Shown: piece after piece, positions 1-64,000 of the stretch
Layout of the letters: each line of letters begins with the position of its first letter
Numbering within the stretch: position 1 is the first letter of the stretch
DNA from: Algihabitans albus
GTDB lineage: Bacteria; Pseudomonadota; Alphaproteobacteria; Kiloniellales; DSM-21159
Reading direction: 5' to 3'
DNA: 64,000 nucleotides
NCBI RefSeq assembly: GCF_003572205.1
Contig: NZ_QXNY01000004.1
Coordinates: 310,548 to 374,547 of the forward strand
Program-made: the position numbers and the translations under genes
Notes under the pieces: model-generated
Told to the model about the DNA's origin: nothing
Database searches by the model: none
The model's input: the letters and a program-made list of their open reading frames with translations, nothing else

Positions 1-918
1 GACGACCAAGGCGCGCTGCTCCAGGTCTGCGAACAGGCCGAGATCGATGCGGACCCGGACAAGGCGGCGCTCGGCGAGATCCGACTTTGCAACGCGGGCG
101 TCGTTCTGGCCGACGGCCCGGCGCTGTTCGACCTGCTGGCGGGGATCGACAACGACAACGCCAAGGGCGAGTTCTACCTGACCGACATTTACGCCCTGGC
201 GAGGCAGCGGAGCCAGAGAACTGCCGTCCAGGTGGCGTCGGAGGAAGAGGTGATGGGTATCAACGACCGCTGCGAGTTGGCCGAGGCCGAGCGGATCGCC
301 CAGCAACACCTGCGGCGCCGGGCCATGCGCGCAGGCGCCACCCTGATCGGTGCCGAAACGATCTTCTTGTGCGACGACACGCAGCTTGGCCGCGACAGTG
401 TCATCCATCCGCATGTCGTCTTCGGCCCCGGCGTCATCGTCGGGGAGCGTTGCGAGATCAAGTCCTTCAGTCACCTGGAGGGCTGCCGGCTGGCCGCAAA
501 CGCCGTGATCGGTCCTTTCGCACGCCTGCGCCCCGGCACGGAACTCGGCGAAGGCGCCCGGATCGGCAACTTTGTCGAGGTGAAGAATGCCCGCCTTGGC
601 GCCGGCGCCAAGGCCAATCACCTCACCTATCTGGGCGATGCAACGGTCGGCGAAGAGGCAAACATCGGCGCCGGGACCATCACCTGCAATTACGACGGTT
701 TCGGCAAGCACCGGACCGAGATCGGCGCACGCGCCTTCATCGGCTCCAACTCCGCCCTTGTCGCACCCGTCAAGGTCGGCGCGGATGCCATCGTCGGAGC
801 CGGCAGCACCATCGTCGAAGATGTCCCGGACCAATCCCTCGCCGTTACCCGTGGCGCCCAGCGGAAGATCGAGGATGGCGCAAAGCGCTTCCGCGAGCGA
901 CGCAGCAAGAAGGAATAG
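1..918 (+). CDS. glmU: Bifunctional GlmU, C-terminal part (5' end outside window)
   Basis: GlmU acetylates glucosamine-1-phosphate and uridylylates the product to UDP-GlcNAc, the cytoplasmic precursor of peptidoglycan and LPS. The reading frame is open from base 1 and gives 305 residues; the family is about 450 long, so roughly the first third is missing. Visible residues 51-64 hold the NDNAKGEFYLTDIY block of the uridylyltransferase domain. From about residue 95 the protein is a left-handed beta helix with repeated hexapeptides, including the conserved KANHLTYLGD stretch near residue 203 and GAGTITCNYDG just after. It ends in a short basic tail. It lies 6 bases before glmS, so the two enzymes of the same pathway are almost certainly co-transcribed. 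The identification is secure; the N-terminal pyrophosphorylase signature cannot be seen here. Confidence 0.97.
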   Translation, partial: DDQGALLQVCEQAEIDADPDKAALGEIRLCNAGVVLADGPALFDLLAGIDNDNAKGEFYLTDIYALARQRSQRTAVQVASEEEVMGINDRCELAEAERIAQQHLRRRAMRAGATLIGAETIFLCDDTQLGRDSVIHPHVVFGPGVIVGERCEIKSFSHLEGCRLAANAVIGPFARLRPGTELGEGARIGNFVEVKNARLGAGAKANHLTYLGDATVGEEANIGAGTITCNYDGFGKHRTEIGARAFIGSNSALVAPVKVGADAIVGAGSTIVEDVPDQSLAVTRGAQRKIEDGAKRFRERRSKKE

Positions 919-924
919 CAAAAG

Positions 925-2748
925 ATGTGCGGTATCCTGGGAATTCTCGGCAAGGCACCGGTCGCACCGCTTTTGCTCGACGGCCTGAAGCGGCTGGAGT
1001 ACCGCGGTTACGACTCGGCAGGTATTGCCAGCCTCGTCAACGGCGGCATCGCGCGTCGGCGTGCCGAAGGAAAGCTGTCCAATCTCGCAACCCTTCTGGA
1101 GCAGGAGCCGCTGCCCGGCACGGTCGGGATCGGCCACACCCGCTGGGCCACCCATGGCCGTCCGACGGAGCAGAACGCCCATCCGCACAGCAGCGACCGC
1201 GTGGCCGTGGTGCATAACGGCATCATCGAGAACTTTCGCGACCTCAAAGCCGAACTGGAATCCGTGGGTCAGGTCTTCGAAACCGAGACCGACACGGAAG
1301 CTGTCGTCCATCTGATCGATCATCACCTGGCCCAGCAGATGTCGCCGCAGGAGGCCGTCGGTGCGGCCCTGCATCGCCTCGAGGGCGCTTTCGCGCTGGC
1401 CATCGTCTTCGCCGGCCGTCATGACCTGATGATCGGCGCGCGCCGCGGCAGCCCCCTGGCGGTCGGCTTCGGCGACGGCGAGATGTTCCTGGGCTCCGAC
1501 GCCCTCGGCCTGGCGCCGCTGACCGACCGCATCTGTTACCTGGAGGAGGGTGATTGGGCGGTGCTGACCGAAGCGGGTGCCGAGATCTTCGACAGCGACA
1601 ACGCGCCGGTCGATCGGCCGGTCACCCAGACCGCTTTGTCGGGCGCGATGATCGGCAAGGGCCAGTACCGGCACTTCATGCAGAAGGAGATCTTCGAGCA
1701 GCCGGCCGTGATCGGCGACACCCTGCAGGTCTTCGTCAACCCGCAGAGCCGCGCGGTGACCCTGCCCGAACTGCCGTTCGATTTCGCCAAGGTGCCGAGG
1801 GTTACGGTCTCCGCCTGCGGCACCGCCTTCTATGCCGGCATGGTCGCCAAGTACTGGTTCGAACAGATCGCCCGCCTGCCGGTCGAGCTCGATATCGCCA
1901 GCGAGTTCCGCTACCGCGAGGCCCCGCTGCCCGAGGGCGGAGCTTCGCTCTTCATTAGCCAGTCAGGCGAGACCATCGACACCCTGGCCGCTCTACGCTA
2001 CGCCAAAAGCCAGGGCCAGACGATCCTCTCCGTGGTGAATCAGCCAGAAAGCGTGATCGCACGCGAGTCCCACGCGGTCCTGCCGACCCTGGCGGGACCC
2101 GAAATCGGCGTCGCCTCGACAAAGGCCTTCACCACACAGCTGACGGTTCTGGCCTGCCTGACCATCGCGGCGGCCCGCGCACGCGGCGCCATCGATGCAG
2201 AGCGCGAAGCCGAGCTGTCCGCCGCACTGACCGAGGTGCCGGCCCGTTGCGCCGAGGTGCTGAACCATGACGAGGCGATCCAGGCCATCGCCCACGAATT
2301 GGCCGAGGCCCGCGACGTGCTCTACCTGGGCCGCGGTGCGATGTATCCACTCGCGCTGGAGGGAGCCCTGAAGCTCAAGGAAATCAGCTACATCCATGCG
2401 GAGGGCTACGCGGCCGGCGAGATGAAGCACGGGCCGATCGCCTTGATCGACGAAACCGTCCCCGTGATCGTCATGGCCCCCAGCGGGCCTCTGTTCGAAA
2501 AGACGGTCAGCAATCTCTCCGAGGTTTCGGCACGGGGCGGCTGGGTGATCCTGATCACCGATCCCGAAGGCGCTGAACGGGCCGGCGCGCAAGCCGCGCA
2601 CGTGATCGAAGTGCCGCGCGTCGACTCGCTTGTGGCACCGCTGCTCTATGCCATCCCGGCTCAACTGCTCGCCTATCACACCGCCGTCGTGAAAGGAACC
2701 GATGTCGACCAGCCGCGAAACCTCGCCAAGTCGGTGACCGTGGAGTGA
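925..2748 (+). CDS. glmS: Glutamine-fructose-6-phosphate aminotransferase (isomerising)
   Basis: GlmS converts fructose-6-phosphate and glutamine to glucosamine-6-phosphate, the entry step to UDP-GlcNAc. The 607-residue product has normal family length. It starts MCGILGILG, where Cys2 becomes the N-terminal nucleophile of the glutaminase domain after Met removal. HTRWATHG lies near residue 73. Two SIS sugar-phosphate isomerase domains follow (about 290-420 and 455-600) with the SQSGET loop, and the C-terminus is the typical KSVTVE. It lies 6 bases after glmU, and its TGA stop overlaps the GTG start of the next gene. I saw no glmS ribozyme-like leader, which would not be expected in this position. 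Confidence 0.98.
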   Translation: MCGILGILGKAPVAPLLLDGLKRLEYRGYDSAGIASLVNGGIARRRAEGKLSNLATLLEQEPLPGTVGIGHTRWATHGRPTEQNAHPHSSDRVAVVHNGIIENFRDLKAELESVGQVFETETDTEAVVHLIDHHLAQQMSPQEAVGAALHRLEGAFALAIVFAGRHDLMIGARRGSPLAVGFGDGEMFLGSDALGLAPLTDRICYLEEGDWAVLTEAGAEIFDSDNAPVDRPVTQTALSGAMIGKGQYRHFMQKEIFEQPAVIGDTLQVFVNPQSRAVTLPELPFDFAKVPRVTVSACGTAFYAGMVAKYWFEQIARLPVELDIASEFRYREAPLPEGGASLFISQSGETIDTLAALRYAKSQGQTILSVVNQPESVIARESHAVLPTLAGPEIGVASTKAFTTQLTVLACLTIAAARARGAIDAEREAELSAALTEVPARCAEVLNHDEAIQAIAHELAEARDVLYLGRGAMYPLALEGALKLKEISYIHAEGYAAGEMKHGPIALIDETVPVIVMAPSGPLFEKTVSNLSEVSARGGWVILITDPEGAERAGAQAAHVIEVPRVDSLVAPLLYAIPAQLLAYHTAVVKGTDVDQPRNLAKSVTVE

Positions 2749-3251
2749 GCCTCAGGCCGCAGTCCGCGCGGCTGGAGGTTGTCCGGGCCGACTACAACGA
2801 TCCGCAGCACGCCGCGAAGCTCGTCGATCTGCTCGATGCCTATGCGTGCGATCCCATGGGCGGTGGCCGGCCCTTGCCTGCCGAGGTTCGCGCCAGGCTC
2901 GTTCCGGAACTGGCTGCGCGCCCGCAGTGTTTCAGCCTGATCGGCTATGCCGACGGAACCGCCGCCGGACTGGCCAACTGCGTCGAAGGATTTTCCACCT
3001 TCGCAGCAAAACCGCTGATCAACATTCACGATATCGCGGTCCTGCCCGCTTTCCGCGGCCGCGGACTCGCACGGGCTTTGCTCGCCGAGGTCGAAGCAAT
3101 CGCCCGCCACCGCGGCGCCTGCAAGCTGACCCTGGAAGTCCTCGAAGGAAACGGGCCCGCGACGGCGGCCTACCGGAGGTTCGGTTTCGCCGGCTACGCT
3201 CTCGACCCCTCCCAAGGCCGGGCCGAGTTCTGGGAGAAGCCACTGGCCTAG
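2745..3251 (+). CDS. GNAT-family N-acetyltransferase
   Basis: A 168-residue protein of the GNAT fold, which moves the acetyl group of acetyl-CoA onto an amine. The acetyl-CoA motif is at about residues 92-115 (DIAVLPAFRGRGLARALL, with the RGRGLA loop), followed by the motif B region with NGPATAAYRRFGF. The GTG start overlaps the glmS stop as GTGA, so translation is probably coupled to glmS. The substrate cannot be deduced. Linkage to glmU-glmS does not make it an amino-sugar acetyltransferase, since GlmU already carries that activity. Confidence 0.9.
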   Translation: MSLRPQSARLEVVRADYNDPQHAAKLVDLLDAYACDPMGGGRPLPAEVRARLVPELAARPQCFSLIGYADGTAAGLANCVEGFSTFAAKPLINIHDIAVLPAFRGRGLARALLAEVEAIARHRGACKLTLEVLEGNGPATAAYRRFGFAGYALDPSQGRAEFWEKPLA

Positions 3252-3397
3252 GGCCAGCCGCTTCCGTCGCGGCATCATTGGAGGCATCACAAGAGCTGTT
3301 CGAGAAGAACGGGCGGTGTTGCTGGCCTTCGGGGCGCCCGGCTTGCTAGCTTGCGGCCCGAAACACCTTTATCGGGCTGATCCGGAAGGAATTCCCC

Positions 3398-3997
3398 ATG
3401 TCCCAGCCGCAAACCCTGCTGTCCATGGCCGGAGCGCCCGCGACGCCGCCGGCGTTGGCCGTGTCGGCCGTGGTGATGATCGATGCTCAGCGCGAATATG
3501 TCGACGGGCGACTGCCTTTGCCGGGTGTCGCGGCGGCGCTGGATGAAGGCAGCCGTCTGCTCGGCGCCGCGCGACAGGCGGGCCGACCGGTGATTCACGT
3601 GCGCCACAAGGGCCGCGCCGGAGGCCTGTTCGATCCGGAAACGACGGCTTATGCCATTGCCGAGCCGGTCTTTCCCGTGGGAGACGAGCCGGTGGTGACC
3701 AAGGCTCTGCCAAACAGTTTTGCCGGTACCGAACTCGCCGAGCTGCTGGCGGGTCTGAAGATCGAAAACCTTTTGATCGCCGGGTTCATGACCCACATGT
3801 GCGTCAGCTCGACCGTCCGCGCGGCCACCGACCTGGGCTATCGCGCGGCCGTGATCGCCGGCGCCTGCGCCACCCGCGACCTACCCGACGGGCAAGGCGG
3901 AGTCGTACCAGCCGATCAGTTGCAGCGGGCCGAGCTGGCGGCGTTGTCCGACCGCTTCGCCGTCGTCGTCGAACGCGCGGAAGAGATTCCAGCCTAG
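3398..3997 (+). CDS. Isochorismatase-family cysteine hydrolase
   Basis: A 199-residue alpha/beta hydrolase of the isochorismatase/nicotinamidase superfamily, acting on small amides or carbamoyl-type substrates in the cytoplasm. The catalytic Asp is in MIDAQREY, the Lys in VTKALPNSF, and the nucleophilic Cys in GFMTHMCVSSTVRAA, so the triad is complete. AGG-like bases about 9 nt before the ATG form a ribosome binding site. It is followed by a GabD-type dehydrogenase but has its own terminator-like inverted repeat, so the two may be separate units. The specific substrate is unknown; it lacks an obvious nicotinamidase metal-binding DXH signature. Confidence 0.88.
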   Translation: MSQPQTLLSMAGAPATPPALAVSAVVMIDAQREYVDGRLPLPGVAAALDEGSRLLGAARQAGRPVIHVRHKGRAGGLFDPETTAYAIAEPVFPVGDEPVVTKALPNSFAGTELAELLAGLKIENLLIAGFMTHMCVSSTVRAATDLGYRAAVIAGACATRDLPDGQGGVVPADQLQRAELAALSDRFAVVVERAEEIPA

Positions 3998-4006
3998 CTG
4001 GAGAGC

Positions 4007-4038
4007 GCGCCGGCCCGTGGTCTTTGGCAGGCCGGCGC
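4007..4038 (+). terminator. 9-bp inverted repeat after the isochorismatase gene
   Basis: GCGCCGGCC (4007-4015) and GGCCGGCGC (4030-4038) form a perfect 9-bp stem with a 14-base loop, starting 9 bases after the stop codon. There is no T-run on the 3' side, so it is not a classic intrinsic terminator. The loop holds the -35 hexamer of the putative promoter for the next gene, so the repeat could equally be an operator. Confidence 0.4.
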
Positions 4039-4052
4039 ACTGCGCCTATAGT
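4024..4052 (+). promoter_or_regulatory. Sigma-70 type promoter of the GabD-type gene
   Basis: TTGGCA (4024-4029) and TATAGT (4047-4052) are separated by exactly 17 bases and lie 58 bases upstream of the ATG, directly before a good ribosome binding site (GGGAGGAA). This is the best housekeeping-type promoter I found in the window. Confidence 0.6.
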
Positions 4053-4109
4053 CGGCTCAGAGCGCGTCGCGCCTGAGCAATCGAAAGAAATGAAAAGGGA
4101 GGAACGGCC

Positions 4110-5597
4110 ATGAGCCTGTCCGTGAAGATCGAACCCGTCGGCGCCCCGCAGCTCTCCGACCACAGTCTGTTTCGCCAGCAATGCTACGTGAACGGAGCCT
4201 GGATCGACGCGGATAGCGGCCAGGCCGTCGAGGTTACCAACCCCGCCACCGGCGAAGCGCTGGGTCAGATCCCCAAGATGGGTGCCGCCGAGACCCGTCG
4301 GGCGATCGAGGCGGCGGAAGCCGCCTGGCCGGAATGGCGTGCCAAGACCGCGAAGGAGCGCGCGCAGATCCTCCGCCGCTGGTTCGATCTGATGATGGAG
4401 AATCAAGAGGATCTGGCGATCCTCATGACCATGGAGCAGGGCAAACCACTGACCGAATCCCGCGGCGAGATCGCCTATGGCGCTAGCTTCGTGGAGTGGT
4501 TCGCCGAGGAAGCCAAACGCATCTACGGGGACGTGATCCCGGGGCACCAGCCCGACAAACGGATCGTGGTGCTGAAACAGCCGGTCGGCGTCGTGGCGGC
4601 CATTACGCCATGGAACTTCCCCAACGCGATGATCACGCGTAAGGCCGCGCCGGCTCTGGCGGCCGGCTGCCCGATCGTACTCAAACCGGCCACCCAGACA
4701 CCTTTCTCCGCGTTGGCACTGGCTGAGCTGGCTGAGCGCGCCGGTCTGCCGAAGGGCGTCTTCTCGGTCGTCACCGGCAGCGCGAAGGAGATCGGCGGTG
4801 AGATGACCGGCAACCCGATCGTGCGCAAGGTTACCTTCACCGGCTCGACCGAAGTCGGCAAGCTTCTGATGAAGCAGTCGGCCGAGACCGTGAAGAAGGT
4901 TTCCATGGAACTGGGCGGCAATGCGCCCTTCCTGGTGTTCGACGACGCCGACCTGGATGCGGCCGTCGAAGGCGCGATGATGTCGAAGTTCCGCAACACC
5001 GGACAGACCTGCGTCTGCGCCAACCGCATCTACGTGCAAGAGGGCGTCTACGACGCCTTCGCGGCCAAGCTGGCCGAGCGGGTCCGGGACCTGAAAGTCG
5101 GCTACGGCCTGGACGAGGGCGTCAGTCAAGGGCCGCTGATCGACGTCGCCGCCATCGAGAAGGTCGAAGAGCATGTCGCGGACGCGACCGGCAAAGGCGC
5201 GAAGATCTCGGTTGGCGGCCAACGGCACGACCTCGGCGGCACCTTCTTCCAACCCACCTTGCTGACAGACGTGACCAGCGAGATGAAGATCGCCACCGAG
5301 GAGACCTTCGGGCCGGTCGCACCGCTCTTCCGTTTCACGACGGAGAAGGAAGGCATCGCTCTGGCCAACGACACGGAGTTCGGTCTGGCCAGCTACTTCT
5401 ACGCACGCGACCTCAGCCGTATCTGGCGGGTCGGCGAAGGCCTGGAAAGCGGCATCGTCGGCATCAACACCGGCATCATCTCCACCGAGGTGGCGCCCTT
5501 CGGCGGCGTGAAAGAGTCCGGGGTCGGCCGCGAGGGCTCCAAGTACGGCATCGAGGATTACCTCGAGATCAAGTACATGTGCATCGGCGGCGTATAG
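4110..5597 (+). CDS. gabD: NAD(P)-dependent succinate-semialdehyde dehydrogenase
   Basis: Oxidises succinate semialdehyde to succinate, the last step of GABA catabolism, in the cytoplasm. The 495-residue protein has usual length and all aldehyde dehydrogenase landmarks: the PWNFPNAMITRK cofactor region near residue 166, the FTGSTEVGK loop, catalytic Glu267 in MELGGNAPF and nucleophile Cys301 in GQTCVCANR. The double cysteine pattern CVCANR and the overall sequence match the GabD subgroup rather than general aldehyde dehydrogenases. No GABA transaminase is beside it. A GGGAGGAACGGCC stretch places the start at 4110. Specificity for succinate semialdehyde is inferred from subgroup resemblance; glutarate semialdehyde is an alternative. 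Confidence 0.9.
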   Translation: MSLSVKIEPVGAPQLSDHSLFRQQCYVNGAWIDADSGQAVEVTNPATGEALGQIPKMGAAETRRAIEAAEAAWPEWRAKTAKERAQILRRWFDLMMENQEDLAILMTMEQGKPLTESRGEIAYGASFVEWFAEEAKRIYGDVIPGHQPDKRIVVLKQPVGVVAAITPWNFPNAMITRKAAPALAAGCPIVLKPATQTPFSALALAELAERAGLPKGVFSVVTGSAKEIGGEMTGNPIVRKVTFTGSTEVGKLLMKQSAETVKKVSMELGGNAPFLVFDDADLDAAVEGAMMSKFRNTGQTCVCANRIYVQEGVYDAFAAKLAERVRDLKVGYGLDEGVSQGPLIDVAAIEKVEEHVADATGKGAKISVGGQRHDLGGTFFQPTLLTDVTSEMKIATEETFGPVAPLFRFTTEKEGIALANDTEFGLASYFYARDLSRIWRVGEGLESGIVGINTGIISTEVAPFGGVKESGVGREGSKYGIEDYLEIKYMCIGGV

Positions 5598-5616
5598 GCG
5601 CCCACCGAAGCTGGGC

Positions 5617-6909
5617 ATGGCCGCAGAGATGCACCGTCAGACCAGCCTCGATCGCCAGGCCGAGATCGCGGTGGTCCTGAAGGGGTATCCGCGGCTGTCG
5701 GAGACCTTCATCGCGCAAGAACTCCTGGCGCTGGAGCGGGCAGGGTTGAAGCTGCGGCTCTGGTCGTTGCGTCACCCTACCGACACGGCGGTCCATCCGG
5801 TGCATCGGGAGATCGCAGCGCCGGTGACCTACCTGCCGGAGTACCTCCGTCGGGAGCCGTGGCGGGTCCTGCGCGGCTGGTGGCAGGCGCGCCGACGGCC
5901 AGGTTACCGCGCTGCGCGCCAGGCCTTTCTGCGCGACCTGGGGCGGGATCTCACACCCAACCGGCTGCGCCGCTTCGGCCAAGCCTGTGTCTTGGCGGCC
6001 GAGCTGCCGGAGAGCACCGGCTGGCTCTACGCCCATTTCCTGCACACCCCAGGCTCCGTCGCCCGCTACGCGGCGCTGCTGCGCGGCCTGCCCTGGTCGG
6101 TGTCCGCCCATGCGCGCGATATCTGGACCATCCCCGAGTGGGAGAAGACGGAAAAGCTGGCAGAGGCAGCCTGGACGGTGACCTGTACCGCAGTCGGAGC
6201 GGCACACCTGGCAAGCTTGACCGAGGAGCCGGACAAGGTCGAGCTGCTCTACCACGGGCTCGACTTCGCACGCTTTGCCGACCCACCGGTTCGATCCGAT
6301 ACCCACGATGGAACCGCGCCGGTAGGCCTGCTCTCCGTCGGCAGAGCCGTCGAAAAGAAGGGGTACGAGGACCTGCTGGCCGCGCTCGCGCTCCTGCCAC
6401 CGGACCTCGACTGGCACTTGACCCATATCGGCGGCGGCGCGCTGTCCAAACAGCTTAGGGCACGGGCCGCCGAATTGGGCCTGAGCGCGCGGATCTCATG
6501 GCTCGGCGCTCAACCGCAGGAGCGGGTGTTGGAGGCCTATCGCGCTGCCGACCTCTTCATTCTCGCCAGCAGGATCGCCGAAGACGGCGACCGCGACGGC
6601 CTGCCCAACGTCCTGATGGAAGCCCAGAGCCAGGCTCTCTGCTGCCTCTCGACCTCGATCTCGGCGATCCCCGAGCTGATCCGCGATGGAGAGACCGGCC
6701 TTCTGGTACCGCCCCAAGACCCCGGCGCCCTGGCCGACGCGCTGGACCGGCTGATACGCGACCCGGCGCTGCGGCTTCGCCTCGGCGAGGCCGGCTACCG
6801 GCGAGTGCGCAGCGATTTCGCCATGGCCGGCGGCATCTCCCAGCTGCTTTTCCGTTTCGGAGGCGGAAAGACGTGCAGGCCGGACCGCGGCACCGCAGCG
6901 GCTCAGTAG
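5617..6909 (+). CDS. GT4-type glycosyltransferase (colanic-acid/EPS-like)
   Basis: A 430-residue GT-B glycosyltransferase that transfers a sugar from a nucleotide donor, probably in exopolysaccharide or glycolipid synthesis. The N-terminal GYPRLSETFIAQEL is the hallmark of the WcaL-like exopolysaccharide subgroup. The C-terminal donor domain (about 225-400) has SVGRAVEKKGYEDLL, then the acidic E-x7-E type region around LPNVLMEAQSQALCCLST. No membrane helix is apparent. The start at 5617 has only a weak ribosome site; a Met four codons later is possible. It begins 20 bases after the gabD-type gene and is the first of three glycosyltransferases in this 5-kb stretch. Acceptor and donor are unknown. 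Confidence 0.88.
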   Translation: MAAEMHRQTSLDRQAEIAVVLKGYPRLSETFIAQELLALERAGLKLRLWSLRHPTDTAVHPVHREIAAPVTYLPEYLRREPWRVLRGWWQARRRPGYRAARQAFLRDLGRDLTPNRLRRFGQACVLAAELPESTGWLYAHFLHTPGSVARYAALLRGLPWSVSAHARDIWTIPEWEKTEKLAEAAWTVTCTAVGAAHLASLTEEPDKVELLYHGLDFARFADPPVRSDTHDGTAPVGLLSVGRAVEKKGYEDLLAALALLPPDLDWHLTHIGGGALSKQLRARAAELGLSARISWLGAQPQERVLEAYRAADLFILASRIAEDGDRDGLPNVLMEAQSQALCCLSTSISAIPELIRDGETGLLVPPQDPGALADALDRLIRDPALRLRLGEAGYRRVRSDFAMAGGISQLLFRFGGGKTCRPDRGTAAAQ

Positions 6910-6930
6910 AACGGCCCATGGATCCGACGA

Positions 6931-7545
6931 TCATGTCGCGGCAAGCAGACCGAGCTCGATCAGCTTCGCTCGAACGTCGGCGACTCCTTCGACGCGATAG
7001 GCACGCATCCCGGTCGCCAGCGCACCCGCCACGTTTTCCGCACCATCGTCGAAGAAGACGATCTCCGCTGCTGCACAGTTCAGCCGGTCCGCTACGGATG
7101 TGTAAATCTGAGGATCGGGTTTGATCATCCTCAAGAGATGAGACGCATAGTGTTGGTCGAGCGCGGCCCGCAGACCGTAGCCATCCAGAAGGTCTTCCCA
7201 ATGGATTTCATTGGTGTTGCTGAGACAGGCCAAGGTGAAGTGAGGACGAAGGCGGTTCAGCAGGTCGTGTGCGCCCTCGAGCGGCCCTCTGTTCCAAGAG
7301 CGAAACAGCGCAAGAAACGCATCAGCTTCGAAGGCGAGACCCCACTCGGCCAGAAAACATTCCGAGAAGGCCGCCGGCGACAACTCGCCGCGCTCGAAGC
7401 TCCGAATCGCCTCGGACGCGATCCATCGCTGACGGACCTCCACCGGAGTCGGTCGCGGATCCAACAACGCCTCGATCTCACGCAAACCGGCGAAATCGAT
7501 CAAGACGCCGCCGAGATCGAAGAGGATGGCCTTCGTCGCTGCCAT
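6931..7545 (-). CDS. HAD-superfamily IA hydrolase
   Basis: A 204-residue phosphatase-like protein. Motif I is ILFDLGGVLIDF (Asp10 is the expected nucleophile; the second Asp of DxD is Gly, as in the YihX-like DLGGVL branch). Motif II is ACLSNTN, motif III includes the Lys of MIKPDPQIY, and motif IV is VFFDD. A helical cap domain lies at about residues 18-85. It is read opposite to the glycosyltransferases on either side, with its start codon only 32 bases from the start of the divergent glycosyltransferase gene, so the two share a promoter region. A role in dephosphorylating a sugar phosphate for the surrounding cluster is possible but only contextual. Confidence 0.87.
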   Translation of the reverse strand: MAATKAILFDLGGVLIDFAGLREIEALLDPRPTPVEVRQRWIASEAIRSFERGELSPAAFSECFLAEWGLAFEADAFLALFRSWNRGPLEGAHDLLNRLRPHFTLACLSNTNEIHWEDLLDGYGLRAALDQHYASHLLRMIKPDPQIYTSVADRLNCAAAEIVFFDDGAENVAGALATGMRAYRVEGVADVRAKLIELGLLAAT

Positions 7546-7577
7546 GTTCGGTGGTTTCCGTCAGCCCGGGTCGGATC

Positions 7578-8711
7578 GTGAAGGTCGCATTCTATGCTCC
7601 GATGAAGCCACCGGACCACCCGGTGCCGTCCGGCGATCGTGCCATGGCGCGGCTGCTGATGCGGGCGCTGGAGTCGGCCGGGCATGAGGTGACCTTGGCC
7701 TGCCGTCTGCGCAGCCGCGAGCCGGCCGGGGACCTTCGGCGGCAGGCAAGGCTCCAGGCTCTCGGTGCCAAGCTGGCGCACCGTTATGCAACGCGGCATC
7801 GGGGGGCGACGCGACCGGATCTCTGGTTCACCTATCATCTCTACTACAAGGCACCCGACTGGGTCGGTCCGCTCGCGAGCCGGTTGCTCGGGATCCCCTA
7901 TGTCGTCGCCGAGGCCTCGGTGGCGCCAAAACGGGCCGGTGGAGCCTGGGATCGCAGTCACCGTGCGGTGCTGGCTGCCCTGGATCAGGCAGCGCTGATC
8001 CTGCCCGTGACCGCACGCAACGCGGCATGCCTCCCACATTCGCAGCGGCATCGCGACCTTCCGCCCTTTCTGGAGGCACCCCCCGATCCACCCCTGGCCG
8101 ACCTCCACGCCTTGCGCGACGAGCTCGATTTGGGGCGGGGCGATTTGGGGACGACGCCGCTTCTGATAACCGCGGCCATGATGCGCCCCGGCGCCAAGTT
8201 GGCCTCCTATCGCTTGCTGGCCGAAGCTCTGCGGCGGATTCCCGGGCGTCCCTGGACTCTGATTGTCTTGGGTGACGGTCCGGCACGACCCGACGTCGAG
8301 GCGGCCTTCGCACCGCTTGGAGCACGCGTGCGGTTCCTCGGAGAGATCGCCGCGAACCGCTTGCCGCTATACCTGCGGCTGGCCACCCTCTATCTCTGGC
8401 CGGCGGTGGAGGAGGCCTATGGAATGGCCATTCTGGAAGCCATGGCCGCAGGCCTGCCCGCTGTCGCAGGCGACGAAGGCGGCGTCGCGACGCTGATCGA
8501 AAACGACCGGACCGGACTGCTGGCAAGGCCCCGCGATGCCGCCAGTTTCGCAAACTGCATTCTGCGGTTGCTGGACGATCGCGATCATCGGACACGGCTG
8601 GGCGAAGCCGCACGTCGAAAGGTCGCGCGACGGCACTCGCTCGCGGCCGCGGCGGACGGCCTTGACGCGATCCTGCGGGAAGCCGTCCGGACCGGGATCG
8701 AACGACCATGA
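7578..8711 (+). CDS. GT4-type glycosyltransferase
   Basis: A 377-residue GT-B enzyme. The frame is open further upstream, but the first residues of the fold (VKVAFYAPMKPPDHP, beta strand 1) begin at a GTG at 7578, which I take as the start; the next ATG is 8 codons on. The acceptor domain is followed by a donor domain with VLGDGPARPD, the WPAVEEAYGMAILEAMAAGLP segment containing the E-x7-E signature, and GLLARPRD. It overlaps the next gene by ATGA, which makes phosphatase and glycosyltransferase a translationally coupled pair. Family membership is clear; the sugar and acceptor are not. Confidence 0.87.
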   Translation: MKVAFYAPMKPPDHPVPSGDRAMARLLMRALESAGHEVTLACRLRSREPAGDLRRQARLQALGAKLAHRYATRHRGATRPDLWFTYHLYYKAPDWVGPLASRLLGIPYVVAEASVAPKRAGGAWDRSHRAVLAALDQAALILPVTARNAACLPHSQRHRDLPPFLEAPPDPPLADLHALRDELDLGRGDLGTTPLLITAAMMRPGAKLASYRLLAEALRRIPGRPWTLIVLGDGPARPDVEAAFAPLGARVRFLGEIAANRLPLYLRLATLYLWPAVEEAYGMAILEAMAAGLPAVAGDEGGVATLIENDRTGLLARPRDAASFANCILRLLDDRDHRTRLGEAARRKVARRHSLAAAADGLDAILREAVRTGIERP

Positions 8712-9295
8712 CTGAACTGGTGCTGATCCGACATGCGGAGACCGCCTGGAACGCGGCCAAGCGTATCCAGGGCCAGCGCGATGTCCGCCTCTCGCCGCGC
8801 GGACGCGTGATGGCCGCAGGCTGGACACTACCCAGGGACCTGGCCGCCCACCGCTGGTTCAGCTCGACCCTCGACCGGGCGCGGGAGACGGCACATCTGC
8901 TCGGCCATCCCGAGGCAACGCCCTTGGCCGCACTCAATGAAATGAATTGGGGAACCTGGGCCGGCGAGACGCTGACCGATCTGCGCGCCCGTCACGGCGA
9001 TACCATGATAGTAAACGAAGCGCGCGGTCTGGACTTCCGGCCGGAGGGTGGCGAGAGTCCGCGCGACGTACAAAGCCGCTTGCGGCCCCTGCTCATGCAT
9101 CTGGCTGCGGCGCGGCGGCCCTGCGTGGCGGTAGCCCACCGCGGCGTGATCCGCGCGCTCTACTGCCTAGCCAGCGGCTGGGACCTGACCGGCAAGCCTC
9201 CAGTCGAGTTCGACCGTGAAGCCCTGCAGCGATTCACTTTGTCCAAAGATGGAACCCCCGCCGTCCTGCGCCTCAACGAGCGCCTGCGGCCATGA
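8708..9295 (+). CDS. Histidine phosphatase family protein (phosphoglycerate mutase-like)
   Basis: A 195-residue enzyme of the RHG branch. It opens MTELVLIRHAETAWN, with Arg8-His9 (His9 is the phospho-acceptor), and the second catalytic His is in VAVAHRGVIRALY near residue 145. SSTLDRARETAHLL is the usual phosphate-pocket motif. It overlaps the preceding glycosyltransferase (ATGA) and the following one (ATGA), so all three should be made together. Its place inside a glycosyltransferase operon suggests it removes phosphate from a sugar or lipid-linked intermediate, as inference. CobC-like or GpmB-like activity is not excluded. Confidence 0.9.
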   Translation: MTELVLIRHAETAWNAAKRIQGQRDVRLSPRGRVMAAGWTLPRDLAAHRWFSSTLDRARETAHLLGHPEATPLAALNEMNWGTWAGETLTDLRARHGDTMIVNEARGLDFRPEGGESPRDVQSRLRPLLMHLAAARRPCVAVAHRGVIRALYCLASGWDLTGKPPVEFDREALQRFTLSKDGTPAVLRLNERLRP

Positions 9296-10455
9296 CCGAC
9301 GTCCTCTTCGTCGTGACGCATCTGCACGGGATCGGTCATCTCCGTCGGACAGCCGTGCTGGCGCGCGCCTGCGCCGCGCGGGGCCTGGCCGTCACCCTCG
9401 TCTCGGGTGGGCGACCGCTCCGTGGCTTGGAGTTGGACAACGTGCGATGGCTCCAGTTGGAACCTTGGCTGCGGAGCCGGGATGAGAGTTTTCGCGAACT
9501 GCTGGGACCGGACGACGCACCTCTCGATGACGGCATGCGGGAAAAGCGCCGCACAGGGTTGCTTGCCATCCTCGCCCAGGAGCAGCCGCACATCCTGGTG
9601 ACCGAGCAGTTCCCCTTCGGACGAGGCAAGCTGCGTTTCGAGCTGTCGCCGCTGATCGCCGCAACGCAGGCCATGACGCCAAGACCCCGGATCGTCTGCT
9701 CCGTGCGGGATCTTCTGGTGCAGAAGCCTGCGCAGAAAACCCTTTGGATGGCCGAGGCCGCCGCAGCCTACGACAGGATTCTGGTCCACGGCGACGCCGC
9801 TTTGATTCCCTTCGAGGCGAGCTTCGCCCAGACGTCCGCGATCGCCGGAAAGCTGCTCTACACAGGCTACGTCAGCGAGCCGGTCCTGCCCGCGGCCGAG
9901 CCGCCCCGCGGCGAAGTGCTGGTTTCGGCCGGCGGCGGCGCCTTCGGACGCGACTTTCTGTTTTCGGCCCTGCGCGCCCGCCCGCTCAGTCGGGCGTGCG
10001 ACCTGCCATGGCGTTTGTTGGTCGGCGACAACCTGCCGGAGACCGATTTCCGCGCGCTCGGCCAGACGGTTCCCGAGGGTGTGACGGTGCAGCGCGCCCA
10101 ACCCGACTTCCCGGCCTGGTTGGGGCACTGTGCGCTCTCGATCAGCCAGGGCGGCTACAATACCGTCGTGGACATTCTGCGGGCAGGTTGTCCGGCGGTG
10201 GTCGTTCCCTATCAGGAAGGGGGCCAGAGCGAGCAGCGCAAGCGCGCCGACCTGTTGGATGCGGGCGGGTGGCTGACCAGCGCACCCGGCGGCGACCACG
10301 ATCCCTCTCTACTCGCCGCGGCAATCGACCGAAGATTGAACGCGGCCGAGCAGGTGCCCGCCCACGGCGGGTCGACTCTCCCGAATTTGAACGGAGCGGA
10401 AGCCACAGCCGAGATTCTGGAAGACTTGGCTGTTATAGTGCCGCCCGCCGAGTGA
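9292..10455 (+). CDS. GT28/MurG-like glycosyltransferase
   Basis: A 387-residue GT-B protein. It begins MTDVLFVVTHLHGIGHLRRT, a glycine/histidine loop like that of MurG and UDP-glycosyltransferases. The C-terminal domain has VSAGGGAFGRD, then SISQGGYNTVVDILRAGCP and VVPYQEGGQSEQRKRADLL, the donor-phosphate and ribose binding pattern of family 28. It overlaps the upstream phosphatase by ATGA. It is not MurG itself: the neighbours are not cell-division genes, and the MurG acceptor region is not recognisable. The product is probably a glycolipid or capsule-type glycan, by context only. Confidence 0.85.
   Translation: MTDVLFVVTHLHGIGHLRRTAVLARACAARGLAVTLVSGGRPLRGLELDNVRWLQLEPWLRSRDESFRELLGPDDAPLDDGMREKRRTGLLAILAQEQPHILVTEQFPFGRGKLRFELSPLIAATQAMTPRPRIVCSVRDLLVQKPAQKTLWMAEAAAAYDRILVHGDAALIPFEASFAQTSAIAGKLLYTGYVSEPVLPAAEPPRGEVLVSAGGGAFGRDFLFSALRARPLSRACDLPWRLLVGDNLPETDFRALGQTVPEGVTVQRAQPDFPAWLGHCALSISQGGYNTVVDILRAGCPAVVVPYQEGGQSEQRKRADLLDAGGWLTSAPGGDHDPSLLAAAIDRRLNAAEQVPAHGGSTLPNLNGAEATAEILEDLAVIVPPAE
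10431..10439 (+). promoter_or_regulatory. Possible extended -10 element
   Basis: TGT followed by TATAGT (10434-10439) forms an extended -10 element at the very end of the glycosyltransferase gene, 52 bases before the start of the small membrane-protein gene. I see no good -35 hexamer at 16-18 bases. Weak evidence. Confidence 0.28.
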
Positions 10456-10490
10456 GGGAGATCAACGGAAAGGGCACAGTTAGCGGCGCG

Positions 10491-11045
10491 ATGAGCGATC
10501 TCGACACTGTCTTCTATCGTTATCCGCCGCGTGCGTTGGTGGGCGATTACATCAGATCCGGGGTTGGAACGACCTTCGGTTTGCTGATCGTCGCAAGCAA
10601 TCCGAATAGCCCCTGGGTCCTTGGCATCTTCGGGATCCTCACGGCGGCCTTCGCGGTCTTCGGTCTCCGTACCCTGCGCCAACAGATGACCCAGGTCGCG
10701 GTGACTCCGGAGGCCGTCTTCGTCAAGCACATCGGAACCCGCGAGCTGCCTTGGCAGGCCCTGCAGCAAGTCAAGCTGCGCTTCTATGGCACGCGTCGAC
10801 AGGCGCGCGGGGAAAGGGTCTCGGGTGGCGGTTTCCTGGAGCTGACCTTGCGGGGCAACGGCAAGAAGCTGAAGTTCGATTCCAATCTTATGGGCTTCAA
10901 GGACGTCGCCTGGCACGCGGCGCGTGCGGCGCGGGAGAACAACCTCTCCCTGGACCCGACCACCGCCGGCAACCTTCTGGACATCGGCGTGGATGCCGAC
11001 AGCGAAACGCCGCGGCCGCGGCCGCTGGATGCGCTTCAGCTGTGA
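10491..11045 (+). CDS. Membrane protein with PH-like domain
   Basis: A 184-residue protein of unknown function. After a short polar start (MSDLDTVFYRYPPRALVGDY) come two hydrophobic segments at about residues 23-36 and 41-56, then VAVTPEAVFVKHIGTRELPWQALQQV, the look of a bacterial PH-like (YdbT/DUF304-type) domain: strand, strand, then the tryptophan-containing turn that sets in-plane orientation. The frame is open upstream through the glycosyltransferase in another phase, but ATG 10491 is the first sensible start. Its stop overlaps the GTG of the ABC ATPase gene (GTGA), linking it to the transporter. Domain call is by pattern only. Confidence 0.65.
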   Translation: MSDLDTVFYRYPPRALVGDYIRSGVGTTFGLLIVASNPNSPWVLGIFGILTAAFAVFGLRTLRQQMTQVAVTPEAVFVKHIGTRELPWQALQQVKLRFYGTRRQARGERVSGGGFLELTLRGNGKKLKFDSNLMGFKDVAWHAARAARENNLSLDPTTAGNLLDIGVDADSETPRPRPLDALQL

Positions 11046-13018
11046 GCTCCGCTCCGCCCCTTCTCGAAGTTCGCGATCTCCGGATCGCCTTCGACCTGCC
11101 GGAGGGACGGCTCGAGGCAGTCCGAGGCGCCAGCTTTACAGTCCCGGCCGGGGGTACGGTGGCCCTGGTCGGGGAGTCCGGCTCCGGCAAGTCGGTCATC
11201 AGCCAGGCGATCATGGGCATCCTGCCGAAGCCGGCCGTGATCGCCGGCGGTCAGATCCTCTTCACCGATCCCGCCGACGGCGAAACCCGCGACATCGCGG
11301 CCCTTCCGCCCAGCGGCCCGCGGATGCGGACTCTGCGCGGCGGACGCATCTCGATCATCTTTCAGGAACCCATGACCTCGCTGTCGCCGGTCCATACCGT
11401 CGGCGATCAGATCGGCGAGGCCCTGACGCTTCACCGCAGCGTCGGCACGGCGGCGGCGCGCGAAGCCGTCGTCGAAACGCTGCGGCTGGTCGGTTTCCCC
11501 GATCCTCAGCGCGCCCTTAAGACCTACCCCTTCGAACTCTCGGGCGGCCTGCGCCAACGTGCCATGATCGCCATGGCCCTGGTCTGCCGCCCCGCTCTGC
11601 TGATCGCCGACGAGCCGACCACGGCGCTCGATGTCACGGTACAGGCTCAGATTCTCAAGCTGATCGGCGACCTGCAGACCGAGCTTGGCATGGCCATGCT
11701 GATGATCACCCACGATCTGGGCGTCGTCGCCAACGTCGCCGAACAGGTAGTGGTGATGTACCGCGGCCAGGTCATGGAGTCCGGTCATCTCGAAGACATC
11801 TTCCGCGACCCGCGCCATCCCTATCTGCGGGCCCTGCTGAAGGCCGTCCCCCGCTTCGACATGGCACCGGACGAACGGCTGACGCCGCTCCGTGAAATAG
11901 AGCACAACGGTCACGCCATGCTGCTCGCGGCCAAGGCGCCCTGGCCGGACCGCGACGAGACGTGCCCGGCGGATCTGGACGTACCGCTTCTGAGCATCGA
12001 AGGCGTGACCAAGACCTTCACGATCCGCAAGGGCGGCTTCCTGGGTCAGTGGGGTCAGCAGGCCGCGACCCAGGTAAAGGCGCTCGACGACGTCGGCTTC
12101 ACGGTTAGGCGCGGCGAGTGTCTGGGCCTGGTTGGCGAGAGCGGCTGCGGCAAGACCACCCTGTCGAAGATTGTCATGCGCGCGCTCGACCCCGATGCCG
12201 GTTCGGTGCGGTTCGACGACCGGGGCCAGTTGCTGGACGTGCTGGCGCTCGAGGGTGAGGCCCTGACCCAGTTTCGGCGACGCATTCAGTTCGTCTTTCA
12301 GGATCCCTTCTCCTCGTTGAACCCGCGCATGACGGTCTTCGAGATTCTGAGCGAGCCGCTTCAGATCCACGGGCTCGGCGACCCATCGTGGCGCGCCGAC
12401 TACGTCAAGGAACTGATGCGCGTTGTCGGCCTCGACGTGCGCCATCTGCGCCGCTACCCGCACTCCTTTTCCGGCGGGCAGCGCCAGCGCATCGGCATCG
12501 CCCGGGCTCTCGCCCTGATGCCCGATCTGCTGATCTGCGACGAGCCGGTCAGTGCGCTCGACGTCTCGATTCAGGCGCAGATTCTCAATCTCTTGAAAGA
12601 TCTGCGCGACGAGCTTGGACTGACCTACCTCTTCATCAGCCACAACCTCGCCGTCGTCGACTACATCGCTGACCGCATCGCCGTGATGTGCCAAGGACAA
12701 CTGGTCGAGCTGGCGCCCAAGGCAACGCTGTTCAAAAACCCTCTTCATCCCTATACCCGCGCGCTGGTCTCGGCGGTGCCCGAGCCGAACCCCGACAGGC
12801 CGCTCGATCTGGCCGCGCTGATGGATGGAAAGGCCAGCATCCCGGAAGCCTGGCCGGAACCCTTCGCGCCGCGTGCAGATCAGCCGCTGAAGATGATCGA
12901 CCTGGGCGAGGGTCACTATCTGCGCGCTTGGCCGGACAGTTTCTCGACGTCAGGACCCTGCGGCGCCCTGGCGCAGCGGGAGCCGCCGCCAAGCATCCGC
13001 CGCAGGGAAAGCCGCTGA
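11042..13018 (+). CDS. Peptide/nickel-type ABC transporter, fused double ATPase
   Basis: A 658-residue protein with two complete nucleotide-binding domains, as in YejF/GsiA. NBD1 has Walker A GESGSGKS near residue 43, signature [10 protein letters not shown] and Walker [16 protein letters not shown]2 has [19 protein letters not shown] and [12 protein letters not shown]. Each domain ends with the oligopeptide-type C-terminal extension ([24 protein letters not shown]). It powers uptake of peptides, opines or related solutes through the two permeases that follow. The GTG at 11042 overlaps the previous stop, and its own stop overlaps the next ATG. The signature LSGGL instead of the common LSGGM in NBD1 is a minor variation. 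Confidence 0.93.
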
Positions 13019-14016
13019 TGCTGCCCTACGTCGCCCGCCGGATTTTCATGATGATTCCGACCCTGCTGATCATCTCGGCCGTGGTCTTCTTCATCATCCA
13101 ACTGCCCCCCGGCGACTATCTGGAGACCTATATCGCCGAACTGCAGGCCCAAGGCGAGGCTGTCGATCAGAGCCGGATTGCCTTCCTGCGCGAACAGTAC
13201 GGCCTCGATCAGCCTGTCTGGCTGCAGTATCTGACGTGGGTCTGGGGTATCCTGCAGGGCGATCTCGGCTTCTCCTTCGAGTACCAGCTCCCGGTCTCGG
13301 AAGTGATCGGCGACCGCTTCCTGCTGACCGCGATCATCGCCGTGGCAACGGTGCTCTTCACCTACCTGGTCGCCTTTCCGATCGGCATCTACTCGGCGGT
13401 CCGCCAGTACTCGACCGGCGACTACGTCTTCACGCTCATCGGCTATCTCGGTCTGGCAACGCCCAACTTCCTGTTGGCGCTGGTGATGCTCTACTTCGCC
13501 AACGTCTGGTTCGGCACCTCGATCGGCGGCCTGATGGACCCGGATCTGGAAGACGCGCCCTGGAGTTTCGAGAAAATCGGGTCGGTCCTGGAGCACATCT
13601 GGATCCCCATGATCGTGATCGGTACCGCCGGCACCGCCGCGCTGATCCGGCGCCTGCGGGCCAACCTGCTCGACGAACTGCACAAGCAGTATGTGGTGAC
13701 CGCCAGGGCCAAGGGTCTGTCCGAGGGCAAGCTGGTCTTCAAGTATCCCTTGCGTCTTGCACTCAATCCCTTCATCGCCGACGTCGGCAACCTGCTGCCG
13801 CAGATCATCTCCGGCGCCGTTCTGGTCTCGGTGGTGCTCGGCCTGCCGACCAACGGCCCGCTGCTGCTACGGGCCTTGCAGAGCCAGGACATGTATCTGG
13901 CGGGCGCCTTCCTGATGTTCGAAGCCACGCTCGTCGTGATCGGGGTCATGCTCTCGGACCTGGCGCTGGCCGCGCTCGACCCGCGCATCCGCTTCACCGG
14001 AGGCCGGCGCAGATGA
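13018..14016 (+). CDS. ABC transporter permease, DppB/YejB type
   Basis: A 332-residue inner-membrane permease. A first helix (residues 9-30, FMMIPTLLIISAVVFFIIQL) precedes the conserved QLPPGDY turn and a periplasmic loop; further helices follow at about 105-130, 140-165, 195-212, 250-280 and 300-320. The EAA coupling loop reads VVTARAKGLSEGKLVFKYPL. It starts at ATG 13018, one base into the stop of the ATPase gene (TGATG), and its stop overlaps the second permease (ATGA). The substrate cannot be read from the sequence. Confidence 0.92.
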   Translation: MLPYVARRIFMMIPTLLIISAVVFFIIQLPPGDYLETYIAELQAQGEAVDQSRIAFLREQYGLDQPVWLQYLTWVWGILQGDLGFSFEYQLPVSEVIGDRFLLTAIIAVATVLFTYLVAFPIGIYSAVRQYSTGDYVFTLIGYLGLATPNFLLALVMLYFANVWFGTSIGGLMDPDLEDAPWSFEKIGSVLEHIWIPMIVIGTAGTAALIRRLRANLLDELHKQYVVTARAKGLSEGKLVFKYPLRLALNPFIADVGNLLPQIISGAVLVSVVLGLPTNGPLLLRALQSQDMYLAGAFLMFEATLVVIGVMLSDLALAALDPRIRFTGGRRR

Positions 14017-15179
14017 CGGATATCCGGCACGACCGTGGGGAGCACTACGTCAATCCGGACCCCTTCGAGCCAGGGACCGAGACGCCGTTGACGGCCGAGC
14101 AGGAGCGCTACTATCAGGCGGGCCAGTGGACGATCATCTGGTGGAAGTTCAAACGCCACCGTCTGGCCTTGGCCTCCGGGTTTCTGTTGCTCGCCTTCTA
14201 CCTGATCGTGCTCTTCGCCGAGTTCGTCGCGCCCTACAATCTGCACAGCCGCGACACGCAGCATATCTACGCACCGCCACAAGCTCTGCATCTCTTCCAC
14301 CAAGGCGACTTCGTGGGGCCCTTCGTCTACGGTTTCGACTACCGCCTCAACATGCAGAACCTTCAACGGGAGTACCTGCCGAACCCCGAGAAAGTTCAGC
14401 CGCTGCGCTTTTTCTGTACCGGCGAGTCCTACGAGTTCTGGGGTTTGTTTGAAGCCGACCTCCACCTCGTCTGCGCCGCCGAGGGCGGAACCCTCTTCCT
14501 CTTCGGAACCGACCGCTTGGGCCGCGATCTCTTCAGCCGCATCGTCTATGGAGCCCGCATCTCCATGACCATCGGACTGATCGGCGTCGCCCTCAGCTTC
14601 GTACTCGGTCTGCTGTTCGGCGGCCTGGCCGGTTACTACGGCGGGCTTGTGGATGAAGCGGTACAGCGCGCAATCGAGATCCTGCGATCCTTTCCGACCA
14701 TCCCGCTGTTCATGACGCTTTCGGCGATTCTGCCAGTGACTTGGTCGCCGATTCTCGTTTTCTTTGGGATTTCAATCATTCTGGCGTTGCTTGAATGGCC
14801 CGATCTGGCGCGCGCCGTGCGCTCCAAGTTGCTGTCGCTGCGCGAGGAGGACTTCGCCACGGCCGCCCAACTCATGGGAGCCAGTCCGGCCAGGATCATC
14901 GGCCGCCATCTCCTGCCGAGCTTCACCAGTCATCTCATCGCTTCGGCAAGTCTCGCCATCCCGACCATGATCCTGGCCGAGACGGCGCTGTCGTTTCTGG
15001 GCCTCGGTTTGCGCCCGCCGGTCACCTCCTGGGGCGTCCTGCTGACGGAGGCGCAGAACATCAATGTCGTGGCGCTCTATCCCTGGCTGATGCTGCCGGT
15101 GGTACCGGTCATCCTGGTCGTGCTGGCCTTCAATTTCCTGGGCGACGGGCTGCGCGATGCCGCCGATCCCTACAAGTAG
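14013..15179 (+). CDS. ABC transporter permease, DppC/YejE type
   Basis: A 388-residue permease, longer than most of the DppC family (about 300) because of an insert of roughly 90 residues between helix 1 (about 48-70) and the FGTDRLGRDLFSRIVYGARI motif; the insert includes two cysteines (FFCTGESY and HLVCAAEGG) and should be periplasmic. The coupling loop is REEDFATAAQLMGASPARII. The start at 14013 overlaps the yejB-like stop by ATGA. The gene ends 7 bases from the convergent azlD-like gene. No substrate-binding protein is encoded nearby. Confidence 0.92.
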   Translation: MTDIRHDRGEHYVNPDPFEPGTETPLTAEQERYYQAGQWTIIWWKFKRHRLALASGFLLLAFYLIVLFAEFVAPYNLHSRDTQHIYAPPQALHLFHQGDFVGPFVYGFDYRLNMQNLQREYLPNPEKVQPLRFFCTGESYEFWGLFEADLHLVCAAEGGTLFLFGTDRLGRDLFSRIVYGARISMTIGLIGVALSFVLGLLFGGLAGYYGGLVDEAVQRAIEILRSFPTIPLFMTLSAILPVTWSPILVFFGISIILALLEWPDLARAVRSKLLSLREEDFATAAQLMGASPARIIGRHLLPSFTSHLIASASLAIPTMILAETALSFLGLGLRPPVTSWGVLLTEAQNINVVALYPWLMLPVVPVILVVLAFNFLGDGLRDAADPYK

Positions 15180-15186
15180 GCCGAAG

Positions 15187-15546
15187 CTAGAGGGGAATTC
15201 CACGCAACCAGACCATCAGGACCAAGGATCCCGAGCCGCCCAGAGCGCCGAGCAGGATGTTGCGACGCGCGGCGAAGAAAACGGCGAGCGCGATGAGCGC
15301 CGCCAGCACCCGGTCCAGCGTGGCCGTCTCCGCCAGCAAGCCGAAGGGCAGCACGATCATGCGGGCGATCAGAGCGGCGAGCAGCGCATAAGCGACGCAG
15401 GATACCCAGACGAACAGGGGTGAATCGGTGTCGAGCCGTCCCGACAGCGCCACCCCCAACCCGCGCCATGCGTAGGTCACCGCCGCACCGACGAGCAGTA
15501 CTCCGAACGGCAGCCAGAAATCCGAAGCGAAAGCCGGCAAGGTCAC
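15187..15546 (-). CDS. azlD: AzlD-family membrane protein
   Basis: A 119-residue protein with about four hydrophobic segments, the small partner of AzlC in branched-chain amino-acid export. The start is a GTG at 15546 that overlaps the azlC stop (GTGA); the frame is open further upstream only in the antisense of azlC. Conserved pieces are TYAWRGLGVALSG near the N-terminus and the Phe/Ala-rich C-terminal helices. Together with AzlC it probably forms a two-component exporter for branched-chain or related amino acids. The exact substrate is not deducible. Confidence 0.82.
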   Translation of the reverse strand: MTLPAFASDFWLPFGVLLVGAAVTYAWRGLGVALSGRLDTDSPLFVWVSCVAYALLAALIARMIVLPFGLLAETATLDRVLAALIALAVFFAARRNILLGALGGSGSLVLMVWLRGIPL

Positions 15547-16307
15547 GGCGCCGCCTTGGGCGACGATCGGTGGCCTCGGCCGAGCAGGAAGGCCATGGTA
15601 CCGGCGACAATCCCGGCTAAGAGCAAGCCATAGTCGGGATCCAGCAAGTGGAAGGCCGGACCGGCCATGGCGCCCAGCACCAAGGCGTAAAGCCGCAGAC
15701 GGGTTGGCACATCGCCGGCGAAGATCAGCATGAAGTACAGCGGATTGAGAAAGACCAGACCGAGCGACACTAAAGGCGGAACGGATCCGGCCAACCAGAA
15801 TCCCAGACCGGTGGCCGCGAAGGTCGTCGTCCAGAGAGTCGTGCTGAAGCCGAGAAAGTAGGGCAAGCGCTCGACCCGCGACTGACTCGGGCAGGCCTTG
15901 AGCGCCGCTGCCCAGCCGGTCACGGCGATCCAATGGGCCGCGAGGTAGTAGAGCCAGTTCGGCCAACGCGGCGAGCGCAGCATTGGCATCAGCGCGACCG
16001 TCATCGGAAGCAGTCGCGCGTTGGTCAGCGCCACGGCCGCGACGATGGCCAGCAGCGGCGCACCTGCGGCATAGAGTTCGATTAGTATGATCTGGCCTGG
16101 CAGAGCCCAACCGGTCGCCGTCGAAAAGAGACCGTGGACGACCTCCAGGCCGCTGCTTCGCACCAAGGCGCCGAAGCCGAGATAGCTGGCGAAAAGCACC
16201 AGGGACGGCGCACCGAGGGCATCGCGCAAACCGCGGCGATAGGCCGCCGACGGCCGCGCGGACAGCGGTTGCGCCGCCGCATCGGAAAAGGAGGGTGTGT
16301 CGGGCAT
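15543..16307 (-). CDS. azlC: AzlC-family amino-acid exporter subunit
   Basis: A 254-residue inner-membrane protein. After a polar N-terminus of about 22 residues, GLRDALGAPSLVLFASYLGFGALV opens the transmembrane part in the AzlC manner, followed by TNARLLPMTVALMPML, a strongly conserved AzlC block. It forms the large subunit of a branched-chain amino-acid exporter with AzlD, whose gene overlaps it. It lies 73 bases downstream of a NUDIX gene on the same strand. No Lrp or AzlB-type regulator is adjacent. Confidence 0.87.
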   Translation of the reverse strand: MPDTPSFSDAAAQPLSARPSAAYRRGLRDALGAPSLVLFASYLGFGALVRSSGLEVVHGLFSTATGWALPGQIILIELYAAGAPLLAIVAAVALTNARLLPMTVALMPMLRSPRWPNWLYYLAAHWIAVTGWAAALKACPSQSRVERLPYFLGFSTTLWTTTFAATGLGFWLAGSVPPLVSLGLVFLNPLYFMLIFAGDVPTRLRLYALVLGAMAGPAFHLLDPDYGLLLAGIVAGTMAFLLGRGHRSSPKAAP

Positions 16308-16380
16308 GTCGAAAGCAGACTAGCCCCCGACTCGGCCGCGAAGAACCATCGCCTCGGAAAGGCAGCCTTGCGCGGCCGGC

Positions 16381-16986
16381 TCAACCGACGGCGAAACGGC
16401 CGCTCATGCGCCCTGTCTCGCCGGAAGGATTGTTCCGGGGCGCGAAGGCCGCCTGATCACGAGTCTCATGCCAGTGGGCCAGAGCCCATTCCACGGAGGG
16501 GAAGGCAAGTTCGTCCCATGGAATGTCGCTCCAGGCGAAGAGGCCGACCTCCTGGCTCTCCGGTCCCGCCGAAACTGCGCGATCGAGCAGGCGTGCACGG
16601 TAGATCAACTGAACCTGACTGATGCGCTCGATGGCGTAGATGGCCAGGAGCTGGTCGATTTCCAGCTTGGCCCGAGCCTCCTCCCAGGCCTCGCGGGCGG
16701 CACCGAGGGCGGGCGATTCATTGAGTTCCAGATACCCGGCCGGGAGCGTCCAGAAGCCGGGCCGCGGCGCGATTGCACGACGGCAGAGCAGGATTCGCTC
16801 CTCGTCCGGACCGGCAATCGTCGCCACAGCCCCGACGACGATCTTCGGATTTTCGTAGTCGACGAAGCCGCAATCGGCACAGATCGAGCGTTCCCGGTCG
16901 TCCCCTTCGGGCACGGAGCGGGCGAACTTAGGGCTAGCGGGCTTCGGAGTTGCTGACTTCGGTCTGTCGGACGGGGGCTGGGTCAT
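16381..16986 (-). CDS. NUDIX hydrolase with zinc ribbon
   Basis: A 201-residue protein that hydrolyses a nucleoside diphosphate linked to another moiety. CADCGFVDYENPKIVVG is a half zinc-ribbon followed by the Asn-Pro found in NUDIX proteins of the YjaD-like branch. The NUDIX box is GYLELNESPALGAAREAWEE, with Ala in place of the final Gly. The frame runs three codons further upstream to a TTG; I prefer the ATG at 16986. Only two zinc-ligand cysteines are seen, so the ribbon may be degenerate. NADH pyrophosphatase or ADP-ribose pyrophosphatase are the likely activities. Confidence 0.85.
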   Translation of the reverse strand: MTQPPSDRPKSATPKPASPKFARSVPEGDDRERSICADCGFVDYENPKIVVGAVATIAGPDEERILLCRRAIAPRPGFWTLPAGYLELNESPALGAAREAWEEARAKLEIDQLLAIYAIERISQVQLIYRARLLDRAVSAGPESQEVGLFAWSDIPWDELAFPSVEWALAHWHETRDQAAFAPRNNPSGETGRMSGRFAVG

Positions 16987-17177
16987 GACGCTCAAAGATG
17001 GCGCCAGCGGCGGTCAAGGGCAAGCGCGCGACGCAGAGGCCGGGCTTGAAAGGCTCACGTCGAAGAGGAGGGAAGTTTCGCTACCGAAACGATCTCTGCA
17101 GATCACACGGACTGCGGTTGGGATGCGCCACCGATGCCGACAGGCCTTCGCAGCTCGATCGTTCGAGGAGCGTAACG
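16987..17177. other. Non-coding stretch upstream of the NUDIX gene
   Basis: No convincing gene on either strand. Open frames here are antisense to the small candidate gene that follows and have no family resemblance. It probably contains the promoter of the minus-strand NUDIX gene, but I could not pick out hexamers with confidence. Confidence 0.4.
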
Positions 17178-17414
17178 CTAGGCGCGAATGTCGAGGTAAG
17201 AGCCGCGCGGCTTGCTCTCGCCGGATTCGGCGCTTGCGCGCGCCGCGGATTCCGCAGCTTCGATACCCTCGGCGCTGATCGTCTGGGACACGGAGGCGGC
17301 GGCCTCGGCTACCGCACCGGTCCCCGGCATCGGAGAAGCATCGGCGCGGGGAAGGCCCTGCAACGCCTGAAAAAAATCTACGCCGAGACGGACTTGACCA
17401 GTATCGATCTGCAT
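17178..17414 (-). CDS. Small hypothetical protein (78 residues)
   Basis: A candidate small gene in an otherwise empty 820-base gap. The product starts MQIDTGQVRLGVDFFQALQG, has an Ala/Ser/Glu-rich middle predicted helical, and ends PRGSYLDIRA. This is the look of short alphaproteobacterial proteins with a conserved last strand, some of them near motility genes, but I do not recognise a family. A weak AGAGGG lies about 19 bases before the ATG, which is too far for a good ribosome site. TTGAAT and TTTAAG spaced by 17 bases on the minus strand upstream could be a promoter. Keep as tentative. Confidence 0.38.
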   Translation of the reverse strand: MQIDTGQVRLGVDFFQALQGLPRADASPMPGTGAVAEAAASVSQTISAEGIEAAESAARASAESGESKPRGSYLDIRA

Positions 17415-17809
17415 TGCGTCAGACTATCCGCTGCCCTCTTAAAAAAGAGTAAAGGCGTCAATTCAATTTGACATTTATTTATTGTAATTGCAGTTCGACC
17501 TGAAACTTCGATAATTCTTCTACAGGTAGTATCGTCCGAAACACCGTCTCTTCCGGAATTCGCGACTTGCACTCCCCAGAGCCGCCGGAGACATAGCCAA
17601 GGCAAGACCGTCTGCCTCGACCGAAGAAGGGTTTGTTAAGTCGCTGATTTGTCGGGCGAGAGAATTCTGTTTTTAAGACAATGTTTACGGCGTCGGTCCA
17701 ACTTCGAATAGATGGGATCTCTTGATCTGCCACGTCGCAACGGTCCGAAGCCACTTCACTAACCTGGCAGGTTCGGGCACCCGAGACGCCTTCGAGGGGC
17801 AACGTCGTC
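17415..17809. other. AT-rich intergenic region before the DUF2336 gene
   Basis: About 395 bases without a believable gene. The part from 17440 to 17510 is markedly AT-rich for this genome. CTCTT (17436-17440) and AAGAG (17445-17449) make a small inverted repeat. TTAA-N7-TTTAC at 17673-17688 is one base away from a CtrA box (TTAA-N7-TTAAC). A 110-codon frame on the minus strand (17479-17811) runs through it, but it overlaps the start of the next gene and looks random. Confidence 0.4.
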
Positions 17810-18961
17810 ATGGATGTTCATCACGAGCTCGACCAACTGCTCGGCCTGGCGCGAGACAAATCCGCCGAGGGGCGTCGGTTACTGCTCGACACCGTCACGG
17901 ACCTTTTTTCTGAAGAAGGGCGCGTGCTCAATGACCGCGAGCACGCCTTGATGACCGATATCCTCAGCAAGCTTCTGCAGGACGTGGAGATGCGGGTCCG
18001 CCGCGAGTTGAGCGAGCGCTTGGCCCGGCGCAAAGACGCACCGTTGGAAATCGTCAAACTTCTCGCCAACGACGAGATAGAGGTCGCACGGCCAGTCCTG
18101 GTGACTTCCTCGATTCTGCGCGACATCGACCTGGTGGAGATCGTCCAACACCGGACCCAGCAGCACCAGCTCTCCATTGCCATGCGGCGCGAGGTCAGCG
18201 AGTTCGTATCCGAGGCTTTGGTGGAATCCGGCAATGCGGACGTCATCAAGGCTCTGCTGGACAATCCGAGCGCCCGAATCTCGGAAGCCACGCTGGAGTA
18301 CCTGGTCGAAGAGAGCCGACGTGTCGACTCCTACCAGGAACCGCTGGTGCGCCGCTCCGACTTGTCGCCGCAGCTCGCGCGACGCATGTGCCTCTGGGTC
18401 GGTGCGGCCCTGCGCAGCTACATTCTGGACAACTACGACATCGACCCCACCGAGCTTGATGACCTGCTCGAGGATGTAGCCGTGGTGAGCGTCGACGTTC
18501 TGCCGCAGCCTCCCTCCCTAGCTGAACAGCAGGACGACGCGGCCAGCCGGCTCGCCAATCGACTGGCGGAGGCAAAACGGCTGACGCCGGATATGCTGGT
18601 TCAAACGCTTCGGCAAGGCGAGATCCCACTCTTCGAGGCCATGTTCGCCCAGATGACCGGGTTGCGCCGCCGTTTGATGGGGCGGTTGATCTACGAACCC
18701 GGAGGCGAGGGTCTCGTGATCGCCTGTCGTGCCCTGCAGATCGATAAGCCGGCTTTCACATCCATCTTCCTGCTCAGCCGAAAGGGCCGTCCTGGCGATC
18801 AAATCGTCGACCCGCGCGAACTCTCGCGCGTGATCTCGCTCTTCGACCGGGTCAAACCGGAGGCGGCGATGCAGGTTTTGCGCCGCTGGCAGCGTAATCC
18901 CGAATACCTCTATGCGGTTAGGCGGGTTGAAGAAAGCCGGCTGAAACAGGCAGCTCTTTAA
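17810..18961 (+). CDS. DUF2336 domain protein
   Basis: A 383-residue, almost wholly helical protein of the DUF2336 family found in alphaproteobacteria; its biochemical role is unknown. The body is made of HEAT-like helical pairs, for example VRRELSERLARRKDAPLEIVK (residues about 64-84, given here as range and sense only) and the recurring pattern of a pair ending in IVK, VIKALLDN and SEATLEYLVE. No transmembrane helix or enzyme motif is seen. GAGGGG about 10 bases before the ATG fits a ribosome site. A PAS histidine kinase gene starts 26 bases after it, suggesting one unit and a signalling link, which is inference. Confidence 0.82.
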   Translation: MDVHHELDQLLGLARDKSAEGRRLLLDTVTDLFSEEGRVLNDREHALMTDILSKLLQDVEMRVRRELSERLARRKDAPLEIVKLLANDEIEVARPVLVTSSILRDIDLVEIVQHRTQQHQLSIAMRREVSEFVSEALVESGNADVIKALLDNPSARISEATLEYLVEESRRVDSYQEPLVRRSDLSPQLARRMCLWVGAALRSYILDNYDIDPTELDDLLEDVAVVSVDVLPQPPSLAEQQDDAASRLANRLAEAKRLTPDMLVQTLRQGEIPLFEAMFAQMTGLRRRLMGRLIYEPGGEGLVIACRALQIDKPAFTSIFLLSRKGRPGDQIVDPRELSRVISLFDRVKPEAAMQVLRRWQRNPEYLYAVRRVEESRLKQAAL

Positions 18962-18987
18962 ACCCACACGCGAACCTGATCCTGTCC

Positions 18988-20619
18988 ATGGCCGATCCCT
19001 TCGATCATTACTTACCCGCTGACCCGGCACCGCCCCGGGAGCCGATCGGTGGCAGCGGAAAAGCCGGTGACAACCAGACCGTTCAAAGCAGCGCCCCATC
19101 CGATCCGGTTCACGAGCGGGGCGAGTTGCTTCTGCTCGGTTTGCAGCGCCAGTGCGAGGAAGCGGAAGCCAGCTTCCTGACAGACCCCGACGGCCGTCTG
19201 CTTTACAGCAATGTTTCCATGCGAGCCTTGTTACCCCTGCTCGATCATGCGGAGCCTGGGCTACTCGACCGACTGATTGCCGAGGCTTTGGCTCTTGCGA
19301 ACGATAGCTTGCAACCCGAAGTTCAGGTTACCGGTTGGCGCAGTCTGCCGCGCCTGAGACATCGGCTGAGCCTGCCGACCGGCGAAGAACTTCTGCTGGT
19401 CGATCTCTCGCTTTTCCAGGATCCTGACGGTAACGCAAAACTATTGTCAGGGCGCCTTTCGCGATGCCCGGCCGAAACAACGGGCTCGCAAAGCGAAAAC
19501 ATCCGCGAGCGCTTCGAAGACATTGTCCGCCTTGTCACCGACTGGGTGTGGGAAACCGATCGAGACTTGCGCCTGACCTACGTCAGCCAAAGGGTCAACG
19601 AGACTCTCGGCCAACATCCGCGGCTCCTCATTGGGCGCAGCCTCCTGGACCTGGGACAATCGCCGAAGCTGTCCGAATTGCTAACGGCGCAGTGGCGGCG
19701 GCCTTTTCGCGATGTCGAGGTCGAGATTACCGATCGCGACGCCAGATCCCGTCTGTTCCGGCTTTCGGCCGTGCCGTTCTACGACCCCGACCACGGCAGC
19801 TTCGCCGGCTATCGAGGAACCGCGCACGACCTGACCCTCGAGCGGTTGCGAGAGCACGCGATCCTGCAAGCCAAAGAGGCCGCCGAATCTTCCAATCGAG
19901 CTAAGTCGGAGTTCCTGGCGGCGATCAGTCATGAACTCCGGACCCCGCTGAACGCGGTCATCGGGTTTTCCGAGATTATGATGACTGAGGCCTTCGGGCC
20001 GATCGGCACGCCCGTCTATGCCGAGTACGCTCAGGATATACATCAAAGCGCCGCACATCTTCTGGAGCTGATCAACGATATCCTGGATATCTCGAAGATC
20101 GAAGCCGGCAAACTGAGTCTCGACGAAGAAGAAACCGACCTGGAGGCCCTGATACGCTCGACGGCCCGCCTAGTCGATGCGCGCGCCGCAGAGAACGGGG
20201 TCGCACTCGAACTGGCCGTTGCAGAGGGTCTGCCGGAAGTGACTCTGGATGCACGGGCGGTCAAGCAGGTGCTGCTCAACCTGCTCAGCAATTCGGTCAA
20301 GTTTACCGAACGCGGGGGCCAGATCAGCCTCAAAGCTACGATCGCGGCGAGTGGCGACTTCCTGCTGCAGGTCCGCGACAGCGGAATCGGCATGAACCAG
20401 GACGACATCGAAGTCGCACTCTCTCCATTCGGCCAGGTCGACAGCTCGCTCTCACGCAAGTTTCAGGGGACGGGACTCGGTCTGCCGCTCAGCAAGGGGC
20501 TGGTCGAGCTTCACGGCGGCGAACTGGAGGTCGAGAGCCGGAAGCCTGGAGGCACCTGCGTGACGGTGCGCCTGCCGGCCTGGCGCGTTGTCTCCGAGCC
20601 AGAGTCCGTCCACGCCTGA
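18988..20619 (+). CDS. PAS-domain sensor histidine kinase
   Basis: A 543-residue kinase without clear membrane helices, so likely cytoplasmic. A degenerate sensory region fills residues 1-165. A PAS domain follows (about 170-290, VTDWVWETDRDLRLTYVSQR). The HisKA box is SHELRTPLNAVIGFSEIM with phospho-acceptor His315; the ATPase domain has N-box NLLSNSVKFT, G1 DSGIGM and G2 GTGLGLPLSKGL. No receiver domain is attached, and no response regulator gene is adjacent, so its partner is elsewhere. It follows the DUF2336 gene by 26 bases. The family is certain; the signal is unknown. Confidence 0.92.
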   Translation: MADPFDHYLPADPAPPREPIGGSGKAGDNQTVQSSAPSDPVHERGELLLLGLQRQCEEAEASFLTDPDGRLLYSNVSMRALLPLLDHAEPGLLDRLIAEALALANDSLQPEVQVTGWRSLPRLRHRLSLPTGEELLLVDLSLFQDPDGNAKLLSGRLSRCPAETTGSQSENIRERFEDIVRLVTDWVWETDRDLRLTYVSQRVNETLGQHPRLLIGRSLLDLGQSPKLSELLTAQWRRPFRDVEVEITDRDARSRLFRLSAVPFYDPDHGSFAGYRGTAHDLTLERLREHAILQAKEAAESSNRAKSEFLAAISHELRTPLNAVIGFSEIMMTEAFGPIGTPVYAEYAQDIHQSAAHLLELINDILDISKIEAGKLSLDEEETDLEALIRSTARLVDARAAENGVALELAVAEGLPEVTLDARAVKQVLLNLLSNSVKFTERGGQISLKATIAASGDFLLQVRDSGIGMNQDDIEVALSPFGQVDSSLSRKFQGTGLGLPLSKGLVELHGGELEVESRKPGGTCVTVRLPAWRVVSEPESVHA

Positions 20620-20638
20620 TCTCTGCCTCGCAGCGCGC

Positions 20639-20666
20639 TTGTCCCGGGACCTGGTGCCGCTATGAT
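20639..20666 (+). promoter_or_regulatory. Sigma-70 type promoter of the RimJ-like gene
   Basis: TTGTCC (20639-20644) and TATGAT (20661-20666) are 16 bases apart, 27 bases upstream of the ATG at 20693. Spacing and placement are sensible, so the acetyltransferase and the overlapping phosphodiesterase gene probably start their own transcript here. Confidence 0.45.
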
Positions 20667-20692
20667 CCGCGCGCACCATACGGGAACCAGTG

Positions 20693-21439
20693 ATGCCGGA
20701 CACCAGGATCAACACTCTCGGCCAGCCGATCGGCTGGAGCGTTCCGGATTGGACCCCGCCCGCGCGACCGGCGCGCAAGCCGCTGGAAGGCACCCGGGTT
20801 CGGCTTGAGCCGCTCGCAGAGAGCCATGCCGCCGATCTTTTCGCTGCCAACGCGGCCGACCGCCAGGGCCAGCTCTGGACCTATCTGGCCTACGGGCCTT
20901 TCGAGACTCAGGACAGCTATCGCGCCTGGGTCCGTAAGATGGCGGAGAGCGACGACCCGCAATTCTTCGCCATCCTCGACCGCAGCAGCGGCATGGCGTT
21001 GGGCGTCGCGTCCTACCTGCGCATCGACCCCGCCAACGGCTGCATCGAAGTCGGCCATATCTGCTTCTCCCCGTCACTGGCGGGCGGCGTTCTGGCGACC
21101 GAGGCCATGGCCGTCATGATGCGCTACGCCTTCGCCCTCGGCTACCGGCGCTACGAATGGAAGTGCGACGCTCTCAACGCCCCATCCCGCCGGGCCGCGC
21201 GCCGTCTGGGCCTCGGGTTCGAGGGCGTATTCAAGAGTGCGACCCTCTACAAGGGTCGCAACCGCGACACCGCCTGGTATGCCATCACCGACAGGCTCTG
21301 GCCTCGGCTCGACAGCCTGTTCGAGCGCTGGCTCGATCCCGCCAACTTCGATGCCGATGGGCGACAGCAGGTCTCTCTCAGCGACCTGACCCGCCCTGTC
21401 TACGAGGCGGGCTGCACAGTCACCGAGGCTGGCTGGTGA
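20693..21439 (+). CDS. RimJ/RimL-type GNAT acetyltransferase
   Basis: A 248-residue acetyltransferase of the RimJ/RimL branch, which usually acetylates protein N-termini or small amines. The opening INTLGQPIGWSVPDW is typical of the long-chain YjdJ/DUF4-like subgroup in which a fixed N-terminal loop leads into the fold. The acetyl-CoA region is IEVGHICFSPSLAGGVLATEAM (about residues 120-141, range only for the full piece), then WKCDALNAPSRRAARRLGL. A GTG one codon upstream of the ATG also exists; I prefer the ATG. The stop overlaps the next gene by GTGA. Confidence 0.87.
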   Translation: MPDTRINTLGQPIGWSVPDWTPPARPARKPLEGTRVRLEPLAESHAADLFAANAADRQGQLWTYLAYGPFETQDSYRAWVRKMAESDDPQFFAILDRSSGMALGVASYLRIDPANGCIEVGHICFSPSLAGGVLATEAMAVMMRYAFALGYRRYEWKCDALNAPSRRAARRLGLGFEGVFKSATLYKGRNRDTAWYAITDRLWPRLDSLFERWLDPANFDADGRQQVSLSDLTRPVYEAGCTVTEAGW

Positions 21440-22224
21440 GCAGGCGCAGAGCGCTCGCGCTGCCGCGAATCATCGGGCACCGCGGAGCAGCCGGGCGCGC
21501 GCCGGAAAACACCCTCGGCGGCTTGCGCAAGGCGGCCGAACTGGGCGCGACCTGGGTCGAGGTCGACGTCATGCTGACGGCCGACGACGTTCCGATTCTG
21601 CACCACGACTACAACTTTGCCCGGACCTGCGGGCATCCGGCTGAGGTGGCCACGCTTTCCTCGACGGCGGTCGCGCAGCTGGACGCCGGAGCCTGGTTTC
21701 CCGCCGGATCCGAGGCTCGGCAGTGGATCGGCGAGGTCGTTCCGACACTGGAACAAGCGGTCGTGGCGCTCAGCGAACTGAGGCTCAACCTCAATCTCGA
21801 GCTCAAGCCGACACCGGGCCGGGCTGCCGAGACCGCCGAGGTGACGCTCGACCTGCTGACCCGCATCTGGCCGTCGGGGCGACCGTCGCCGCTGATCTCC
21901 TCCTTCTCCGGCGCCTGCCTGGAGGTCGCTCGCGACCTGACGCCAGAGCTGCCGCGCGGGCGCTTGTGGGAGGAGTTACCGACGGACTGGCAAGCGGAAG
22001 CCGATGCATTGGGCTGTGCCTCGATCCATCTCTGGTGCGAAAGGCTGACTCATGCGCAAGCGCTTGCCGTCAAGGCCGCCGGTTACCGCCTGGCGGTCTT
22101 CACGGTCAACGAACGGGAAGACGCCGCGCGTTTTCTGGAGTGGGGCGTCGACAGCCTTTTCACCGATCTGCCGGATGCGATCCTACCGGCAGGTCATTCT
22201 GCAGCCGCTTGGGACGGGGCATAG
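21436..22224 (+). CDS. ugpQ: Glycerophosphodiester phosphodiesterase
   Basis: Hydrolyses glycerophosphodiesters to glycerol-3-phosphate and an alcohol. The 262-residue product shows the GDPD signature near the N-terminus (IIGHRGAAGRAPENTL, catalytic His and metal-binding Glu), then WVEVDVMLTADDVPILHHD with the second catalytic His, and NLELKPT. The C-terminal barrel strands include VFTVNEREDAARFLEWGVDS. No signal peptide, so cytoplasmic, like UgpQ. The GTG start overlaps the acetyltransferase stop. Its 3' end overlaps the convergent moeB-like gene by 31 bases. No ugp transporter genes are adjacent. Confidence 0.92.
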   Translation: MSRRRALALPRIIGHRGAAGRAPENTLGGLRKAAELGATWVEVDVMLTADDVPILHHDYNFARTCGHPAEVATLSSTAVAQLDAGAWFPAGSEARQWIGEVVPTLEQAVVALSELRLNLNLELKPTPGRAAETAEVTLDLLTRIWPSGRPSPLISSFSGACLEVARDLTPELPRGRLWEELPTDWQAEADALGCASIHLWCERLTHAQALAVKAAGYRLAVFTVNEREDAARFLEWGVDSLFTDLPDAILPAGHSAAAWDGA

Positions 22225-23012
22225 GTCTCGGGCTTGAGATCGACAATGTCGGCCTGCGGCCCGCAAACCCGGCAGACCGGATCGCGTTTGACGCGAACCT
22301 CGCGAAAACTGGCTTCCAAGGCATCGTAGAGCAGCAGACGACCGGCCATGGAGCGGCCGATGCCCAAGAGTTCCTTGACGGCCTCCGTCGCTTGCAAGGC
22401 GCCCAAGGTGCCGGGCAAAGCGCCTAGCACGCCCACGTCGGCACAGGACATCTTGGGGTCGCGCGGCGGCTGATCGCCGAACAGGCAGCGATAGCAGGGC
22501 AACTCCTCCCCCACATGAGGTTTGAAGGTGGAAAGCTGACCGTCGAAACGCATGATCGCTGCGGAAACCAGAGTCCTGCCGGCCAGAACGCAGGCATCGT
22601 TGACCAGATAGCGGGTCGCGAAGTTATCGCTGCCATCCGCGACCAGGTTGTAGCTCTCGATCAGTTGGAGCGCGGTCTGCGCGGTCAAACGAGCCGGATG
22701 GGCCTCGACCGTCACCTCGGGATTGATCCGGCCGATCGCCGCCGCCGCGCTTTCCACCTTGGCCCGGCCGACGTCGCCGGTACCATGGATGACTTGGCGC
22801 TGCAGATTGGAGAGATCGACGACATCGTCGTCGATCAGGCCGAGCGTTCCGACGCCGGCCGCCGCCAGATACATCAGAAGCGGCGCGCCCAGTCCCCCGG
22901 CGCCGATCACCAGCACCCGCGCGCTGCGGAGCTTCGCCTGTCCGTCCTCACCGATTTCGGGCAGGACCAGATGTCGGGCGTAGCGCTCGATCTCGCTGTC
23001 GCTGAAGTCCAT
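22194..23012 (-). CDS. moeB: MoeB/ThiF-type adenylyltransferase
   Basis: A 272-residue E1-like enzyme that adenylates the C-terminal Gly-Gly of a sulfur carrier (MoaD or ThiS). The ATP-binding loop is GAGGLGAP near residue 36, the conserved DGSDNFATRYLVND follows, and two CxxC pairs (CYRC and CRVC) bind zinc. The segment MSCADVGVLGALPGTLG holds the conserved cysteine. The frame is open 40 codons further upstream, but the family start is MDFSDSEIERYARHL at 23012. MoeB and ThiF cannot be separated without neighbours; neither moaD nor thiS is present here. Confidence 0.88.
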   Translation of the reverse strand: MDFSDSEIERYARHLVLPEIGEDGQAKLRSARVLVIGAGGLGAPLLMYLAAAGVGTLGLIDDDVVDLSNLQRQVIHGTGDVGRAKVESAAAAIGRINPEVTVEAHPARLTAQTALQLIESYNLVADGSDNFATRYLVNDACVLAGRTLVSAAIMRFDGQLSTFKPHVGEELPCYRCLFGDQPPRDPKMSCADVGVLGALPGTLGALQATEAVKELLGIGRSMAGRLLLYDALEASFREVRVKRDPVCRVCGPQADIVDLKPETYAPSQAAAE

Positions 23013-23103
23013 GGACCACAAGATAGCGCCAGGTTTGGGGCATTGCATCTCCCGACCTGCGGGCGCTTGCTGCGGACGCAGGTCCCGGGTCATCCTAGGA
23101 GCC

Positions 23104-23739
23104 ATGGCTGGATGCTGTTCCACGACACCCAAGTTCGACGGTCAGAGCCGTGGGTTTCGCCGCGTTTTGATCATCGTCTTGCTGCTCAACGCCGCAATGT
23201 TCGTCGTCGAGATGGGCGCAGGCTTGGCCGCCGGCTCCATGGCGCTCAAGGCGGATGCCCTGGATTTCCTCGGCGATTCGGTCACCTATGCCTTGACCCT
23301 GGCGGTGATCGGTCAGGCACTCGCCTGGCGGGCGCGAGCGGCGATCTTCAAGGGTTTGAGCCTCGGCGCGCTCGGCCTCTGGGTCCTGGGCGCTACGGTC
23401 TGGCGCGTCTTCGTCGAGGGCAATCCCGAACCGCTGGTGATGGGAAGCGTCGGTCTCCTGGCTTGCGCCGTAAACGTCGCGGCAGCGCTGCTGTTGCTGC
23501 GCTATCGGGACGGCGACTCCAACGTACGCTCGGTCTGGCTGTGCAGCCGTAACGATGCCATCGGCAACCTTGCCGTCATCCTGGCCGCCGTCGGCGTGGC
23601 GTTGAGCGGCAGCCAGTGGCCCGACCTGGCGGTGGCCGCGCTCCTGGCCGGACTGTTTCTCCAGTCGTCGGCGCGTATCCTCAGCCAGGCGAGCGAGGAG
23701 TTACGCAGCTTGCGGACGCTACCTCAGCCCGGCGAATAG
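23104..23739 (+). CDS. CDF-like cation transporter
   Basis: A 211-residue membrane protein of the cation diffusion facilitator type without the usual cytosolic C-terminal domain. Five to six helices span residues 20-200. LKADALDFLGDSVTY in helix 2 and CSRNDAIGNLAVILAAVGVA in helix 5 carry the Asp residues expected for metal binding, though the classic His-x3-Asp is Asp-based here. The N-terminus starts MAGCCSTTPKF, with a Cys-Cys pair that could bind metal. The frame continues 31 codons upstream, but ATG 23104 gives the normal start. Zn/Co/Cd export is the likely role. It is divergent from the moeB-like gene. Confidence 0.82.
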   Translation: MAGCCSTTPKFDGQSRGFRRVLIIVLLLNAAMFVVEMGAGLAAGSMALKADALDFLGDSVTYALTLAVIGQALAWRARAAIFKGLSLGALGLWVLGATVWRVFVEGNPEPLVMGSVGLLACAVNVAAALLLLRYRDGDSNVRSVWLCSRNDAIGNLAVILAAVGVALSGSQWPDLAVAALLAGLFLQSSARILSQASEELRSLRTLPQPGE

Positions 23740-23788
23740 CGCCCTCTGTCCCAGCCGCGGGCCACCGCGCCGGAACCGGGGAAAGTCC

Positions 23789-23816
23789 TTACCGATTCGG
23801 ACGTTTGTGCTATAGT
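23789..23816 (+). promoter_or_regulatory. Possible dnaN promoter with extended -10
   Basis: TGC directly followed by TATAGT (23811-23816) is an extended -10; TTACCG at 23789-23794 is a poor -35 at 16 bases. It lies 160 bases upstream of dnaN, leaving a GC-rich leader. I see no DnaA boxes or origin-like repeats in this 236-base gap. Confidence 0.42.
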
Positions 23817-23975
23817 GACGCCCCGTTCGAGAGGGGGCCGAGGCTTTTCGAGTCTCAGGCTGTCGGACGGGGCGGGGCGGCAAGCCCGGGAGGGGTTCGG
23901 TGCGGACCCGGCCGGATGCCGATTTCTCCCGACACTTCAATCATCTATTTGCCTTTCTAAGGTTTCACGCGAGCC

Positions 23976-25094
23976 ATGAAGCTGACCATCGAACGTGCGG
24001 CCCTGCAGCGGTCGCTCGCCCACGTCCAGAGTGTCGTCGAGCGGCGCAACACCATTCCGATTCTCTCCAACGTTCTGCTCGACGCCAATGAAGGTCGCCT
24101 GAGCCTGACCGCCACGGATATGGACCTGACCATCGTCGAAGAGGTGGCCTGTTCCGTGGGGAAGCCCGGTGCGACCACGGCACCTGCCCATACGCTCTAC
24201 GATATCATCCGCAAATTGCCGGAAGGCGCCGAAGTGGAACTGACCACCACGGGCGAATCCGGGCAAATGACCCTGCGATCCGGCCGTTCGCACTTCACAC
24301 TGGCGACCCTCCCGCGCGAGGACTTTCCCACCAGCGGGCCGTCGGACCTGCCGCGCGCCTTCGAACTGCAAGCCGCGGAACTGAAGACGCTGATCGAGCG
24401 TTCGCGCTTCGCCATCTCCACCGAGGAGACGCGTTACTACCTCAACGGCATCTATCTTCACGCCGCCGAGACCGAGGCGGTCGAGGTGCTGCGCGCCGTG
24501 GCCACCGACGGCCACCGCCTGGCGCGGGTCGAGATGCCGCTCCCGAGCGGTGCCACGGGCATGCCCGGCGTGATCGTGCCGCGCAAAACGGTTGGCGAGG
24601 TCTACAAGCTGATCGAGGAAAGCGATGAGCCGGTCAAGGTGTCCTTGTCGGAGACCAAGATCTGCTTCGCCTTCGACGCGACGGTCTTGACCAGCAAGCT
24701 GATCGACGGAACCTTCCCGGACTACGAGCGCGTGATTCCCTCGAATACCGACAAGACCATGGAGGTGGACTGCCGCAGCTTCAGCCAGGCGGTCGACCGC
24801 GTTTCGACCATCTCCACGGAAAAGAGCCGTGCGGTGAAACTGGCTCTGTCTGACGGAACCGTCACTCTTTCGGTCACCAGCCCCGAGAACGGCAGCGCCG
24901 AGGAAGACGTGGCGATCTCCTATGGCGGTCCGCCCCTCGAAATCGGCTTCAACTCGCGCTATCTCCTGGATATCGCAGGTCAGATCGAAGGCGATGGAGC
25001 CGTTTTTCAGCTCTCCGACGCGGCATCGCCGACGATCGTGCGCGACGCCGCCGACAGTACCGCACTGTATGTCTTGATGCCGATGCGGGTGTGA
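23976..25094 (+). CDS. dnaN: DNA polymerase III beta sliding clamp
   Basis: The 372-residue beta subunit, which dimerises into the ring that tethers polymerase III to DNA. It begins MKLTIERAALQRSLAHVQSVVE and shows the three clamp repeats, with NTIPILSNVLLDA, DGHRLARVEMPLP and the closing LYVLMPMRV tail, which is the strongly conserved C-terminus of clamps. The stop overlaps the recF GTG start (GTGA). The unusual point is the neighbour: dnaA is not upstream, its place being taken by a cation transporter gene. Confidence 0.98.
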   Translation: MKLTIERAALQRSLAHVQSVVERRNTIPILSNVLLDANEGRLSLTATDMDLTIVEEVACSVGKPGATTAPAHTLYDIIRKLPEGAEVELTTTGESGQMTLRSGRSHFTLATLPREDFPTSGPSDLPRAFELQAAELKTLIERSRFAISTEETRYYLNGIYLHAAETEAVEVLRAVATDGHRLARVEMPLPSGATGMPGVIVPRKTVGEVYKLIEESDEPVKVSLSETKICFAFDATVLTSKLIDGTFPDYERVIPSNTDKTMEVDCRSFSQAVDRVSTISTEKSRAVKLALSDGTVTLSVTSPENGSAEEDVAISYGGPPLEIGFNSRYLLDIAGQIEGDGAVFQLSDAASPTIVRDAADSTALYVLMPMRV

Positions 25095-26389
25095 GCTTGG
25101 GTGCGGCGCCCTCCCTGGCGCTCCACACGGCCACCTGCATGCGAGAGGACGTGACCGCCACGCTGCCAGTCGATGCTACCGCAGGCCCCAGCCGCACACT
25201 CTGGCTGTCCCGCCTCAGCCTCAGCGGCTTCCGCAACTTCCGCGACATCGAATTGGCGCTGGAGCCGGGTCCGCTGCTGCTCACGGGACCGAACGGCGCG
25301 GGAAAAACCAATCTTCTGGAGGCCGTCTCGCTCTTGAGTCCCGGCCGCGGTCTGCGCGCGGCGCGTTTGGCCGATCTGGATCGCCGGGGCGCCAGCAACT
25401 TCGGTCCGCATTCCGGATCGACAGGCTGGGCCGTGGCCGCAACGGTCCAAACGCCCGAGGGCCCGCGCGATGTCGGCACCGGACGCGATCCCAGGGTCAA
25501 GCCGGTTCAGGGTGGCGACGGTGGACGACTCCAAGGCGGGCGCGAACGCAGAACCGTCAAACTGGACGGCGCCTTCGTTACCAGCCAGCAGGCCCTTGGC
25601 GAAGTGGTGCGCTGCGTCTGGCTGACCCCCCAGATGGATCGCTTGTTCGAGGAGGGGCCCAGCGCGCGCCGGCGCTTCCTGGACCGGCTGGTCTATGGCT
25701 TCGATCCGGCGCATTCCGGTCGCATCGCGGCTTACGAAACGGCGCTGCGCGAGCGTTCGCGCATCTTGAAGGACGGCCTGCGCGATCCGGCCTGGTTGAC
25801 GGCGCTGGAAGCAACCTTGGCAGAGAAGGCGGTAGCGATCGCAGCCGCCCGCCGCGAGACCGTGGCACGGCTGGCAAGTGCGCTTTCCGAGGCGGACGGT
25901 CCGTTTCCACGCGCCGACCTCGGCCTGGCGGGCGACGCAGAAGCCTGGCTCGACGACCTGGCCGCCGTGGAGGTGGAGGAGCGCTTGGCGGCCCGCCTTG
26001 CCGCGGACCGCACCCAGGATGCCGAGACGGGCGGCGCGAGGGTCGGCGCCCATCGCACCGATCTGGCGGTCGCACACGGCCGCAGCGGCATGCCGGCCGC
26101 CCACTGCTCCAGCGGCGAGCAGAAGGCGCTGCTGATCTCCGTGGTGCTGGCCCATGCCCGGCTGGTGCGCCTGGCCGCAGGGTGCGGCCCGCTGCTGCTG
26201 CTGGACGAGGTGGCCGCCCATCTGGACGCAGCCCACCGCTCCGCGCTGTTCGAGCGGTTGCTGGAACTGGGCTTGCAGGCCTGGATCACCGGCAGCGAGC
26301 CGGAACCTTTCGAAGGCCTGCTGCCGCATGCGCAGCAGGTTACACTTCACGATGGACTGGCGCTTCCGGATCGACAGGCGTTCAGGTGA
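25091..26389 (+). CDS. recF: DNA repair/recombination protein RecF
   Basis: RecF is an ABC-type ATPase that loads RecA at single-strand gaps with RecO and RecR. Walker A is TGPNGAGKTN near residue 68, the signature region reads CSSGEQKALLISVVLAHARL, and Walker B is LLLLDEVAAHLD. The product is 432 residues from the GTG that overlaps the dnaN stop, against about 360-390 for the family. Part of the excess is an N-terminal extension (an ATG at codon 17 is an alternative start). The rest is a 15-20 residue segment, DPRVKPVQGGDGGRLQGG, that looks like an in-frame REP-type insertion. Confidence 0.95.
   Translation: MSLGAAPSLALHTATCMREDVTATLPVDATAGPSRTLWLSRLSLSGFRNFRDIELALEPGPLLLTGPNGAGKTNLLEAVSLLSPGRGLRAARLADLDRRGASNFGPHSGSTGWAVAATVQTPEGPRDVGTGRDPRVKPVQGGDGGRLQGGRERRTVKLDGAFVTSQQALGEVVRCVWLTPQMDRLFEEGPSARRRFLDRLVYGFDPAHSGRIAAYETALRERSRILKDGLRDPAWLTALEATLAEKAVAIAAARRETVARLASALSEADGPFPRADLGLAGDAEAWLDDLAAVEVEERLAARLAADRTQDAETGGARVGAHRTDLAVAHGRSGMPAAHCSSGEQKALLISVVLAHARLVRLAAGCGPLLLLDEVAAHLDAAHRSALFERLLELGLQAWITGSEPEPFEGLLPHAQQVTLHDGLALPDRQAFR
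25478..25537 (+). repeat. Possible REP-like insertion inside recF
   Basis: The translation reads GRDPRVKPVQGGDGGR between two blocks that normally adjoin in RecF (VGTG and the RRTVKLDG strand). DPRVKP is the usual protein reading of a palindromic element common in alphaproteobacterial genomes, whose core is close to CCCGGGTCAAGCCCGGG; here the core is CCAGGGTCAAGCCGG (25491-25505). It keeps the frame and has decayed symmetry, so an old insertion is the best guess. Exact ends are uncertain, and I found no second copy by eye. Confidence 0.45.
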
Positions 26390-26410
26390 AACCGCCTGAA
26401 CAGACAAGAG

Positions 26411-26448
26411 TTAAACAGTTTTAAGGCGTTAAACGCCGTCCAACAGTT
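26411..26448 (+). promoter_or_regulatory. Repeats upstream of gyrB
   Basis: A perfect inverted repeat GGCGTT-A-AACGCC (26425-26437) sits between two direct copies of AACAGTT (26414-26420 and 26442-26448). The same stretch has three TTAA tetramers (26411, 26421, 26429). It lies in the 87-base recF-gyrB gap, 29 bases before the start codon, where a promoter or operator of gyrB would be expected. No canonical CtrA spacing (N7) is present. Confidence 0.4.
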
Positions 26449-26464
26449 CGTTTCGTTCCCGTAA

Positions 26465-28933
<2,469 letters not shown>

Positions 28934-28937
28934 GCGC

Positions 28938-29333
28938 ATGACCCTGGAACTCCAGATCCTCGCGCTGGCCGGCTTGCTGTGGGCCGGGCAACTGCTTTGT
29001 CTTTCCGTAGCCGCGAACCTGAAACTCGATCCGCGCTGGCTCATGGGACCCCGGGACGAGCCGCGGCGCATCGACGGCGTGACCGGGCGGCTCCAGCGCG
29101 CCCTGAGCAACATGACCGAGAGCCTGCTGCTCTTCGCCGTCGCGGTAACGGTCCTGGAGCTCGGCAACAGATCCGGCGAGGCTCTTACGGAAGGCTGCGC
29201 CCTCGCCTACCTGATCGCACGGCTGGCCTATGTGCCCGCCTATGCCCTCGGACTCAGTCCCTGGCGCTCGGCAATCTGGTTCGTCGGCTTTCTGGCGACG
29301 CTCTTCATGCTGATCTTCGGCCTGTTCGGCTGA
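28938..29333 (+). CDS. MAPEG-family membrane protein
   Basis: A 131-residue membrane protein with four hydrophobic segments (about 5-25, 55-75, 82-100 and 110-130). The pattern LMGPRDEPRRIDGVTGRLQRAL, then ARLAYVPAYALGLSPWRS, is that of the MAPEG family of membrane-associated eicosanoid/glutathione metabolism proteins as found in bacteria. In bacteria their substrates are mostly unknown; glutathione conjugation is possible. ATG 28938 lies 5 bases after the gyrB stop, so read-through transcription is likely. Confidence 0.85.
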   Translation: MTLELQILALAGLLWAGQLLCLSVAANLKLDPRWLMGPRDEPRRIDGVTGRLQRALSNMTESLLLFAVAVTVLELGNRSGEALTEGCALAYLIARLAYVPAYALGLSPWRSAIWFVGFLATLFMLIFGLFG

Positions 29334-29386
29334 AACTGCCTCGGATTTAGGCGCCGGAGACTACCTGCTCGATCTGTCTGGTAGCG

Positions 29387-29887
29387 TCAGATCTCGCGTC
29401 CGAGGTCACGCAGGATGCCCTCGATGGCCGCCCAGCTTTCGCGGATCGCTGCATCGTTCTCCGAACTGCTATCTTCCAACATGTAGGCTCGAAGGCTCTT
29501 GTGGAAGGACCGCAGGTTTCGCTCAATGGCGACGCGGTTGCGCCGCAGTTCGTCTTCTTGAAATAGAAGGCGGACGATCAGATCGACCGTCATATGCGGG
29601 TCCTTGATCGACCCAACGATCCCGAAGGAGGCACTGACGAGGGCGAAGCGCTGCGTCGCCGTCTGCTGCAAGGCGTACAGCGCCTCCAAGTCGAGGGACT
29701 GCTGCTGCTGTTCCTTTTCCTGCGTCAGAGACGCGAGAAAAGCAGGGTCCGCACAGCCGTTAGCCTCTTTGACGCGCTCGTTGTAGTCGAACTCCAGACG
29801 CATCAGGTCCGTTTCAGCCTGCTTGACCGCGTCATAGGCGACATCGAGCTCCGCCTTGGCTTCCTCGATCAAGTGGTGGCGGCGCAT
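29387..29887 (-). CDS. Helical protein coupled to CheY-like regulator
   Basis: A 166-residue protein that I do not recognise. It is almost all helix, charged, and probably coiled-coil: AKAELDVAYDAVKQAETDL at residues about 9-27, a four-glutamine run near residue 65, then QQTATQRFALVSASFGIVG. No transmembrane segment or signal peptide. Its ATG shares bases with the TAA stop of the CheY-like gene (TAATG), so the two products are made together. By context it may be a target, phosphatase or scaffold of that response regulator; CheZ-like function was considered because of the QTATQ segment but the match is too poor to claim. Confidence 0.7.
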   Translation of the reverse strand: MRRHHLIEEAKAELDVAYDAVKQAETDLMRLEFDYNERVKEANGCADPAFLASLTQEKEQQQQSLDLEALYALQQTATQRFALVSASFGIVGSIKDPHMTVDLIVRLLFQEDELRRNRVAIERNLRSFHKSLRAYMLEDSSSENDAAIRESWAAIEGILRDLGREI

Positions 29888-30252
29888 TAGAGCAGCCCGA
29901 CCTGCGCGAACTTTGATTCGATGATGTCGGCATCGAAGGGTTTCATGATGTATTCGTTGGCGCCCGCCTCGATCCCCTTGGCGATGTGCGTCATGTCGTT
30001 CTCGGTCGTGCAGAACACGACCGCCGGTTCGCCTCCGCCAGGCAGCGCGCGCAGCGCCACTAGGAACTCGAGGCCGTTCATCACCGGCATGTTCCAGTCG
30101 AGCAGAACGGCGTCCGGGAACTGGGCTTTGCAGTAGTCGAGCGCCTGCTGGCCATCCGCGGCTTCTTCGACTTGAAAATCGAATCCCTCCAGGATCCGGC
30201 GGGCGACCATCCGCACCACCTTGGAGTCGTCGACAACCAGACAAGTCTTCAT
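29887..30252 (-). CDS. CheY-like single-domain response regulator
   Basis: A 121-residue receiver domain with no output domain. Phospho-acceptor Asp52 is in LLDWNMP, the acidic pair is Asp8-Asp9, Thr82 in FCTTEND is the switch residue, and Lys104 in MKPF completes the site. An excellent ribosome site, GGAGGGAC, precedes the ATG. It is followed by the helical protein gene in TAATG overlap. No chemotaxis cluster is visible, so it may take part in a phosphorelay or in motility control as an orphan. MNGLEFLVALR is typical of CheY relatives in alphaproteobacteria. Confidence 0.92.
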   Translation of the reverse strand: MKTCLVVDDSKVVRMVARRILEGFDFQVEEAADGQQALDYCKAQFPDAVLLDWNMPVMNGLEFLVALRALPGGGEPAVVFCTTENDMTHIAKGIEAGANEYIMKPFDADIIESKFAQVGLL

Positions 30253-30535
30253 TCGGTCCCTCCATCACACGATGAGAAAGTCTATTACTAAGTCGGTTAA
30301 GGATCTCATAGCAGCGCCGGCCTGACAGCTATTTCGACTGTTGCTGGTGCAGCTCGTCTTCTTATGGCGCAGCTTCTGTCTAATCCGGGTTGTCTGGCGG
30401 CGAAGGCGATCACGCTCCAGTCGACAAGGGTCAGCCTGGGAATCGCTGATCGTGTGCCCCACGGGTGACTGGACTGATCGCGAGGCGCCCGCGGTGTGCA
30501 CTTTCCGATTGACTTAACCGAGATATCTTGCGAAT

Positions 30536-30549
30536 TCTCATATTCGAGA
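30536..30549 (+). promoter_or_regulatory. Dyad in AT-rich region before the cupin regulator gene
   Basis: TCTC (30536-30539), six bases, then GAGA (30546-30549) form a short dyad within an AT-rich stretch (30505-30575) that stands out from the GC-rich surroundings. TTGACT at 30509-30514 could be a -35, but no good -10 is at the right distance. An autoregulatory operator is conceivable. Confidence 0.25.
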
Positions 30550-30576
30550 TTTTCTCTCATTTTCGGAATATCCCTG

Positions 30577-31131
30577 TTGACCACCACACTGACCACGAGG
30601 TTGGCCGATCGTCTCAGACGTCTCCGTCAAGATCGCGGCTGGTCTCTCGATCGCCTCGCGGAGCAAAGCGGAGTCAGCCGCGCAACGCTCTCTCGCCTCG
30701 AAAACGCCGAGGTCAGTCCAACGGCAGACATTCTGGGCAAGCTCTGTACGACCTATCGACTTACGCCGTCACGGCTGCTGTCGATGGTCGAGGAAAGCTT
30801 CAGTCCGGTCGTCCGGAGGGATAAGCAGATGGCTTGGTGTGACGAGAAGACCGGGTTCGTGCGGCGCGCAGTCTCTCCGCCAGGCAGCGGACTGGCGGCG
30901 GAAGTCCTCGAGTGCGAACTGAAAGCCGACACCTGTCTTGCCTACGATCTACCACCCGTTCCGGGGCTGGAGCATCATCTCGTTCTGCTGGAGGGCGATC
31001 TGGAGGTCTCGGTCGAAGGGCAGCGCCACAATCTGACTGCTGGAGACTGCCTTAGGTATCAGCTCTTCGGATCGACGGAGTTTCGTACAGGCAAACAAAC
31101 GTTCGCCAGGTACATCCTGGTCCTGATTTGA
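30577..31131 (+). CDS. Helix-turn-helix (XRE) regulator with cupin domain
   Basis: A 184-residue transcription factor. The XRE helix-turn-helix is at about residues 7-62 (LADRLRRLRQDRGWSLDRLA, then GVSRATLSRLENAE); a cupin fold at about 105-180 (VPGLEHHLVLLEGDLEV, LTAGDCLRY) probably senses a small ligand. The frame is open to an ATG at 30496, but that leader is AT-rich, promoter-like, and codes for an odd peptide; the TTG at 30577 with GGA 10 bases before it gives a normal start. A GNAT gene follows after 7 bases. MarR/PuuR-like regulation of amine or amino-acid metabolism is a guess by family. Confidence 0.82.
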   Translation: MTTTLTTRLADRLRRLRQDRGWSLDRLAEQSGVSRATLSRLENAEVSPTADILGKLCTTYRLTPSRLLSMVEESFSPVVRRDKQMAWCDEKTGFVRRAVSPPGSGLAAEVLECELKADTCLAYDLPPVPGLEHHLVLLEGDLEVSVEGQRHNLTAGDCLRYQLFGSTEFRTGKQTFARYILVLI

Positions 31132-31138
31132 CGGCGGC

Positions 31139-31666
31139 ATGATGGAAATCGAAATCAAACGACTCGATGCCGAGGCGCTGGTCGCAAATCTCGACGACCT
31201 GGCGGAAATTCTCCAGGCATCGGTCGCTGCCGGTGCCAGCGTCAACTTCGTTCTTCCCTACTCTCTCGACGACAGCCGGACCTTCTGGCGCGAGAGAGTC
31301 TTGCCGTCAGTGAAACGTGGAACGCGCACTCTTTTGGTCGCGCGGCTCGGCGACAAGGTTGCCGGCACAGTTCAATTGGATCTCGAGATGCCGCCGAACC
31401 AGGCGCACCGCTGCGAGGTGTCGAAACTGCTCGTACATCCGGATTTCCGGAACCGCGGGATCGCGAAACGGCTCATGGTCGCTCTCGAGTCCGAGGCGCG
31501 GCGTCTCGGCAAGGCCTTGGTCACCCTGGATACCAGAACGGGCGACAATGCGGAGCCGCTTTATCGGGGCTTGGGATATCTGACCGCAGGGGTCATCCCC
31601 GGCTTTGCCCGCGCGCCGGAAGAAGAGCGCTACGACGCCACGACCTATATGTACAAATCCCTCTAA
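31139..31666 (+). CDS. GNAT-family N-acetyltransferase
   Basis: A 175-residue acetyltransferase. Motif A is CEVSKLLVHPDFRNRGIAKRL (residues about 92-112; the acetyl-CoA loop is RNRGIA), followed by DTRTGDNAEPLYRGLGY. This phrase is common in acetyltransferases acting on small molecules or antibiotics. Two ATG codons start it; either could be used. It lies 7 bases behind the cupin regulator gene, so the regulator probably controls it and its substrate may be the cupin ligand. That link is inference. Confidence 0.88.
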   Translation: MMEIEIKRLDAEALVANLDDLAEILQASVAAGASVNFVLPYSLDDSRTFWRERVLPSVKRGTRTLLVARLGDKVAGTVQLDLEMPPNQAHRCEVSKLLVHPDFRNRGIAKRLMVALESEARRLGKALVTLDTRTGDNAEPLYRGLGYLTAGVIPGFARAPEEERYDATTYMYKSL

Positions 31667-31761
31667 GACACCGAGAATTTTTGGTTTCTTCTGCCACTCT
31701 CGGCACCTCCGGACATCGCAGCATCGACGCGACGGATCGCGCGAACAGCCTCGAAACGGTT

Positions 31762-32502
31762 CTAGCCGGCCGCCTTGACCGCCGCCACTTCGGCCTCGAT
31801 CTGCTTGGCCAAACCATCCTCCAGACCCAGACGACCTGACAGCATCTGCAGATAGCCGCGCTCGGCCGGGCTGTCGACCTCGATCGCCAGCACCGAGGCC
31901 GCATAGACCTCGGCAGCGACTTCCGGGCGGTCGACGCCCCGAACCAGCGCCTCGAGATCCAGCGGCTTGCCCAGTTCGTCGAACAGGAAGGCGCGCTCCT
32001 CCGCATCCAAACCGGCGTCGCCCAGGCGCTCGAAAATGCGGCGCTGCTCGTCCGAATCGATCTGTCCATCGGCCTTTGCGGCGGAAATCATCGCCCGCAG
32101 CAGCAACAGCGAAAGATCGTTCTGTTGCGGATCCGGCGCCGGCAACTTCGGCACCGGCTGAGCCATGGTTCCGCTTCGGGTGTAGGCGGTCGGCGGCAGA
32201 TAGCCGCTGTCGGCCGGCGGCGGGGTCAACGCATCCTCGGCGTTTGCCTGTTGCGGGCGGCCGGAGGCATCCCGGTTGTTGTAGTGCTTCCAGGCGGCAT
32301 AGGCGACGCCACCGACCACAGCCAGGCCGCCCATCTGCACCGCACGCTTGCCGAGCTTCTTGCCACCCTTGCCGGTCAGTACGTTGCCGAGCACCGTGCC
32401 GGCCAGACCGCCCGCCAAGCTGCCTCCGAAGGCGCCTTTCGCGGCCGCCTTGCCCTCCTGGCCGCCCAGCAGACTGCCGAGCACCTTGTTTGCGTCGAAC
32501 AT
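31762..32502 (-). CDS. DUF533/TerB-like membrane-associated protein
   Basis: A 246-residue protein of the YebE (DUF533) type. The N-terminus MFDANKVLGSLLGG leads into a glycine-rich hydrophobic stretch (about 22-70, AFGGSLAGGLAGTVLGNVL, VQMGGLAVVGGVAYAAW) that may insert in the membrane. A Pro-rich linker follows, then a TerB-like helical domain from about 128 with SAAKADGQIDSDEQRRI, an acidic loop suited to metal binding. The function of the family is unknown; envelope stress is suspected for YebE. GGGATAACGGG precedes the ATG. It lies 83 bases downstream of msrA on the same strand. Confidence 0.85.
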   Translation of the reverse strand: MFDANKVLGSLLGGQEGKAAAKGAFGGSLAGGLAGTVLGNVLTGKGGKKLGKRAVQMGGLAVVGGVAYAAWKHYNNRDASGRPQQANAEDALTPPPADSGYLPPTAYTRSGTMAQPVPKLPAPDPQQNDLSLLLLRAMISAAKADGQIDSDEQRRIFERLGDAGLDAEERAFLFDELGKPLDLEALVRGVDRPEVAAEVYAASVLAIEVDSPAERGYLQMLSGRLGLEDGLAKQIEAEVAAVKAAG

Positions 32503-32585
32503 CCCGTTATCCCTTTGAACCCTATGGCCAAGCCGATATCGCGACCGCGCGACAACGACGCTTGCGGCCGGTCTTCGAACGCGCT

Positions 32586-33044
32586 CTAGCCGTGCTGCGC
32601 CAGGCCCCGCTTTTCGAAGTAGCGCTGATGATAATCTTCGGCCGGCCAGAAGGGCCCGCCCGGCGTGATTTCCGTCGCCACATCTCGGCCACGCTCGATC
32701 AAGGCCTGCTTTTTCGCGCGCGCGATCTCGGCCTGGTCATCGTTCAAGGGAAAGAGTCCCGAACGATACTGAGTGCCGATATCCGGACCCTGGCGGTTGA
32801 TCTGGGTCGGGTCGTGCAGCTCGAAGAAGATGTCGACCAGCTCTCCGTAGCCGATCTTCGCCGGATCGTAGGTCACTTCGACCGCCTCGGCGTGACCGGT
32901 CTGTCCGCCGCAGACCTGCTCGTAGCTGGGGCTTTCGGTGATACCGCCAGTATAGCCGCTGATCGCCTCCGTGACGCCTGGCAGGCGGCGAAAGGCCGCC
33001 TCGATTCCCCAGAAACAGCCGGCCGCGAAGATCGCTTTTTCCAT
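32586..33044 (-). CDS. msrA: Peptide-methionine (S)-S-oxide reductase
   Basis: Repairs S-methionine sulfoxide in proteins. The 152-residue product starts MEKAIFAAGCFWG with catalytic Cys10 in the invariant GCFWG. YTGG and the HDPTQINRQGPDIGTQYRS segment complete the active site. The C-terminal part lacks the extra resolving cysteines of long MsrA forms; a second cysteine is in VCGGQTGHAEAVEV. The frame is open far upstream (to 33902), but that is antisense to the pfl gene; 33044 is the family start. Divergent from pflB, sharing a 204-base region with the FNR-like palindrome. Confidence 0.96.
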   Translation of the reverse strand: MEKAIFAAGCFWGIEAAFRRLPGVTEAISGYTGGITESPSYEQVCGGQTGHAEAVEVTYDPAKIGYGELVDIFFELHDPTQINRQGPDIGTQYRSGLFPLNDDQAEIARAKKQALIERGRDVATEITPGGPFWPAEDYHQRYFEKRGLAQHG

Positions 33045-33126
33045 CGTCGACGCCTTTCCTATCGCAGAAAACTTTCCTCCCACATTTAGGAACCGCGGGC
33101 CCTCCGCTCCAGTCCCCCAGTCGGAC

Positions 33127-33140
33127 TTGAGGCACCTCAA
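33127..33140 (+). promoter_or_regulatory. FNR/FixK-like palindrome upstream of pflB
   Basis: TTGAGG-CA-CCTCAA is a perfect palindrome that keeps the TTGA-N6-TCAA core of the CRP/FNR regulator family (FNR consensus TTGAT-N4-ATCAA). It lies between the divergent msrA and pflB genes, 109 bases before the pflB ATG. The base next to each core is G/C instead of T/A. A clear -10 at the ideal distance is not visible, so regulation is inferred from the motif and from what is known of pfl genes. Confidence 0.55.
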
Positions 33141-33248
33141 TGCGAGAAAACCGGTATCCCTGCAACCTCCAAGGATCATGCTCGCGGCAGGCCATAGCAA
33201 CGGATGCCGCGACCGCGGAAAGCGGTGAGCAGCAAAGGAGCGAACCGT

Positions 33249-35564
33249 ATGTATGATGTTCCGATGCAGCCCGGCGGCCTTGCCGAGGCGGATCGCAGGA
33301 ACCAGATCGCGGCAGGTTTGGCGGACAGCCCGAAGGCGGGCCCCTGGGCGGGTTTCCAGCCGGGCCGATGGCAGCGCCAGATCGATTTGCGCGATTTCAT
33401 CCAGTGCAACCTGCGGCCATACGACGGTGAAATCGATTTCCTCGCCGGACCCACCGCACGCACGGAGGCGCTCTGGGAACGAGTGGCCGACCTTCTCGCC
33501 GCCGAGCGCGAAGCCGGCGTCCTCGCCGTATCCGCCGATATCGGGTCGTCGATCCTGGCCCATGCACCGGGCTATATCGACCGTGACGCGGAGTTGGTCG
33601 TCGGCCTGCAAACCGATGCTCCGTTGAAGCGCGCAATCCTTCCGGCCGGCGGCCTGCGCCTCGTCGAGAAAGCGCTCGAGGCCTATGGTTTCGAGTTGGA
33701 CCCGGCAATCCGCGAGGTCTTCCAGCGCTATCGCAAGGACCACAACACGGCGGTCTTCGACGCCTATACCGACGAGATCCTCGCCTGTCGGAGCAATGGT
33801 ATCATCACCGGTCTGCCGGACGCCTACGGTCGCGGCCGTATCATCGGCGACTACCGGCGGGTACCGCTCTACGGCGTCGCCCGCCTGATCGAGGAGAAGC
33901 ATCGCGAGAAGGCCGCACTGGCACAGGCCGGCGCATCCGAAGAAACCCTACGCCTGCGCGAGGAGTTGGCCGAGCAGACCCGCGCTCTGGAAGAACTGGT
34001 CGAGATGGCGCAGCGCTACGGCTACGATATCTCGCGGCCGGCGACCAGCGCCCGCGAAGCGGTCCAATGGCTCTACTTCGCCTATCTTGCCGCGGTGAAG
34101 GAACAGAACGGCGCCGCCATGTCGTTCGGCCGCGTCTCCAGTTTCCTGGACGTCTACTTCGAGCGCGATCTGGCCGCCGGCCTGATCGACGAAGCGCAAG
34201 CCCAGGAGTTGATCGACGATTTGACGATCAAGCTGCGGCTGGTCCGCTTCCTGCGTCCGCCGGAGTACAACGCGCTTTTCGCCGGCGACCCGACCTGGGT
34301 CACCGAGTGCCTCGGTGGACTGAGCGAGGACGGCCGGCCGTTGGTCACGAAGACCACCTGTCGCTTCCTGCAGAGCCTGCACAATCTCGGCCCCGCGCCG
34401 GAGCCGAACCTAACAGTCCTCTGGTCGCCGGACCTGCCGGAGCCCTTCAAACGCTTCTGCGTCGCGACTTCGATCGCGACCTCTTCGATCCAGTACGAGA
34501 ACGACGAGACGATGCGGGCCGCCTGGGGCGATGACTATGGCATCGCCTGTTGCGTCTCGGCCATGCGGCTCGGGCAGCAGATGCAGTTCTTCGGCGCCCG
34601 CGCCAATCTGGCCAAGGCCCTGCTCTATGCTCTCAACGGCGGACGCGACGAGGTGACCGGAGAGCAAGTCGGCCCAGCCGGCAGCGTCTATCCGGGTGCC
34701 GTTCTGGACTACGCGGAGGTCAGGACCCGACTTGAAGCGATGCTGGGCTGGCTCGCCCGGGTCTATGCCGAAGCGATGAACACCATCCACATGATGCACG
34801 ACCGCTACGCCTACGAGCGGCTGGAGATGGCGCTGCACGACCGCGACGTCTTCCGCACCATGGCCTATGGGATCGCCGGGCTCTCGGTGGTGGCCGACAG
34901 TCTCTCGGCGATTAAGCATGCAACCGTGCGGCCCAAGCGCGACCCGCAGAGCGGTCTGATCGTCGACTTCGAGATCGAGGGCGACTACCCCGCGTTCGGC
35001 AACAACGACGACAGGGTGGACGAGCTCGCCGTCGAGATGCTGCGGAACTTCATGGGCCTTCTGCGCCAACAGCCGACCTACCGCAATGCCGAGCCCACCT
35101 GCTCGGTTCTGACCATCACGTCCAACGTGGTCTACGGCACCGCCACCGGCAACACGCCGGACGGCCGCAAGAAGGGCGCACCTTTTGCCCCCGGGGCCAA
35201 CCCCATGCACGGCCGCGACAGGAAGGGCGCCCTGGCCGCCGCCGCCTCGGTCGCCAAGCTGCCCTATGACGATGCGCAGGACGGAATCAGCTACACCTTC
35301 TCGGTCGCCCCCGGTGCGCTCGGCAAGTCTCCCGGGGAGCGCGAGGAAAACCTGATCGCGCTGATCGACGACTACGTCGAGCGCGGCGGCCACCATATCA
35401 ATGTCAATGTCCTCAACCGCGAGACCCTGCTGGAAGCTATGGAGCATCCGGAGAAGTACCCGCAGCTAACCATTCGGGTCTCCGGCTACGCCGTCAATTT
35501 CATCAAGCTGACCCGCGCGCAGCAGGACGACGTGATCAACCGCACCTTCCACGGCGGTCTCTAG
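33249..35564 (+). CDS. pflB: Pyruvate formate-lyase (formate C-acetyltransferase)
   Basis: A glycyl-radical enzyme that splits pyruvate with CoA into acetyl-CoA and formate without oxygen. The 771 residues carry the PflB-specific Cys434-Cys435 pair in [11 protein letters not shown] and the radical Gly746 in [17 protein letters not shown], ending NRTFHGGL, as in E. coli Pfl[13 protein letters not shown] and [10 protein letters not shown] are also typical. The frame is open 15 codons upstream; the ATG at 33249 with AAAGGAG before it is better. No pflA activase or FocA formate channel is adjacent. The diol dehydratase branch is excluded by the double cysteine. An FNR-like palindrome lies upstream. 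Confidence 0.95.
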
Positions 35565-35804
35565 AAGAAGCCGGCAAGATCGGCCGTTCGGCCAGCGAGA
35601 CGTTCGTTCGGCCTTCTTCGGCGCCTCGGCGGCAGTCAGCCGGCGTCCGGATCCAGCGCTTGATCGAATCCGCTTCGTCTCGACCGACCACGCCCCACTT
35701 CCGGCGCAATCCGGCAGGAAGGTCTGCGCTCACTTGCCGGCGACTCCAGCCATCGGATAGACCGGGCAGACCTTAGGCGTTGCGGTTCGAAAGACAGACT
35801 CAGC

Positions 35805-37859
35805 ATGGCGCGTGGCAAAAAGACAGCGAAAGCCGGCGGAAAGCGTACGCGTACGCCCAGCAAGTCCAAACGATCTTCCGCGAAGAAGACGGCTGGCCGC
35901 TCGCCGCTGAGACGCGTCCTGATTTGGGGCACGACCCTCTCCCTCTGGGCGGTTCTCGCGCTCGGCGGACTCGTTGCCTGGTATGCTTGGGATCTTCCCA
36001 GCGTGTCCAAGATCGCCGAGATGACGCGGCAACCGACGGTTCGTCTGCTGGCCGCCGATGGCAGCGAGATTGGGCGTTTCGGCGATCTCTACGGAGATGC
36101 CTTGTCCGTTTCGGACCTGCCGCCGCACCTACCCCAGGCCGTACTCGCGATCGAAGATCGGCGCTTCTACAGTCACCCCGGGCTGGATCTCATCGGCCTG
36201 GCACGTGCCATCCTGGTCAACATCCGGCGAGGCGCCGTGGTGCAGGGCGGCTCGACGATCAGCCAGCAGCTTGCCAAGAACCTTTTTCTCACGCCAGACC
36301 GCACCATCGAACGCAAGGTGCAGGAGTTGCTGCTCGCCTTCTGGCTGGAGCGCAAGCTCAGCAAGGATCAGATCCTCTCGCTCTATCTCAACCGCGTCTA
36401 CCTCGGCGCCGGAGCCTATGGCGTCGACGCAGCCGCCCAGCGCTTCTTCGGCAAGCCGGCGACCGAGGTCAACCTCTACGAAGCCGCGATCATCGCCGGT
36501 TTGCTGAAGGCACCCAGCCGCTACAACCCGGCGAACGACGCGGAACTGGCCGATCGGCGCGCCAAGACCGTGCTGGCGGCCATGGTCGCGGCGGATTTCA
36601 TCACGGTGGAGGAGGCCGACGAGGCTCACGACGCGAAGAGCCGCGGGCGGCCACCGGTCCGGCGCGCCCGCTACTTCGCAGATTGGGCCCTGGACCGCGC
36701 GGAAGGCTGGCTCGGCCGGCTCGACCGCGACATCGTCGTACGTACGACTCTCGATCCGGATGTACAGGATGTGACCGAAGCCGCGTTGGAACGTCTGCTG
36801 GAAGCGGAAGGATCGACCGCGAAGATCGGGCAGGGTGCGGTTGCGGTGATGAGCCCGGACGGTGCCGTACGTGCACTCGTCGGCGGGCGCAGCCATGCTG
36901 ACAGTCCCTTCAACCGCGCCACTCAGGCGCGCCGCCAACCTGGCTCGGCCTTCAAGCCCTTCGTCTATCTGGCGGCGGTCGAGGCGGGTCGTGGTGCGCT
37001 GACCACCGTGTTCGACGGACCGCTCACGGTGGAGACACGACAAGGTCCGTGGCAACCGCAAAACTATGACCGGCAATACCGCGGCGAAGTGACCCTTCGC
37101 GAGGCTTTCTCCAAATCTCTGAATACGGCGGCGGCACGCCTGACGCTGGAGGTGGGTCCGGAACGCGTGGCCGAAACCGCGCATCGTCTCGGCATTGCCG
37201 GCGACCTGCTGGCGACGCCATCGTTGTCACTGGGAACCTCGGAAGTGACACTGCTGGAGCTGACCGGCGCTTATGCCGTGTTCGCCAACGGCGGCCAAGC
37301 CGTATGGCCGCATGCCGTGCTCGAGGTCACAACACCCGAAGGCCAGGTGCTCTACCGACGAGACGTCGGCGCGGCGGCACGGATCGTGGCCCCGTCGGAT
37401 CTGACGGAAATGACCGCCATGCTGCGGAGCGTCATGTTGGAGGGCACCGGCCGTGGCGCCGATCCCGGCCGGCCGGCCGGCGGCAAGAGCGGGACCAGCC
37501 AATCGTTCCGCGATGCCTGGTTCGTCGGCTATACTGCGGAGCTGGTTGTCGGTGTCTGGCTCGGCAACGACGACGGTGCCGCGATGCAGCACGTGACCGG
37601 TGGCGGTGCTCCGGCGCGCCTCTGGCGAGCCGTGGTGACGGAGGCCTTGCAGGGGGAGCCGGTACGCCCGCTGCCGGGAACCGGTGTCATTGCCGCGGCA
37701 CCCTCAGCAGCACCCGCAGCGCCACAACCGAGCCGCAGTCCCGGCGTTCTGGAGAACCTTCTGGAACGCCTGACCGGGCAGGCGTCGGGTGAACGCAGCC
37801 TGGGCGGCGGGAGCGAGGGGGCGCTGGAGCGGCTTCCCCCGCCCGGCGGCGACAGCTAA
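35805..37859 (+). CDS. mrcA: Penicillin-binding protein 1A
   Basis: A bifunctional peptidoglycan synthase of 684 residues. A very basic cytoplasmic tail (1-37, Lys/Arg rich) is followed by one membrane anchor (38-60). The glycosyltransferase domain has Glu117 in IEDRRFYSHPG and GGSTISQQLAKNLFL. The transpeptidase has SxxK with Ser381 (PGSAFK), SLN in SKSLNTAA, and KSGT in GGKSGTSQ. The C-terminal tail is low-complexity Pro/Ala/Gly. It is somewhat shorter than E. coli PBP1A (850), lacking the OB-like insert, as common in alphaproteobacterial 1A/1C-like paralogues. It follows pflB after 240 bases and ends 15 bases from a convergent gene. Confidence 0.92.
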   Translation: MARGKKTAKAGGKRTRTPSKSKRSSAKKTAGRSPLRRVLIWGTTLSLWAVLALGGLVAWYAWDLPSVSKIAEMTRQPTVRLLAADGSEIGRFGDLYGDALSVSDLPPHLPQAVLAIEDRRFYSHPGLDLIGLARAILVNIRRGAVVQGGSTISQQLAKNLFLTPDRTIERKVQELLLAFWLERKLSKDQILSLYLNRVYLGAGAYGVDAAAQRFFGKPATEVNLYEAAIIAGLLKAPSRYNPANDAELADRRAKTVLAAMVAADFITVEEADEAHDAKSRGRPPVRRARYFADWALDRAEGWLGRLDRDIVVRTTLDPDVQDVTEAALERLLEAEGSTAKIGQGAVAVMSPDGAVRALVGGRSHADSPFNRATQARRQPGSAFKPFVYLAAVEAGRGALTTVFDGPLTVETRQGPWQPQNYDRQYRGEVTLREAFSKSLNTAAARLTLEVGPERVAETAHRLGIAGDLLATPSLSLGTSEVTLLELTGAYAVFANGGQAVWPHAVLEVTTPEGQVLYRRDVGAAARIVAPSDLTEMTAMLRSVMLEGTGRGADPGRPAGGKSGTSQSFRDAWFVGYTAELVVGVWLGNDDGAAMQHVTGGGAPARLWRAVVTEALQGEPVRPLPGTGVIAAAPSAAPAAPQPSRSPGVLENLLERLTGQASGERSLGGGSEGALERLPPPGGDS

Positions 37860-37874
37860 AGCGGGTCGAAGAGG

Positions 37875-39083
37875 TTAGCCTGCGGGGGCCGGTTCGGCGC
37901 TGGGATGGATCAGCCGGTTGTAGGAGATCGCCGCACCGAGTCCGCAGAGGGCGATGGCCGTTGCCATGGCATGAGGACTGCCATCCTGAAACGCTCCGAC
38001 AAAGAGACCGACGAGAGCCGCGCCTGTCATCTGCACGAAGCCCATTAGAGCCGAAGCCGCGCCCGCCATGCGCGGAAAGGGCCCGATGCCGCGCGCCATG
38101 GAGTTCGGGAGCGTCAAGCCGCACCCGACCAGCACCATCGCCATGGGGGCGGTCACGCTTGCGATCGAGTGCACCCCGGCCCAGGCCAAACCGGCGGCCA
38201 GCAAGCCGCCACCGAGCATGACGTGCGTGCCTAACCGGATTTGCCGATCGGTTTCCATCCGGCCATGAAGCCGGCTCGCCAGGAAGCTGCCTGTCATGAA
38301 GCCCAGGACCACGGCGGAGAAACACAATCCAAACTGCACGGGGGTCAATCCGAGGCCTTCGATCAGGGTGTAGGACGATCCCGAGATGAAAGAAAAGATC
38401 GAGGCATAACCGCAGGCCACGACCCCGATATAGCCTACGTAGGTTCGGTGCCGAAGGAGGCTTCGATAGTTCGCCAGAAACTGGAGCGGCCGCAGCGCGT
38501 TCCGGTCTTGATGAAGGTTGGTTTCGCGGAGCTGCAGAAAGACGGCGAGCAGCATAACGCCCCCGAAGAACGACAAGAGGGCGAAGTTAGCGGTCCAGCC
38601 GTAGGCTTCGGTCAGGAAACCGCCGAGGATCGGCCCGATCGCGGGCGCCAGCGCCATGGCCATGGCGAGCGTCGAAAGCACCTTGGCAGAGCGATCCGCC
38701 CCATATACGTCGCGCACGATAGTCCGGCCGAGCACAGGTCCGGCACAGCCTCCGAGCGCTTGGAAGAAGCGCGCCACGATCAGCGCCTCGATCGTCGTCG
38801 CCAACATGCAGGCGATCGAGGCGACCGTATAGATCGCCAAAGCGCCGATCAGAATCGGGCGACGGCCGAAGCGATCGGACAGCGGGCCGTAGCCCAGCAT
38901 CGAAATCGCGAAACCCGCGAGAAAGACGGAGAGGGTCAGCTGCACCTGACCGGGATCGGCAGCGAAGCGCTCGCCGATCATCGGCAGCGACGGCAGATAG
39001 AGATCCGTCGAAAGCGGGCCGAACGAGACCAGCCCGATCAGCAGCAGCATCGGAATCCTGATGGGCGGATCTGCCGACTTCAT
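37875..39083 (-). CDS. MFS exporter, Bcr/CflA family
   Basis: A 402-residue drug/proton antiporter with 12 predicted membrane helices. Motif A is YGPLSDRFGRRP after helix 2, and the Bcr/CflA-type N-terminus SFGPLSTDLYLPSLPMI is clear. Helix 4-5 contains ARFFQALGGCAGPVLGRTIVRD, the family's motif with a conserved Arg. Bcr/CflA members export bicyclomycin, chloramphenicol, sulfonamides or natural metabolites; the substrate here is unknown. Its start is followed by a 180-base gap to a divergent gene of the DUF6635 type. Confidence 0.9.
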   Translation of the reverse strand: MKSADPPIRIPMLLLIGLVSFGPLSTDLYLPSLPMIGERFAADPGQVQLTLSVFLAGFAISMLGYGPLSDRFGRRPILIGALAIYTVASIACMLATTIEALIVARFFQALGGCAGPVLGRTIVRDVYGADRSAKVLSTLAMAMALAPAIGPILGGFLTEAYGWTANFALLSFFGGVMLLAVFLQLRETNLHQDRNALRPLQFLANYRSLLRHRTYVGYIGVVACGYASIFSFISGSSYTLIEGLGLTPVQFGLCFSAVVLGFMTGSFLASRLHGRMETDRQIRLGTHVMLGGGLLAAGLAWAGVHSIASVTAPMAMVLVGCGLTLPNSMARGIGPFPRMAGAASALMGFVQMTGAALVGLFVGAFQDGSPHAMATAIALCGLGAAISYNRLIHPSAEPAPAG

Positions 39084-39263
39084 CTTTCTGGTGCAGTCTT
39101 TGCTGTCTCAGCCTACTAGAGGCTGTGTTCTGGGGACGCTCTGTGTAACCGCAACAGCCGATTGAATGCCAGCGATGATCACTGGCAAGCCAGCACTTAT
39201 GCAATTATCTGCAAGGGGAACTCATCTCGCTGCAATGGAAAGTCGTCCAGAACACCAACTGCG

Positions 39264-40307
39264 ATGCCCGAATCAGATATCACCTCTCTCGCCGAAGCGC
39301 CTCGCCCTCAGCTTCCGCTCGACCAAAGTGCCGTGCGCCAAGCCGTGACGACCGGTATCGCGCGCTACTGCGACGAGCGCCGCGCGCGCATCCCGGGCTT
39401 CGTGGCCGAAACCTACGGCTGGCGGGGCGCGATGCGGCTGCATCGCCGGGCTTTCGGCCCGGATCTGTGGCGCAGCCCCGCCAACATCATGTTGGCGCTC
39501 CCCTATGTCGCCACCCGCGCGGCGGCCGCCGGCGCTCGTGGCCTCGGCCGGCAACAGACCGCCGCTTGGCTGACTCGGCGCCAACTGTTCCTGACGACCG
39601 ATGTGGCGCGCGAGGTGGAGTGGCGCGTCTTCGCCGACTTCCTCGAGCTGCCCTATGTCCAAGACCTAGAGTCGCAGACCGCCCGGCGGTCGGAGCGTGA
39701 CGCTTTGGCCGAAGCCATCCTCGCGGATCCGGCGATCGACGCCGTTCTGCATAGCTTGCTGCGCCCGGTCGGCCGGCGTGCCGACGACCCGGCTTTCCGC
39801 GCCTGGCTGACAGATGCCATGGCGCACTATACCGGCAGCCGCACAGCAGCGGTGGACATCACCAACGCCTTGATCTCCGCCGGCGTCGGAGCCCTAGCTT
39901 TCAAGCAGTGGACGCCCGGAGCGCTCACGCTCGGTCCGATGCTGGCTCAGGCCCTGGCCCAAAAGCTGGCGATTGTCAGCTTCCCGTTAGGTGCCGGCCT
40001 GGGGGGGCTCTGGTACGGAGCCTTCCCGATCAGTGCGCCGGTGGCGGCAACGGCCGCGGCGACTGGCGGCGTACTCGCCTTGGGCGCGCTGGTTGCCGCC
40101 TTCGCCGGCGTCATCGCGGACCCCGTGCAGGCGCACCTCGGCCTGCATCAGCGTCGCCTCAACAAACTGGTAGCGTCTCTGGAGAGTGAGCTGCTGCAAG
40201 GCGAGGGGGAGAGCTTCACCGTCCGCGACCACTACGTCGCACGCGTCTTCGACCTGATGGATCTCGCCACCAGCGCCTATCGCCTGGCAATGCGTCCCGC
40301 CGGCTAG
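39264..40307 (+). CDS. DUF6635-like putative membrane-associated protein
   Basis: A 347-residue protein without a known function; assignment to DUF6635 is tentative, from the arrangement AVRQAVTTGIARYCDERRAR (residues about 24-43) then WRGAMRLHRRAFGPDLWRSPANIMLALPY. Two Ala/Gly-rich hydrophobic segments (about 213-235 and 255-292) may insert in or lie along the membrane. Conserved charged C-terminal helices follow (RDHYVARVFDLMDLATSAYR). The upstream frame to 39162 is an unlikely low-quality N-terminus; ATG 39264 is chosen. It overlaps the convergent DUF971 gene by 4 bases. Confidence 0.65.
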   Translation: MPESDITSLAEAPRPQLPLDQSAVRQAVTTGIARYCDERRARIPGFVAETYGWRGAMRLHRRAFGPDLWRSPANIMLALPYVATRAAAAGARGLGRQQTAAWLTRRQLFLTTDVAREVEWRVFADFLELPYVQDLESQTARRSERDALAEAILADPAIDAVLHSLLRPVGRRADDPAFRAWLTDAMAHYTGSRTAAVDITNALISAGVGALAFKQWTPGALTLGPMLAQALAQKLAIVSFPLGAGLGGLWYGAFPISAPVAATAAATGGVLALGALVAAFAGVIADPVQAHLGLHQRRLNKLVASLESELLQGEGESFTVRDHYVARVFDLMDLATSAYRLAMRPAG

Positions 40308-40711
40308 CGCCGGGCGGGCTCTCGCGACAGACCGCGTGCCTGGATGTTCTCCAGATAGTCGGACCAAAGCTGGTCCTGCTCCTCGCCAAGGCGATAGAGG
40401 TAATCCCAGGAATAGATCCCGGTGTCATGCAGATCGTCGAACTTCAGCCGCACGGCGTAGCTGCCCACGGGCTCGATCGCCATGATCCCCACGTGCCGGC
40501 GGCCCGCGACGATCTGCTTCTGACCCGGCCCGTGCCCCTGCACCTCGGCGGACGGACTTTCCACACGCAGCAATTCGGCCGACAAAGCGAAGGTGACGCC
40601 GTCGTCGAACTCGACCTCCAGCGTCTTGGCTTCCTTGGAGTAGCGAATCTCCAGCGGATGATGCTGAACGTCGAAACCGCTTTTCGGCGGCAAGGTCACG
40701 GGTTCGGGCAT
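40304..40711 (-). CDS. DUF971 (gamma-butyrobetaine hydroxylase N-like) protein
   Basis: A 135-residue protein of the DUF971 family, whose fold matches the N-terminal domain of gamma-butyrobetaine hydroxylase. LEIRYSKEAKTLEVEFDDG, then ALSAELLRVESPSAEVQGHG, then YAVRLKFDDLHDTGIYSWDYL are the recognisable blocks. Members are often linked with Fe-S cluster (Mrp/ApbC) proteins, and their role is not settled. It stands alone here, between a DUF6635-like gene (3' overlap of 4 bases) and the Trm112-like gene 18 bases upstream; same-strand order suggests one operon with Trm112-like. Confidence 0.87.
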   Translation of the reverse strand: MPEPVTLPPKSGFDVQHHPLEIRYSKEAKTLEVEFDDGVTFALSAELLRVESPSAEVQGHGPGQKQIVAGRRHVGIMAIEPVGSYAVRLKFDDLHDTGIYSWDYLYRLGEEQDQLWSDYLENIQARGLSREPARR

Positions 40712-40729
40712 GGCTGTCTTCTTACGGGA

Positions 40730-40951
40730 TCAGGCCTCGTCGAGGCTGCGGGCCTCGTCGGGCAACATAATGGGGATGCCGTCGCGGATCGGATATGCGA
40801 GCCCGGCTTGACGGCTGATCAGCTCCTGAGCTTCGCGATCATACTCCAGGGGCGTCTTGGTGAGCGGACAGACCAGGATCTCGAGCAGTTTCGGATCCAC
40901 GCTCTGCGGCGTCGCGGGCTCGCCCTGGGTCGCTTCGGGTTTCTCGGCCAT
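40730..40951 (-). CDS. Trm112-like protein (YcaR family)
   Basis: A 73-residue protein. After a Pro/Ala/Glu-rich leader, [39 protein letters not shown] (about residues 44-65) and [10 protein letters not shown] show the Trm112/YcaR pattern. Eukaryotic Trm112 activates methyltransferases through a zinc ribbon; this bacterial version retains one of the usual cysteines only, so zinc binding is doubtful. It is upstream of the DUF971 gene on the same strand (18-base gap). Confidence 0.87.
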
Positions 40952-41049
40952 CTTACTCGGTCTCTCTTATGCGCCAGCTTCACGAAACGAGACGATAGAG
41001 CATCGTCCGGTTGGACGCGCCAATTCGACTCATATGTCGGCGTTCTAAC

Positions 41050-41748
41050 CTAGTGGCGCAAGTCGCCGGAACCGGTTTCGCCAGCCGACAGCGTGCTCAT
41101 CTCCATGATCGTCGTCATGGTCCGCGCCCGCTCCGAAAGATCCGTGGCTTCCAGTAGGGCCTGCTTCTCGCTGGGTTCGAAAGGGCAGATCATTGCCAGC
41201 GAGGTGATCAACCGCTCATCCGGCGTTTCCTCGATGGCGTCCCAGTCGCCCGAAAGCCCGGTATTGGCGAAGTAGCCGCGCAGAGCCTGCATCAAACGAG
41301 GCCGGTCGATACCGCCGGTGTTGATCTCGGCCGCCTGCAAGTCCTCGCGCCAGCGCGACCAGTCAGCCCGCACCCGGCGATATCCCTCCTTCAGCTCAAG
41401 CTCCTCGACGACGCGAAACCGGGCCAGGCCGGATAAGGTGATGAGCAGGCGCCCATCATCGGTTTCGCTGAAGGCCGTGATTCGCCCGGCGCAGCCGACC
41501 TCATAAACCGATGCAGCCGCCTTGTGCGGGGGTGGCGACTCGGCACCACCTTCTGGGTCTTCGACCGGCTGAACCATGCCGATCAGCCGGTCGCTGGCAA
41601 TCGCGTCGCGCGCCATCGCGAGATAGCGTGGCTCGAAGACATTGAGCGGAAGCCGGCCGCCGGGTAGCAGCAAGACGCCCGAGAGCGGGAAGATCGGGAG
41701 GATTTCAGGCAGATTTTCAAAATCTGGATCGAAAGAGTTACGCTTCAT
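41050..41748 (-). CDS. LON substrate-binding domain protein
   Basis: A 232-residue protein consisting of the N-terminal LON domain alone, with no ATPase or protease. ILPIFPLSGVLLLPGGRLPLNVFEPRY (positions about 15-41) is the diagnostic block. The region VYEVGCAGRITAFSETDDGR and LITLSGLARFRVV follows. The family is probably involved in substrate recognition; the exact role is unknown. The start overlaps the stop of the thioredoxin-like gene as ATGA, so the two are translated together; both relate to protein quality control, which is inference. Confidence 0.9.
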   Translation of the reverse strand: MKRNSFDPDFENLPEILPIFPLSGVLLLPGGRLPLNVFEPRYLAMARDAIASDRLIGMVQPVEDPEGGAESPPPHKAAASVYEVGCAGRITAFSETDDGRLLITLSGLARFRVVEELELKEGYRRVRADWSRWREDLQAAEINTGGIDRPRLMQALRGYFANTGLSGDWDAIEETPDERLITSLAMICPFEPSEKQALLEATDLSERARTMTTIMEMSTLSAGETGSGDLRH

Positions 41749-42716
41749 GCAAACAAAAGGGACGACAAACGTCGACGCATCTCCACAGTGAGCGGGTCGG
41801 CAGGGCCCCAGGCCTCGAAGTATTTCAAGAGCTGTTTGCGGGCTGCCTCGTCGTTCCAATTACGCTGACGACGCACGATGTCCAGCAGCGCCTCGGCGGC
41901 GGCTTCCTTTTTGTTGGCGGCATAGAGGGCCAAGGCCAGGTCGAAACGAGCCTGATGGTCGGCAGAGTCCTGCGCGATCCGTTCCATCAGCTCGGGAATG
42001 GCGCCGGCGCCGGGTCCCTCGCCGCTCAGTTCCAGGGCCGTCTTCACCGGCTGCAACTGCGGAGTGGCCTTGGTTTCGTCCTCCAGCTGATCGAAGGCCA
42101 TCTTGGCCTCCTCGGCCCGCCCGAGATCGATCAGCAAGCGCAGGTATTCGCCCAGGGCGTCCAGGTTTTCCGGATCGTGCTGCAGCACTTGGCCGTAGAT
42201 GGCGGCGGCCTGTTCGCTCTGGCCCTCGGTAACCAGCTGCTTGGCCTGTTCCATCGCTTGAGCAACCGCCTCGCCTTCACCGCCTCCGGCGGCCTGGGTT
42301 CCGCCGGCGGTCTGGATCACGCCATCGATGAACTGCTTGAGCTGGCTGCCGGGCAAGGCACCTTGGAAGCCGTCGATGGGCTGGCCCTGGAAGAAAGCAT
42401 AGACGGTGGGCAGCGAGGCAATGCGCAACTGTTGCGCCAGTCCCTGATTCTGATCGACGTTGATCTTGACCAGTTTGATCGCGCCCTTGGCGTCGCGAAC
42501 CGCGGCCTCCAGCGCAGGTGTGAGCTGCTTGCAGGGCCCGCACCAGTCGGCCCAGAAGTCCACAAGAATCGGCATCGTCATGGAGGCGTCCAGCACGTCT
42601 CGTGCGAAGGACTGCATGTCCGCGTCCTTGATCAAATCGCTATCGGCCGCGGTGGTCTGGGTCGTAGAGGTCTGAGTCTCGGGGGTCTGCGGCCCCTTGC
42701 CGAAAGTCGGGAACAT
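41745..42716 (-). CDS. cnoX: Thioredoxin-TPR protein, CnoX/YbbN-like
   Basis: A 323-residue chaperedoxin. The thioredoxin domain (about 35-140) has WCGPC at residues 58-62, FWADWCGPCKQLTP, so it should be redox-active, unlike E. coli YbbN (SQHC). The C-terminal half (about 180-320) has TPR-like helical repeats, including DPENLDALGEYLRLLIDLGR and ADHQARFDLALALYAANKKE. Members bind unfolded proteins and pass them to GroEL or DnaK. It overlaps the LON-domain gene (ATGA), and the frame is open 33 codons upstream with no sensible start. Confidence 0.87.
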   Translation of the reverse strand: MFPTFGKGPQTPETQTSTTQTTAADSDLIKDADMQSFARDVLDASMTMPILVDFWADWCGPCKQLTPALEAAVRDAKGAIKLVKINVDQNQGLAQQLRIASLPTVYAFFQGQPIDGFQGALPGSQLKQFIDGVIQTAGGTQAAGGGEGEAVAQAMEQAKQLVTEGQSEQAAAIYGQVLQHDPENLDALGEYLRLLIDLGRAEEAKMAFDQLEDETKATPQLQPVKTALELSGEGPGAGAIPELMERIAQDSADHQARFDLALALYAANKKEAAAEALLDIVRRQRNWNDEAARKQLLKYFEAWGPADPLTVEMRRRLSSLLFA

Positions 42717-42836
42717 GAGTTGTCCGCCTGCTGCTTCGTCGATGGGTGTCGGTGGAGGGCGCTGGCTGCCCCGCCAGCCCCGAAAGGCGCCGTTTATGTG
42801 GCCAATAGAGCGCAAGAGAGCAAGGGTGCGCCGGTT

Positions 42837-43439
42837 CTACCCTGGGTCCCGCTCGGCTTGGACCAAGTCGACGATCCGCGGCGGGTGGCCAGTGGACTCG
42901 GCGAAGCGAATCAGGTCGGCGGCAGCCATCGCCGTCGTTTGCTCGTTGGTCAGCGGATGAACGTTCACCGGCTCCTGCTCCAAAAGACCGGCATCGAGCA
43001 CCAGAGTGACGGCAGCCTCATGGTCGTTGATCACGGCCAGTGGCGTGACGGCGCCCGGTAAGACGCCGAGATGGCGCATCAGGCGTTCGGCACTGCCGAA
43101 GGACAGCCGGCCGCCGCCCAACAGCTCACCGAGCTTCTTCAGGTCGAGTGGCCGGTCCTCCAGCGAAGTGACCAGCCACATGGCGCCCTTCTTGTTGCGC
43201 AGAAAGAGATTCTTGGTGTGCCCGCCCGGCAGTTGACCGCGCAGGGCCTTGGACTGCTCCACGGTGAAGAGCGGCGGATGCTCCACGCTTCGTTGAGCAA
43301 TGCCCAACTCCTCCAGCTTGGCGATCAAGGCCTCCGGTGTCAGCGGTACGCTGCCGTCGGCAAGCAGAACCGCCGTTTCGGTCTCCGCCTCAGTTCGGCC
43401 TCCCATCTCGACTCCCGATTCCGTCCTGCCGTCCGTCAT
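42837..43439 (-). CDS. Prolyl-tRNA editing protein ProXp/PrdX
   Basis: A 200-residue YbaK-fold trans-editing protein that hydrolyses misacylated prolyl-tRNA (for example Ala-tRNA-Pro). The core TVEQSKALRGQLPGGHTKNL contains the conserved Lys-Gly-His pattern; FLRNKKGAMWLV and RLSFGSAERLMRHLGV are also family features, as is PVNVHPLTNEQTT. The frame is open to 43556, but the extra N-terminus is low-quality; the ATG at 43439 (or 43406) is likely. It is on the minus strand with a 120-base gap to the cnoX-like gene. Confidence 0.9.
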   Translation of the reverse strand: MTDGRTESGVEMGGRTEAETETAVLLADGSVPLTPEALIAKLEELGIAQRSVEHPPLFTVEQSKALRGQLPGGHTKNLFLRNKKGAMWLVTSLEDRPLDLKKLGELLGGGRLSFGSAERLMRHLGVLPGAVTPLAVINDHEAAVTLVLDAGLLEQEPVNVHPLTNEQTTAMAAADLIRFAESTGHPPRIVDLVQAERDPG

Positions 43440-43634
43440 GATCGCCAACCCTGTCGCGGTCCACCGCGCCCCGCAAGGGCACGGCACCATGATCCAATCA
43501 AGACCGGCAAGAGCGAAGCCGGAGACCGGTAGAGACCTTCGAGGCGACGACTCCACTCTTGCATCGATCAGGCAAAAGCGCTAACTCCCCCTCCTCACCG
43601 GCTGGGTCCAGGCTCGCCGGTTTCGATCAGGAGC

Positions 43635-43709
43635 GCGGGCGTAGCTCAGGGGTAGAGCACAACCTTGCCAAGGTTGGGGTCGTGAGTTCGAATCTCATCG
43701 CCCGCTCCA
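43635..43709 (+). tRNA. tRNA-Gly (GCC anticodon)
   Basis: A 75-nt cloverleaf: acceptor arm GCGGGCG pairing with CGCCCGC, D-arm GCTCAGGGGTAGAGC, anticodon stem CAACC/GGTTG with loop TTGCCAA (anticodon GCC), T-arm with GTTCGAATC, discriminator T and encoded CCA (43707-43709). Reads GGC and GGU/GGC-type glycine codons. It is the only tRNA seen in the window, and stands in the gap between prdX-like (minus) and the rRNA methyltransferase gene (plus). Confidence 0.97.
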
Positions 43710-43734
43710 GATTTCGATTTTGCCCGGAAGATCC

Positions 43735-43770
43735 CAACTTGCCAAAGTTGCCCCGTCTGCGGCAGATGGG
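43735..43770 (+). terminator. Two hairpins downstream of tRNA-Gly
   Basis: CAACTT-GCCA-AAGTTG (43735-43750) is a perfect 6-bp stem that resembles the anticodon arm of the tRNA just upstream. CCCGTCTG-CGG-CAGATGGG (43752-43770) is an 8-bp stem with one wobble pair. Together they could end the tRNA transcript. No T-run follows. Confidence 0.4.
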
Positions 43771-43817
43771 TCTCCGCGCGCGGCGAAGCAAAGCTCGCTG
43801 GCACGCGGTAGCTCGGA

Positions 43818-43843
43818 CAGTGAAGTTCCACAGTGAAATTCCA
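43818..43843 (+). repeat. Tandem 13-bp repeat at the rRNA methyltransferase start
   Basis: CAGTGAAGTTCCA (43818-43830) and CAGTGAAATTCCA (43831-43843) are adjacent copies with one mismatch. The last base of copy 2 is the A of the ATG start. No Shine-Dalgarno sequence is visible there, so the repeat takes the place of the ribosome site. Confidence 0.6.
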
Positions 43844-44568
43844 TGGAAAAGATTTTCGGTAAGCACTCCGTGCGGGCGGTCTTCCTGCAACGCCCGCGGC
43901 AGGTGCAGCGCCTGGTGCTGGCAGGCAAGGAGGCCTATCACACGGAGTTCATTGCGGCGGCGGAACGGCTCGGCCTGAAACCGGAATTCGTGGCTTGGCC
44001 GGACTTCCTGCGGATCGGGGAGTTCACGGAAGACGACAAGCACCAGGGCATCTGCGCCTTCGTCAAGCCACGGCGGATCTACGGCGACCGCGATCTGGAC
44101 CTGCTGGCCGAGGTCGACTGCCTGTTGCTGCTGGACCAGGTGTCCAATCCGCAGAACTTCGCGACAATGCTGCGCACGGCCGCCTTCTTCCAGATCCCGG
44201 CGGTGGCCGTCCTGCGCAACCGTTCGGTCGATATCTCGCCCACCGTGGTGCGCTATGCCGTCGGTGGCGCTGAATTCGTCAAGATTTTCCGCGTCACCAA
44301 CCTCTCGCAAACCCTGACCGCCCTCAAGACGCTGGGCTTCTGGGCATACGGCTTGGACGGGGAAGCGCCGGCGACGCTGGCGCAGACGACCTTCGCGGAA
44401 AAGTCGATCTTCGTGATCGGCGCCGAGGGCGAGGGACTGCGGCCCAAGACCCGCAAATACTGTGACGCCCTGGTGCGGATCCCCGGCGGACAACCGGGCC
44501 TCGACAGTCTGAACGCCGGCGTCGCGGCGGCGGTCGCCATGGCCGAGTTCCGGCGCTTGCGCAGCTGA
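43843..44568 (+). CDS. rlmB: TrmH/SpoU-family RNA 2'-O-methyltransferase
   Basis: A 241-residue SPOUT methyltransferase, probably RlmB-like (23S rRNA Gm2251) or TrmH-like. The three motifs of the knotted fold are present: DQVSNPQNFATMLRTAAFF near residue 95, IGAEGEGLRPKTRKY near 185, and IPGGQPGLDSLNAGVAAAV at the C-terminus with the conserved Asn. An N-terminal substrate-binding domain starts MEKIFGKHSV. It follows the tRNA-Gly gene, with two tRNA-side hairpins between; a terminator-like inverted repeat follows the stop. Which RNA is modified is not determined by sequence. Confidence 0.85.
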   Translation: MEKIFGKHSVRAVFLQRPRQVQRLVLAGKEAYHTEFIAAAERLGLKPEFVAWPDFLRIGEFTEDDKHQGICAFVKPRRIYGDRDLDLLAEVDCLLLLDQVSNPQNFATMLRTAAFFQIPAVAVLRNRSVDISPTVVRYAVGGAEFVKIFRVTNLSQTLTALKTLGFWAYGLDGEAPATLAQTTFAEKSIFVIGAEGEGLRPKTRKYCDALVRIPGGQPGLDSLNAGVAAAVAMAEFRRLRS

Positions 44569-44575
44569 ACCGAAA

Positions 44576-44591
44576 GGTCCGCAGACGGACC
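44576..44591 (+). terminator. Stem-loop after the rRNA methyltransferase gene
   Basis: GGTCCG-CAGA-CGGACC forms a perfect 6-bp stem with a 4-base loop starting 7 bases after the stop codon. No T-tract follows. It may end the transcript before the glutamate dehydrogenase gene. Confidence 0.38.
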
Positions 44592-44810
44592 GGCGATAAA
44601 GTCACACGCGAAGCAGACGATCCTTTTACCGTGTCAGCTTTATTATATGGCAGCCCCTCCCGCTCGACATGGCGATGGGGTAGTGTCCCGCCATCTGAGT
44701 CACCTCGGATTCCAGCAGTTGAGAGACTCGGCCAGCGAGCAGAAAAGCGGGCCGCGGCAAGCAGCGGTGCGGGCCCGCGAAGCGACACCGGACGGGGAAG
44801 GGAGCCGGCC

Positions 44811-47800
44811 ATGGCACGTCAAGCGGAAGACACGACGGTCCACTTGATCGACTCGGCAGCGAAACTGATCCGCCAGGGCACAACCGGCGAGGCCGGTGCG
44901 GCAGCCGAGCGCTTCCTACAGCTCTTCTTCGCCCACGTGCCGCCGGACGACCTGCGCGATCAAACACCCGAGAATCTGGCAGGTGCCGCCCAGTCGGTCT
45001 GGTCCTTCGCGCAGACGCGCAAGCCCGGCCGCGCAGAGATTCGACTCTACAATCCGACGGTCGAGACCCACGGCTGGTCCTGTCCGCATACGGTCGTCGA
45101 AATCGTCAATGACGATATGCCGTTCCTGGTGGACTCCGTCACTGCCGCGATGAATCGGCGCGATATCGAGGTACGCCTGATCATCCATCCGATCCTGCCC
45201 ATGGAGCGCGACGAAACCGGCAAGCTGGTGCGGTTGGGCGATACCAGCGACGTGGAGATCGCCGGGGCTGCCGAATCCTGCATGCTGCTGATGATCGAGC
45301 AGCAGCCGATGTCGCTCCACGCGGAAATCACCACCGTTCTGGAGGGCGTGCTGAACGACGTGCGCCTGGCGGTCGAGGACTGGCGGTCGATCCGCCAACG
45401 CTGCCGCGATCTGATTCGCGATCTGGATCGCAACCCCCCACGCTTGGCCAGAGAAGAGGTGGAGGAGGCCATCGGCTTCCTCGAATGGCTGGACGACGAT
45501 CACTTCACCTTCCTGGGCTACCGCGAATACCGCTTCCAAGGCAGCGGGCAGGGGGCCCTGGCCAAGATCGATCCCGACAGCGGCCTCGGCCTGCTCCGCA
45601 ACGTCGACTTTTCTGTCTTCGACGGCCTGCGCGACCTGGGCAAGCTGCCGCCGGACGTGCAGGACTGGGTGAAGACGCCGGAACTTCTGCGCATCACCAA
45701 GGCCAACAGGCGCTCAACGGTCCACCGAGACGCCCATATCGATGCCATTGCGGTCAAGCTGTTCGACAACAAGAACAAAATCTGCGGCGAGCGGCTGTTT
45801 ATCGGCCTTTTCACCTCCGCGGCCTACAGCCAGAGCCCGCGCGAGATCCCGCAGCTCAAGCGCAAGGTCGACAAGGTCCTGCAACTGGCGGGCTTCTCGC
45901 CGGCAAGCCACGACGGCAAAGCCCTTCTGCACATCCTGGAAACCTACCCGCGCGACGAACTCTTCCAGATCGATACCGAAGAACTGCAAGATACAGCGCT
46001 CGGCGTCTTGCATCTGCAGGAGCGCCAGCGGACTGCCCTGTTCGTTCGGCGCGATCCCTTCGAGCGTTTCGTCTCCTGCATGGTTTACGTGCCGCGCGAC
46101 CGCTTCGACACAAATTTGCGGCTCAAACTACAAGGGCTGCTCGCAGAGGCCTACGCCGGGCGGATCGCGGCCTTTTCCACGCAGTTGGGCGACGCCTTGC
46201 TGGCCCGCCTGCATGTGATCGTGAAGACCACTCGAGGGCAGGTGCCGAAGGTCGAGGTCGCGGCCTTGGAACGACAGCTGGCCGAGGCGGCGCGATCCTG
46301 GACCGACACCTTCGAAGCGGCGCTGGTGTCGGCCCACGGCGAGCAGGAGGGGCTCGCTCTGTTCCGGCGCTACGAACGTGCCTTTCCGACCAACTACCGG
46401 GAAGCGCATGTGGCGAAGGACGCGGTCGCCGACCTGGCCAAGGTCGAGACGACCCTGGGCGAAGCGGGTCTGGCTCTGGACCTCTACCGACCGCATCGCG
46501 CGACCGACGACGTCCTGCATTTCAAACTCTACATCGCCGGTCATCCGATTCCGCTGTCGGATGTCTTGCCCATGCTGGAACAGATGGGCCTGCGCGTGAT
46601 CTCCGAGGTCCCCTACGAGATTCGCATCAAGGGCACCAAGGAAGGCGGCGGCGGGATGGCCGTCTGGATCCACGACTTCTCCCTGCGGCTGGGTTCCGGA
46701 CAGAGCGTCGATCTGGAGGAGGTCCGCGATGCCTTCCACGAGGTTTTCGCACTGACCTGGACCGACAAGATGGAGGGCGACCGCTTCAACGGTCTGGTGC
46801 TGGCGGCCGGACTGACGGCGCAAGAGATCCGTATCCTGCGCGCCTACGCCAAGTATCTGCGCCAAGCCGGTATCACCTTCAGCCAAAGCTACATGGAGGA
46901 AACGCTGGCCGGAAACCCGGCGATCGCGGCCAAGCTGGCGGAGCTGTTCGAGACGCGCTTCGACCCGGCACGGAGAAAGGGGCGCAAGCCGGCCGAGCTG
47001 GCCAAGGCGGAGCAAACGCTGGTCGCGGCGATCGAGACCGCACTGGAAGCGGTCGCGAACCTGGACGAAGACCGCATTCTGCGGCGCTTCCTCAACGCCG
47101 TCAGCGCGACCCTACGCACGAACTACTATCAGACCGACGATACCGGGCGGATCAAGCCCTACATCTCCTTCAAGCTCGACAGCCGGGCCATTGAAGACTT
47201 GCCCGAACCGAAACCCTACCGGGAAATCTTCGTCTACGCGCCGCAGGTCGAAGGCGTGCATCTGCGTTTTGGACCCGTCGCGCGCGGCGGCCTGCGCTGG
47301 TCCGACCGGCGCGAGGATTTCCGCACCGAGGTGCTGGGCCTGGTCAAGGCACAACAGGTCAAGAACGCGGTCATCGTTCCAGTCGGCTCGAAGGGCGGCT
47401 TCGTGCCGAAGCGCTTGCCGCCTCCGTCGGAGGGGCGAGAGGCCTTCATGGCGGAGGGCGTGGCCGCCTACAAGACCTTCATTCGCGGTCTGCTCGACAT
47501 CACCGACAATACCCAGGCCGGCAAGATCGTGCCGCCTAGACAGGTCGTCCGCCACGACGGCGACGACCCCTATCTGGTCGTCGCGGCCGACAAGGGCACG
47601 GCGACCTTCTCCGACTACGCCAACGGCGTCAGCCAGGACTACGGGTTCTGGCTCGACGACGCCTTCGCCTCCGGCGGCTCGGCCGGCTACGACCACAAGG
47701 TCATGGGAATCACGGCCCGAGGTGCATGGGAGTCGGTCAAGCGGCACTTCAGAGAAGTCGGCAAGGACATCCAGCGCGAGACCTTCACGGCGATCGGCGT

Positions 47801-49706
47801 CGGCGACATGTCCGGCGACGTTTTCGGCAACGGGATGCTCCTGTCGAAACAGACCAAGCTGGTCGCCGCCTTCAATCATCTCCACGTCTTCGTCGATCCG
47901 GACCCCGACCCGGCCAAATCCTTCGCCGAGCGCAAGCGCCTCTTTGCGCTGCCGAGGAGCACCTGGGACGATTACAATAAGCGCAAGATCTCCAAGGGCG
48001 GCGGCGTGTTCGACCGCAAAGCCAAGTCGGTGACCGTCAGCCCGGAGATGCAGACGCTCTTCGGGCTCGCCAAGGACAAGGTGACACCGAACGAGCTGAT
48101 CCGCGCGATCCTGACCAGCGACGTCGAGCTGCTCTGGTTCGGCGGTATCGGCACCTACGTCAAGGCCAGCGACGAAAGCAATCTGGAGGTCGGCGACCGC
48201 ACCAACGATGCCCTGCGCATCAACGGCGAAGAGCTGCGCTGCCGCGTGGTCGGCGAAGGCGCCAACCTGGGCATGACCCAGCCGGCGCGGATCGAGTACG
48301 CCCTGAAGGGCGGGCGCCTGAACACCGACTCCATCGACAACTCCGCCGGCGTCGACTGCTCGGACCACGAGGTCAACATCAAGATCCTGCTGGGCGCGGC
48401 GGAGCAGAACGGCAAGCTGACCCGCCAACAGCGCGACAAGCTGTTGGCCAAGATGACGGACGAGGTCGCCGAGCTCGTGCTGCGCGACAACTACCTGCAG
48501 ACGCAGTCGATTTCCGTCACACAGGACCTTGGCGGTCATCTGCTCGATCGGCTCGGACGCTACATGCGCAGCCTGGAGCGCGCCGGCCGCTTGAATCGGG
48601 CGCTGGAGCATCTGCCCGATGACGAGACCATCGAGGAGCGAATGAAGGCGAACCGCGGTCTGACCCGCCCGGAGATCGCCATCCTCTTGTCCTATGCGAA
48701 GATCGCACTCTACGACGAGTTGCTGGACTCCGATCTACCCGACGATCCGGCCTTGGATGCCGAGGTTTCGGGCTACTTCCCGACACCTCTGCGCAAGGAC
48801 TACGCCGACGACATCCGCGACCACCGACTGCGCCGGGAGATCGCGGCGACGCTTGCGACCAACGAGACCGTCAACCGCATGGGCATCAGCTTCGTCCATG
48901 AAGTGCGAGAGAAGACGGGCTATCCGGCGGCAGAGATCGTGCGCGCGTTCATGGTCGCGCGCGACGTCTTCGATCTGAGCGGGCTCTGGGCCCAGATCGA
49001 GGCGCTGGACAATAAGGTTCCGGCGGAGATCCAGGCCAGCATGTTGATCGAAACCGGCCGGCTCGCCGAACGCGTTGCGGTTTGGATGCTGCGTGTCGAG
49101 AATCAGCCGTTGGACATCGCCAGCGCCGTTGCGCGGTATCGGCCCGGGGTCGCCGCGCTGGGCGGTTCACTGGAGAGCTTCCTGACGGAAGGCGATCGCC
49201 ACCTGTTGGCCCACCAAGCGGAACGCCTGCGCGAGTGCCGCGTGCCCAAGGCGCTGGCCGATACCATCGCCGGCCTGTATCTGCGCTATGCCGCCTGCGA
49301 TCTCGTGCGTCTCGCGGACCTCGCCGGCCTCGCGGTCGAGGAGACCGCGCAGGTCTATTTCACGGTGGGCGCGCGCTTCGGTTTCGACTGGCTGAGACGG
49401 GCCAGCGGCCACCTCGCCAACGACACGGCCTGGGACAAGCTGGCGATCACGGCAATCGTCGACGACCTGGACGCCTCCCAGTTCCAAGCTGCCGAGTCGG
49501 TGCTCGATGCCGCCAAGGCCAACGGCGGCCTTAAGCAACTCGGGAAAGCCAACGGCGCTTCGGTGATCGACCGCTGGGTAGAGAGCCGACGGCCTCAAGT
49601 GCTGCGCAGCGAACAGCTGCTCGGCGAACTGCGCGCAAACGGCAACCCGGATTTCGCGATGCTCGCCGTCGCCAACCGTCAGCTCAAGTCCCTGGTGGAC
49701 GGCTAA
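44811..49706 (+). CDS. gdhB: NAD-dependent glutamate dehydrogenase, large 180-kDa type
   Basis: A 1631-residue enzyme (family about 1600) that deaminates glutamate to 2-oxoglutarate. The N-terminal half has ACT-type and helical segments (for example NDDMPFLVDSVTAAMNRR near 110). The catalytic part begins around residue 824 with RGGLRWSDRREDFRTE and KNAVIVPVGSKGGFVPK, and the NAD-binding region includes WFGGIGTYVKASDES and GVDCSDHEVNIKILLG. GGAAGGGAG precedes ATG 44811; the 60-codon upstream extension is not needed. It is preceded by 240 bases without another gene and ends 12 bases from the convergent DUF1848 gene. Confidence 0.97.
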   Translation: MARQAEDTTVHLIDSAAKLIRQGTTGEAGAAAERFLQLFFAHVPPDDLRDQTPENLAGAAQSVWSFAQTRKPGRAEIRLYNPTVETHGWSCPHTVVEIVNDDMPFLVDSVTAAMNRRDIEVRLIIHPILPMERDETGKLVRLGDTSDVEIAGAAESCMLLMIEQQPMSLHAEITTVLEGVLNDVRLAVEDWRSIRQRCRDLIRDLDRNPPRLAREEVEEAIGFLEWLDDDHFTFLGYREYRFQGSGQGALAKIDPDSGLGLLRNVDFSVFDGLRDLGKLPPDVQDWVKTPELLRITKANRRSTVHRDAHIDAIAVKLFDNKNKICGERLFIGLFTSAAYSQSPREIPQLKRKVDKVLQLAGFSPASHDGKALLHILETYPRDELFQIDTEELQDTALGVLHLQERQRTALFVRRDPFERFVSCMVYVPRDRFDTNLRLKLQGLLAEAYAGRIAAFSTQLGDALLARLHVIVKTTRGQVPKVEVAALERQLAEAARSWTDTFEAALVSAHGEQEGLALFRRYERAFPTNYREAHVAKDAVADLAKVETTLGEAGLALDLYRPHRATDDVLHFKLYIAGHPIPLSDVLPMLEQMGLRVISEVPYEIRIKGTKEGGGGMAVWIHDFSLRLGSGQSVDLEEVRDAFHEVFALTWTDKMEGDRFNGLVLAAGLTAQEIRILRAYAKYLRQAGITFSQSYMEETLAGNPAIAAKLAELFETRFDPARRKGRKPAELAKAEQTLVAAIETALEAVANLDEDRILRRFLNAVSATLRTNYYQTDDTGRIKPYISFKLDSRAIEDLPEPKPYREIFVYAPQVEGVHLRFGPVARGGLRWSDRREDFRTEVLGLVKAQQVKNAVIVPVGSKGGFVPKRLPPPSEGREAFMAEGVAAYKTFIRGLLDITDNTQAGKIVPPRQVVRHDGDDPYLVVAADKGTATFSDYANGVSQDYGFWLDDAFASGGSAGYDHKVMGITARGAWESVKRHFREVGKDIQRETFTAIGVGDMSGDVFGNGMLLSKQTKLVAAFNHLHVFVDPDPDPAKSFAERKRLFALPRSTWDDYNKRKISKGGGVFDRKAKSVTVSPEMQTLFGLAKDKVTPNELIRAILTSDVELLWFGGIGTYVKASDESNLEVGDRTNDALRINGEELRCRVVGEGANLGMTQPARIEYALKGGRLNTDSIDNSAGVDCSDHEVNIKILLGAAEQNGKLTRQQRDKLLAKMTDEVAELVLRDNYLQTQSISVTQDLGGHLLDRLGRYMRSLERAGRLNRALEHLPDDETIEERMKANRGLTRPEIAILLSYAKIALYDELLDSDLPDDPALDAEVSGYFPTPLRKDYADDIRDHRLRREIAATLATNETVNRMGISFVHEVREKTGYPAAEIVRAFMVARDVFDLSGLWAQIEALDNKVPAEIQASMLIETGRLAERVAVWMLRVENQPLDIASAVARYRPGVAALGGSLESFLTEGDRHLLAHQAERLRECRVPKALADTIAGLYLRYAACDLVRLADLAGLAVEETAQVYFTVGARFGFDWLRRASGHLANDTAWDKLAITAIVDDLDASQFQAAESVLDAAKANGGLKQLGKANGASVIDRWVESRRPQVLRSEQLLGELRANGNPDFAMLAVANRQLKSLVDG

Positions 49707-49718
49707 ACCCGACAGCGA

Positions 49719-50624
49719 TCAGTCACCCAGGCGCTCCACCTGCGGATCGTGCCTTCGGCGATAGGCCTTCGCCTTGTCCGGGGCCCTGACGGCATAGCAG
49801 TAGGTGCAGCCGTGCGGGCAGGTGTCGTAGGCGCCGATGTCGCGCGATTCGGCGCAGAGGCAGCCGGGCCGGTTTCCCTTGGTGCGTGCGGCGATAGCAC
49901 CGTCCAGACCCCAGGCACGGGCCACGTCGGAGAGGCGCCCGGCATCGATGCAGCGCGCCGGCTGCGGCCCGCCGAAGAGGCCGCCGTCGGTAAGCAGCTC
50001 GGGCTGGCTGCAGAGGCTGGGTGTCAGACCCCGCGACCGCGCGATCTCAGCCAAGTCACCCAAGAGGACTCGCTTTTCCTCGGTCGGCGGGTCCTGCCAG
50101 GCAAAGCCGTGGCGAGCCGCCGCCCGCTCCGTGTTGCGCCTGGTCTTGGCGTAGATCTGCGCGAAGGAAAGGACGACTTCGTCGACGCTGCCGGCGAGCG
50201 CGCGGACCAATCGCGCGAAGGTCTCCCGGTGCCAGGCCGGTGGCGTCAAATCCGTGGCGAAGACTGGATCGTAGCGCCATACCGCCGTTCGGCCGCCATG
50301 GTCGTCGACGAGCTTGCGAAGCTGGTCGAGGCCCCGTGTCTCTGAAATCACCGCCGGCTCCAAGGCCTTGGGATAACCGGTCAGAGTGAACTGCACCACG
50401 AAGGGCAGTGCGCGCGCGCGCACTTCGGCCAGCGCCGGCCAGAAGGGATCGAGATTGCGGGTCCAGAAGACGAAACCGTCGCACTCCGGCCCTCGCAGGG
50501 GCACCAGCGTATCGGGGCCGCCGTAAGGATTCTTGACCTGCACATGCCCCATCTCGAGCCGACGAAGGAACCAGTCGGCATAAAAGGCCGGGATGTCGGT
50601 CCGATAACTCGCGGAGACGATCAC
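49719..50624 (-). CDS. DUF1848 protein (radical-SAM-like)
   Basis: A 301-residue protein of the DUF1848 family, whose function is unknown. The N-terminal block is VSASYRTDIPAFYADWFLRR, with VFWTRNLDPFW further on. The C-terminus is cysteine-rich: CLCAESRDIGAYDTCPHGCTYCYA, positions about 257-280, resembling a radical SAM cluster motif transposed to the C-terminal end. The start is a GTG at 50624. It sits between the NAD-glutamate dehydrogenase (convergent, 12-base gap) and a two-helix membrane protein gene 14 bases upstream on the same strand. Confidence 0.88.
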   Translation of the reverse strand: MIVSASYRTDIPAFYADWFLRRLEMGHVQVKNPYGGPDTLVPLRGPECDGFVFWTRNLDPFWPALAEVRARALPFVVQFTLTGYPKALEPAVISETRGLDQLRKLVDDHGGRTAVWRYDPVFATDLTPPAWHRETFARLVRALAGSVDEVVLSFAQIYAKTRRNTERAAARHGFAWQDPPTEEKRVLLGDLAEIARSRGLTPSLCSQPELLTDGGLFGGPQPARCIDAGRLSDVARAWGLDGAIAARTKGNRPGCLCAESRDIGAYDTCPHGCTYCYAVRAPDKAKAYRRRHDPQVERLGD

Positions 50625-50638
50625 GGCGACTCAAGCAC

Positions 50639-50848
50639 CTACCCGCTGCGCTTCTTCTGCTCGCGGCTTCCGAGCCAACGGAAAAAGAGATAGCCGAGGC
50701 CGCCCCCGGCCGCGAGCCAGGTTCCGAACAGCGAGACAGCCGGGCTGCCAAGCAGTTGCTCGCCGACCAGCGCCAGCACGGCACCGACCATGACGTTGGC
50801 CACCATCAATCCCAGAATCATGACGTAAACGCCGTCGCCTAGCCGCAT
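50639..50848 (-). CDS. Small two-helix membrane protein
   Basis: A 69-residue protein of unknown function. Hydrophobic segments at about residues 7-29 (VYVMILGLMVANVMVGAVLA) and 37-58 (AVSLFGTWLAAGGGLGYLFF) with a basic end REQKKRSG. A strong ribosome site (AGGGAG, 8 bases before the ATG) fixes the start at 50848, seven codons after an earlier ATG. It is 14 bases upstream of the DUF1848 gene and probably co-transcribed. The layout recalls small AtpI/AtpR-like proteins, but nothing else supports that. Confidence 0.62.
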   Translation of the reverse strand: MRLGDGVYVMILGLMVANVMVGAVLALVGEQLLGSPAVSLFGTWLAAGGGLGYLFFRWLGSREQKKRSG

Positions 50849-50929
50849 CTTCGCCGCTCCCTGCCTCACTCTCTACCTGCAGCAAAGGTGGCGCGACGGC
50901 CGTTCGGGCGCAAGCGGCGGCGCGCACCG

Positions 50930-50961
50930 GGTTGCAGGCCACCGGCGACCGCTTATATATC
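50930..50961 (+). promoter_or_regulatory. Heat-shock (sigma-32) type promoter of dnaK
   Basis: CTTATATATCCG (50951-50962) matches the -10 CYTAT pattern of alphaproteobacterial RpoH promoters, and GGTTGCAG at 50930-50937 may serve as the -35 at 14 bases. It lies about 157 bases before the dnaK ATG. No CIRCE element or extended HrcA box is present. Confidence 0.5.
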
Positions 50962-51118
50962 CGCCGAAACGCGACGGTCTTTCGCAGCGCGCCGGAAACT
51001 TCGTTTCTGACCGAACCTCGCGAACGGCCCGATGCTTTCGAAACCTTCGAGGGACCCGAAAGGGCGGCGCTTTGTAAGGCCGCCCGCATGAGGTCTGCTG
51101 TTTTACGGAGAGCGAGAC

Positions 51119-53068
<1,950 letters not shown>

Positions 53069-53101
53069 TCCACGCAGGCGCGCCTTAGAGGCACGCGTAG
53101 A

Positions 53102-53144
53102 AGCGGCACCGGAGGACAGGCTTGCCTGATCTCGCGGTGCCGCT
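53102..53144 (+). ncRNA. Structured dnaK-dnaJ intergenic hairpin
   Basis: AGCGGCACCG (53102-53111) and CGGTGCCGCT (53135-53144) form a perfect 10-bp outer stem. Inside it CAGGC-TT-GCCTG (53117-53128) forms a second stem. It starts 34 bases after dnaK and lies 84 bases before dnaJ, so it may be a partial terminator, processing site or stabiliser setting the dnaK:dnaJ ratio. It is a predicted RNA structure, not a known RNA family. Confidence 0.5.
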
Positions 53145-53228
53145 CCTTACGTTTGGGGGAGCGCCATGCGCCGCCGGCACAGCCGGGCGGCGCCATTGGC
53201 GGACTAGTGTTACGGCATCGGGCAATTC

Positions 53229-54377
53229 ATGGCCAAGCGCGACTATTACGAAGTGCTGGGGGTTGGTCGGAAGGCCTCCGTCGAGGACATCAAGAAGGCC
53301 TACCGAAAGCTGGCAATGCAATACCACCCGGACCGCAATCCGGGTGACAGCGAAGCCGAGCATCGCTTCAAGGAAGCGGCTGAGGCCTACGCGGCACTCA
53401 AGGACGAGCAGTCTCGGGCTGCCTACGACCGTTTCGGCCATGCGGCCTTCGAGGGCGGCATGGGCGGCGGCGGAGCCGGGGCTGGCGGCGGACGTGGCGG
53501 CTTCGACTTCGGCGGCTTCGCGGATATCTTCGACGAGATGTTCGGGGAGTTCTCCGGCGCGGCGCGGCGCAGCGGACCGGCCCATGGCGCCGACTTGCGC
53601 TACAATCTCGAAATCGATCTTGAGGAAGCCTACAGCGGCAAGCAGGCGACGATCCGCGTCCCGAGTTCGGTCACTTGCGATGCTTGCGACGGTTCCGGCG
53701 CCGAGCCGGGCACGAGCCCCACGAACTGCCCGTCCTGCGGGGGACGCGGGCGTATCCGCGCGCAGCAGGGCTTCTTCACCATCGAGCGGACCTGCCCGAC
53801 CTGCCAGGGCCGCGGCCAGACCATCGAGGATCCCTGTCGGGCTTGCGGCGGACTCGGCGCGGTTCAGCGGGAAAAAACCCTACAGGTCAATATCCCCGCA
53901 GGCGTCGAGGAGGGTACGCGCATCCGTCTGGCCGGCGAGGGCGAAGCGGGCGGACGCGGTGGCCCGGCCGGAGACCTCTACATCTTCCTCTCGGTCGCGC
54001 CGCATCGGTTTTTCCAGCGCGACGGAGCCAACCTCTATTGCCGCGTGCCGATTCCCATGACCACGGCCGCGCTTGGCGGCTCCATCGAAGTGCCCGCGAT
54101 CGACGGCTCCCGCGCGAAGGTCTCGGTTCCCGAAGGGACGCAGTCCGGCACCCAGTTCCGACTGCGCGGCAAGGGTATGCCAGTCCTGCGCTCAAAAGCG
54201 ACGGGCGATCTCTACATTCAGGTCTCCGTCGAGGTGCCGCGCAATCTCACCAAGAACCAGAGAGAGCTGCTCAAGCAATTCCAGGAGACCCACGAAGGCA
54301 GCGGCGACACCCATCATCCCGAGTCCCACGGCTTCTTCGCCCGTGTGAAGGAATTCTTCGAGGATCTGACCGACTGA
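53229..54377 (+). CDS. dnaJ: Chaperone DnaJ (Hsp40)
   Basis: The 382-residue co-chaperone that stimulates DnaK ATPase and delivers substrate. The J domain (1-70) has the HPD motif in [15 protein letters not shown] Gly/Phe-rich linker (about 75-100) follows, then four zinc-finger repeats [24 protein letters not shown] and CRACGGLG (about 150-215). The two C-terminal beta domains end with REFF-type residues. It is full length and typical. It is downstream of dnaK with a hairpin between, and ends 17 bases from a convergent regulator gene. Confidence 0.98.
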
Positions 54378-54394
54378 AGCGGACGCGGTCTGCT

Positions 54395-55090
54395 TTACGG
54401 CACCAAGCGATAACCGCCGGGCTCCGTGACCAGAATTTCCGCGTTGGAGGGATCGGCCTCGATCTTCTGGCGCAGGCGGTAGACGTGGGTTTCGAGCGTG
54501 TGCGTCGTCACGCCGGCGTTGTAGCCCCAGACCTCGCCGAGCAGCTGATCGCGACCTACGGTCTTATCGCCGGCCCGGAAGAGGTACTTCAGGATCGCCG
54601 TCTCCTTTTCCGTCAAGCGCACCTTCTGCTGATTCTCGCCGTGAACCAACAGCTTGGCGGCCGGGCGGAAGGAGTAGGGACCGATGGTGAAGACGGCATC
54701 TTCGCTCTGCTCGTGCTGACGCAGTTGGGCGCGCAGGCGGGCTAGGAGAATGCCAAGGCGAAATGGCTTGCTGACATAGTCGTTGGCGCCGGAATCCAGG
54801 CCGAGAATGGTATCGGCGTCCGAGTCCATGGCCGTCAGCATGATCACCGGCGACTTGACCCCAGCCCGGCGCATCAGACGGCAGAGTTCGCGGCCGTCCA
54901 TGTCGGGTAGCCCGACGTCGAGCAAGATGGCGTCGAAGTACTCGGCTTTCGCCTTTTCCAGACCATCCTGGCCGTTGGCAGCTTCGACAGTGACGAACTC
55001 CTCGTGCAGCCGAAGCTGTTCGGCCAGCGAGTCGCGCAGCGCGTCATCGTCGTCGACCAGCAGGATCTTCTTCGCTTGGGCGTTGCTCAT
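54395..55090 (-). CDS. OmpR-family response regulator
   Basis: A 231-residue DNA-binding response regulator. The receiver domain has Asp13-16 acidic group, phospho-acceptor Asp58 in ILLDVGLPDMDG and Lys108 in VSKPF. The winged-helix output (about 130-230) has KVRLTEKETAILKYLFR, GYNAGVTTHTLETHVYRLR and the closing TEPGGYRLVP. The order of domains, with the short linker, is that of the OmpR/PhoB family. No histidine kinase gene is adjacent, so it is an orphan here. Identification with a named regulator (for example CenR) is not attempted. Confidence 0.92.
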   Translation of the reverse strand: MSNAQAKKILLVDDDDALRDSLAEQLRLHEEFVTVEAANGQDGLEKAKAEYFDAILLDVGLPDMDGRELCRLMRRAGVKSPVIMLTAMDSDADTILGLDSGANDYVSKPFRLGILLARLRAQLRQHEQSEDAVFTIGPYSFRPAAKLLVHGENQQKVRLTEKETAILKYLFRAGDKTVGRDQLLGEVWGYNAGVTTHTLETHVYRLRQKIEADPSNAEILVTEPGGYRLVP

Positions 55091-55195
55091 AGCTTCTCAA
55101 TAAATCCGCAAGACGAACTGTGCAACCAGCTAGAGCGGGATCGCTTTAGCTGGGATCGCAACGACAATCGCGTGCTGGACACCTCGGGCCGTTTA

Positions 55196-56071
55196 TTATC
55201 CGAGGGCCAGAGCAGCCATCCGTTCAAAAAGAGGGTCGCCTGGCCGACCCAAACGTTCGACCACGTTGAAATGATGATCCCCCTCCAGCGTCAAACCTTC
55301 GCCGGAGAGGCCCCGTGCGGTCCAGGCGTCCAGGAACAGCTTCTGCTGTTCCTGGAACTCTTCCGGCTCCGTCGAGCCGACGGCACAAAGAAGAGCAGGC
55401 GCGGAGCCGGTCGGCAAGCTCCCGATCAGGCGTTGCGGCGAAATCTCCGCCACCTGAGCGGCATCGATCTGCAGCACGGGCTGCTGATAACTGTGCAGGA
55501 GAAGCTCGAGTTCATAGAGGCCCGAGACCGACACCACGGCCTTCGGAAAATCAGTCGGCAGACCGTGCACCGACCAGTCGGTGATTCCGGCCATCACCGC
55601 CAAATGCGCGCCGGCCGAATGGCCCGACACGACAGTCCGTGTGCGGTCGAAGCCCAAGCCTTCCGACGACTCATAGAGATAGATCAGTGCACGGCGCACC
55701 TGCTGGACCATTTCCGGAACCCGCGCAGCCGGCGCCAAAGTGTAGTTCAGAGAGGCGTAGGCGAACCCGGCTTCGCGCCATGCCCAGGCAAAGGAATCGA
55801 AGTCCGCCTTGTCGAGCGACTGCCAGTAGCCACCATGGATAAAGACAATCAGAGGGGCGTCCGGCGTTGCGGCTGGAAAGTAGTCGAGGGCTTCAGGCGG
55901 GGTCGATCCATACTGCAGGTCGAGCCTGGCGCCGGGAAACTCGGCCCGCACCCGGCGGCCTTCCTCGGCCCAGCGAGCGAAGTGATCGGCATGCTCCGGC
56001 GTACGCGCACGGAGGTTCAACTGCTGATTAACCTGCTCCTGATCGTAGTGGCGCCAAACGATCTCGCCCAT
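55196..56071 (-). CDS. Alpha/beta hydrolase (kynurenine-formamidase-like esterase)
   Basis: A 291-residue alpha/beta hydrolase of the hormone-sensitive-lipase/kynurenine formamidase branch. The oxyanion motif is HGGYW (79-83), the nucleophile Ser152 is in SGHSAGAHLAVM, and EGDHHFNVVERL near the C-terminus carries the catalytic His. The N-terminal YDQEQVNQQLNLRART is characteristic of the arylformamidase-like esterase group. The upstream frame (to 56143) includes a poor N-terminus; ATG 56071 is preferred. No other kynurenine pathway gene is near, so a general carboxylesterase is as likely. Confidence 0.86.
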   Translation of the reverse strand: MGEIVWRHYDQEQVNQQLNLRARTPEHADHFARWAEEGRRVRAEFPGARLDLQYGSTPPEALDYFPAATPDAPLIVFIHGGYWQSLDKADFDSFAWAWREAGFAYASLNYTLAPAARVPEMVQQVRRALIYLYESSEGLGFDRTRTVVSGHSAGAHLAVMAGITDWSVHGLPTDFPKAVVSVSGLYELELLLHSYQQPVLQIDAAQVAEISPQRLIGSLPTGSAPALLCAVGSTEPEEFQEQQKLFLDAWTARGLSGEGLTLEGDHHFNVVERLGRPGDPLFERMAALALG

Positions 56072-56243
56072 GCTCTCATGCCTCCCATTCCGTCTCGACC
56101 GCGCTGCCGAAAGGCCCCCGCTCCCATGCATGTCACCAATCATGTCATGGGATAAGCTTTGCCAGCGGCGGCAGGAAGCCTATCTTTAAGTTGTTGCCGG
56201 CACCGTTCCGCCCGGCTAGCGATCCTCCACAGAAGCGATTGCC

Positions 56244-57371
56244 ATGAGCGACCTGTACGCGACAAGTCAAAGCTATGCCCCCGGCACGTTGGAAGACGTC
56301 GATCGCGCGCTCTCCGAGTTGCGGCGCGGTTGGCCGGTGCTTCTGCATAGCAGCGACGGAGCGGCTCTGTTGGTCTTGGCGGCCGAAGCCGCCAACGACG
56401 AGCGGCTGCGCGCGCTTGATCGTTCCGGTGAGGGCGCGCGCGCCTTGGTATTGACCGGCCCGAGGGCCCAGGCCTTGAGCCTGACGGAAATGGAGGCCGA
56501 GGGGCCTGTCCGTTTGCCGGCCGCCGGTCTTTCGGCCGGCACAATCTCAGCCTTGGCCGATCCGACGGCAATCGCGCGACCGGTGACACCCACGCCGCCT
56601 GCATTGTTGCCGGCCGAAGAGCTGGAAGTCGCTGCCGTCGAACTGGTCAAGCTCGCGCGCTTGCTGCCGGCCGTTCTGGTGGCGGCAGCTCCGGTGACCG
56701 ACGAGCCGGCAGCCTGGGCTGCGAAGAAAGGCTTCCTCAGCGTCACCGCACAGGAGGTCGAGGCCTATCGGACCGCCGCCGCCCATTCCCTAACGAAGGT
56801 GGCCGAAGCGGCGGTTCCGCTGAGCGATGCCGAAGATACGCGTATCCTGGCCTTTCGTCCTGCAGACGGGGGGATCGAACATCTGGCCATCGTCATCGGC
56901 CGGCTCGACACCAGCCAGCCGGTTCTGGTGCGCCTGCATTCGGAGTGCTTTACGGGAGATCTGCTCGGTTCGCTGCGGTGCGACTGCGGCGATCAACTCC
57001 GCGGTGCGATCCAGACGATCGCCGCGGCGGGCTCCGGTGTGCTGCTCTATCTGGCGCAGGAAGGCCGAGGCATCGGACTGGTCAACAAACTGCGTGCCTA
57101 CACCTTGCAGGACCGCGGTGCCGATACGCACGAGGCCAATCTGCAGCTCGGCTTCGATGCCGACGAACGGGTCTATCTGCCGGCGGCGGAAATGCTGCGT
57201 CAACTGGGCGTGCAGCAGGTCCGGCTAATGACCAACAATCCCGAGAAACTGGAGCAGCTCGCACGCTGGGGAATCGCGGTGACGGAGCGGGTACAGCACA
57301 GCTTCCCGTCAAACGGCCACAATGAGGCCTACCTCGCAACCAAGGCCACCAAATTCGGGCACCTGCTGTAG
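56244..57371 (+). CDS. ribA: GTP cyclohydrolase II with degenerate RibB-like N-terminal domain
   Basis: Catalyses the first step of riboflavin synthesis from GTP. The C-terminal half (about 200-375) is a full GTP cyclohydrolase II: Cys235, Cys246 and Cys248 (HSECFTGDLLGSLRCDCGDQL is positions 232-252) bind zinc, and QEGRGIGLVNKLRAY is the catalytic loop. The N-terminal half (1-195) follows the outline of DHBP synthase (RibB), for example ALSELRRGWPVLL and VTAQEVEAYR, but the acidic DxEDRENEGD motif is replaced by HSSDGAALL. It is therefore probably inactive as RibB. ribB, ribD and ribH are not adjacent. Confidence 0.92.
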   Translation: MSDLYATSQSYAPGTLEDVDRALSELRRGWPVLLHSSDGAALLVLAAEAANDERLRALDRSGEGARALVLTGPRAQALSLTEMEAEGPVRLPAAGLSAGTISALADPTAIARPVTPTPPALLPAEELEVAAVELVKLARLLPAVLVAAAPVTDEPAAWAAKKGFLSVTAQEVEAYRTAAAHSLTKVAEAAVPLSDAEDTRILAFRPADGGIEHLAIVIGRLDTSQPVLVRLHSECFTGDLLGSLRCDCGDQLRGAIQTIAAAGSGVLLYLAQEGRGIGLVNKLRAYTLQDRGADTHEANLQLGFDADERVYLPAAEMLRQLGVQQVRLMTNNPEKLEQLARWGIAVTERVQHSFPSNGHNEAYLATKATKFGHLL

Positions 57372-57378
57372 ACTCCAC

Positions 57379-57406
57379 CTGCCCATCGGCAGGAATTGCC
57401 GGGCAG
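57379..57406 (+). terminator. Stem-loop after ribA
   Basis: CTGCC (57379-57383) with GGCAG (57402-57406), and CGGCA (57387-57391) with TGCCG (57397-57401), stack into one stem with a small bulge and a GGAAT loop, starting 8 bases after the ribA stop. No T-run, so termination would be Rho-dependent or assisted. Confidence 0.42.
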
Positions 57407-57454
57407 GATGCCGAGGACAGGTCCCGAAACTCAACGCTTTCCTGCTCCTGCTGA

Positions 57455-57471
57455 CTGGCACGGCATTTGCT
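57455..57471 (+). promoter_or_regulatory. Sigma-54 (RpoN) promoter consensus
   Basis: CTGGCACG-GCAT-TTGCT matches YTGGCACG-N4-TTGCW at every position. The -12 GC is followed by about 12 bases to the expected start of transcription, which falls near 57481, only a few bases before the ATG at 57486. A very short leader would then result. A perfect match is rare by chance, but no enhancer-binding site is visible. Confidence 0.5.
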
Positions 57472-57485
57472 TCTATGGGCGTGTC

Positions 57486-58457
57486 ATGAGCGCCACAGAC
57501 TACGATCCCTTCATCGCCCCCAAGGTCGGCCACCTGCAGGAAGCCGCGGCGCAAACGCGCCGTGCCGGCGGCGGGAACGACGAGGCCGACTTTTCCTTCG
57601 GCGACCTGCTCGACGTTCTCAACCCACTGCAGCATCTTCCCGTCGTCGGAAACATCTACCGCGAACTCACTGGCGACCAAATCGGCGGAACCGCTCGCAT
57701 TATTGGCGGAGGGTTGTACGGCGGACCTCTGGGTCTGGTCAGCGCAGCCTTCAATCAGATCTTCGAGGACGCCACCGGCCGCGACATGGCTGAAACGGCC
57801 CTGGCCGTGGCAACTGGACAGGAGCTCGGAAACCGACCCGCCAGCGATCTCGCGGAGACCGAACCGCAGCAGACAACCGCGGAGCCGGCGGCTGCCTTCG
57901 AAGAACAAGCAACTGCGCAAGCGGGCGTGAACACGGCAGCAGTCGCAAGCTCGCCGCAAAAAGCGGACGACCCGACGGGTGTCGACGGGCCAATCGACCC
58001 TGATTTGCTGACAGGCCAAGCCGCACTGTACGCACTGGCTGCCGACATGCGATCCACGGCCCGCCCAGCCGCCGAGCCCCAAAACCGCGCGACGGACCCG
58101 CAGGCAACGGCGGTCGCGACTCAGCAGCTTTCCAGCCGGACAGCAGTCACGCCGGCCAGCTTCATGCCGGTCTCTGCCCGAGACTTCGCCGGACCGCGTC
58201 CGCAGACATCGCCCGTTTCGCCCGCCGCGGCCTTACCGGCCACGGCACCGGCGGCGGAGGCTGAGACCGCTGCCAAGACCTCGCCCATCGCGCCAACACC
58301 TCAGCCAGGCAGTGCCGCCGAGGCGCCAACCGTGAGCAACTCCTTGTTGATGCCGAGCGCGACAAGCGACACCGACTTCGCCGATCGGATGATGCAGGCG
58401 CTGATCAAGTATGAAGCCTTGAGCAAAGAACAGGCTGGCGCAGCAACCGGCGGCTAA
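57486..58457 (+). CDS. Ala/Pro-rich protein of unknown function
   Basis: A 323-residue protein with a conserved-looking N-terminal section and a low-complexity tail. Residues about 35-100 (FSFGDLLDVLNPLQHLPVVG, then IGGTARIIGGGLYGGPLGLV, then FNQIFEDATGRDM) look structured and hydrophobic; residues 110-300 are an Ala/Pro/Thr/Gln-rich, probably disordered region, and the last 25 residues (DFADRMMQALIKYEAL) are a helix. No signal peptide. The stop overlaps the L,D-transpeptidase start (TAATG). A sigma-54-like element lies just upstream. I do not recognise a family. Confidence 0.72.
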   Translation: MSATDYDPFIAPKVGHLQEAAAQTRRAGGGNDEADFSFGDLLDVLNPLQHLPVVGNIYRELTGDQIGGTARIIGGGLYGGPLGLVSAAFNQIFEDATGRDMAETALAVATGQELGNRPASDLAETEPQQTTAEPAAAFEEQATAQAGVNTAAVASSPQKADDPTGVDGPIDPDLLTGQAALYALAADMRSTARPAAEPQNRATDPQATAVATQQLSSRTAVTPASFMPVSARDFAGPRPQTSPVSPAAALPATAPAAEAETAAKTSPIAPTPQPGSAAEAPTVSNSLLMPSATSDTDFADRMMQALIKYEALSKEQAGAATGG

Positions 58458-59014
58458 TGGATCGAGCTTCGGCGGCGTGCTATCAGGCTGATCTCATGGA
58501 CCTAATCGTCGAACAAGATCACCGCGATGCGCCCTGGACGGCCCGTTGGGGTGCCGAGAGGTTTCGCTGCGCTATCGGGCGAAGTGGTGCGATCTCCGCA
58601 CTGGCGAAGCGCGAAGGCGATGGGGCTACTCCGCGCGGCGCCTGGCCGCTCGAAAGGCTGTTCTGGCGACCGGACCGGGGACTGCGCCCGGAAACGGCGG
58701 TACCCGCACAACCCATCACGATCAGCGACGGCTGGTGCGATGCACCGCTCGATACAGCATACAATCGCCTGGTGCAGCGACCCTTTGCGTCGTCCCACGA
58801 GACGCTTTGGCGGAAGGACGAGCTTTACGACCTTCTGGTGGTCTTGAGCTACAATCGCTCACCGATTCTGCCCTTTGCCGGCTCTGCGATCTTCCTGCAT
58901 TGCGCCAAGCGGAACTATCCGCCGACCGCCGGCTGCGTCGCGCTGGCCCGCCCGGATCTCGAGAAGGTCCTGGCCCAGGCGCGTCTCGGCGACCGGGTCG
59001 TCGTGGTCGGCTAG
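58457..59014 (+). CDS. L,D-transpeptidase, YkuD-fold
   Basis: A 185-residue L,D-transpeptidase domain protein. The catalytic pair is His148 in FLHCAKRNY and Cys160 in PTAGCVAL, in the HxxxxxxxxxxxGC layout of the ErfK/YbiS/YkuD superfamily. LFWRPDRG and SDGWCDAP are the loops of the short form that lacks a signal peptide. ATG 58457 overlaps the previous stop; another ATG is at codon 14 (58496). No signal peptide or anchor is visible, odd for an enzyme acting on peptidoglycan; the alternative start does not add one. It may be exported another way or act on a cytoplasmic precursor. Confidence 0.86.
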   Translation: MDRASAACYQADLMDLIVEQDHRDAPWTARWGAERFRCAIGRSGAISALAKREGDGATPRGAWPLERLFWRPDRGLRPETAVPAQPITISDGWCDAPLDTAYNRLVQRPFASSHETLWRKDELYDLLVVLSYNRSPILPFAGSAIFLHCAKRNYPPTAGCVALARPDLEKVLAQARLGDRVVVVG

Positions 59015-59047
59015 AACAGGATCCGAGCAGCGTCATGGCGACCTGCT

Positions 59048-59929
59048 CTACTCGACCTTGTCTCGCTTGAGCTCGGCCAGCTCGCGGCGCAGGGCACGGA
59101 GTTCTTCGAAGATACGCTCGCTGTCGGCGGCCCGGGCCCGGTCTTCGGCAGCTGCCGCTTCGTCCGCTTCCGACTGATGCTGACTCTGCATGGCATCGAC
59201 GATGATACCGATGAAAAGATTCAAGACGGTGAAGCTCGTGACCAGAATGAAAGGTACGAAGAAAGCCCAAGCGTAGGGGAAGATCTCCATCACCGGCCGG
59301 ACGATTCCCATCGACCAGGATTCCAGCGTCATGATCTGGAACAGCGAGTAGGCCGAAGCGCCGATGGTGCCGAACCATTCGGGGAAAGCTGCACCGAACA
59401 GCTTCGTCGCCATCACCGAGAAGACGTAGTAGACGAGCGCAAGCAACGCCACGATCGAGCCCATGCCCGGAATCGCCCGCAGAAGCGCCGTAACCACCCG
59501 ACGCATCGACGGCACGGCCGAAATCAGGCGCAGCACACGCAGAATGCGCAGGGCCCGCAGCACCGAGAGATTTCCGGTCGCCGGCATCCAGGCAATGCCG
59601 ATGACGAGAATGTCGAAGATATTCCAGGGATCCTTGTGGATCCGGGTGCGGTAGACGAGGAGCTTGGCCAGGATCTCGATCGTGAAGATCAGCAGCAAGG
59701 TGCGATCGAGTACGATGAGAACTTCACCGACGGCCGCCATCACCCGCTCGCTGGTTTCCAGGCCAAGGGTCACCGCGTTGAGCGCGATCAAAGCGGCGAT
59801 CACCTTCTGCGTGGTCGCGCTTTCGATCAGGCCCTGGAGCCAGCCCAGCCAGCCGCCCTGGCGTGGCGGTATGCGCCGTACGCCATCATCCGGCCTGGTG
59901 CCCTCAGCCGTTTCGTCCTGCGCCGCCAT
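59048..59929 (-). CDS. Voltage-gated sodium channel, NaChBac/NavAb type
   Basis: A 293-residue single-domain ion channel. Six membrane helices (S1 about 42-60, S2 70-93, S3 102-118, S4 121-140, S5 155-180, S6 220-247). The S4 sensor has Arg125, 128, 131 and 134 at every third position. The pore filter reads TLESWSM at 201-207 (59309-59329), the exact selectivity-filter sequence of NavAb, so sodium selectivity is likely. A C-terminal coiled coil (about 269-291, ERIFEELRALRRELAELKRD) should hold the tetramer together. The start is ATG 59929 behind AAGGGGAG; the GTG two codons earlier is too close to that site. Confidence 0.93.
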   Translation of the reverse strand: MAAQDETAEGTRPDDGVRRIPPRQGGWLGWLQGLIESATTQKVIAALIALNAVTLGLETSERVMAAVGEVLIVLDRTLLLIFTIEILAKLLVYRTRIHKDPWNIFDILVIGIAWMPATGNLSVLRALRILRVLRLISAVPSMRRVVTALLRAIPGMGSIVALLALVYYVFSVMATKLFGAAFPEWFGTIGASAYSLFQIMTLESWSMGIVRPVMEIFPYAWAFFVPFILVTSFTVLNLFIGIIVDAMQSQHQSEADEAAAAEDRARAADSERIFEELRALRRELAELKRDKVE

Positions 59930-60295
59930 CGACACTCCCCTTGTTCCGAAGCGATTAGATGCCGCGCCGCAACAAAGGGATCAAGGGGAGGCTGTTCCAG
60001 TTTCCGAGCAGGCTGTCCGATCGTGTCAGCGAGGGGCCGCGTCGGGTTTAGCAAAGACGACCGTCCCTGCTCGAGTCTCTGCCATCCCCCACCGGCGCGC
60101 TTCGCCGATCCCAAGTCGGCAAGCACCGGCGCCATAAATTCTCACAAAAGTAGAATTCAATCGCCTTTTTGTTACCAGGCTTGCTTTGAACTTTGCTGCG
60201 CGCGCCAATACATCCTAAGGGTGTTGGGCCGTCTTGCAGGGGCAGGGTTTGGCGTCTCGCACAGGTTGAAAACCGTGCCAAAAAAGGAGATCGCC
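59930..60295. other. Intergenic region between channel and lipoprotein genes
   Basis: A 366-base gap between the divergent channel (minus) and small lipoprotein (plus) genes. It holds the ribosome site of the channel gene at its left end and, near the right, TTGAAC (60186-60191) and TACATC (60209-60214) spaced by 17 bases, a weak promoter for the lipoprotein. Small open frames here are unsupported. Confidence 0.4.
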
Positions 60296-60460
60296 ATGCA
60301 AGATCGCTCCCCTCAAAGTCGAAGAGTCCGCAGTGCCTGGGCCGGGCCCCTTATTGTGGCCGGTGCTCTATTGTTCGGCCTAACGGCCTGCGAGAGCCTG
60401 CCGCGCGATGACGGTTGGTCGATGTTCGATCGTGAACGGCCATCCCGCGCTGGCTCCTAA
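60296..60460 (+). CDS. Small lipoprotein (54 residues)
   Basis: A short lipoprotein missed by simple length cut-offs. A basic n-region (QSRRVRSAWAG) and hydrophobic h-region end in the lipobox LTAC (Cys32 would be lipidated), leaving about 22 residues in the mature form, ESLPRDDGWSMFDRERP. AAAAAAGGAG six bases before the ATG is an excellent ribosome site. The mature chain is too short for a catalytic role; it resembles entericidin-like small lipoproteins in size, but the sequence is not similar enough to name. A strong stem-loop follows. Confidence 0.72.
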   Translation: MQDRSPQSRRVRSAWAGPLIVAGALLFGLTACESLPRDDGWSMFDRERPSRAGS

Positions 60461-61064
60461 AGCGTGATCGACTTGGCCGGAGGCCGGTCGCCTCCGGCCA
60501 AGTCGTCACTCGCATTCTCAGCTTCGAGACGGAGTCGGAAAGACCGGCCCGTAGGCGGGACACGCCGCGGCGCTGCTGGCTAGCAGCGCGGAGTCTTGGG
60601 GAAATTCGCCTGGCGCAGCTCAGCGTGCGGGTTTCGTCTAGACCAGATAGTGATCGATTGGACCCACGTATCGGGTCCGGCGATTCCGTTGAATCCAGTC
60701 TCGATTCGAAGTGTGAGAGTCTGTTTCTTGGGATCGGCCGGAACCGCGAAGCGAGTCCATACGATCACAACAGGCTCTAGAGACGCCGGGAGGCCCAGAG
60801 GGCGGAGTGTCGCTGAAGCCTCTGACGAACCGAACCCTCGGACCGGCCGATACAGGGCAGGGAGCCGGTGCCGAGGGTCCCCCGGCACCAAGGGGGGCTT
60901 GAGGCGCCGGGTTTCGTCGATAGACGGAATCGCTTCGGTGGGGGGACGACCTCCGCGATCACGTGCTGTTACCGACGCTACCTTCGTGGGGGATCCGCAA
61001 CTATGAAGCTCTTCACACCCAACGGCCTTGCATAGGATGAGCCTGGGCCGATGGTGAGTTGCGG
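60461..61064. other. 600-base stretch without a convincing gene
   Basis: Besides the 15-bp hairpin, GCGCTGCT-GGCT-AGCAGCGC (60570-60589) makes a second perfect 8-bp stem. Two long frames overlap on opposite strands (60596-61006 plus and 60580-61077 minus), both with TTG starts and no ribosome site or recognisable motif; I reject both. The rest may be a decayed gene or mobile-element remnant. Confidence 0.4.
60470..60504 (+). terminator. 15-bp stem-loop after the lipoprotein gene
   Basis: GACTTGGCCGGAGGC (60470-60484) and GCCTCCGGCCAAGTC (60490-60504) form a perfect 15-bp stem with a 5-base loop, 10 bases after the stop. It is the strongest hairpin noted in the window. There is no T-tract, so it may be a terminator aided by Rho, or a REP-type element. 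Confidence 0.7.
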
Positions 61065-61892
61065 TCAACGCCGCCAAACAACGGGGAACAGATCGCAGTC
61101 GAGCGGGTCGCCGGCCTCAAGGCCGGGATCGCGCAGCATCTTCTGCAGGTTCGGGCGTGGGTTGTAGCTCGCATCGTCACCCGCAAACCGCTGGATATAG
61201 GCACGGCGACTTTGATCCGGTCGGCCGTTGGGCGGAGCTCCATGCAGCGTCAGGCCATGGTGCAGGGTGATATCTCCAGGTGCCAAGTCGAAGCTGACGA
61301 TATCGTAGTCATCTCGATTGCCATCGATGTCCGGCACCGGCGGCAGTTCCTCCTCGTACTGCTGATCGGGATCGAAGCTGACCGCCTTGAATCGCTGGCC
61401 CCAGCGGTGCGAGCCCTTCACGTACTCCACCGCCCCGCTGTCTTGCGTCACATGGTCGAGCGCCAGCCAGAGGGTGCAGATGCCATCGCCGGCCACCGGC
61501 CAGTAGGGTGCATCGTGGTGCCATAGGGTCGGGGTGGAGGTGTTCGGCTCCTTCACCAGGATCTGGTCGAACAGAAGATTGATTTTCGAAGCCTCCATCG
61601 CCTGAGCGGCTAAGGCGGCGCCCGGCCCATCGAAGACCGCGCGGCGAAAGCCGTCGATATGGTGGCAAACGAAGGTATCGCCGAAGAAGAAACCGCTGGC
61701 CCCCTTGGCGTTGATATCCTTCACCATACCGGACGGATTGGCCATGTCCTGGGCAACCAGGGCCCGCAATTCTTCGATCCAATCGGCGTCGAAAACCTGG
61801 CGGATACACAGGATTCCATCCCGCTGGTAGGTGGCGATTTCCTCAGCCGTCAGCCGATGCAGCGGCGGGGCGGTGGTCAGGTTCTGCGTCAT
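61065..61892 (-). CDS. Phytanoyl-CoA dioxygenase family protein
   Basis: A 275-residue Fe(II)/2-oxoglutarate oxygenase of the PhyH family. The metal site is His125-x-Asp127 (WHHDAPYWPV) and His217 (LHGAPPN); a basic segment after it (RPDQSRRAYIQRF) binds 2-oxoglutarate. The lid begins LTAEEIATYQRDGILCIRQVF. Substrates of bacterial PhyH proteins range from ectoine to halogenated and other small metabolites, and nothing here decides it. It is read toward a 600-base gap with no gene and away from a 120-base gap before the yggS gene. Confidence 0.9.
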   Translation of the reverse strand: MTQNLTTAPPLHRLTAEEIATYQRDGILCIRQVFDADWIEELRALVAQDMANPSGMVKDINAKGASGFFFGDTFVCHHIDGFRRAVFDGPGAALAAQAMEASKINLLFDQILVKEPNTSTPTLWHHDAPYWPVAGDGICTLWLALDHVTQDSGAVEYVKGSHRWGQRFKAVSFDPDQQYEEELPPVPDIDGNRDDYDIVSFDLAPGDITLHHGLTLHGAPPNGRPDQSRRAYIQRFAGDDASYNPRPNLQKMLRDPGLEAGDPLDCDLFPVVWRR

Positions 61893-62013
61893 CCAGCAAT
61901 CCTTTGCAGATTGTATCCAGAACGTAAGCCTACGCTGGACTGCTGAGTGTCGCCACTGCGGAGCGGGCTCGACGCGTTGAAGGCCACCGCAAGATGTTGA
62001 GACCGACTACGCC

Positions 62014-62712
62014 TTATACAGGTTTCGGGCGCTGGCCGAAGATCGCACTGCCGACCCGGACCGAGGTCGCGCCGAGCATCACGGCCGCTTCGTAGTCGCC
62101 GCTCATGCCCATGGACAGATTTTCCAGATCCAGGTCTTGAGCCAGACGTTTCAGCAGACCGAAATGGACCGCCGGAGGCTCGTCCAACGGAGGAATACAC
62201 ATCAAGCCGATAACCGGGAGGTTCAACTCATCGCGCGACAGCTGCAGCAGAGCGGCGGCGTCTGCCGCCTTACACCCGGCCTTCTGGGCCTCGCCCCCGG
62301 TATTGACCTGAATGTAGAGTTGGGGACAGCGGCCCTGCCTGTCCCGCTCCTTGGCCAGAGCTCGGGCAAGCTTCTCCCGATCCAACGTCTCGATGACGTC
62401 GAACAGCGCAAGGGCGTCACCCGCTTTGTTGGTTTGCAGGGGACCGATCAGGTGGAGCATCAGGTCCGGATGCCGCTTCTTGAGATCGGGGTACTTGGAC
62501 TGCGCCTCCTGCACCCGGTTCTCGCCGAAGACCCGCTGCCCAGCCGCATAGGCCGCCTCAACCGCCGACGGCCCGAAGGTCTTGGCGACAGCTACCAGTG
62601 CAACCTCCTCGGGACCGCGGCCGGATTCGCGTGCCGCGAGCGCAATCGTTTCGCGGACCGACGCCAGGGCTTCGGCGATGTCGGGTCGAGTCGGATTCCA
62701 ACTCTGAGTCAT
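62014..62712 (-). CDS. yggS: PLP homeostasis protein YggS/PROSC
   Basis: A 232-residue PLP-binding protein that balances vitamin B6 and amino-acid levels. The fold-type III barrel carries the PLP lysine in LVAVAKTF (Lys near residue 44), then GENRVQEAQSKY and LHLIGPLQTNKAG, and the phosphate loop is GMSGDYEAAVMLGATSVRVG. It is the only PLP gene in the region and is flanked by two 2-oxoglutarate oxygenase genes. Usual length and no anomaly. ATG at 62712. Confidence 0.97.
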   Translation of the reverse strand: MTQSWNPTRPDIAEALASVRETIALAARESGRGPEEVALVAVAKTFGPSAVEAAYAAGQRVFGENRVQEAQSKYPDLKKRHPDLMLHLIGPLQTNKAGDALALFDVIETLDREKLARALAKERDRQGRCPQLYIQVNTGGEAQKAGCKAADAAALLQLSRDELNLPVIGLMCIPPLDEPPAVHFGLLKRLAQDLDLENLSMGMSGDYEAAVMLGATSVRVGSAIFGQRPKPV

Positions 62713-62836
62713 ACCTCTGGCGATAGCATGGGCCGTTCCTCGGCGCCAGCCGAGCTATGTCGGCGCGCGGAAGAGACCGATGCCGTCGCCAAGGTGATTC
62801 CACCAAGTGAGATCCTGTTCTAGACTGTCGATCATC

Positions 62837-63502
62837 ATGATGCTGCAGCTCGACGATCTTCTGAACAAACAAGAGGTTGCGCGCGTTCGCGAGACGCTGA
62901 CCCGGGCGCCTTACGAGTCCGGCACAACCTCCGGCAAGAAAACACTGAAAAACAATCTGCAGGCCGATAAGAACAACCAGGAGGTTCAAGTCGCCACACG
63001 GGCGGTGCTGAACCGTATGTTCGCGCGGCCGGAGTTCACCGGTTTCGCCATGCCGCGCAACGTCACGCTGATGTTCAACCGCTACGACGTCGGCATGACC
63101 TATAAGGACCACATGGACGCGGCGCTGATGGGCCCCAGCCAAACACAGGCCCTGCGCGCCGATCTGTCCTTTACGGTCTTCCTGACGGATCCGGAGGAGT
63201 ACGAGGGCGGAGACTTCGTGCTGCAGAGCCCCTTCGGCGAACAACGGATCAAGAGCCGGGCCGGCAGCTTCATGTGCTACCCGTCGGACATGCTTCACAG
63301 GGTGGACCCGATATCCAAGGGGACCCGCTGGGCCGCCGTCGGCTGGATTCAGTCCTTCCTACGCGAACCGCGCCAACGCGCCATGATCACGCATCTGGAG
63401 GATCTGCGCCGCCGGCTGGTGCTCGATCACCCGGATTCGCCTTATCCGGAGGAATTCGCGCAGATTCATCAGAATCTCCTGCGCATGTGGGCCGAGGTCT
63501 GA
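62837..63502 (+). CDS. PKHD-type Fe(II)/2-oxoglutarate hydroxylase (PiuC-like)
   Basis: A 221-residue protein of the Fe2+-dependent dioxygenase (PiuC/YbiX) family. The metal triad is His92-x-Asp94 (KDHMDAAL) and His154 (DMLHRVDPI); Arg164 in GTRWAAVGW binds 2-oxoglutarate. RNVTLMFNRYDVGMTY and TVFLTDPEEYEGGDFVL are standard family segments. Two ATG codons (62837, 62840) are possible starts; a GTG 30 bases upstream is less likely. In E. coli-type neighbourhoods such genes are tied to iron uptake (TonB receptors), but no receptor is adjacent. Confidence 0.92.
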   Translation: MMLQLDDLLNKQEVARVRETLTRAPYESGTTSGKKTLKNNLQADKNNQEVQVATRAVLNRMFARPEFTGFAMPRNVTLMFNRYDVGMTYKDHMDAALMGPSQTQALRADLSFTVFLTDPEEYEGGDFVLQSPFGEQRIKSRAGSFMCYPSDMLHRVDPISKGTRWAAVGWIQSFLREPRQRAMITHLEDLRRRLVLDHPDSPYPEEFAQIHQNLLRMWAEV

Positions 63503-63524
63503 CCTCGCGCCGAGCCAATAAAAT

Positions 63525-64000
63525 TCATTCCGCTATATCAACGATTACCGGGACGTGATCGCTGGGCCGTTCCCAGGTTCGGGTTTCCTTAATAATAGTC
63601 AGTTTTTCTAGGCGTTTACCGAGTGATTCCGTCGCCCAGGCATGATCCAGCCGCCAGCCGTAGTCCTTCTCGAAAGCCGCCGGAAAGCGATAGCCCCACC
63701 ATGTGTAGAGCGGCTCCGTTTCGGGAACGAAATGACGTGCGATATCGATGAAATGTCCAGCCTCGATCACTCCGCTCATAGCAGCGGATTCGCCGGGCGT
63801 ATGGCCGACACTGCGAAGCAACTTCTTATGATTCCAGACATCTTTCTCGAGCGGCGCAACGTTGAGATCGCCAAGCAACAGGAGCGGGCGGCCCTTCGCT
63901 TCAGCCGCAGCCCACTGCTTCATCTCCCCGAGGAAGGCCAGTTTGTGGGCGAATTTGTCATTTCGTTCCGGATCCGGAATGGTGCCGCCTGACGGAACGT
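63525..64000 (-). CDS. xthA: Exodeoxyribonuclease III, C-terminal part (5' end outside window)
   Basis: The visible 158 residues belong to XthA, the AP endonuclease and 3'-exonuclease of base-excision repair. The frame continues past the ATG at 63923 to the window end, where VPSGGTIPDPERNDKFAHKL matches the family, so the start lies beyond base 64000. GDLNVAP supplies the Asp-x-Asn of the active site, DYGWRLDHAWAT and RPSDHVPVIVDI the C-terminal Asp-His. It is convergent with the PKHD hydroxylase gene (22-base gap). Confidence 0.95.
   Translation of the reverse strand, partial: VPSGGTIPDPERNDKFAHKLAFLGEMKQWAAAEAKGRPLLLLGDLNVAPLEKDVWNHKKLLRSVGHTPGESAAMSGVIEAGHFIDIARHFVPETEPLYTWWGYRFPAAFEKDYGWRLDHAWATESLGKRLEKLTIIKETRTWERPSDHVPVIVDIAE

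Follow-up and report, generated by a model that had tools for sequence, protein, structure and literature searches.

Bacterial sodium channels (BacNav) are known through several well-described members, among them NavAb from Arcobacter butzleri and NavRh, whose filter is TLSSWE. Silicibacter pomeroyi and Ruegeria pomeroyi are synonyms, and a taxonomy lookup places Ruegeria pomeroyi in the class Alphaproteobacteria. According to the available part of one report, NavAb and NavMs, the latter from Magnetococcus marinus, share the selectivity filter LESWSM, and NavSp carried it before mutation (PMC4972137); the available part of another gives Silicibacter pomeroyi as the source of NavSp (PMC4493117). 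The accessible text of a third describes TLESWxxG as conserved in prokaryotic Na+ channel filters (PMC4225499). A related single-domain voltage-gated channel, CavMr, is a native prokaryotic Ca2+ channel, and its high Ca2+ selectivity requires Gly4 and Val6 in the filter, as stated in the portion available to us (PMC7041947).

The locus compared here lies in the window, the whole 64,000-nucleotide stretch of Algihabitans albus DNA that was analysed. Its contig (C4) is one of 19 in a genome assembly of 4.68 Mb that is 99.28% complete. The window contains a channel gene with the following features, in which the residues of the filter and S4 come from the NavAb alignment and all sub-gene coordinates are counted from the ATG at 59929:

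59048..59929, minus strand: BacNav channel gene, 293 residues plus stop (ORF call, PDB sequence search, Pfam and NavAb alignment)
59528..59557, minus strand: codons of residues 125-134, with the S4 arginines R125, R128, R131 and R134
59309..59329, minus strand: codons of residues 201-207, the selectivity filter TLESWSM
59051..59113, minus strand: codons of residues 273-293, a C-terminal coiled-coil-like stretch (heptad scan and model helix)

On the coding strand, AAGGGGAG stands 5 bases upstream of this ATG, and an alternative GTG start 6 bases upstream would add two residues, giving 295.

Sequence, predicted fold and filter position agree in supporting the identification as a NavAb-like bacterial sodium channel. 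Pfam assigns a single Ion_trans domain (PF00520) to residues 43-253 of 293, with an E-value of 2.2e-39 and 135.5 bits against a cut-off of 25, overlapped by a weak PKD_channel match; the genome has no second Ion_trans match at E 0.001. Together with the helices of the predicted model, this span describes one six-helix domain in a protein of the size usual for NavAb-like BacNav channels (about 250-300 residues), as the earlier note had read it. The best PDB sequence match is NavAb (5vb2, E 4.9e-81); neither this nor the Pfam score could plausibly arise by chance. Most of the best 60 of 141 PDB matches are titled Ion transport protein, and lower among these 60 are NavAb chimeras and four T-type Ca2+ channels. 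Counting against the identification, no NCBIfam model matches the channel. An AlphaFold2 model built from 38 sequences has a mean pLDDT of 84.4 and a pTM of 0.63, with the N-terminal 13 residues below a pLDDT of 50. When this model is used as a Foldseek query, the best 50 of 466 rows all belong to structures of NavAb (engineered CavAb among them) and NavMs, with a best E-value of 3.9e-17. TM-scores over the query among these 50 reach only 0.65-0.70, the model being a single chain whose C-terminal helix is long.

Alignment with NavAb, the check proposed in the earlier note, brings the filter and the S4 arginines onto their counterparts. Of 250 aligned residues 126 are identical, and the share is higher in the pore domain (63 of 95) and in the P-loop (32 of 41). 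The filter residues T201-M207 align with NavAb T175-M181, all seven residues being equal, and R125, R128, R131 and R134 align with R99, R102, R105 and R108, so that both the filter and the three-residue arginine spacing claimed from the sequence hold. Conserved positions also include N51, the acidic residues E58, E85 and D106, Q198, E203, W205 and the S6 asparagine N237. In an alignment of 38 sequences that includes the query, all four S4 arginines as well as T201, E203, W205 and S206 are invariant, while L202, S204 and M207 are conserved in at least 90%. By the terms of the earlier note, a filter lying away from the pore helices would have refuted its reading; alignment and predicted fold instead place TLESWSM between them, the model having helices at 189-200 and 210-216 in the P1 and P2 positions. 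At the C-terminus, I273, L277, L280, L284 and L287 follow the 4-3-4-3 spacing of a coiled coil, as read from the sequence, and the model forms one continuous helix over residues 221-292.

Overall, the protein resembles NavAb in its single six-helix domain, its four S4 arginines, its identical filter and its helical C-terminus. It differs in about 26 extra N-terminal residues and in having D75 for N49, L229 for F203 and S232 for T206; with aspartate at position 75, the channel might respond over a different voltage range from that of NavAb. We consider it very probable that the protein is a canonical NavAb-like, tetrameric, voltage-gated, Na+-selective BacNav, with gating and selectivity judged from family resemblance. 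By analogy with that family, four copies of the six-helix subunit would form one pore, and depolarisation would move the four S4 arginines outward and open the S6 gate. Sodium would then enter through TLESWSM, where, as in NavAb and NavMs, the ring of E203 side chains would act as a high-field-strength site, and the C-terminal coiled coil would steady the tetramer. Its most likely role would be controlled Na+ entry into a sodium cycle, possibly also serving behaviour; this is a guess, in a genome that encodes an Mrp-type protein.

Two alternatives concern the nature of the gene itself. A 427-residue plus-strand ORF (59177-60460) overlaps the channel gene, and the channel frame could in principle be decayed or spurious, for instance the antisense of that ORF. 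This is refuted by the homology of residues 14-289 to solved channels in the PDB sequence search and by the 85 and 89% identity to channels in two further genomes of the same genus; the third-position GC of the channel frame, 0.80, also speaks against it, leaving the idea practically no credence. The second alternative accepts BacNav descent and holds that the channel is non-selective or Ca2+-permeable, like NsvBa or CavMr. In its favour, many channels of the class have a filter that is not TLESWSM (45 of 112 distinct channels in a draw of class genomes), and NavPp mutants in the available part of one report show that the same filter letters can act differently in another backbone (PMC7041947). 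Against it, the filter matches that of NavAb at all seven positions. The third residue is Glu, where NsvBa has Asp in the accessible text (PMC4225499), and serine occupies both positions at which the available portion on CavMr names Gly4 and Val6, so that Ser204 replaces the glycine CavMr needs (PMC7041947). Moreover, in the part of the NavMs report at hand, Na+ and Li+ head the permeability order of that LESWSM channel, although a comparison sign is missing from the text (PMC4972137). We therefore regard a non-selective or Ca2+-permeable channel as very unlikely. Two specific assignments were also tried and rejected: a CavMr-type Ca2+ channel, for which Ser204 stands in place of glycine at filter position 4, and a NavRh-type channel, for which TLESWSM stands in place of TLSSWE.

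A further alternative concerns function within the Na+-selective reading. NaVBP is reported to serve Na+-driven flagellar motility in alkaliphilic Bacillus, and the Algihabitans albus channel could do the same. The genome is compatible with this: it contains flagellin matches, two over the cut-off and one under, three MotB-plug matches and four MotA/ExbB-family matches. Two of the four MotA/ExbB-family proteins were typed: one scores best with the PomA (237.8 bits) and MotP (190.1 bits) models, both under the cut-off, and the other is MotA1, over the cut-off. One MnhB (Mrp) match lies on another contig, and NQR2/RnfD (PF03116) has no match across the genome. The flagellin, stator and MnhB matches make swimming and a sodium cycle possible in this organism. 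A precedent is also known by title (Ito et al. 2004). All flagellar matches, however, lie on contigs other than that of the channel. The earlier note had found no motor genes in the window, and this extends to the whole contig C4 for flagellin, MotA/ExbB and MotB-plug. Across 385 genomes of the class, flagellin occurs in 68 of 107 channel-bearing and 167 of 278 channel-less genomes (odds ratio 1.16, p 0.56, kinship uncorrected; 4 of the 235 flagellin matches are under the Pfam cut-off), leaving 39 of the 107 channel-bearing genomes without a flagellin match. Among the genomes with the closest homologues, 44 of 63 have flagellin (odds ratio 1.59, p 0.12, again uncorrected for kinship), and in G007, a genome of the same family with two channels, no flagellin match was found. 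Because channel and flagellin are not associated across the class, a motility role is weakly supported and in our view rather unlikely here. The motility link mentioned in the earlier note has circumstantial support, from flagellar genes elsewhere in the genome. More generally, the class-wide count speaks against the default reading of such channels as motility genes.

The ordinary Na+ channel that we favour is also a common one. Homologues occur in 41 of 58 genomes in a search of relatives (E <= 1e-10) and in 107 of the 385 genomes of the class draw (E <= 1e-30), its own genome included in both. The filter census of this draw read 113 of 117 matches and merged one exact duplicate to give 112 distinct channels, leaving out the matches in G103, G246, G313 and G273, of which G273 was read separately. 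TLESWSM is the commonest filter there, in 67 of the 112; it also appears in 105 of 112 rows of a first alignment, in which rows are biased towards close homologues (the best 80 of 123 matches) and some sequences are present twice. The nearest named relatives are JANQPZ010000156.1, a Rhodovibrionaceae MAG (89%), and CP030885.1, from Rhodospirillaceae bacterium ECT2AJA-110-B (84%). Both carry the same TLESWSM filter, and the matched stretch of CP030885.1 is identical to that of a same-genus genome (G001). Our literature search found no report on a bacterial sodium channel in Rhodovibrionaceae.

The earlier note had implied that a NavAb-identical filter in an alphaproteobacterium was new, and this part does not survive the comparison. 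NavSp, itself alphaproteobacterial, was already published with LESWSM, so the present channel is a sound identification of an ordinary family member and not new; the likeness to NavSp is by description, not alignment, and draws on the available parts of both sources (PMC4972137, PMC4493117). NavMs entries among the best 50 of 466 Foldseek rows are 52-55% identical to the query, and NCBI taxonomy places their source organism in the class Magnetococcia, unlike the alphaproteobacterial query. By itself, one more sequence for a family with many solved structures has little significance. The channel is useful, however, as a close and unexceptional reference for alphaproteobacterial relatives with changed filters.

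Several records of related channels come from unexpected places. A channel 81% identical to the query is encoded on a contig of 10.5 kb (LSZA01000162.1, locus L034) that is recorded as coming from the cyanobacterium Phormidium willei and is perhaps an alphaproteobacterial contaminant. Relatives of 54-61% identity appear in records named for Thauera (L085, L090 and L102), a Chromatiaceae MAG (L088) and a Desulfuromonadales MAG (L094), organisms outside the Alphaproteobacteria; these suggest between-class transfer or misplaced contigs.

Changed filters were followed across the family in a 'quick' tree of 128 channels built with the filter columns removed, in which 41 of 125 inner branches are open and branches are long; the tree gives NavAb no starred position and does not include CavMr, NavPp, NaChBac, NavRh or NavSp. 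Glycine at filter position 4 is present in 27 of the 128 rows, 19 as TLEGW and 8 with Asp before the glycine, and a pattern search finds TLEGW-type filters in 9 of the 385 class genomes. Scored against TLESWSM rows alone, the Gly4 label needs at least 10 changes on the tree; against all other rows it needs 14, of which 5 are forced by starred branches, and the tree gives no direction of change. A tentative reading, to which we give less than even credence, is that the query's clade is not uniformly one of Na+ channels: TLESWSM and CavMr-like Gly4 filters would have repeatedly replaced each other, and alphaproteobacteria may possess native Ca2+ channels that descend from the NavAb line, and perhaps mixed tetramers. 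If so, the window's channel would serve as the ordinary Na+ member with which its Gly4 relatives are compared.

Individual relatives show the range of filters and arrangements. Two Pseudovibrio genomes contain a tandem BacNav pair on the same strand, the first copy with TLEGWSD and the second with TLESWSM (L110:6001-8107 and L111:6001-8125). The matched stretches within the pairs are separated by 580 and 607 bases, and all four channels group together with an SH-aLRT of 100. Judged by its filter letters, the TLEGWSD copy may be a native Ca2+ channel descended from the NavAb line, next to a Na+ channel. The filter of another alphaproteobacterial channel, L189 (G122:C1:3279100-3280500), is TLEGWVE, which combines the Gly4 and the Val6 of CavMr; in the tree this channel falls in a group with two that carry TLESWSM (SH-aLRT 91, branch not starred). 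TLEGWSD also occurs in L131, the channel of G273 read separately from the census, and TLEGWSE in L125 (G088), which is cut by a contig end; the two are 53-56% identical to the query. Tandem pairs in which both copies carry TLESWSM are found in three genomes of one genus (L155, L156 and L170, from G333, G240 and G410), with the copies on separate branches, and these might form mixed tetramers. A tandem of distant BacNav-like channels (L218, G300), 34% identical to the query, has the filters TLEGWAE and TFDDWIE. In our literature search, the filter strings TLEGWSD and TLEGWSA had no match and TLEGWVD was matched in two papers, with earlier sightings elsewhere possible; the search found nothing on BacNav in Pseudovibrio.

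The surroundings of the gene were considered as a clue to its role and rejected, as conservation of the flanks stops at the nearest relative. Seven of nine tested flanking ORFs have Pfam families, namely alpha/beta hydrolase, GTP cyclohydrolase II, an L,D-transpeptidase domain, PhyH, Ala_racemase_N (YggS-like), 2OG-Fe(II) oxygenase and endonuclease/exonuclease/phosphatase, and two have none. Eight of the nine recur in the MAG locus L032 (JANQPZ010000156.1) and the ninth in no locus, while none of the nine was found at the 79 remaining loci, where flanking sequence is in some cases short (tblastn, E 1e-8). Since the flanking genes are kept only in this nearest relative, there is no conserved operon. 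Between 58400 and 61100, a promoter scan gave no promoter-like site and a terminator scan gave two terminator-like sites against 2.1 expected; Rfam at gathering scores reports only a tRNA at 43635. Among the neighbours, the GTP cyclohydrolase II protein (56244-57371, plus strand) has an N-terminal DHBP-synthase match under the Pfam cut-off (21.2 against 26.4 bits), and this N-terminal part is perhaps a degenerate RibB.
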